The position numbers and the translations under genes were made by a program. A stretch of DNA of 32,736 nucleotides from the NCBI GenBank assembly GCA_016839445.1, contig JAEOUG010000102.1, positions 1 to 32,736 of the forward strand, given 5' to 3'. The notes beneath the pieces are model-generated. The model worked only from the letters and a program-made list of their open reading frames with translations, was not told the origin of the DNA and made no database searches. Position 1 is the first letter of the stretch. Every line of letters starts with the position of its first letter. Shown in pieces: positions 1-32,736 of this stretch. This stretch comes from Candidatus Thorarchaeota archaeon. Its GTDB lineage: Archaea; Asgardarchaeota; Thorarchaeia; Thorarchaeales; Thorarchaeaceae.

Positions 1-613
1 CCTTGGCTCCCGCTGCGACAGCAGAGAGGAAGCACTCGTCATGTCCTATGATCACAGGAATCTTACCTTCGAGCTTCTGAATCAGCTCGACCGTGTGTCC
101 TATGTTGCCGCTGCTATCCTTGATTCCTACGATGTTGTCCAGCTCGGCCAGGTCTTCCACGACATTGGAATTCAGGACACCGAGTGTGCACTGAGGGATA
201 TTGTAGAGAATCACGGGCAGATCGGCCTTCGAGGCAACTGTCGCATAGTGCTCGTAGTAGCCTTTGTCCTCTGGCCGGAGGTAGTACGGAGACACCACGA
301 GTGCAGCGTCGCAGCCAATGTCAGCCGCATACTTGGTCAGCAGGACAGTAGCCTTCGTGCTATGCTGTCCAGTCCCAGCCACAATTGGGACCCGCCCGTC
401 AACGAACTCTACGGCAAGTTTCAGAAGCTTCTTCCGCTCTTCTGTCCGCATGTAAGAGAACTCGCCTGTTGTACCGGCAGGAACCACACCGGTAGCGCCC
501 TTGCTGATCGTATAGTCGATCACTTCTTTGAAGCCTTGCTCATCTATGTCGCCATCACGCGTGAAAGGCGTCACCAGTGCAGGCATAACTCCTTGCGGTG
601 TGAACTTCCTCAC
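1..613 (-). CDS. dapA: Dihydrodipicolinate synthase/N-acetylneuraminate lyase (DapA) family protein, C-terminus truncated by the window edge
   Basis: Reverse-strand translation from GTG at 613: VRKFTPQGVMPALVTPFTRDGDIDEQGFKEVIDYTISKGATGVVPAGTTGEFSYM...VVSPYYLRPEDKGYYEHY...LPVILYNIPQCTLG...IVGIKDSSGN. The GTTGE, YNIP and GIKDSSG blocks are typical of the DapA/NAL family. Not in the supplied ORF track. Confidence 0.9.
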   Translation of the reverse strand, partial: MRKFTPQGVMPALVTPFTRDGDIDEQGFKEVIDYTISKGATGVVPAGTTGEFSYMRTEERKKLLKLAVEFVDGRVPIVAGTGQHSTKATVLLTKYAADIGCDAALVVSPYYLRPEDKGYYEHYATVASKADLPVILYNIPQCTLGVLNSNVVEDLAELDNIVGIKDSSGNIGHTVELIQKLEGKIPVIIGHDECFLSAVAAGAK

Positions 614-679
614 GGAATCACCGACACTTCGGGCAGTTGGGTCGGTATAAATGGCCTTCGTTTGACACCGTTTCCGTAC

Positions 680-1648
680 TCATGCCAGAGTGACTGGTTC
701 TTTGCTGTGTTCTGATCTCGGTCTGTAGAGAGTGATCGCCTCAGCCAGTGCGAAGAAGATGTATAGCCATGTTGGCACTGCAAAGGCAAGAGCCCATGGA
801 AGCAACAGGAATTCTCCACCACCGAACCACGCCCATAGGAAGAAGTTCCCGAGTCCGAGGGAGGGCAGTGACCATAGCATTAGGACACCCTTGCACTTCC
901 GTCGCAGGAAGAGGCTGTGAGCACAGAGAAGAGGAACGAACAAAGGAACCAAGTAGAAGACGATGAGCAGCGTGAACCCATTGTAGGGACTGTCAGGGTC
1001 CCACCGCTCGGCAATTGAGAGCGCAACCACGGTGGTAATGGCCACTGACTGAAGCACGAGCGTGACCGCTGTCGCGCTCCTCAGGAAGCCCAACCATCTG
1101 GCTGGCTCATAGACCTCATCCCCTGTTTCGAGTCCTACTCGGGGTGCTTCAACCTGATGCCGCCTTCTCCTGGCAATGGCTACAGAAGCAACACCGATGA
1201 GGCTGAATGCACCAATCTCAGATCCGAAGAACAGGTTCCTCCCCATGATCTGAAGTGGGCTCACACTGTTACAGGAAGCTGACACGCGGATTGACTGGCT
1301 TGACTCTTCGCTGACGATGACTCCACACCACCTTCCATCTTGCGGAGCCTGAATACTCCAGGAACGAGAACGCACTCCTGAAACGAAATCATAGCGAATC
1401 GCAGAGCCGCCTTCACGCCAGATCGCGAGATTGGCTTCGTCACATATGAAGAACTGGACCGTTCCATCGGTGAGCAGGTGGAACTCCCCGTAGAAGACAT
1501 CACTTGCTTTGCATTGCAGAGAAACGCTCAGGTATTCACCAGGATCAACCCAGGCCACGACCATGTAAGCGGCAGGGCGGAGTTGCGGTTCTGGGACCGA
1601 CTGCAACGCAGCCGCCAATGTGAATGAAAAGGGCAAGAGAATAAGCAA
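680..1648 (-). CDS. Secretory/membrane protein: N-terminal hydrophobic signal, GOLD/emp24-like beta-sandwich domain, about 5 C-terminal TM segments; paralog of the 1832-2860 gene
   Basis: ORF track. Motifs FYGEFHLLTDGTVQFFICDEANLAIW...SWSIQAPQDGRWCGVIVSEESSQSIRVSAS followed by several hydrophobic segments. Listed start is TTG; the true 5' end is uncertain. Confidence 0.7.
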   Translation of the reverse strand: MLILLPFSFTLAAALQSVPEPQLRPAAYMVVAWVDPGEYLSVSLQCKASDVFYGEFHLLTDGTVQFFICDEANLAIWREGGSAIRYDFVSGVRSRSWSIQAPQDGRWCGVIVSEESSQSIRVSASCNSVSPLQIMGRNLFFGSEIGAFSLIGVASVAIARRRRHQVEAPRVGLETGDEVYEPARWLGFLRSATAVTLVLQSVAITTVVALSIAERWDPDSPYNGFTLLIVFYLVPLFVPLLCAHSLFLRRKCKGVLMLWSLPSLGLGNFFLWAWFGGGEFLLLPWALAFAVPTWLYIFFALAEAITLYRPRSEHSKEPVTLA

Positions 1649-1831
1649 GAACAGCCCTGCAATCCTCTTCAGTTTCCAACCACCGTTCTAGCCTCTGACA
1701 TGGAGGGCTAAGTGTGTTGCGTAAGAATCACAGGATGGTTTCAGTCGGACTCACATCGAAGCCACTATACTCATCCTCACAGTGATCATTACGACCCTGC
1801 GTAGAATGGCAATCCCCACCTGCCCGATGGA

Positions 1832-2860
1832 TCAGGCAGAGGACACTGCACTTGAAGTTCCTGAGAAGAACCCGAGTGGATATATCAGTGTCATTCCCAA
1901 GTAGGCAAGAACTAACCAGCTGGGGAGCAAGTAGCTAAGAACCCAGACCAGAATGATAGATGAACCATAGCCCCCACTCGCAAACCAAGCCCAGAGGTAG
2001 AAGTTGCCGAAGAACATGCAGGCAAGATACCATAGGAGAAGATGACGCCCACACCGTTTCCTCTGCATCAGCCTCCGGGCCGCATACAGTGGAACCAGCA
2101 GGGGGAAGAGGTAGACGACCCCGAGGAGGTTCAGTCCATTCAGGGAGTCTTCTGGATTCCATCTCTCGGCAATCACAAGGAATAGACAGACTGCTATGGA
2201 TGCAGACTGGACTACGAGCACTCCACCGAGACCGCGACCGAACCTCAGAAGGCGTCCGTAAGGTACCTCTCTCTTCTGGGCCGGATCCGAGTCGGCTCGT
2301 AGACTGTCAGGAGTCCAATACCTTGAGCGCACCATCATGACGGAGGCAACGCCAACAGCGATGAAGACCGCCAACTCGGCAACCACAATAGCATTCCGGA
2401 CAAGGATAGCTGAGGAACTAACGGAATAGAAGCTGGCCCAGACACGGACCGTTATGCCCGAGTCTGTGTTAGCAAACACGGCAATCCACCGACCGTCGTG
2501 GGGAACTTGGAACTTCCATGAGTGGGAAGTGACTCCTGTGGTGTTGCCGAAGACAACCGCAGGATGGCCGTCTGCCCACTGATCGAAGTTGGCCTCGTCG
2601 CATATGAAGAAATCAATGGCCCCCTCAGTTCTGAGGCTCAGCTCTCCGTAGAAGATGTCGTGCTCCTGACACTGCCTTGACACCCGGGACGATTCGCCGG
2701 GGTCAATCCAGGTCAAGGTTGAATCGTCGGGAAGGAGCACTCCGCTGGCCGACCCTGTGATTGACGCTGAGACAGTCGGCAGCAGCAGTGCGCACATCGT
2801 CAGCCAGCACAGGGCGGCAAGCCCCTTCCTAATTGCGACCACCGCTTGCGATTGGACCAC
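1832..2860 (-). CDS. Secretory/membrane protein with GOLD/emp24-like domain and C-terminal TM segments; tandem paralog of the 680-1648 gene
   Basis: GTG start; signal-like RKGLAALCWLTMCALLLPTVSAS; FYGELSLRTEGAIDFFICDEANFDQW...SWKFQVPHDGRWIAVFANTDSGITVRVWASF aligns with its neighbour along the whole length. Confidence 0.7.
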   Translation of the reverse strand: MVQSQAVVAIRKGLAALCWLTMCALLLPTVSASITGSASGVLLPDDSTLTWIDPGESSRVSRQCQEHDIFYGELSLRTEGAIDFFICDEANFDQWADGHPAVVFGNTTGVTSHSWKFQVPHDGRWIAVFANTDSGITVRVWASFYSVSSSAILVRNAIVVAELAVFIAVGVASVMMVRSRYWTPDSLRADSDPAQKREVPYGRLLRFGRGLGGVLVVQSASIAVCLFLVIAERWNPEDSLNGLNLLGVVYLFPLLVPLYAARRLMQRKRCGRHLLLWYLACMFFGNFYLWAWFASGGYGSSIILVWVLSYLLPSWLVLAYLGMTLIYPLGFFSGTSSAVSSA

Positions 2861-2961
2861 GGGTCATATCTGTCTTTTCGCTCAAGCACGAGTGCTCTGG
2901 GAAGTCCAGATGGCAAGAGGCAGAACGAAGTCGCTATATGCGCCCGAGGCGTTCTTCGTTC

Positions 2962-3279
2962 ATGGCTCGATACAGTCTTGTCCTTTCGACTTGTCCGTCC
3001 GATGCCGCTGAGAGCATCGCACTGGCACTGCTAAAGAAGCGCCTGTGTGCATGTGTCAATATCATTCCCAAGGTGCTCAGTCTCTACCATTGGAAGGGGA
3101 ACATAGAGAGAGAATCTGAGTCCCTTCTACTGATGAAGACGGAGGAGGCCAAGAAGGAGGTGCTCCTTGAAGCTCTACGAGAAGTCCACCCCTACGATGT
3201 ACCTGAGCTTGTGGTTCTGCCTATTGAGTGGGGCTCAAGAGACTACCTTGAGTGGATATCTGAGAGTGTCAATCTGTAG
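2962..3279 (+). CDS. cutA: CutA1 divalent-cation tolerance family protein
   Basis: ATG at 2962: MARYSLVLSTCPSDAAESIALALLKKRLCACVNIIPKVLSLYHWKGNIERESESLLLMKTEEAKKEVLLEALREVHPYDVPELVVLPIEWGSRDYLEWI. The CVNI, Y.WKG, LL.KT and VHPYDVPE motifs are diagnostic. Confidence 0.93.
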   Translation: MARYSLVLSTCPSDAAESIALALLKKRLCACVNIIPKVLSLYHWKGNIERESESLLLMKTEEAKKEVLLEALREVHPYDVPELVVLPIEWGSRDYLEWISESVNL

Positions 3280-3287
3280 GCCCCTTT

Positions 3288-5732
3288 CTATGCGATATCG
3301 GCCCTTCGAGCCGCGTAGACCAGGGACTCGTTGAAGTACTTCCCAACTATCTCACAGATGGCAGGACCGACAACATAGTTGATCTCACCAGGAAGCATCT
3401 CTTTGAGATTGGTCTTGGATGTCAGCCTCCCTTTCCGCTTGAGAATGCCTACTTCCCGCTCGATCTGAGCTTTCGCTTTGTCCCATGGCATCGGTTCTGC
3501 GCCTTTGCCGGCTCCAATGAGACCATCCTTGATCTCAAACATCCCCTGCATGATGAAGACTGACAAGTTGTCCATGTCGTTCGCAGCCTTGATGAAGCTC
3601 GTGCCGTGCTGTGGGCACTTCGCTGTGACAGCTCCACAAGCGGAGCAGATGTTACGACCCCGGTTTGTTCTAACATAGTAGGAGAGCAGGTTGGCGCACT
3701 TCGCGTTGTCATTCGGCGTCCACTCGAGACCCTTCGAACCAACTCTGCCAATGGCACGAAAGACTGTGGCAGCCTTGTTATGCAGGTACATCAGAACATC
3801 GATGAGTTCCTTCTTTGACTCGATGGCGGCTTTCTCCTTCTGCTTCGCCTCGAAGGCATACTCCTCCTTGGCCATCTTCTCGATTCGTTCCTGCCTCAGG
3901 AAGCGCTGCATGATGTCAAATGCGATAGCGTAGTTGTCATACTCTAGGCCAGACAAGTCTAGTGACTGACCGCCAATGCTCTCAAAGACAGGACTCGGAG
4001 TGCTCTCAAGATCCTTGCCTGCTGCTATCATGTCCTTGTTTGAGAAGCGAGCATGCATCCAGGTGCATATCGTGGTTGCATCGAACTCGGGATAGAGGAC
4101 TTTCATCTCATAGATACGCATGGAGGCGAGATCAATGAGAATCTCCTCGCGGAGGAATTGCATCGAGGTCTCTGTATCCTCGTATATGCTCTTGAGGAGG
4201 GCCTTGATGCGCAGGAGGTCCTGTTTGCTACGAATGTAGGACTCGACAACCCTTGTCAGGTTAGTAAGGATGCTGATTGTGAAGTGCCAGATGAGGTCCA
4301 TCTTGATTGAGAGAATGGCTTCTTCCTCGGTTCTCTGCTGGCTGAAGTCCTTTGCACTCGAAATGCCCAGAGTGCTCAGAGCCCCGCTCTTCACTTGCTC
4401 CCTGATGTCAAGAAGCCGCTTCATCTCGTCGGGCGGTGGAACCCTCGTCTTCTGCCTTAGTTCTCGAAGAACTTCGTTTTCGATACCTACGTATGTTGAC
4501 TCATCACGAGTAAGAAGATCAACAGTAATCTTGTCTAGCTCTTCGGCACGGAGCCCCCGGGCACGAAGCATTCCTTTGACGGGCTTGTCCAGAAGGTGCT
4601 CAAGTTTCTCTACAGTCTTCAGAGATCGCTCGAGCATCTCTAGTTCATCTTTGCTCACCTCTGGACCACGGTCCCTTGGTGCAGAAGTGGCACCCAGTGC
4701 TTTCAGAGAAGAGCCTATTGCGGTGTAGTCGGCCACTCCCCTTCTTCGAAGCTGGGCGCGAAGGTCATCGTCTTCAATCCCGAGGTACGCGGACAGCACA
4801 TCAAGGGTAATCTGCGGCTCTTTCAGGAGCTCGTCAGCAACGGGCCCTGTGACTACGCCGCCCAGTCTAGCTTCATATTCTTCAATGGTTGTTGGCGTGT
4901 CAAACTCCTGCTCCAGAGCTTCAAGCATAGCCAGACGGAGCTTGTGCGCGATGATGATTGCCTGCAAGTCTGCTCTGGGTCGACAGAACCTTCCAGCAAT
5001 TGCAGCTGTAACTGCATTCCAGCTGGCAGCAGATACCTGGAGCGCCGATAGATGGCCCTTGGCGTACTCAGCTCTACCGAAGATGGTCTCGAGCCCCATT
5101 CGTAAGATTGACGTTTCGGGAACCTCGGACGGATGCTCACGGAGCAGTTCCTCCCTGAGAGACATTGCGCTCTCCTTGAGCCCAGAAGCCTTGGCGTAGA
5201 GCTCCTTCCTCCACTGTGGCCCCCATCCAGCTAGCTCGATGATGAGGTCAATATCCTGGTTAGGGGAGTATTCAGCCGGTATGTGCCCCAAGTACTCTCT
5301 CAGGATAGCGAGAGCCTTCTCGTGGACGCCATCGTCATTCGGAGACTTCTCTGCCAGATCCTCACATAGCCGTATTGTAAGTTCGCTCAGGATTCGAGAG
5401 ACATCAATCTCCTCTCTCTGTTTATTCCCAAGCATTTGCCTGACTTCAAGCTCCAGCTGACGGCGTTCCTCGTCTCCTAATTCATCTCTCCCTTCCGCAG
5501 TTAGCTCCGGAGCGTCTTCTGGGCTGAGCAGCCGAATTCCCTGATAGCTGTGGAGGTAGAACGCTGCGAAGAAAGAGAACACATCCTCTAGCGGCTGCGT
5601 CTCACGCAGAATCGTTTCGAATAGCTGTCGGTCCCTAGTACTTCTCATGTGAGTAGCAAGTGCTTCACGGAGTAGTATCTCCTTACCAGCTTCTGACATC
5701 TGCCGAGTTTTCAGAATCCATGTACTAGACAC
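3288..5732 (-). CDS. Large (814 aa) uncharacterised, mostly helical protein with a Cys/His cluster (CSACGAVTAKCPQHG) near the C-terminus
   Basis: Long ORF; GTG start preceded by SD GAGGTGA; translationally coupled to the upstream 887-aa gene (6-nt gap). No family recognised by eye. Confidence 0.8.
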   Translation of the reverse strand: MSSTWILKTRQMSEAGKEILLREALATHMRSTRDRQLFETILRETQPLEDVFSFFAAFYLHSYQGIRLLSPEDAPELTAEGRDELGDEERRQLELEVRQMLGNKQREEIDVSRILSELTIRLCEDLAEKSPNDDGVHEKALAILREYLGHIPAEYSPNQDIDLIIELAGWGPQWRKELYAKASGLKESAMSLREELLREHPSEVPETSILRMGLETIFGRAEYAKGHLSALQVSAASWNAVTAAIAGRFCRPRADLQAIIIAHKLRLAMLEALEQEFDTPTTIEEYEARLGGVVTGPVADELLKEPQITLDVLSAYLGIEDDDLRAQLRRRGVADYTAIGSSLKALGATSAPRDRGPEVSKDELEMLERSLKTVEKLEHLLDKPVKGMLRARGLRAEELDKITVDLLTRDESTYVGIENEVLRELRQKTRVPPPDEMKRLLDIREQVKSGALSTLGISSAKDFSQQRTEEEAILSIKMDLIWHFTISILTNLTRVVESYIRSKQDLLRIKALLKSIYEDTETSMQFLREEILIDLASMRIYEMKVLYPEFDATTICTWMHARFSNKDMIAAGKDLESTPSPVFESIGGQSLDLSGLEYDNYAIAFDIMQRFLRQERIEKMAKEEYAFEAKQKEKAAIESKKELIDVLMYLHNKAATVFRAIGRVGSKGLEWTPNDNAKCANLLSYYVRTNRGRNICSACGAVTAKCPQHGTSFIKAANDMDNLSVFIMQGMFEIKDGLIGAGKGAEPMPWDKAKAQIEREVGILKRKGRLTSKTNLKEMLPGEINYVVGPAICEIVGKYFNESLVYAARRADIA

Positions 5733-5738
5733 TCATAA

Positions 5739-8402
5739 TCACCTCAGAGATGTGCTCCCAATTGACACGGACAGGGTGTCACCGAAGTGTTTGTAGCTCA
5801 CAAGATATACGAGATCGGGGGACTTCGGGTCTCTGAGATATACCCGTGAGACACGAGGTAGCAGTCCTCCTAGACGACGGACCCGTGACTGCATTATGTG
5901 ATCGAACAAGCCCGTTCCGATATCTATGCTGACGGATTTCGCTGCTTCCATTCCTTCAGCTTGGAGACGAAGAACCCTTCTGGCAAAGAGGTCCTCCATG
6001 GACTTCTCCCGGTCCTTCATGTCAGCCAGCTTGCCGTCGAGAAGGTCTCTCAAGCCGGTGTATCTTGTGAGAAGCGAGTCAGGTTCCGGCTTCGCTGGTA
6101 CTGCCTTTGCTTCCTCCGCAGGGTACTGGTCCTCTATCTCCTTAAGCCTTGGGCCAATAGGTGCCGGCTTGGCGGGTTCAACGGGCGGAGGACCAAGATC
6201 AGGCTTCGTATCAGCGTCGAGTCCTTCAGCACCTTCAGGGACATCCGGTTCAGGAACCCTCACGCTCTGAACACGCCTCTGTTGCATCAAGTCCTGGTAG
6301 TGCCGAAGCTTGGCCTCATATTCAATCAGTCTGGCGTCATGCTCTTCTTTCGCAACCCGGAGGAGTTCCTCGCGCTTCTCGTTATTGGCTCGTATCCTCT
6401 CATTCTCTGCCTCTATTCGTTCACGCTCTTCGTTCCACTCATTCAACCTCTTCTGGTATTCCTGTTCCATGAGGTCCGCCTCGGTCTTCACGCGGTCCGC
6501 CATAGCGCTGGGCGTGACTGCGGCGCCGAGTTTCTCGTGGACGAACTGGAGGAGGGAGAGCATGGCTTCTGGGGAGTCCAGAGCATCAATTCCTTCACCT
6601 CTGAAGTCACTCACCCAGTCTCTGGCTTCTGCCTTCCAGATGTCAGGCTTCTCTGCAGCGCCTTCCACAGCGTTTGACAGCACCTCCAGAACACTCGTGT
6701 TCTGCTCGACCATTTCATCAATCATGCGCCGGACGAGTGGCTTGGAGAGAATCGTATCTGCCACATCGGGAATCGTATCCGAGACTAGAGCCTCGAAAAT
6801 CTCAAGCATGTTCATCAGGGACCGGCCGTACTCTGTCAAATTGCCTGTGCCCTCTGGAACGCTGTGCTTCTTCTCTATTTCCGCCTTGGCAACTCGTGAA
6901 ACGTCGTCGAAACCAATCAGGCTCCAGACATCGGTCAGTCTGAAGACGTCTATCATTTCTCGAGTTACGGACTCCATCAGGCTCGAAAGCTCGTTGAATC
7001 TCCCACGTGAGTACTGCTGCTTTGCGAAGGCCGCCTCGAGCTGGGCTTTGACTTCACCATAGAATTTCTCGAAGAGTATCTGATCTGTGGAATCCATGTC
7101 CTCAGTGAGTACCTCCTTCCTGAACTCGGAGAGAGCTACCTGGAAAGCACTCCTAGCTGATGAAAGCACTAGGTACTGCTGAAGCTGGCCAATGAAATAC
7201 TGCGAGATTCGCTTTGCATGGTCTATCGAGTATCGTAGCGTGCTCTTGAGTTCCCAAGCCCGAATCTCATCACGTTGCAGGTTCTCTCGCGCTACTGATT
7301 TCATCATCTCCTCAGCCATGGCCTCAGCCATGCTCCGCGACCTGGCGGAGAGCTCTGAACTCTGTGCAACTGCAGAGAGGATTGCCTCTCGATGCCCGTC
7401 AATGCTTAGGGCCTTCCCAGACCCCACGTGGTCTTCGACTATGTGCTCAAGCCCAGTGACAGAGGATTGAAGCTGTTTTCCGAAGTCCGCTATGTCACCC
7501 TCAAGAGAGCTTAGCTCAGCAAGGGTGACTTGCTCTCGGTTCAAATGGCTCCTGAGAACCTCGATTGTGCTCTTGACAATGTCAGCCTCTTCTTGGGAGT
7601 ATGCGTATTCATTGAGCTCGCGGAGGATTGCCTGACCTGCCTCAGGCACATCGACAGTCAGCGCCTTGATTGCACTAGGAGTCAGGACCCTGTTCTCGAA
7701 CTCCTTAATCCCCGCCGCGGAGGAGGGGAGTCTGAACTCAAGTTCCTTCACAGAAGTCACCTTGGGCCCAGGAGGGAGAATCGTGAAATCGTCACGGATG
7801 TTCATCTTGGCCTCCAGATCGACATCAACACTGTCGGCCTTCACCTGCTGAGAATCCCACGAACCCTGAAATCGTCTGTCAATCATGTCAACGAAGAGCA
7901 CACTGTTTAGCCGATCCGCGAAGTCCCCCATGACAGCAAGTCCCTCGGGCTCGTATGTGATTTCGTTGTTGAGGATTGCCGTTTCCACATCGGCAATCTT
8001 CTTCGCCAAGACCTTCATGTAGGCATCTATCTTAAACGGGTCAACCACACCCTTCTCCCAAGTTAGGACGCATACGTGTGACCCAGTTCCGCCCTCAGAC
8101 CCACCGGCCACAACCAGCTGTTCTGGCACAATCTGCGGTCCCGGCTTTCTATCCAGATCCCACTCGATGGACAGCAGCTCTAGATTCTCTGCAGAGAGAA
8201 GAGTATCTCGTATCGAGAAGATCAGAGGCGCAATGTTCATCGAAGCGGTTTCAGAGTGCTCCTCCAGAACATTGCCTGTTCCGATGGCACTCCCAAGTGG
8301 ATAGCCCAGGCCGGTTGTCACTCCTAGTACAGACGCAGAAGCCATTCGAATAGCCTCTACTGTACTTGATGCCTGTGTTTCTCTGCGGTCTGTTCGGGCC
8401 AA
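5739..8402 (-). CDS. Large (887 aa) uncharacterised protein: N-terminal globular region, long helical/coiled-coil region, Pro-rich linker, conserved-looking C-terminal segment
   Basis: TTG start with duplicated SD GGAGGACTGGAGGACT; coiled-coil EYQKRLNEWNEERERIEAENERIRANNEKREELLRVAKEEHDARLIEYEAKLRHY; Pro-rich PDLGPPPVEPAKPAPIGP. No family recognised by eye. Confidence 0.8.
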   Translation of the reverse strand: MARTDRRETQASSTVEAIRMASASVLGVTTGLGYPLGSAIGTGNVLEEHSETASMNIAPLIFSIRDTLLSAENLELLSIEWDLDRKPGPQIVPEQLVVAGGSEGGTGSHVCVLTWEKGVVDPFKIDAYMKVLAKKIADVETAILNNEITYEPEGLAVMGDFADRLNSVLFVDMIDRRFQGSWDSQQVKADSVDVDLEAKMNIRDDFTILPPGPKVTSVKELEFRLPSSAAGIKEFENRVLTPSAIKALTVDVPEAGQAILRELNEYAYSQEEADIVKSTIEVLRSHLNREQVTLAELSSLEGDIADFGKQLQSSVTGLEHIVEDHVGSGKALSIDGHREAILSAVAQSSELSARSRSMAEAMAEEMMKSVARENLQRDEIRAWELKSTLRYSIDHAKRISQYFIGQLQQYLVLSSARSAFQVALSEFRKEVLTEDMDSTDQILFEKFYGEVKAQLEAAFAKQQYSRGRFNELSSLMESVTREMIDVFRLTDVWSLIGFDDVSRVAKAEIEKKHSVPEGTGNLTEYGRSLMNMLEIFEALVSDTIPDVADTILSKPLVRRMIDEMVEQNTSVLEVLSNAVEGAAEKPDIWKAEARDWVSDFRGEGIDALDSPEAMLSLLQFVHEKLGAAVTPSAMADRVKTEADLMEQEYQKRLNEWNEERERIEAENERIRANNEKREELLRVAKEEHDARLIEYEAKLRHYQDLMQQRRVQSVRVPEPDVPEGAEGLDADTKPDLGPPPVEPAKPAPIGPRLKEIEDQYPAEEAKAVPAKPEPDSLLTRYTGLRDLLDGKLADMKDREKSMEDLFARRVLRLQAEGMEAAKSVSIDIGTGLFDHIMQSRVRRLGGLLPRVSRVYLRDPKSPDLVYLVSYKHFGDTLSVSIGSTSLR

Positions 8403-8406
8403 GGTT

Positions 8407-8422
8407 AGTCCTCCAGTCCTCC
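8407..8422 (-). promoter_or_regulatory. Tandemly duplicated Shine-Dalgarno (2 x GGAGGACT) upstream of the 887-aa gene
   Basis: Plus strand agtcctccagtcctcc, an exact 8-bp direct repeat; reads GGAGGACTGGAGGACTAACCTTG on the coding strand. Confidence 0.55.
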
Positions 8423-8517
8423 ATGCGAGCTGCCCGAGGGCGAAATGACTCGCACTGGGTTTGGTCTAGGCTTCAGTCAGTACGCTGTCTTTTGAATATA
8501 GTTAGTCTAGCTTGGAA

Positions 8518-9468
8518 CTAAGCCTTGGTCCATACTCCATTGCCGAGGTCTCTGACCAAGCCTGCGTTCTTCAGCCCACGTAGAACGACAAGCACGGTTG
8601 TCGAGAGTAGTGAGTCCATCGTTTCCGGTACAGGAACGCTTCTTGCTCGTCGAATGTCAAATACAAGCTGCACGACATCAGCTTCCTCCCTTGCGCCCAG
8701 ATGTGACAGAATGGTGTCCTGCAGGTGAATCACGCCATCCTTGACCGCCTCTATCTGAAGCTTGACATCACGAAAGAGGTATGGGACGTCATGCGATGGG
8801 AGTAAGTAGTCGATTGAGAGCTTGGAGATGGTGTCGAGGGCAGCCCTCTTTGATACGATGCTCCCGCTCAAGTCAACGTAGAATTTCCTGGGATCATTGG
8901 GGTAGTTGTTCACTTCGTCGCCTGAGAAGAGTGCCTTGGTCTCAGGAGCATAGAAAGCGCAATGCCCAGCCGAGTGTCCCCTTGTGGCAACAACCCTAAC
9001 CTTGACTGCGCCCACAGAAATCTCGTCCCCAGATTCCAGCAGGTGATCTGGCTCAATGCCTCTGTAGTTGACACGCAAGGGACCTTTGTCCAGCTTCATC
9101 GCGAACCTTGCCGCTCGGTCCATAAGCAAGCGCTCGTTGAGGAACATCTGGGGATCGCGAAGCAGCTCTGCATCATCTCGATGAATCATCACGGGCGCGC
9201 CGCTATTCCTCTTGAGCCTGCCAGCACCACCAACGTGGTCTGGGTGTCCATGAGTGCAGAGAATTCCTACAAGGTTCTTCCTGACATCCAGTCCCAGGCT
9301 CTTCATCGCGTCGCCAATACGGTCCCCTCCTGGATCCCCTGCTGTTCCTGGGTCAATCACAAGGGCTTCCTCTCCGTCGACCAATAGGTAGCTTGAGATG
9401 AACCCGAATTCTCCAGCGAACTTGCCTCGGACCATGTGAATTCCAGGGACTATTTCGGATGATGCCAT
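8518..9468 (-). CDS. Metallo-beta-lactamase-fold hydrolase with a C-terminal winged-helix-like extension
   Basis: ILCTHGHPDHVGGAG (HxHxDH), GHSAGHCAFYAPETKALFSGDE, YLLPSHDVPY; the C-terminus SLLSTTVLVVLRGLKNAGLVRDLGNGVW looks like a wHTH. Probable start is the internal ATG (MASSEIVPGIHMVRG). Confidence 0.88.
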   Translation of the reverse strand: MASSEIVPGIHMVRGKFAGEFGFISSYLLVDGEEALVIDPGTAGDPGGDRIGDAMKSLGLDVRKNLVGILCTHGHPDHVGGAGRLKRNSGAPVMIHRDDAELLRDPQMFLNERLLMDRAARFAMKLDKGPLRVNYRGIEPDHLLESGDEISVGAVKVRVVATRGHSAGHCAFYAPETKALFSGDEVNNYPNDPRKFYVDLSGSIVSKRAALDTISKLSIDYLLPSHDVPYLFRDVKLQIEAVKDGVIHLQDTILSHLGAREEADVVQLVFDIRRARSVPVPETMDSLLSTTVLVVLRGLKNAGLVRDLGNGVWTKA

Positions 9469-9527
9469 GGTGTGCTCAGAACACTCCCAAGACCTTATGA
9501 CAATATCGTCAATATCCAAGCCAACAA

Positions 9528-9986
9528 ATGAAGGGATTCTATGCGCTTGTCATCCGGGTCAAGAAGACAACAGCTCTGAAGATTGGAACTATGAGGAATC
9601 CAGAGATATCACCCGGAGTTCTTGTCTATGTGGGCTCAGCTCAGGGCTCAGGGTCGACCAGCATCGAGCGGAGGATTGCCAGGCACTTCAGATCTGAGAA
9701 GAAGGTTCATTGGCACATCGACTACCTCCTCGATCTTGTCGGAGGTCCAGAGGGCGCACTCTGGGTGGAGAGCGAGAATGGCTTCGAGTGTTCGCTGGTG
9801 CAAATGCTCGAGAGAAGCCCATCCTTTGAGAGCATCCTGAAGGGGTTTGGTGCCTCTGACTGCCAGGCAGGATGCAACTCTCACCTTCTAAGATACGCGG
9901 GCTCATCTTCGGCAAGGGCGGAGCTGGAACAGATTATTGCTGTGGTTGGCTTCGAGTCGCATTGGACAGATAGCGGAGAATTCTAG
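9528..9986 (+). CDS. DUF123/GIY-YIG-like family protein
   Basis: MKGFYALVIRVKK...PGVLVYVGSAQGSGSTSIERRIARHFRSEKKVHWHIDYLL...CSLVQML...GFGASDCQAGCNSHLLRY matches the DUF123 pattern (YVGSA, R..RH, HWHIDYL, FG.SDC). Confidence 0.88.
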   Translation: MKGFYALVIRVKKTTALKIGTMRNPEISPGVLVYVGSAQGSGSTSIERRIARHFRSEKKVHWHIDYLLDLVGGPEGALWVESENGFECSLVQMLERSPSFESILKGFGASDCQAGCNSHLLRYAGSSSARAELEQIIAVVGFESHWTDSGEF

Positions 9987-10001
9987 TCGCTTAATCAGCA
10001 A

Positions 10002-10265
10002 GTGTTAAATGGCGTGTATGCGGTTTGCCACTATAGGAGGACTTACACCTTGCCTGATTGGAGGAGCGTTTTCCAAGATCTAAAAGCAACGGGCCAGACA
10101 TTCACTGTCTACCTGAGGTATATGCAGAAGGATACTCTGGCCAAGATTCCTAACGTGAGGGTTCAAGAAGTCCTAGATGATTATGTACGTCTGGAGAACC
10201 CGAGTGGACAAGGAATTCTAGGTTACGAGGACATACTCTACATATCCATCCCGAGACAGATGTAG
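10002..10265 (+). CDS. Small uncharacterised protein (87 aa)
   Basis: GTG-initiated ORF between two same-strand genes; coding-like composition; no family recognised. Confidence 0.55.
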   Translation: MLNGVYAVCHYRRTYTLPDWRSVFQDLKATGQTFTVYLRYMQKDTLAKIPNVRVQEVLDDYVRLENPSGQGILGYEDILYISIPRQM

Positions 10266-10356
10266 GGCCAATCACTGTGCATGCATGGTGCCGTACGGCC
10301 AATGTTTTAATGCGCAGCTGTCCCTCTCTAGTCAGCATTGAGATTAGTATTGGTAG

Positions 10357-11328
10357 GTGCTTGTTGACGTGTCATCACTTGTGTACATACCTTTGGAGAA
10401 TGAAAGAGTCCTAGCTCAGTCCCCTGAGTACTACCTCACGAATTATCGCCTCATTCAGTTCGATCATGGAACTAGGTCAAGCGTGAGTATTCCGCTTCAC
10501 ATAATCAAGGAGTACAAGCTGACTCCAAGATCCGCCATGTTCAAGGTCACGAACGGGATAGTCAACGTGGTAGGAAACATGGTCCGTAGGGAGGAGTTGA
10601 GGTCCGCTCTGGGATTGAGGGAATATGACGGACTCACTGCAGGCATGTATAGGAAAATATGTGAAGTGAGCGGGATTCCCTTTGTACATCCAGATCATCC
10701 CTACAACAGATGGAGCACTATAGGATTCCATCGTCCCTTTTCACGACACTTCTACTCCACCTTCGCGTGGCTCAAGGACGAAGAGGTCTTCACGTACTAT
10801 CCGGACAACTTCATTCTGACGAACTACCGGCTCTATCAGCAGGACTTCAAAACGGGAAGGCTGTTCCTGTTCCCACTGTACATGGTAGAGACTTTCGAGT
10901 CTAGGAGCGGCCGACTCAGAATCAAGGCAACCACAGGGAGGTTCGACATCAAGGCAGTGGTGCCCAGACAGGACCACCTTGTGTCTGTCTGGCAGGCAAG
11001 GCTTTGGGACAGACTACCAAGAGAGCATCACGACTGGCTAGTTCGACCGTTTAGCTATATCACTCCTCATCACCCATTGTCACAGTACGAGGTAAGTGAC
11101 CAGGCAATGGTTACTCCAAGCCCAGTGGCGAGGGAAACCAGTCAGGAAATGGAGGCAGCAGCAGGTTCTGCCGGCGCAGGAACTGTCTTTGTCAAGCCCG
11201 TCATCAAGGACTCCTGCACCAATTGCGGTGCACCCATGTCTTGGGAGAGAATCGATTGGACTGGACCTGATCAGTACGCCTGTCCGTCCTGCGGACATCC
11301 ACACAGAGTGGACTACATCAGAATGTAG
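10357..11328 (+). CDS. Protein with two tandem PH/GRAM/GLUE-like repeats and a C-terminal zinc ribbon
   Basis: Repeat 1 ENERVLAQSPEYYLTNYRLIQFDHGTRSSVSIPLHIIKEY; repeat 2 KDEEVFTYYPDNFILTNYRLYQQDFKTGRLFLFPLYMVETF; zinc ribbon CTNCGAPMSW...YACPSCGHPHR. GTG start is one of several possible. Confidence 0.75.
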   Translation: MLVDVSSLVYIPLENERVLAQSPEYYLTNYRLIQFDHGTRSSVSIPLHIIKEYKLTPRSAMFKVTNGIVNVVGNMVRREELRSALGLREYDGLTAGMYRKICEVSGIPFVHPDHPYNRWSTIGFHRPFSRHFYSTFAWLKDEEVFTYYPDNFILTNYRLYQQDFKTGRLFLFPLYMVETFESRSGRLRIKATTGRFDIKAVVPRQDHLVSVWQARLWDRLPREHHDWLVRPFSYITPHHPLSQYEVSDQAMVTPSPVARETSQEMEAAAGSAGAGTVFVKPVIKDSCTNCGAPMSWERIDWTGPDQYACPSCGHPHRVDYIRM

Positions 11329-11332
11329 ATGC

Positions 11333-13222
11333 CTAGCTGAAGTCCCGGGCCCATCCCAAGTCAAGCCGCTTGATGGTCGCGTCAGTCGGTAGACCGGTCT
11401 CGAGATCCCATCCCCTTAGTGTATAGTAGTCTCTCAGCATTGGCTCGAGATCCACGACCTGTCCCTTACCAGGACCTTCGGGCATTGGCTCTTTCGTGAA
11501 TCTGTCAGGGAGGTTATCATCCGCCTTGCCAATGCCTTCTCGGGCATTGAATATGCGCTTGAGTGTGACCTGTCGCTCGGCGATCCTGGTGAGATTCTCC
11601 ACCTTCGAGAAGTGCTTCTCACCTGTTGCCAGAGGTAGCATCTCAGCGAAGTCCTCCATCCAGAAGATGGGAGGCCAGGACACGGAATACCAGCATACAA
11701 TCAAGGTGTCCCGGATGCAGTATGCATTCTCGCTCTCTACCACTGCGGTGGCCTTGTACTTCTCCGTATACGGATCGATGATCTCCGGGAGCTTGTCAGC
11801 ACCCCATCGCTTCGCAGCTACGTCTTCATAGCCCAGCTGGTCAACGACAACAAGACTTCTGAGGTGATCCGCTCCGCGGGCGGCCGTAGCATGGCCAAGC
11901 CCGATGCTTCTGTGGGTTCTACCATCCTGTCCTGACACTTCCATTCCTTTCACGTGAATGGCGAACTTCTCAGTACCTCTACCCAAGCGCTCTGCAGCGA
12001 TCCTGCTACCCTCAGCTAGAAGGTCACCGAAACCATCACGCTTCCCAATCATCTCAAGGAGCTTGATGGTCTGTTCGTTGTCGCCCCAAGCCAGCTCCAC
12101 CCCACCGGTATCATCCACTCCAATTGCTCCCTTCACATAGGACTCTATGGCGAAGCCAATTGTCGCGCCTGCAGATATGATGTCCATGCCGTATCTGTTG
12201 CAGATCTGGTTCGCCTTCAGTGTGGTAGCATAGTCATCGATTCCGAGTGAGCTGCCGAAGGCCATGAGACCCTCATACTCAGGCCCTTCTTCGAGAGTCC
12301 CAGAGAAGGGACCATCAGGGATGTAGTTCATCTTCTTGCAGCCCAGACTGCAACCAAAACACGCGCGGTCTGTCACCGTGAATCGCGGCCGGATGTAGTC
12401 ACCGCTGAGCTTCTCCCAACCTTCGAAGACTCCGGTCTGGTGGTTGAGTGTTGGAAGCTCCCCAATCTCCTGCTTCACTGCAGTCAGAACCCATGTCCCC
12501 CACTTCCCCATTTCTCTTGCTTGGGGGTTCTCTCGTACCCTAGAGTGCGCCTTCTTGGCCAGTTCAGTGAATGCTTCACGATCATGGACTTCAACTGCAC
12601 CATGTCCGCGGACTGCTATAGCTTTCACATTCTTCGAACCTAGGACTGCCCCCATACCTGTTCGTCCAGCAGCACGAGCATGGTTGATGATGAGAGAGGA
12701 GAAGCGTACCAGTCTCTCACCGGCGGGACCAATCGCTGCAACCTGGTAGTCAGGGTCATGGTTCTTCTTCTTGATGGCCTCAGTCGCCTCATTCGTTGTC
12801 AGACCCCACAGATCCCCGGCATCCCGAATCTGGAGATCGGAGTCATGAATGTCAATGAAAACGGGCCTCTCAGACTTCCCCTCAACCACCAGCATGTCGT
12901 AACCGGCAAACTTGAGCTCGGCGCCAAGGAAGCCACCTACGTGGCTTTCCCCCCAAATTCCGGTGAGTGGCGCCTTGGAGATGAACACAGTCCTTCCACT
13001 CATTGGCCATAGTGTTCCTGTGATAGGGCCAGTCCCCAGAATGAGCTTGTTGCTGCTACTAAGGGGGTCCGTACCGGCACGTACCTCCTCGAAGAGGAGT
13101 CGTGCTCCGAAACCATCGCCACCGATGTAGTCCTTAATCCATTCCTTCGGAAGCGGCTGAATCTTGAATGTGCCATCCGTCAGGTTGACTCGCAGAATCC
13201 TCTCATGATATCCACCGGGCAC
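11333..13222 (-). CDS. aor: Tungsten-containing aldehyde:ferredoxin oxidoreductase family protein
   Basis: GGYHERILRVNLTDGTF, YIGGDGFGARLLF, GTGPITGTLWPMSGRT, GAELKFAGYDMLVVEG, GRTGMGAVLGSKNVKAIAVRG, CFGCSLGCKK. GTG start at 13222 with SD GAGGTGA; the track start at 13372 overlaps the ferredoxin gene and is probably too long. Confidence 0.93.
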   Translation of the reverse strand: MPGGYHERILRVNLTDGTFKIQPLPKEWIKDYIGGDGFGARLLFEEVRAGTDPLSSSNKLILGTGPITGTLWPMSGRTVFISKAPLTGIWGESHVGGFLGAELKFAGYDMLVVEGKSERPVFIDIHDSDLQIRDAGDLWGLTTNEATEAIKKKNHDPDYQVAAIGPAGERLVRFSSLIINHARAAGRTGMGAVLGSKNVKAIAVRGHGAVEVHDREAFTELAKKAHSRVRENPQAREMGKWGTWVLTAVKQEIGELPTLNHQTGVFEGWEKLSGDYIRPRFTVTDRACFGCSLGCKKMNYIPDGPFSGTLEEGPEYEGLMAFGSSLGIDDYATTLKANQICNRYGMDIISAGATIGFAIESYVKGAIGVDDTGGVELAWGDNEQTIKLLEMIGKRDGFGDLLAEGSRIAAERLGRGTEKFAIHVKGMEVSGQDGRTHRSIGLGHATAARGADHLRSLVVVDQLGYEDVAAKRWGADKLPEIIDPYTEKYKATAVVESENAYCIRDTLIVCWYSVSWPPIFWMEDFAEMLPLATGEKHFSKVENLTRIAERQVTLKRIFNAREGIGKADDNLPDRFTKEPMPEGPGKGQVVDLEPMLRDYYTLRGWDLETGLPTDATIKRLDLGWARDFS

Positions 13223-13229
13223 CAGTGAT

Positions 13230-13727
13230 TCACCTCTGCTTCGCTGTGCGCTCAATTTCCTTGAGATAGCCAGCAATCTTCCTATGTCTGTCCACCCTTC
13301 CTGTCGTAGAAACCTCACCGTAGGTGATGGCACCCGTAGGGCAAATCCTCGCACACTCAGGATCCCCTCCACAGTGATCGCACTTGATTATCCTCATTCG
13401 GACTGCATCAAGCAGGATTACGCCATTCACACAAGCACCTACACAAGACTTGCAGAGGATGCATTTGTCCTCATCAAGGTAGGTCATCTTTGTGACTGGG
13501 TCCATACGCATTGCATAGACAGGGCACACATCGACGCAGGGAGCTGTTTCACAGGGACCGCACACGTTAGGAACATCAAGTCCCAGATCATCGTACTTCA
13601 CTATCTTGAGCCGCGCAAGGCTCGGCTGAAACTTGCCTTCTTTGGCTGCGGAGCAAGCGAGCTCACAGATTCTGCATCCTGTGCACTTCGTGTAATCCAC
13701 TATGAGTTGAGATGGCATGGGAGTCAC
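13230..13727 (-). CDS. Polyferredoxin (four [4Fe-4S] motifs), probable electron-transfer subunit for the AOR
   Basis: CTGCRICELAC, CGPCETAPCVDVCP, CILCKSCVGAC and CDHCGGDPECARICP; directly upstream of and coupled to the AOR gene. Confidence 0.9.
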   Translation of the reverse strand: MTPMPSQLIVDYTKCTGCRICELACSAAKEGKFQPSLARLKIVKYDDLGLDVPNVCGPCETAPCVDVCPVYAMRMDPVTKMTYLDEDKCILCKSCVGACVNGVILLDAVRMRIIKCDHCGGDPECARICPTGAITYGEVSTTGRVDRHRKIAGYLKEIERTAKQR

Positions 13728-13846
13728 CTTGAGGGAATAGCAGAGTCAACCTCGTGGCTCTAAAATGCTTTGGCAGCTGGCAATCGGCGCCCTGCTTCTG
13801 CACGTTTTATTAGGGCACGTGCCTCACCAACGGATAGGGTGCAACA

Positions 13847-14263
13847 ATGGCTGTGAATGAGTCTAAAGATAGGGAAGAAGGTGCCAAAGGCAAGAAGCGA
13901 TCGGACCACACAGAAGTTGAGTTCGAGTTCGGTAACATTGAGTTCGAGGCAAAGGGTCGCAGTGTTGTCGTCGAGAGAATGTTCAGGCTACTCCTAGAGA
14001 AGATCGAAAGCGGCTCCTTGGTTGCTTCGTTCACACTCCAAGATATCGATGACGAAGAGGAAGAGGAGGAAGAAGAAGAGGAGGTATCTTTCGAGGATGT
14101 GGATGAGTACGAGGAACTCCCCGATACTGAGTTGGCAGAGGACATAGCAGAAGAGGAGCCATCCTTCGACGATGTTGTCGAGCCACCTCCGAGCTGGGAT
14201 ACTCTAGAGAGTGAGGAACCAGAAGTTTCAGACGCAGAGAAAGAGGAGTTTGATCTAGAGTAG
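13847..14263 (+). CDS. Uncharacterised protein with a long acidic low-complexity tail
   Basis: ATG ORF, N-terminal EVEFEFGNIEFEAKGRSVVVERMFRLLLEKI, then DDEEEEEEEEEEVSFEDVDEYEE... TATA-like ttttatta at about 13804. Confidence 0.7.
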   Translation: MAVNESKDREEGAKGKKRSDHTEVEFEFGNIEFEAKGRSVVVERMFRLLLEKIESGSLVASFTLQDIDDEEEEEEEEEEVSFEDVDEYEELPDTELAEDIAEEEPSFDDVVEPPPSWDTLESEEPEVSDAEKEEFDLE

Positions 14264-14266
14264 GTC

Positions 14267-15334
14267 CTAGTTCACGTCGACCACCCACCCATATGGGTCG
14301 TCTATCTCACCAGTCTGAATTCGAGTCAAATCATTGAAGAGCCTTTGAGTAAGTTGCCCGGTAGCTCGTCCAGCAATCTCGTATCTGGTACCTTTGAACC
14401 AGAGCGAGCCAATCGGAGCGATAACGGCCGCAGTGCCGCAGCCGAACATCTCTCTGATTGCTCCAGTGTCTATACCCTCAATCACCTCATCTATTGAGAT
14501 TGGCCGCTCACTAACCTGCATTCCATAGTCACGAGCCAGGGTAATCACGGAGTCCCTAGTTATTCCATGAAGGATTGTGTCGCTTAGAGGCGGAGTGACC
14601 ACCTCTTCTTCAGTCACCACGAATACGTTGCTTGTGCCCATTTCTTCGAGCCACTTGCGTTCGTGGGCGTCTAGCCAGAGAACCTGTGATGTGCCCACTT
14701 CCTGAGCCTTCGTTCCGGCATAAAGACTCGCCGCGTAGTTACCCATTGTCTTGGCGGCTCCAACACCCCCCCTGACAGCCCTGACGTGATCTGTGCTGAC
14801 ATAGATGTCCACCGGGCTGAAGCCGCCCTTGAAGTATGGTCCAACCGGGGCCAGAACGACGAAGTAGAGGTACGAAGAAGCTGGCTTCACTCCCAGCTTC
14901 GGTTCGGTGGCAATCATCGTGGGCCGGACATAGAGAGAGCTGCCAGGAACCTGTGGAATCCAGTCCCTTTCAATCCGCAGCAACTCCTTGAGACTCTCAA
15001 TGCCAAAGATGGGGTCTATCCGTGGCATCACCATTCTATCAGCAGACTGAATCAGGCGCTCGAAGTTCCTTTCAGGCCTGAAGAGGAGGACTCTCTCTCC
15101 CCGTCGATATGCCTTCATCCCCTCGAATATCCCCTGGCCATAGTGGAGGCAGAGAGCTGCGGGACTAAGCGACAAGTCACGGAAGGGATGGATTCTCGCA
15201 TCCTTCCATTCGCCATCTGAATAAGTGGCCGAGAGCATATGATCGCTGAAGACAGTACCGAAAGGAATCTGAAGCACGTCTGCAGGCTTCTCACGCCTCA
15301 TATCTTCAGCCACAAGTTCAATGTCGAGCTTCAT
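14267..15334 (-). CDS. ilvE: Branched-chain amino acid aminotransferase
   Basis: LHYGQGIFEGMKAYRRGERVLLFRPERNFERL, YVRPTMIATEPKLGVKP, AAKTMGNYAASLYAGTKAQEVGTSQVLWLDAHERKWLEEMGTSNVFVV, TILHGITRDSVITLARD, REMFGCGTAAVIAPIGSL. Confidence 0.95.
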   Translation of the reverse strand: MKLDIELVAEDMRREKPADVLQIPFGTVFSDHMLSATYSDGEWKDARIHPFRDLSLSPAALCLHYGQGIFEGMKAYRRGERVLLFRPERNFERLIQSADRMVMPRIDPIFGIESLKELLRIERDWIPQVPGSSLYVRPTMIATEPKLGVKPASSYLYFVVLAPVGPYFKGGFSPVDIYVSTDHVRAVRGGVGAAKTMGNYAASLYAGTKAQEVGTSQVLWLDAHERKWLEEMGTSNVFVVTEEEVVTPPLSDTILHGITRDSVITLARDYGMQVSERPISIDEVIEGIDTGAIREMFGCGTAAVIAPIGSLWFKGTRYEIAGRATGQLTQRLFNDLTRIQTGEIDDPYGWVVDVN

Positions 15335-15462
15335 GGCAGTCTCACTGTGAGTGGAGAATCGTTCCTTCCTCTTAAGGCCGAGGGTTCCCACTCCTGATGC
15401 GTCACAAAACATCTTAAGTTGCCGAAGTGAAGCACTCTCAATCTGATAAGGAGCTTTGAATC

Positions 15463-16068
15463 ATGAGCCACCGCGAAGGGGCCCCTGCTGAAGACCCATT
15501 CCATATGGACCCGAAGGATGTCCTCTCACAGTACAGCGTTGAGTGGGTATCTCTGAGAAAGTCGTATGATGAACTGAAGGAGCGGCTCAGCGAGGTTCAG
15601 GCGGAGTTGAGCGCACTCGATCGGAGACTCGAGATGGGCGTGATGGATGACCAGCAGCACATCAAGCAGTACCGAGAGAAGTGGGCAGAGTCAACCCAGA
15701 TGATACAGGTAAAGCGTGAAGTCGAGAGTAGGCTCTTCGAAATACAGAGAGAGATTCGTGCAGCAAATCGCCAGTTGAAGAAGCAAGAGGAAGAGCGAGT
15801 CAGGCGGGAACGAATAGAGCAGGAGCGCGCCAACGCGATGATTGAGTGGATGTCGCTCAAACAGGGCTTCGACTTGGTAGGTCAGCGAAGAAAGGAAATC
15901 AACGCCGCAACAGACAACCTTGAGAGAGAGCGTAGGAGCGGGGCCATTTCAGAACAAGAATACAGGCAGAAGAGAGTAGAGCAGATCCAGCAGCTTGCCG
16001 AATTGCGCACCGTTGAGTCAGATGTGAAGAACCGTCTTGCGGAGTTGCTGGCAGTCATCCGGGGATAG
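15463..16068 (+). CDS. Coiled-coil protein made of two tandem copies of a ~73-aa helical repeat
   Basis: ATG with SD aaggag; EWVSLRKSYDELKERLSEVQAELSALDRRLEMGVM... and EWMSLKQGFDLVGQRRKEINAATDNLERERRSGAI... are the same length and end in ..EIR / ..VIR. Confidence 0.75.
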   Translation: MSHREGAPAEDPFHMDPKDVLSQYSVEWVSLRKSYDELKERLSEVQAELSALDRRLEMGVMDDQQHIKQYREKWAESTQMIQVKREVESRLFEIQREIRAANRQLKKQEEERVRRERIEQERANAMIEWMSLKQGFDLVGQRRKEINAATDNLERERRSGAISEQEYRQKRVEQIQQLAELRTVESDVKNRLAELLAVIRG

Positions 16069-16136
16069 CAGTGCAGAGTGCACGAGTCTGAAAGAAAGAG
16101 GAGGCAGGACCCGCATGGAGTCCTGCGTAATCAAAT

Positions 16137-17483
16137 CTAGATACGGTGGCCCTGATCAACCATCGCATTGGCGACTTTGAGGAAGCCAGCGATATTAGCG
16201 CCCATGACATAGTTGCCCTTTGCGCCGAAGAGCTCCGAGGTGTGGTATGCGTTAGCGTGGATGCTCTGCATGATCTGATGGAGCTTCGCATCGACCTCTT
16301 CTCGCGTCCAGAAGAAGCGCTGACTGTTCTGAGCCATCTCAAGACCAGAAACAGAAACACCGCCAGCGTTAGCGGCCTTTCCGGGGCCATAGAGAATCTT
16401 GTTCTCAAGGAAGATCTCAACACCCGCAGGTACAGTGGGCATGTTCGCACCCTCGCCAACGGCCATAACACCGTTGTCAACCAGTGCCTTAGCCTCCTTG
16501 GCGTCGACCTCGTTCTGCGTAGCACTTGGAAGGGCAACGTCACACTTCAGGCTCCAGGGGCTTCCTTGTGATGAATAGTCGACCTTGTAATGGTCGGCGT
16601 ATTCCTTGATTCGTCCTCTTCTGACATTCTTCAGGTCCATGATATAGGCGAGCTTCTCTGCGTCAATGCCGTCAGGATCGTGGATCCAGCCGCTTGAGTC
16701 ACTCAAGGCGATCACCTTGGCACCCAGCTGAATGCACTTTTCAGTTGCATACTGAGCAACATTGCCTGAACCTGATACAACCACAGTCTTGCCCTTCATG
16801 TCCTCGCCACGAGTCTTGAGCATCTCCTGTACGAAGTACACACAGCCGTAGCCGGTCGCCTCTGGACGGATTAGTGAGCCGCCCCAGCCGGCGCCCTTCC
16901 CGGTCAAGACGCAAGTGCCATGGTGATTGGTTATCTTCCTGTAGGCACCGTAGAGGTAGCCGATCTCGCGGCCACCGACACCGATGTCGCCAGCAGGAAC
17001 GTCAACAAACTGACCAATGTGTCTGTAGAGCTCGAACATCAGACTCTCACAAAAGCTCTCGACCTCGGCATCTGTCTTGCCCTTCGGGTCGAAGTCCGAA
17101 CCGCCTTTGCCACCTCCCATTGGAAGTGTGGTCAGGCTGTTCTTGAAGATCTGCTCAAAGCCGAGGAACTTCAGCACGCCTTGTGTGACTGTCGGATGGA
17201 ATCGGAGCCCACCCTTGTACGGGCCGAGGGCGGAGTTGTACTGCACCCTGAAACCGCGGTTCACCTGAATCTTACCATCACGATCCTTCCAAGGAATACG
17301 GAACTGGATAATGCGCTCAGGTTCCACTATTCTCTCTAGGATTGAGTTCTCCTTATACACAGGATACTTCTTGATGGCAGGCTCTAGGCTCTCTAGTACT
17401 TCCAATACAGCCTGATGGAAGACTTCTTGCCCAGGGTCTTTCTCAACAACGCCGTTGTATACTTGCTCGATATAACTGTCCAA
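16137..17483 (-). CDS. gdhA: Glutamate dehydrogenase (small hexameric, bacterial GdhA type)
   Basis: IQVNRGFRVQYNSALGPYKGGLRFHPTVTQGVLKFLGFEQIFKNSLTTLPMGGGKGGSDFDPKGK, DVPAGDIGVGGREIGYLYG, SLIRPEATGYG, VSGSGNVAQYATEK. Confidence 0.96.
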   Translation of the reverse strand: MDSYIEQVYNGVVEKDPGQEVFHQAVLEVLESLEPAIKKYPVYKENSILERIVEPERIIQFRIPWKDRDGKIQVNRGFRVQYNSALGPYKGGLRFHPTVTQGVLKFLGFEQIFKNSLTTLPMGGGKGGSDFDPKGKTDAEVESFCESLMFELYRHIGQFVDVPAGDIGVGGREIGYLYGAYRKITNHHGTCVLTGKGAGWGGSLIRPEATGYGCVYFVQEMLKTRGEDMKGKTVVVSGSGNVAQYATEKCIQLGAKVIALSDSSGWIHDPDGIDAEKLAYIMDLKNVRRGRIKEYADHYKVDYSSQGSPWSLKCDVALPSATQNEVDAKEAKALVDNGVMAVGEGANMPTVPAGVEIFLENKILYGPGKAANAGGVSVSGLEMAQNSQRFFWTREEVDAKLHQIMQSIHANAYHTSELFGAKGNYVMGANIAGFLKVANAMVDQGHRI

Positions 17484-17629
17484 TGGGAATCACTCACCAA
17501 CAGTGTTAGCGGACGGCCCGCACCATGGCATGTAGATAAATGAATCGGATTGGTACAGCTTCCTAGAAGGTGGGCAGAACAAGAACAGTCTTTAGAAGCT
17601 GCGCGGAAGAATCACAAGAGGAGGAGTCT

Positions 17630-18274
17630 ATGTCAACGTTCGAGCAGGAATGGGTTTCGCCAATCCTTGAGGTCTACAAGAAGAGGAAGATCACCGAGGA
17701 GTACTCGGTCATCCTTGGACTCAACCCAGTTGGACAAGCTCTCTGCAGACATCTCTACGAGAGGAATGACTTCGAAACGGTCCTTCTCTTCAACTCACCG
17801 GCGTTCTCGTCTTGGAGTCGCTATCCAGCAGACCTGAAGCCACCGGTGGTGCCTGTTCATGGAATGGTTGCTGACGAACTGATGCTCGTGTTCGGGGACA
17901 TAATCATCAAAGAGCATGACTGGATGACGGACCTCCTGTTCTACATCAGAGGCAACGTTCCAACGAGATTCGTCATATCGCTGATGACCCATGACGGACT
18001 AACATGTGCACAGGTCACGTCCAAGAAGGGGGAGCGACTCTTGAGGAGGATGGACGTGCCGCTGGGAAGAGCTGATTTCTACGACTCTGTTTCCGCCCCT
18101 CTCATCAGCGCGGGAACAGCCGCGGGGCTTGACGTCGTGATTCTGTTCCTGGAATCCATTTCTGATGAGGTTCTCCTGCAGATTGACGACGAAACTGTCA
18201 CAAGAGGCGAGGTAGAAGCAGGACTGTCCCTGATTCTGAGAGGACTCAATCTGGAAGTATTTAATACGGACTAG
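17630..18274 (+). CDS. Proteasome assembly chaperone 2 (PAC2)-like family protein
   Basis: ATG at 17630 with SD gaggag; YSVILGLNPVGQALCRHLYERNDFETVLLFNSPAF...APLISAGTAAGLDVVILFLESISDEV resembles PAC2-family architecture; the match is weak by eye. Confidence 0.5.
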   Translation: MSTFEQEWVSPILEVYKKRKITEEYSVILGLNPVGQALCRHLYERNDFETVLLFNSPAFSSWSRYPADLKPPVVPVHGMVADELMLVFGDIIIKEHDWMTDLLFYIRGNVPTRFVISLMTHDGLTCAQVTSKKGERLLRRMDVPLGRADFYDSVSAPLISAGTAAGLDVVILFLESISDEVLLQIDDETVTRGEVEAGLSLILRGLNLEVFNTD

Positions 18275-18987
18275 GTGTCATCGCTCGTTCGCCCGTATCC
18301 TGTTCGCGTTCTCCCACCGAAGGCCTCGTAACGTTCGTCAGGGCTCCTATCAGACAGACGCTCGTCACAGTCGTAGCACATCAGGGCTTTGGTTTCTCGA
18401 ACGTTAACGATGTTGCCACACGAAATGCACGTCCAGAGGCCACCCTGCAACAGCTTCGTCTTCCTGAAAACCGCACGTGCCATGTCCTTTAGAGATTCAG
18501 GGCAGCCCTCGGCAACTCCAACTACGCCCTGTTCGGACCACTCGCAAATCACTGACACCAGAGTCGTCATCAGCTCAATGATGCGAGTTGTTCTATCTTC
18601 GATCTCGCGTGAAGACTCTGACTTCGTGTCGCGATGCGCATCAGGCAGTCCTGAGAGCAACTCGATGAAGGCAAAGAACGCGGGGGCGGGGAAATTGTCA
18701 GGTGCTCGAGCTTCTACCATTTGACCCAGGACAGCAGAGATCATCAACGTCTGCGTGTAGTCTTCCTGGAGTATTCTCTCAGCCTCGACAAGTATCTTGT
18801 CCACTCGAATGCTGTACTTCTCGGGAGGCAGGCCCCGGCTCTCTGCAATCTCTCTGACGGCGCTGAGAAGGCCTTTTCCTTTACTCATCATACGATTGAC
18901 ACGACGAGCTACCGAGCCGTATGGAAGGCCAGCGTCGGTTGCCAACTCCTGAAGAAGCTCTCTGGCGGTCACACTCAATAGCAGCAC
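18271..18987 (-). CDS. Uncharacterised protein with C-terminal zinc ribbon and possible N-terminal HTH
   Basis: LLQELATDAGLPYGSVARRVNRMM (HTH-like) and CISCGNIVNVRETKALMCYDCDERL (CxxC...CxxC). Confidence 0.65.
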   Translation of the reverse strand: MLLLSVTARELLQELATDAGLPYGSVARRVNRMMSKGKGLLSAVREIAESRGLPPEKYSIRVDKILVEAERILQEDYTQTLMISAVLGQMVEARAPDNFPAPAFFAFIELLSGLPDAHRDTKSESSREIEDRTTRIIELMTTLVSVICEWSEQGVVGVAEGCPESLKDMARAVFRKTKLLQGGLWTCISCGNIVNVRETKALMCYDCDERLSDRSPDERYEAFGGRTRTGYGRTSDDT

Positions 18988-19101
18988 GTACCTCTCGCAG
19001 GGACTACTGAAGGCAGGACTCTGATTTTAGGTTACCGACCCGTGTGTCTGTGGGGCAATCTCTATAAGGAGGGGGCATCGGGCCAGACTTGGCGGCTGGC
19101 G

Positions 19102-20088
19102 ATGAAAGACTGTGATATTCTCTTGGCGAGCGGTGCCGAACACCTCAAACCTAGGTTCCAGGAGCTAGGCTATCGCGTTTTCACTTCCGGGCTCAACTAT
19201 GACAGCAAGCGGCTGTTCCCGAATGCCGACATCTACGCAAAGATAGAAGAGATTGAGAAACTCGCGAACAGGAGAGTAATCGTGGTTCAGAGCTGCACAG
19301 GGTCAGGTCCAGCTGAGAATGAAGACTACACCACATCAGATCGCGTTGTAGAGTTGCTGCTGCTTCTAGACCTTCTAGCAAGACCAATGAAGGCAAAGGA
19401 AGTGGGCCACAAGCAGTACTCTGTCACTCAACTTGCGCCACCATCAAAAGTCGAGGTGGTATTGACATTCCAGCCGTTTGCCCTCCAAGACAAGGTGTTC
19501 AAGACCGGCGAAGCCGTATCAGGAAGATGGGCTATCGAAGCAATAGCCCAGGCCTGTAACCGAGTGTTTGTTGTCAATCCTCATGCGCCGGACAGCCTCG
19601 AGTGGGTGAGTAGTCTATCTGACAGAGGGCTGTACCAAGTGATCGATGTTATCCCGGACCTTGTGGCATTCGCAGAGGAACGTTTCGGTTTCCAAGATGC
19701 CGTGATCGTGGCACCTGACGAGGGTGCCCAGGAGAGATACAAGTGTGATGGATTTGGTAAGAAGCGATCCAACTCCTATGTTGTGTCAATCCACGGCGAA
19801 CTAGACGTCAAGGGAAGACATGTAGTACTCATTGACGACCTCACCAAGAGCGGCAGTACTCTCCTGCGAGCAGCCGAAAGACTGAGGGAACAAGGCGCAG
19901 TGGATGTGATCATGGCAGTCGCTCACGTACTCCCAATCGTGGGCAAAGGAGAGGTACTGCTTGAGGCCTTGATCGAGAAGAGCAGTGGCAAGATAGTAAC
20001 AACCAACACTATCTACACGAACACGTTCTGCCACAAGAACGAGCACTTGACCTATGACGTAGTCGATGCGATAGTCAAGAACATCTAG
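19102..20088 (+). CDS. prs: Ribose-phosphate pyrophosphokinase (PRPP synthetase)-like protein
   Basis: VVQSCTGSGPAENEDYTTSDRVVELLLLLDLLA, APDEGAQERYK, and the PRPP-binding motif KGRHVVLIDDLTKSGSTL. Probable ATG (MKDCDILLASG) at 19102. Confidence 0.83.
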   Translation: MKDCDILLASGAEHLKPRFQELGYRVFTSGLNYDSKRLFPNADIYAKIEEIEKLANRRVIVVQSCTGSGPAENEDYTTSDRVVELLLLLDLLARPMKAKEVGHKQYSVTQLAPPSKVEVVLTFQPFALQDKVFKTGEAVSGRWAIEAIAQACNRVFVVNPHAPDSLEWVSSLSDRGLYQVIDVIPDLVAFAEERFGFQDAVIVAPDEGAQERYKCDGFGKKRSNSYVVSIHGELDVKGRHVVLIDDLTKSGSTLLRAAERLREQGAVDVIMAVAHVLPIVGKGEVLLEALIEKSSGKIVTTNTIYTNTFCHKNEHLTYDVVDAIVKNI

Positions 20089-20318
20089 TCAAGGTGATTC
20101 TGGGCCGCTTCCCTTGCGGACCACGCCTTACCACTTGAGCGTTCCACTAAGCCTCTCTTCTCAAGGTCATTCAACGCCTGAATGACAGCGTTCTGGTCAC
20201 ACTCAACGTGCTTGCCTTTGAGCATGGCTGTTATGGCGGCTGGCCTATGGGTGTCATTGATAATCAGCGCTAGAATATCACGCTGCAGTTGTGTAACCTC
20301 TTCACTCATTTCAAACAC
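20085..20318 (-). CDS. Small winged-helix HTH protein
   Basis: VTQLQRDILALIINDTHRPAAITAMLKGKHVECDQNAVIQALNDLEKRGLVERSSGKAWSA: helix-turn-helix plus a wing-like ending. Confidence 0.7.
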   Translation of the reverse strand: MFEMSEEVTQLQRDILALIINDTHRPAAITAMLKGKHVECDQNAVIQALNDLEKRGLVERSSGKAWSAREAAQNHLD

Positions 20319-20412
20319 TGGATTCGCGGCTCTCAGGATTCTTTTAAGGCTATTGACACATCACATCCGAAACCCTTTTGTCTTGCCTCAAAGGCTGCCG
20401 GAAGGCCTAGCA

Positions 20413-21147
20413 ATGTCAGACGGGAAAGAATACCACATTGGAATCGCAAAAGGAGAAATTCCTGAGCTTGTTCTCTTGCCAGGTGATCCTGAGAGAGCCA
20501 AGACGATTGCAGAAAAGTTCTTCGACAACCCTGAAGAGATAGCAAAAAGAAGGGAGTATTGGAGCTACAGAGGCACATGGAATGGAGTCCCCGTGGCTGT
20601 GTGCTCGACTGGCATAGGCTGCCCATCTGCGGCCATAGCGATCGAGGAACTTGTCAAGGTTGGTTGTACGAAGTTTATCAGAGTAGGTACTTGCGGCGCG
20701 ATTAGCAGGAAAGTCAAGACGCACGACCTAGTGGTCTTCACTGGGTCTGTTAGAGATGAGGGGACTTCACGCCAGTACGTTCCGATTGAGTTCCCTGCCG
20801 TAGCAGACCCCGAGATTGTGCAATCCCTTGGACGTGCAGCAGACTCTCGGGGATTGCGGTATCATGTAGGCATCGGCCACTCTAAGGACTCGTTCTACAG
20901 CGAGTATCCCTCCTACGTCGCAAACCCAGAAGAGATGGAAAGGAAGTGGGATGCCATGCGAAGAGCGGGCGTGCTGGCGACAGAGATGGAGGCGGCCGCA
21001 CTCTTTGTGATCGGCCAACTTAGGTCGGTGAAGGTTGGCACGGTCTGCATAGCCGTTGGCGAGAATGTGGAAGAAGAGGCCAAGATTGTGGGGAAGCCTC
21101 CGCTGGATGACCTCGTCGCTGTGGCTCTTGATGCACTGACTTCATAG
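20413..21147 (+). CDS. udp: Uridine phosphorylase / PNP-UDP family nucleoside phosphorylase
   Basis: MSDGKEYHIGIAKGEIPELVLLPGDPERAKTIAEKF, STGIGCPSAAIAIEELVKVG, RVGTCGAI, ATEMEAAALFVIG. Starts internally to the track ORF. Confidence 0.92.
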   Translation: MSDGKEYHIGIAKGEIPELVLLPGDPERAKTIAEKFFDNPEEIAKRREYWSYRGTWNGVPVAVCSTGIGCPSAAIAIEELVKVGCTKFIRVGTCGAISRKVKTHDLVVFTGSVRDEGTSRQYVPIEFPAVADPEIVQSLGRAADSRGLRYHVGIGHSKDSFYSEYPSYVANPEEMERKWDAMRRAGVLATEMEAAALFVIGQLRSVKVGTVCIAVGENVEEEAKIVGKPPLDDLVAVALDALTS

Positions 21148-21151
21148 CCGC

Positions 21152-21931
21152 CTATATGTCACTAAACCAGAGCTTCTTCTGGGCTGCTATGAGCAGACTC
21201 TCCGCGGCTCTCTTGTCCATACCTGCGATGCTCGCCAGCTGTTCAGGGCTGGTCCCAACGAAATCAGTCGTCGTAGCTATTCCCGAATTGAGTACAAGAT
21301 TGATGACTGGTTCAGGAGTGTCGAGTTCAACGAGTAGGTCTCGCAAACTGGCAACCGTATCCGCACTGGCCTTTGGTGCCTCGACACCAGGCATCTCAGA
21401 TCCGAGTTCATCGTCTGAGTCCTCCGTCGACTCCTTCAACGCTGCGAGCTCGGGCATCTCGCCTGCCGCTCCGTACTTGCGTATGAATGATGGCCTGAGG
21501 AGAAATACACCCAGAATGGCCGAAGCTGCCAGGAGGGGAATCAGTAACACATTGCTGATGTCAATGCCGATGATAGCTCCTCCAGGACCGAATCCCACCA
21601 AGGCAGAGACTGTGTCCTGGGTGAACAAGAATGTGAAGGATGTGCCTGAGAGGTCCGTGAACAGAATCAACCAGATTGGTGTGAAGATACCCAGACTCCC
21701 AGCCTCATAGATGAAGAACTCCCGAAACACCTGCCTTCTAACGAAGTATACGACCAGAGGCGGGGCTACCACGAGACCAACAGATATGACGAACCAGATT
21801 ACGTAGACATTCCAGAGAGCAGCCAACAGGACTGCATCTGCGCCGTGACGGGCGATTTTGATTATCATTGCTCCCAGGAATATGACCCCTGAGAGGATAG
21901 CACCTACAAGCACGCCATGAGCGTATCTCAT
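21152..21931 (-). CDS. Membrane protein (about 4 TM) with a C-terminal helix-hairpin-helix/SAM-like domain
   Basis: TM segments (VGAILSGVIFLGAMIIKIA, VYVIWFVISVGLVVAPPLVVYFV, etc.); C-terminus LLVELDTPEPVINLVLNSGIATTTDFVGTSPEQLASIAGMDKRAAESLLIAAQKKL is HhH-like. Confidence 0.72.
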   Translation of the reverse strand: MRYAHGVLVGAILSGVIFLGAMIIKIARHGADAVLLAALWNVYVIWFVISVGLVVAPPLVVYFVRRQVFREFFIYEAGSLGIFTPIWLILFTDLSGTSFTFLFTQDTVSALVGFGPGGAIIGIDISNVLLIPLLAASAILGVFLLRPSFIRKYGAAGEMPELAALKESTEDSDDELGSEMPGVEAPKASADTVASLRDLLVELDTPEPVINLVLNSGIATTTDFVGTSPEQLASIAGMDKRAAESLLIAAQKKLWFSDI

Positions 21932-22092
21932 GGGACTAACTCACCTCGCAATGGTTGTAGAATGCTTGAGAATCTTTTAGGTGTTGTGAGGGTTAATCCA
22001 GCAGGACTGCTGAGATGATCAGTGTATGTGGGATTATGCACAGAAGCGACGAAATGCTAGGAAAACGCGCTCTGATGGCCCCTCTTGACAAG

Positions 22093-22102
22093 CCTTATAA
22101 GG
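22093..22102 (+). promoter_or_regulatory. Candidate TATA box (palindromic CCTTATAAGG) upstream of the mini-histone gene
   Basis: About 45 nt before the start codon, with SD ggaggagtga at 22131-22140. Confidence 0.5.
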
Positions 22103-22147
22103 CTCCTAGACGCCATCTAGAGCACTCTTTGGAGGAGTGATTTGAGA

Positions 22148-22318
22148 ATGAGTTTTACTGTAAAGAAAGCAGTACAAGACTACGCAAAGAAGAAGAACCT
22201 ACAGGTTGCGGGCGACTTCTACGGTGCCCTTGACAAGCACATTGAGAAGATGCTTGACTCTGCTGCCAAGAGATGCGGCGAGAACAAGCGCAAGACTCTC
22301 AAGCCATACGATCTGTAA
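22148..22318 (+). CDS. Small (56 aa) histone-fold protein (DUF1931-like)
   Basis: Translated directly: MSFTVKKAVQDYAKKKNLQVAGDFYGALDKHIEKMLDSAAKRCGENKRKTLKPYDL*. The A..A..R...N.RKTLKP.DL ending is a histone-fold signature. SD GGAGG upstream; an in-frame TTG at 22142 is an alternative start. Below the ORF-track length cutoff. Confidence 0.82.
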   Translation: MSFTVKKAVQDYAKKKNLQVAGDFYGALDKHIEKMLDSAAKRCGENKRKTLKPYDL

Positions 22319-22431
22319 ATCAATCTGATGCCGGGAGTGGGAGCACAGGCGGTGCTTCCACTATTCTCTTTTTCATAACGTCACTCTTATCAGGTCCGAG
22401 TAGTCCCCCTCGTGACAAGGAGAAGTCTTCA

Positions 22432-23220
22432 TTGTACAGAGTATGCCTCACCAACGACGACGGACCTCTGAGTGACAACCTGCTTAGATTGGCAGATGCC
22501 CTCAAGGACAAGGTTGAGCTCTTTGTCGTCGTGCCAGACGGACAACGTAGTGCCTCAGGGAAAGCATTGACTCTCAAGAGACCTATCAGACTGACTGAGA
22601 AACACGAGAAGAGGGGTTACAGCTTCGTGAGTCATGATGGGGTGCCGGCGGATTCCGTCATCCTTGCTCAGTGGTTCTACAAGGATCTAGACCTAGTAGT
22701 GTCCGGCGTAAACACTGGGGCAAATGTAGGCTATCAGAGCATTCTCACTAGTGGTACTGTTGGGGCCGCATTGGAGGCCGCCCTGAGGGGCATCCCTGCT
22801 ATCGCAATCTCTCAGGAAGCTCGACCTGAGGAGTGGTTCAACTCCACCGGTGGCAAGCGTTGCTTCGAGATGGTGTGCCAGACATCAACCAAACTCATAA
22901 TGGACATACTTGAGAAAGGCATGCCGAAAGGTATTGACCTCCTGAACCTCAACTTCCCTCACGAGCCGACCGAAGACACCAAGATTGTGGTGACAAAGCC
23001 AACCAAGATTCGGATGCACAATGAAGTGGAGGAGCGGCTCGACCCGAACAAGATGCCATACTACTGGTACCTGGGTCTCGAGAGACCACCCATGGCAGGA
23101 ACAGATGCACACGAGGTCCTCGTGAATAACAACATATCACTTACTCCACTCGTGCTAGATTGGGTTAACGATGTCGAGATAGAGAATCTTCGCGATTACA
23201 TCTCTCCTAGAGACGCTTGA
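22432..23220 (+). CDS. surE: 5'/3'-nucleotidase SurE
   Basis: LYRVCLTNDDGPLSDNLLRLADAL, VVVPDGQRSASGKALTLKRPIRL, DGVPADSV, DLVVSGVNTGANVGYQSILTSGTVGAALEAALRGIPAIAIS. TTG start at 22432 with SD aaggag preferred over the track start. Confidence 0.93.
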   Translation: MYRVCLTNDDGPLSDNLLRLADALKDKVELFVVVPDGQRSASGKALTLKRPIRLTEKHEKRGYSFVSHDGVPADSVILAQWFYKDLDLVVSGVNTGANVGYQSILTSGTVGAALEAALRGIPAIAISQEARPEEWFNSTGGKRCFEMVCQTSTKLIMDILEKGMPKGIDLLNLNFPHEPTEDTKIVVTKPTKIRMHNEVEERLDPNKMPYYWYLGLERPPMAGTDAHEVLVNNNISLTPLVLDWVNDVEIENLRDYISPRDA

Positions 23221-24208
23221 CTCGCTCGAGGGCGGCCCAAAGGGCGTCGGTGGCGGGCCTCTGAATTCTCGAGCCATTGTATGTTTCTCTGACGCTGGGA
23301 TCGCTTGTAGTTTCTCCGATGACAGCAGCTTCGATTCCTTCCTTCTCTATCGCCCTTATCACATCTTCAGAGTTGCTGCTCTTGCACGTCAGAATCATAC
23401 ATCCGCTGCTGATGAGTTCCATCGGGTCGATGGCGAGAGTTTCGCAGATGCGTGATGTGGACTCATCTGTCTTTATCGCTGCCACATCTATTCGGAAGCC
23501 AACTCCGCTGGCGTCGCAAATCTCGTGGAGACCATTTGAGACCCCTCCCTCTGTAGGGTCGTGCATCGCGGTGACATGTCCGGTTCGGAATGCAGCAAGA
23601 CCGTCCTTGACCACGCTAATCCTGTTTCGGAGAGAGATCGCCTGGTCAACAATACGCTGGCCAAGCAGGGCCGTCAGCTTCTCACGGCCCTCAGAGGCAA
23701 GAATAGCGGTTCCCTCAGGGGCTGCACACTTCGTCAGAACGATAGCATCGCCAGGCTTCGCTCCACTGGATGTGACGAACTGGCCATCTTCTGCGACTCC
23801 CAACATGAAGCCGGCGGCAATTGGCCTGTCAATTCCCGGGGTTATCTCTGAATGACCACCCACAACTGCAATATCGAGCGAACTGGCAGCCTTGTGAACC
23901 TGATCAACAATGTGCTCAATCTGCTCCTCTGTACAGCCAACGGGCAGCATGAGCGATGCCAGGAACCATCTTGGTGCCACGCCAAAAGTGGCAATGTCAT
24001 TGGCATTGACGTGCACAACTAGCCAACCCAGATCTTCGATAGAGCCTGTGATAGGATCAGTTGCAGCTATGATCACCTTTTGCCCGACCTTCAGTACAGA
24101 CGCGTCCTGCCCCAGGCCAGGGCCTAGGATGACATCCGGGTCGGAGTGTCCAAGATGCTTGAAGATGATGTTGCTAAGAATGTCCGGCGGAACCTTTCCT
24201 GGTTGCAT
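23207..24208 (-). CDS. AIR-synthase / HypE-like family protein
   Basis: MQPGKVPPDILSNIIFKHLGHSDPDVILGPGLGQDASVLKVGQKVIIAATDPITGSIEDLGWLVVHVNANDIATFGVAPRWFL, VVGGHSEITPG, MHDPTEGGVSNGLHEICDASGVG. Confidence 0.88.
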   Translation of the reverse strand: MQPGKVPPDILSNIIFKHLGHSDPDVILGPGLGQDASVLKVGQKVIIAATDPITGSIEDLGWLVVHVNANDIATFGVAPRWFLASLMLPVGCTEEQIEHIVDQVHKAASSLDIAVVGGHSEITPGIDRPIAAGFMLGVAEDGQFVTSSGAKPGDAIVLTKCAAPEGTAILASEGREKLTALLGQRIVDQAISLRNRISVVKDGLAAFRTGHVTAMHDPTEGGVSNGLHEICDASGVGFRIDVAAIKTDESTSRICETLAIDPMELISSGCMILTCKSSNSEDVIRAIEKEGIEAAVIGETTSDPSVRETYNGSRIQRPATDALWAALERVKRL

Positions 24209-24386
24209 GAGTTGGACTCCTTCAGTAGGTGCGCACTCGCCCTGTGCCTTGTGCATGAAAAGCAGGTTCATTGAAACCCAGTTCAGGGCACTCCTTGCTC
24301 ACTATGACACGAGGCGACTCTCGGGCGATATGCGCAGCCCAACGAGAGAGTCCCCGCTAATAATCTAATCGAGATGGCAACTTCGT

Positions 24387-25865
24387 CTACGCAGGTAGGT
24401 ATGCTTCGACTTCTTTGAGGTCCTGCGTTCTTAGCCGGGACTTCGAACGGCTCTGGGAGAGTATTGCGCCTATGATGGAGCCCTCTGCCATCAGCTCTCG
24501 AGATAGATAGGCCCGGCCACCAGCTGCGCGGGCTATGAGATAGGCGCCGAAAGTCCGGCGGAACTCATCCACCGCCAAGATCGTCTCAATCGGGTCCTTG
24601 TATCCCTCCTTTCTGCCCCTGAGGAGGGCCGCCAACTCAAGCGCGTCGTGGTAGGGGCGCTTCAGGAAGCTGGACCATCTTCTTTGCTCCAAGTCGACAT
24701 TCACGCAAGCCAGCTGAACCTTCTGTTTCTTCAGCGTTCTTGCCGCCCTGACCAAGTCCTGTACAGGAGTGAATTGCGCATGGCCAGGACCAACAGACTG
24801 CGCAAGGGGGATGTTGGGAGAGAAGTCTGAGATAAGGATCACAAGAGCCTCGATATCCTCATTGCGCATCCGCTCTCTCCTGATGGTCTCCATAGCTTTC
24901 TTCAATGCATCTGCCAACGGTGTGAGCCCTGAGATCTTCAGACGACCGAGGGCGCGATACAGCTTGTTCCAATTAGTGGTTGGCGCCTGTACCTCCACAG
25001 CACCGCTGTCTTTGAACGCGATGATCCCGGTACGATCCTTGGAGCCCCTAGTCTCAGCCTCAAGACGCTCGATGAACTCCCTCACCTGCTCGATGCTACC
25101 CTTCATGGAAAGGCTCACGTCAATGACAAGCATGATAGTCAGGGGTGTTCGTCCAGTGAACACACTCTCACGGACATCTTCCTTCTTTATCGCAATCGGG
25201 AGCTCGCGTTCAATGCCAGACCTTGCGGCCGCTGCAATCACGGTCGATGGAATGTGGATGTTGGTAATCTCCCGGGAGGGAATTCGAGACCTCACAGGTC
25301 TTCCGTGCTTCATGGCATCAGAAGCCTTCAATGAGCCCGTTGCACGAGACCTCGTGCTCTTGTTGATCCATCCTCCAGATGACACTTTGGAACGAATCAT
25401 AGCCCGGCGCCTAAGCTTCTCAAGATCGAAGACCTCTTCGCCGGTGTCAATGTCAGGGGTCTTCAGGAAGAAGCCGTCGTCGAGGTCGTAGGGAGAGTCT
25501 CGAATCTCAGACTTCGATCCAGTGATGGCCGTCTTCTTCTGAGGTGCATATGGTCGTGTCGCCAAGCCCCACTCATCGCCAGGCTCCGGGTATCCCATTC
25601 CTGGCTCAACAGTGTCAATCCCTGCCGCAGGCCCACTCTTCCTTCTGGTCATCACTTCCAACCACTTCTTCGCCAGACGGTACATCAGAGGTGCGTAGAT
25701 TAGCACGTCTATGATTATGGCCGGCCATGGAGGGAACTCGAAGAGCTGTGCGCCAAATAGCCAGTTGACCGGACTCACGTAGAGCCACGGGAAGAAGGGT
25801 AGAATGACGAAGAGCATTACGGCGCAGATGGTCCCCTTGATGGGATCACCCTGGGGGTTTCTCAC
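24387..25865 (-). CDS. VWA (BchD C-terminal-like) protein with an N-terminal transmembrane region
   Basis: [23 protein letters not shown] (MIDAS DxSxS), [16 protein letters not shown] segments near the N-terminus; GTG start overlaps the BchI-like stop codon (GTGA). Confidence 0.9.
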
Positions 25866-27058
25866 TTTTTGTGGAGCTTTTTTTTTCCTTCTTGCTCCCC
25901 ATATTGAGCGAAGCGGGACTGGCGACCAAAGGAGCCACCGCTCAGCCTTGTGCCCTTCTCACCATCTTCCTCTTCTGGAGGAACTTCAGTCGGTGACTTC
26001 CGCGTCTTGCTCCTCTGAGATATCTCAGTAGCCTTTGTAATCGCTCGGTCAATGTCATCTGGAGACGGGGGTTCGAGAAGTCCGCCCCTTCTGGTGCGGT
26101 GGCTGAGGGCTAGCTGAGAGGCAATCTTCATGTCTTCCAGACTGACCTCCATCCTCCCTTCGAAGGCAGCATTGGTTATAGAGGCCTTGCTAATCACGAT
26201 GTCTGGCCTGACTCCATCGACTTCGAGCGCGTCACAGGCCATGGCGATTGCGCGAAGGTGATAATCTTTCAGTACTACATCGCCCAGAATCTGCTTGGCT
26301 TTCTCAATGCGGCTTCTGAGCTCATCCTGTCGATCCGTCCATGCATCACGAAAGGCCATGGGGTCATCCTCGAAAGCCAAGTTCCTACGAACGAGTTCCA
26401 TCCGGTCATCAATGCTGTGCTGTGCCGTCACATTGACGTGGAGGGGGAAGCGATCGAGGAGCTGAGGTCTGAGTTCGCCCTCTTCAGGATTCATCGTCCC
26501 GATGAGCACGAAGTTGGATGGATGAGAGATCGATATGCCCTCTCGCTCGATCACATTGACCTTTGTTGCAGCAGCGTCAAGTAAATCGTCAACAAGATGA
26601 TCTGGCAGTAGATTGACTTCATCTACGTAGAGAACGTTCTGGTGTGCCTCGGCGAGGATTCCCGGTCGGAGAGCTTGGATTCCTTCCTTGAGAACCAGTT
26701 CAATGTCTAGGGAGCCAATGAGTCGATCTTCTGTGGTCGATAGAGGAAGGTTGACAACTCGCATCTTGCGGCTCTTGGTCCTAAGAGTCTCCTTGGACTC
26801 GACTCTCGAAGCACATTCCTCACAGAGGAACTCAGGAGTATCGGGATTGCAGCCGAAGCGGCATCCCTCAACGATACTTACCTCCGGGAGGAGGTCTGCA
26901 AGAGCACGGACAACTGTGGTCTTACCCGTACCCTTTGGACCCGAGATCAAAACGCCACCAATCTGAGGGTTGATGCCATTCAGAACCAAAGCGAGCTTGA
27001 GATTCTCAAGGCCCACTACTGCGGTAAAGGGCATTGTCGCTCGCTTGAGTTCGCTCAT
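25862..27058 (-). CDS. BchI/MoxR-like AAA+ ATPase (Mg-chelatase ATPase subunit-like)
   Basis: [19 protein letters not shown] (Walker A), [19 protein letters not shown] insert, [28 protein letters not shown] (Walker B), [22 protein letters not shown]. Confidence 0.94.
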
Positions 27059-27121
27059 TCCACCACTTCAGATAGGCTATCTACAGCTGATTCCTCTTGA
27101 CAGGCATAAATAAGACTGTTT

Positions 27122-28303
27122 GTGCACGTAAGGAGAGTGGTCTGGTTGATTTCCCACATCACACACCTCGAGTGTCCACAATGTAGGAGAAAGCATTCAG
27201 TTGAAGCGAGTGCAACTTTCTGTGTGTGTGGTTCACCTCTGTTCGCTAGATATGACCTCGCCCGAACAACCGAGGCCGCCAAGAATGAGGAGTTCCCCTC
27301 AGAGATTAACTCCATGTGGAGATATTCGCAGCTCCTCCCGGTGAAGTCCCCCTCATGTATTGTGAGCCTTGGGGAGGGATGGACACCGCTGATTACCTCA
27401 AGACGACTGGGCACACACTTGGGGATGAAGCTTCTCAGGATCAAGGACGAGGGGCAGAATCCAACATCGAGCTTCAAGGACAGAGGACTCTGCGCAGCAA
27501 TATCAAAGCACATAGAGTTGGGCGCCACTGAGTTCGCAATTCCTTCCGCTGGAAATGCAGCCGTTTCAACAAGCGCGTACGCTGCCGCGTCAGGGGCCAA
27601 GGCGCACATCTTCATGCCATCTGACACACCCGAGCCCTTCTTCTCTGAGTGCGAGCTCTTCGGAGCCGAGGTTGTACGAGTTGAAGGCAACATCTCAGAT
27701 GCAGGAGCAGAGATGGCCGCTAGGGGAGGCCAATGGACAGCTCTCTCCACGACAAAGGAACCATACCGCGTTGAAGGGAAGAAGACGCTGGGCTTCGAGA
27801 TATGTGAACAGCTGGGATGGAGAGTCCCTGATGCTGTGATTTGCCCCACAGGCGGCGGCACAGCGGTGATAGGCATCTGGAAGGCATTTGAGGAGCTTGA
27901 ACAGATTGGGCTAATCGGAAGAGAGCGGCCCAAGATGTACGCAGTACAGAGTGAGGGGTGCGCGCCTATCGTGCAAGCCTATGAGAAGGGACTGGAAACG
28001 GTAGAAGCGTGGCATGGGGGAGAAACAGACGCTCTCGGTCTCAGAGTACCAAGTCCCTTTGCGGGAAGACTAATCCTCCAGGCTCTGAGACACTCAGGAG
28101 GAGCAGCCGTGGCCGTCGCAGAACAGGAGATTGCCACCACTAGGCGAATGGCAGGCAGGATGGAAGGAATGGATCTATGCCCCGAAGCGGCAGTGGGCAT
28201 CGCAGGTCTGCGAAACCTGGTTGAGTCAGGGCAAATCGACTACGATGAGGAAGTTGTGCTACTGAACACAGGTAGCGGTTCAAGATACACGAATGTGAGA
28301 TGA
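27122..28303 (+). CDS. thrC: Threonine synthase
   Basis: LECPQC...CVCGSPLFARYDL zinc-ribbon-like N-terminus, SLGEGWTPLITSRRLG, LLRIKDEGQNPTSSFKDRGL, PSAGNAAVSTSAYAAASGAKAHIFMP, PTGGGTAVIGIWKAF. TTG at 27146 behind SD aggag is an alternative start. Confidence 0.94.
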   Translation: MHVRRVVWLISHITHLECPQCRRKHSVEASATFCVCGSPLFARYDLARTTEAAKNEEFPSEINSMWRYSQLLPVKSPSCIVSLGEGWTPLITSRRLGTHLGMKLLRIKDEGQNPTSSFKDRGLCAAISKHIELGATEFAIPSAGNAAVSTSAYAAASGAKAHIFMPSDTPEPFFSECELFGAEVVRVEGNISDAGAEMAARGGQWTALSTTKEPYRVEGKKTLGFEICEQLGWRVPDAVICPTGGGTAVIGIWKAFEELEQIGLIGRERPKMYAVQSEGCAPIVQAYEKGLETVEAWHGGETDALGLRVPSPFAGRLILQALRHSGGAAVAVAEQEIATTRRMAGRMEGMDLCPEAAVGIAGLRNLVESGQIDYDEEVVLLNTGSGSRYTNVR

Positions 28304-28353
28304 CCCGATAACTGCTGAGACAACCACGAGTATTAATAGCTGAAAGCTGATTC

Positions 28354-29535
28354 GTGGTACTGCTTCATCACACGCTGGAGGAAACCAATATCCCAGATTC
28401 ATCCAACGACAGCGAAGGTGAGTACAGGAGCGTAAGGAAGTCCCTGCTTGCTGGAAAAGGGGAATTTGCAGTCATAGCTGTCTTGTTGCTCGTGTATCTC
28501 TACCTGAGATTCACAGGGATAGAAGCCACTTGGATGATACTCTTGGGAATCGTGGTTGGGATATGGCTCGCCTTCAGACCCTCTGAGTGGGCAGTGGAAG
28601 GCATTGAAAGCATATCCGGGCACCTGGGACTCACAGCATACGTGGCGGGAATGCTCACAAGCTTGGCAAGTAACATGCCAGAGGCCGTTATCAGCGGCAT
28701 CGCCGCCTGGGAGGGGTACACGTCAATAAGACCAGAACTTCTGGACATAGCCGTCCTCTCCGTTCTAATCGCTGCAGGTTTCAACATGCTCCTGCTTGGC
28801 TTCACTATCATGATCTCAACGAAGGGAGCAGAGGACATGGACGTGCCCGAAGAAGCCATCAAGAAGGACTCTGTTCTCATTCGCTGGACCATAGTTGCGC
28901 TGCTAAGCATGTTTGCACTCGGAGTAGTCGAACTTGCCTCTTCAGGAGGCGCGAATGACCTCAAGTTTCCTGCCATGGCCTCGCTGGTGTTGTTCTTCTC
29001 GTACCTAATCTACGGGACAGTCCTGACCTCAGGCGATGTTGTCGACGAAAAAGAGGCCGCAGTCCCACATCACTCCAAGCGTTCGGCAGGTATCCTGTCA
29101 CTCATCGGATTCATAGGGATCTTCCTAGCTGGGGAAATCCTAACACATTCCGTGGACGAGCTCCTGACAACACAACATCACATCATCTCAGGACTTGGTG
29201 ACGAGGTGACGATTGCTGCATTCATCTTGGGTGCAGCAGGTGCGCTTCCAGAGCACGGTATCGCATTGATTGCAGCTGCAAAAGGCAAGATAGGAATCGC
29301 TATTGGGAATCTGATTGGAGGTGTCCTCCAGATAGTGTTGCTGGTGATGGGAGGTATTGGAGTCATTGTCCCAATCCCATTGGACCACTATGTCCTTTTC
29401 CAGATCGTCGTCATTGCGGGATCTCTGTGGTTCCTGAAACGGGCAATCACTGATGACCATAGACTCGACTTCTTCGAGGGAGCGATGATTGTGCTACTGC
29501 AGGCGTACGTCTTCGTGTTGCTCCTATCTCAGTGA
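28354..29535 (+). CDS. Na+/Ca2+-exchanger (CaCA)-like membrane protein
   Basis: About 10 hydrophobic segments; alpha-repeat-like GMLTSLASNMPEAVISGIAAW and AAFILGAAGALPEHGIALIAAAKGKIGIAIGNLIGGVLQIVLLVMG. Confidence 0.85.
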   Translation: MVLLHHTLEETNIPDSSNDSEGEYRSVRKSLLAGKGEFAVIAVLLLVYLYLRFTGIEATWMILLGIVVGIWLAFRPSEWAVEGIESISGHLGLTAYVAGMLTSLASNMPEAVISGIAAWEGYTSIRPELLDIAVLSVLIAAGFNMLLLGFTIMISTKGAEDMDVPEEAIKKDSVLIRWTIVALLSMFALGVVELASSGGANDLKFPAMASLVLFFSYLIYGTVLTSGDVVDEKEAAVPHHSKRSAGILSLIGFIGIFLAGEILTHSVDELLTTQHHIISGLGDEVTIAAFILGAAGALPEHGIALIAAAKGKIGIAIGNLIGGVLQIVLLVMGGIGVIVPIPLDHYVLFQIVVIAGSLWFLKRAITDDHRLDFFEGAMIVLLQAYVFVLLLSQ

Positions 29536-30170
29536 CGGTCCAGAATGAAAGGAAGGATTGCTCTTAGGTCATTGTTGCGTATAACAACATCCGCGGCCTG
29601 AGCTACCTCCTCATCCTCAGGATTGAAGGCAACGGATAAGCCCACCACTGAGAATACGCTAACGTCGTTCTTGCCGTCTCCAACGAAGGCCGTATCCTCA
29701 GGCGGTATGGAGAAGTGCTCATTGATGATCTCTATCTCACGGATCTTCTCACCCCACCCGACTAGGACCTCTACCTCACCAGTGAGGATACCATCCACGT
29801 GCAGGAGCTTGTTGGTCAGGGTGTACTCGACCCCCAGCTTACTTGCCACGTGGTTCGCCATTAGGTCAAGCCCCCCAGAGAGAAGGGCCGTATGTATCCC
29901 GTTTTCGTGGAGCGATCTTATTGCATCTTCTGCGCCTGGCGAGATGGCTGTGGCTCTGACAATGTCCATCACCTTCTCCACAGGCCTCCCCTTCCACAAT
30001 CCTGCATCAAGATCAGCCCATTGCTGATAGGAGATCTTGCCGGAGAAATAGAGGTCGAAGTAGGCACCCCCTTCCTCAGTCGTGCCAAAAGCCTCGTGAA
30101 GCCGCCACCAGATGCTCTTGTGGGTAGTCAGAGTCCCATCTACGTCAAAGACAACTAGTTGAATCGCCAT
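29529..30170 (-). CDS. HAD-superfamily phosphatase, phosphoserine-phosphatase-like
   Basis: VVFDVDGTLTTHKSIW (HAD motif I), TALLSGGLDLMANHVASKLG, AFVGDGKNDVSVFSVVGLSVAFNPEDEEVAQAADVVI. Confidence 0.93.
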   Translation of the reverse strand: MAIQLVVFDVDGTLTTHKSIWWRLHEAFGTTEEGGAYFDLYFSGKISYQQWADLDAGLWKGRPVEKVMDIVRATAISPGAEDAIRSLHENGIHTALLSGGLDLMANHVASKLGVEYTLTNKLLHVDGILTGEVEVLVGWGEKIREIEIINEHFSIPPEDTAFVGDGKNDVSVFSVVGLSVAFNPEDEEVAQAADVVIRNNDLRAILPFILDRH

Positions 30171-30191
30171 AACTGCAACACTCGAAGAGGC

Positions 30192-30857
30192 TTATGATTC
30201 TGCTTCGCGTTCTCGCTCTTCTCGGGCTTCTCGCTCAAGATCTTCCAGGAGCTCGTCGATTCGCTTGTCTTCTGGAGTCCCTGTCTTCGAGGATGATGAG
30301 GCAGCCTCACCTTCAGCTTCCAGAGGTGGCAGTACTCCTTCTTTCTCGAGCAATACCTCGGCCTCCATTGCGTCGAGCTCCCTGTCGATCCGCTCCTCCA
30401 TATCGAGAGTTGTGTCTGCTCCAGTCAGATCTTCTGAGAGAAGCTCACCAGCTATGGAGATGTGTTCAAAGGACTCCGACAGCTTGTCGAGCTGCATCTG
30501 AATCTCTTCCGGCTTCAACATGGACCTAGCCTCGGTGAGAGCATCGTTCGCGATGCTGAATGCTCGAAGAACCTCGGCCTGAGTCTTTGCTTCCTCCAAG
30601 TTCAGTAGAGCGGTCTCAAGTGTGAGGAACTGCTGCTGGTAGCGATTCCTCCGATTCTCCAGGTCGACAACGATGCTGAGGTGGGAACGAGCGAGGGAAC
30701 GATTGCCTTTTGACATGGCTTCCTTGGCGCTTTGCTGCTCCTCAGTCATCCTAGTCTCAAGTCTTCTGACTCTAAGCGTCAGGGCATTCATTGTGCCTTT
30801 CATTTCCAGAATGCCGCGTTCTGCATCGACCTTCTTCTTGCCGCTAAGGAACCCCAT
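30192..30857 (-). CDS. ESCRT-III (Snf7/CHMP)-like protein
   Basis: MGFLSGKKKVDAERGILEMKGTMNALTLRVRRLETRMTEEQQSAKEAMSKGNRSLARSHLSIVVDLENRRNRYQQQFLTLETALLNLEEAKTQAEVLRAFSIANDALTEARSMLKPEEIQMQLDKLSESFEHISIAGELLSE: basic N-terminal helices, A.......GN...A...L hairpin, acidic C-terminal helices. ATG at 30857 follows SD AGGTGG. Confidence 0.72.
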   Translation of the reverse strand: MGFLSGKKKVDAERGILEMKGTMNALTLRVRRLETRMTEEQQSAKEAMSKGNRSLARSHLSIVVDLENRRNRYQQQFLTLETALLNLEEAKTQAEVLRAFSIANDALTEARSMLKPEEIQMQLDKLSESFEHISIAGELLSEDLTGADTTLDMEERIDRELDAMEAEVLLEKEGVLPPLEAEGEAASSSSKTGTPEDKRIDELLEDLEREAREEREREAES

Positions 30858-30973
30858 ATCTTCCACCTAGTAGGTCCTTGTTGTCCTATCTCGTCACCTG
30901 AGCCATTTAAACAATTGTAATCTGTAACGCACAATAGTTATATCACCATAGAATAGACAAATCTCGATTTGAT

Positions 30974-31789
30974 ATGTCCCTTGAGCATTTGCTGAGGAAG
31001 GCACTGCAGCGGGCGAAGGAGCACGTCCTAGAGAACCTCGCATTGGTCGAGGAAAGAACTGGGGATGTCAATCCATACGGAGACCGGACTTTGCTGCTGG
31101 ACCTTCAGGCAGAGAACGAGATTCTGAAGGTGGTTGAGGAATCATCGACGAAGTTCTCCGTCCTCACCGAAGAACAGGGATTCATTTCATCTGGAGGAGA
31201 TCCAGAGTATCTACTGGTGATAGACCCAATTGACGGATCGGCCAACCTTGAACGTGGCATTACCCTGGTTTCAGCAGGAATCTCAGCAATACCATTCTCA
31301 GAGAGAATGACGACAGATGATGTAGAGGTAAGCGTGATTGATTCTTTCTTCACAGAAGAGACCTATGTCGCCGCATCCGGTCAAGGGGTACGCAGAAATG
31401 GAAGGACCGTGCGAGTCTCGAGTCAGGAGCGCATGGAGGACTCTATAATCTCCTATGACACGAAGAGGAAGTGGGACGACGGGTTTGCTCAGTCCTCTCT
31501 AAGGACTATGAGAGCAGTGCACGATATGCGCCGGACTGCATCAAACCTCCTTGATCTGTGTTGGACTGCAGCCGGGTCGCTCGATGCAATGATTGACCTT
31601 CGAGGGCAGCTGCCAATCGTGCATGTCTGCGGAACACACATGGTGGTCGAAGGAGGCGGATATGTTCTTCATGAGTCGGGAGAGAGGTTTCACTTGCCAA
31701 TCGAGCCGGATGTGCGCATGAGCTTCGTCGCTGCCAGCAGTGAAGGCCTAGCTCGCTATCTCCTATCAGCATTCAAGGACAAGTCGTAG
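30974..31789 (+). CDS. Inositol monophosphatase / fructose-1,6-bisphosphatase family protein
   Basis: VLTEEQGFISSGGDPEYLLVIDPIDGSANLERGITLVSAGISAIPF (DPIDGSxN), RRTASNLLDLCWTAAGSLDAMIDLRG. Confidence 0.93.
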   Translation: MSLEHLLRKALQRAKEHVLENLALVEERTGDVNPYGDRTLLLDLQAENEILKVVEESSTKFSVLTEEQGFISSGGDPEYLLVIDPIDGSANLERGITLVSAGISAIPFSERMTTDDVEVSVIDSFFTEETYVAASGQGVRRNGRTVRVSSQERMEDSIISYDTKRKWDDGFAQSSLRTMRAVHDMRRTASNLLDLCWTAAGSLDAMIDLRGQLPIVHVCGTHMVVEGGGYVLHESGERFHLPIEPDVRMSFVAASSEGLARYLLSAFKDKS

Positions 31790-31833
31790 ACATATCCGAA
31801 GTCTTATTTTTGTGACAACGCCGCCTATGGTCG

Positions 31834-32652
31834 TTGATTCTAATGGCTAAGTCAATGGTTCCACCAGAAGTTGCAGAGAACATGAAGGGCGTGAAGCACA
31901 AGATCGTGGTGCTCTCAGGCAAGGGCGGAGTTGGCAAGACTACTGTTGCCACCAACCTAGCCATGTCGTTTGCCAGGATGGGTAAGACTTCGGGAATTCT
32001 CGATGTGGATATCTACGGACCCAATGTACCGAAGCTAATGGGTCTAGAGGGTCATCATCCGGTTGCAGACGAGAATCGGATACTGCCAATTGAAGGTCCG
32101 CTTGGAGTGCGTGTGATGAGCATGGGTTTTCTACTCAGAAACCCTGATGACGCAGTTGCTTGGAGAGGTCCTCTGGTTGGCAAGGCCATCAGTCAGTTCC
32201 TCTCTGAAGTAAAATGGGATGAACTCGACGTAATGGTTGTAGATCTCCCTCCGGGAACAGGCGACGAGATACTCAGTGTCCTTCAACAGATCCCAGACAT
32301 AGATGGTGTCATCATAGTCTCGACACCGCAGGAGGTTGCAGTGCTTGATGCGAGAAGGGCAATCCAGCTTGTCGAGAGAATGGGGGTTCCGGTTCTTGGC
32401 ATCGTGGAGAATATGGCGGAGTTCGTCTGCCCCGAATGTGGAAAGGCATACAAGATATTCGGCGAGGGTGCAGCGAAGAAGGCGGCAAAGGACTACGGAA
32501 TTGAGCATCTCGGGACTCTACCACTAGATCCTAGAATCATCACTATGAGCGACAAGGGTACTCCTTTTGTCATAGAAGAACCTGAGTCAAAGGCTGCCAA
32601 GGCATTTGCGGAGCTTGTCAGAAGACTGGCAAGCAAGATAGGAATCAAGTAA
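31834..32652 (+). CDS. Mrp/NBP35-type P-loop ATPase (Fe-S cluster carrier)
   Basis: HKIVVLSGKGGVGKTTVATNLAMSFARMGKTSGILDVDIYGPNVPKLMG, VMVVDLPPGTGDEILSV, STPQEVAVLDARRAI, GIVENMAEFVCPECGK. Confidence 0.95.
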   Translation: MILMAKSMVPPEVAENMKGVKHKIVVLSGKGGVGKTTVATNLAMSFARMGKTSGILDVDIYGPNVPKLMGLEGHHPVADENRILPIEGPLGVRVMSMGFLLRNPDDAVAWRGPLVGKAISQFLSEVKWDELDVMVVDLPPGTGDEILSVLQQIPDIDGVIIVSTPQEVAVLDARRAIQLVERMGVPVLGIVENMAEFVCPECGKAYKIFGEGAAKKAAKDYGIEHLGTLPLDPRIITMSDKGTPFVIEEPESKAAKAFAELVRRLASKIGIK

Positions 32653-32673
32653 GCCAGAACGGTAAGAAGGGGA

Positions 32674-32736
32674 CTACTCCTCTTCTTCCTCATCTTCCTC
32701 TTCTTCTAGCTCTTCCTCTTCTTCTAGCTCTTCCTC
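32674..32736 (-). CDS. C-terminus of a protein with a poly-acidic tail, truncated by the window edge
   Basis: Reverse-strand reading gives ...EEELEEEEELEEEEDEEEEE* (TAG at 32674-32676); convergent to the Mrp/NBP35 gene. Confidence 0.5.
   Translation of the reverse strand, partial: EEELEEEEELEEEEDEEEEE
32695..32736. repeat. 18-bp tandem repeat (ttcctcttcttctagctc), at least 2.3 copies
   Basis: Exact copies at 32695-32712 and 32713-32730, with a third beginning at 32731 and cut by the window edge. Confidence 0.8.

Follow-up and report, generated by a model that had tools for sequence, protein, structure and literature searches.

What are the two very large genes that stand side by side, without a recognisable family, on a contig of Candidatus Thorarchaeota archaeon (JAEOUG010000102.1, positions 1 to 32,736, this whole stretch of 32,736 nucleotides being called the window below)? 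They run head to tail on the minus strand, where all features of the pair given here lie, with 6 nt between them: the upstream gene, P1 (5739..8402), is an open reading frame of 887 amino acids with a TTG start, and the second gene, P2 (3288..5732), is one of 814 amino acids with a GTG start. An earlier, sequence-only reading had called them the largest uncharacterised genes of the window, and they are indeed its two longest open reading frames, found exactly as it had described them. In the reverse complement, the P1/P2 junction reads CTGAGGTGATTATGAGTG, in which the TGA of P1 (5739-5741) forms the last letters of GAGGTGA, a Shine-Dalgarno-like motif of P2 (5739..5745), and the GTG of P2 begins 6 nt further on. 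The sequence 5' of P1 is GGAGGACTGGAGGACTAACCTTG, so that a Shine-Dalgarno-like GGAGGACT stands doubled ahead of the TTG (8407..8422); both signals had been pointed out before and were read again directly. Judging from the overlap of GAGGTGA with the stop codon, P1 and P2 are likely to be translationally coupled. The two frames and their start sites go far beyond chance, because homologues with matching N-termini are carried by 15 of the 15 other genomes of the genus that were searched; these same-genus homologues are mostly open over their full length, the remainder being interrupted by contig ends.

The absence of a recognisable family was borne out by sequence, profile and structure searches. 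The window proteins and the members from other families gave only sub-threshold or coiled-coil matches in Pfam, NCBIfam, PADLOC and PHROGs; in PADLOC, seven of the eight pair proteins had no match and the eighth matched through its coiled coil alone, and in PHROGs the matches were confined to the coiled-coil region of one relative. Against PDB sequences and profiles, P1 gave weak, mostly coiled-coil matches (BICDR1, AgI/II) and P2 gave nothing significant, while whole-model Foldseek of both proteins against the PDB, and of P2 against viral structures (BFVD), returned no match at E 0.001. A confident match of both proteins to a known family, the outcome that the sequence-only reading had itself named as decisive against it, was thus searched for and not found, and in the open-access literature we came across no paper that appears to describe the pair, neither protein having a name to search by. 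Provisionally, the pair lies outside every known family tested, the structural comparison covering the PDB for both proteins and viral models for P2.

Several identities can be set aside on the same material. A Walker A pattern occurs in 3 of 114 P1 and 6 of 108 P2 sequences, at differing positions and never conserved across families, which rejects a P-loop NTPase, SMC or Rad50-type identity. Anti-phage defence genes were rejected on the lack of any PADLOC match outside coiled coils, and the chromosomal synteny of the pair speaks against phage structural genes. Neither protein has a transmembrane segment (best 19-residue hydropathy mean, 1.4), and no ESCRT, dynamin, BAR or actin-type match rose above noise for P1 or P2, so that the membrane-remodelling role that had been suggested for the pair is unsupported.

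The next step of the answer comes from the distribution of the pair. Among 228 Asgard genomes, whole-genome profile searches found P1 in 117 and P2 in 121; outside the phylum, 165 genomes were searched without a match to P2 (393 genomes in total; all 121 carriers are Asgard). The carriers of both belong to eight families, namely f1 (Thorarchaeia, the window's own), f2 (by inference Loki-type), f4 (Jordarchaeum, Jordarchaeia), f19, f22, f23, f24 and f25, and numerous further Asgard families carry neither protein, f11 and f13 being examples among the genomes listed. When genome contigs were scanned, a single-sequence query returned nothing and an alignment-based query returned 40 loci. Of 62 P1 loci taken together with their flanking sequence, 60 have P2 immediately after P1 on the same strand; the distance between the two ranges from -44 to +62 nt, the negative values partly reflecting the mechanical choice of the first start codon. 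Another 50 adjacent pairs brought those examined to 110, all in the same order and on the same strand, and the sole intact exceptions seen were two f22 genomes with P1 and P2 on separate contigs. The pairing in related genomes, on which the sequence-only reading had staked its claim, is therefore conserved, in at least seven Asgard families.

P1 and P2 are also co-inherited. Their tree distances correlate (r = 0.96), and both trees recover the same families, which are monophyletic except for f25 and the f19 clade, inside which one f25 tip falls. That copy, in genome G183 (locus L100), is filed under f25, but it groups inside f19 in both trees, its whole neighbourhood also matches f19, and it may be a misbinned contig or a transferred one. 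Separately, a single contig of the f2 genome G159 (locus L118, 6894-18748) contains the whole pair twice in tandem, the second copy with a shorter P2 of 735 amino acids, and several other f2 genomes have such a short-type P2 (730-763 amino acids), which suggests that these copies are paralogues. Most flanking genes differ between families, and therefore the pair itself is the unit; P1 and P2 stay together in seven of the eight families. From the constant adjacency, the changing neighbours and the congruent trees, selection appears to keep the two genes together, and the constant adjacency and co-occurrence expected of an obligate two-subunit complex hold over deep divergence.

Regarding the proteins themselves, the AlphaFold2 model of P1 (pLDDT 85.7, pTM 0.77, from an alignment of 34 sequences) indicates that the earlier description of the proteins as helical and without a domain was too simple for P1, the first 175 residues of which are predicted to form an alpha/beta domain. 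This domain (residues 14-174; 7881..8363) has the DSSP elements H14-21, E23-29, E35-41, H50-72, E75-85, E95-103, E106-114, H122-145 and H150-174 and is ungapped across all families. Its order, (a)-b-b-a-b-b-b-a-a, is in topology only that of longin and Roadblock domains as set out in PMC10933270, with a short helix ahead of the longin-type order, as in Roadblocks. In this order it resembles the Roadblock/LC7-longin-profilin group (MglB, LAMTOR2/3, TRAPPC1/4), and Roadblock genes adjoin the pair in Loki-type genomes; in contrast to the members of that group, the P1 domain is fused to about 700 mostly helical residues and shows neither profile similarity to them nor a significant full-model Foldseek match. 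With hhalign, the P1 domain reached a probability of 0.3% against Asgard Roadblock profiles, while decoys from 56 families reached up to 3.1% and two Roadblock groups, as a positive control, matched each other at 97%. None of ten P1-type N-terminal domains scanned with Pfam matched Robl_LC7 or longin. Among 34 P1 members, a single one touched a longin-like model, at E 0.039, which is noise level; when relatives were searched with the longin model, it detected almost no protein in these Asgard genomes. Full-length P1 found no match below E 0.1 in the PDB with Foldseek. The model therefore leaves it that the domain could be longin or Roadblock by topology, which is not supported by sequence, and we have not filed it under either because its sequence profiles stay at background despite the topology.

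This topology is nevertheless the ground for the best surviving alternative, in which the pair would be a tethering or coat-like membrane complex, with the longin-type domain of P1 (b1b2-a1-b3b4b5-a2-a3) and the helical bodies acting as a tether, an adaptor or a Rab-GEF platform and P2 as the helical partner. Proteins of the longin, Roadblock and TRAPPC3 types do occur in Asgard archaea (PMC10933270), and the tri-longin Rab-GEF complexes (Mon1-Ccz1) and TRAPP resemble such a complex in concept, as multi-subunit assemblies whose longin platform serves small GTPases. However, no homology of these complexes to P1 or P2 was detected, and P2 is unlike their subunits, so the likeness is one of analogy only; given, moreover, that the pair shows no tether or coat homology by sequence or whole-model fold, that it has no membrane anchor, and that hhalign to Roadblock remains at background, we regard this alternative as unlikely.

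Beyond the N-terminal domain, the P1 model predicts a beta hairpin (residues 193-223; 7734..7826) that has no gaps in 114 homologues, a helical body (232-628; 6519..7709), an 84-residue helix or coiled coil (631-714; 6261..6512) with coiled-coil-type matches only, a Pro-rich and partly disordered linker with the lowest pLDDT (715-775; 6078..6260), a second long helix of 46 residues (776-821) and a C-terminal segment of one helix and three beta strands (825-883; 5754..5930). The compact C-terminal segment had been seen from the sequence and turned out to be universal (gap fraction 0.01 over 114 homologues); its strands and the hairpin are present in all families. The remaining architecture had also been read correctly for the window's P1, from its globular N-terminus and helical region to its coiled coil and linker, but the last two are lineage-specific and not general features of the family: the coiled-coil/linker part has about 160-230 residues in some lineages and only about 65-90 in f2, f22, f23, f24 and part of f25, and residues 630-825 correspond to 72 residues in f2 versus about 180. 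The hairpin could complete a further sheet with the C-terminal strands, as read from the order of elements b-b-[insert]-a-b-b-b. This hypothetical split second domain gave only background scores in hhalign against Roadblock profiles and the N-terminal domain (56 decoy families), and mean-field DCA of 114 P1 sequences ranked the known hairpins, used as positive controls, at about chance level.

In a cytoskeletal or filament function, the coiled coil of P1 would polymerise or cross-link and P2 would serve as a helical cap, which is close to the filament that the sequence-only reading had considered. The two long helices, the restriction of profile matches to coiled-coil proteins and the highest-ranking Foldseek matches of P1 in the PDB, all axonemal coiled coils with E values exceeding 0.1, would agree with it. 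However, matches of this kind are unspecific, nothing in P2 matches a repeat or filament type, and f2, f22, f23 and f24 have no coiled coil or a much shorter one while the pair persists; a filament role is less likely because the coiled coil is thus dispensable across families, and this alternative is in our view quite improbable.

With respect to the surrounding genes, the Thorarchaeia pair is flanked by metabolic genes (CutA1, a metallo-beta-lactamase fold protein and DHDPS-Fae), and this, together with the lack of any annotation, could make P1 and P2 two ordinary, fast-evolving, Asgard-specific metabolic or stress orphans, adjacent merely through inherited gene order. We consider this quite unlikely too, given that most neighbours change while P1 and P2 remain together, and that the presence and absence of the two coincide. 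An operon shared with CutA1, the metallo-beta-lactamase or DHDPS-Fae was likewise rejected, these neighbours being confined to Thorarchaeia and CutA1 lying on the opposite strand.

Some features of these neighbourhoods deserve mention in their own right. At the majority of the other loci in Thorarchaeia, the genes after P2 are a tandem pair of fusions of the dihydrodipicolinate synthase family with the formaldehyde-activating enzyme (Fae), which are unusual and kept in Thorarchaeia (L043:13515-16469 and relatives). In the window, two paralogous membrane proteins encoded in tandem, which share 40% identity and were not found at related loci, come between P2 and a truncated DHDPS-Fae gene at the contig edge (5-667, 680-1648 and 1832-2860, all on the minus strand). 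A Thorarchaeia-conserved neighbour of 323 amino acids (10357-11328, plus strand) gives sub-threshold Vps36 ESCRT-II (GLUE) and zinc-ribbon matches, and two overlapping genes, one for a MoxR-like AAA ATPase and one for a von Willebrand A domain protein, form a typical MoxR-VWA pair (24387-27058, minus strand). In Jordarchaeia (L046:14812-16026, L096 and L097), the genes immediately after P2, in the same orientation, encode a HEAT-repeat protein and a zinc-ribbon/winged-helix protein in three of three genomes, and genome G021 shows a 4-nt overlap of the HEAT gene with P2.

Outside Thorarchaeia, the neighbours point in another direction. The gene beside P1, divergently oriented, encodes a Roadblock/LC7 protein at nearly every f2 locus examined and also at that of f23, and in two f4 genomes a Roadblock gene lies five to six genes from the pair; in f22 an Arf/Ras-type GTPase gene directly follows P2, and in f19 and G183 (f25) a GTPase of another type is found two genes downstream of P2, so that the GTPases near the pair belong to two unrelated types. 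Within two genes of the pair, no Roadblock or GTPase gene was found in f1, the window's family, or in f24. Measured gene densities give a probability of about 0.004 that three of six independent contexts have a Roadblock or GTPase gene within two genes on either side; this is a post hoc figure for a pattern noticed after looking, and Roadblock and GTPase genes abound in Asgard genomes, each having 14-105 Arf-type and 12-23 Roadblock matches. Gene context is moreover a weak guide here, because the small-GTPase genes of MK-D1 are generally not in operons with those of their presumed regulators, namely the Roadblock, longin or TRAPPC3 genes (PMC10933270). We therefore take this neighbourhood as a lead only, the pattern being post hoc and the window's lineage showing no such neighbour. 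The arrangement recalls MglA/MglB and conservon-type GTPase-Roadblock systems in that small GTPase or Roadblock genes adjoin the pair in several Asgard families, and some bacterial GTPase genes (Group 1 Rup) likewise adjoin a gene for a predicted coiled-coil protein whose function is unknown (PMC4316618). In contrast to those systems, the GTPase and Roadblock genes are not constant members of the P1-P2 unit, and in Thorarchaeia, the window included, none is near it.

P2 is helical throughout in its AlphaFold2 model (pLDDT 84.9, pTM 0.68, alignment of 37 sequences) and carries near its C-terminus a CxxC-x6-CxxH zinc knuckle (Cys/His at 696/699/706/709; residues 696-709; 3606..3647). Both had been read from the sequence, but the cluster is not general, occurring in f1, f4, f19, f22 and some f24 and f25 members and being absent from all f2 members. 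A chromosome-associated (non-SMC, kleisin/ScpAB-like) or nucleic-acid-binding complex, its knuckle contacting DNA or RNA, would suit a two-gene unit of elongated helical proteins, a knuckle resembling TFIIB-type ribbons at sub-threshold scores (E 0.25 for the window's P2, at best 0.00095 for one relative) and a relative whose coiled-coil stretch touches JetC/SbcC-type models, but it is the least probable of the alternatives, as the knuckle is absent across the f2 clade, the SMC-type matches are restricted to the coiled coil and the net charges (P1 -47, P2 -19) are unlike those of most nucleic-acid binders.

Tentatively, and with a probability of a little under 40%, we propose that P1 and P2 form an Asgard-only, obligate two-subunit cytoplasmic scaffold or adaptor, not itself an NTPase, that may couple a small Ras/Arf-type GTPase switch to a downstream process. 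Coupled translation would supply P1 and P2 in matched amounts, and the two would associate physically in a fixed stoichiometry; the N-terminal alpha/beta domain of P1 would work as a docking module on a long helical body closed by the C-terminal beta segment, with P2 as its all-helical partner, bearing a zinc knuckle in some lineages. In keeping with a cytoplasmic, non-enzymatic scaffold, the proteins have no conserved Walker A, no transmembrane segment and no enzyme family match. The complex would then most likely act as a platform or effector linking a small Ras/Arf-type GTPase and a Roadblock regulator to a cellular process, although this link, and the process that the pair would serve, are speculative. 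What thereby stands of the earlier suggestion, which had named filaments, scaffolds and membrane remodelling, is the scaffold within a likely undescribed complex, resting on a conserved two-gene unit of no known family. A further elaboration, which we find doubtful, would make it a GTPase-regulated, Asgard-specific scaffold in which P1 has a highly diverged platform of the longin type, perhaps together with another that is split (halves 193-223 and 825-883, with a 600-residue helical insertion between them), and acts with P2 as a Ras/Arf-Roadblock effector, in that reading an analogue, evolved during the Asgard radiation, of tethering or polarity complexes.

Attention to Asgard cell biology has been mostly on proteins with eukaryotic counterparts, and searches starting from eukaryotic genes would miss this pair, since no eukaryotic relative of P1 or P2 can be recognised. 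No family database, solved structure or viral model searched describes either of them. Direct tests of the pair would be possible if the Loki-type f2 includes cultured Asgards. About 1,700 residues have been kept as a two-gene unit in at least seven Asgard families, including Thorarchaeia, Jordarchaeia and the Loki-type one, and its size and age therefore make this unit a likely core component of Asgard cell biology.
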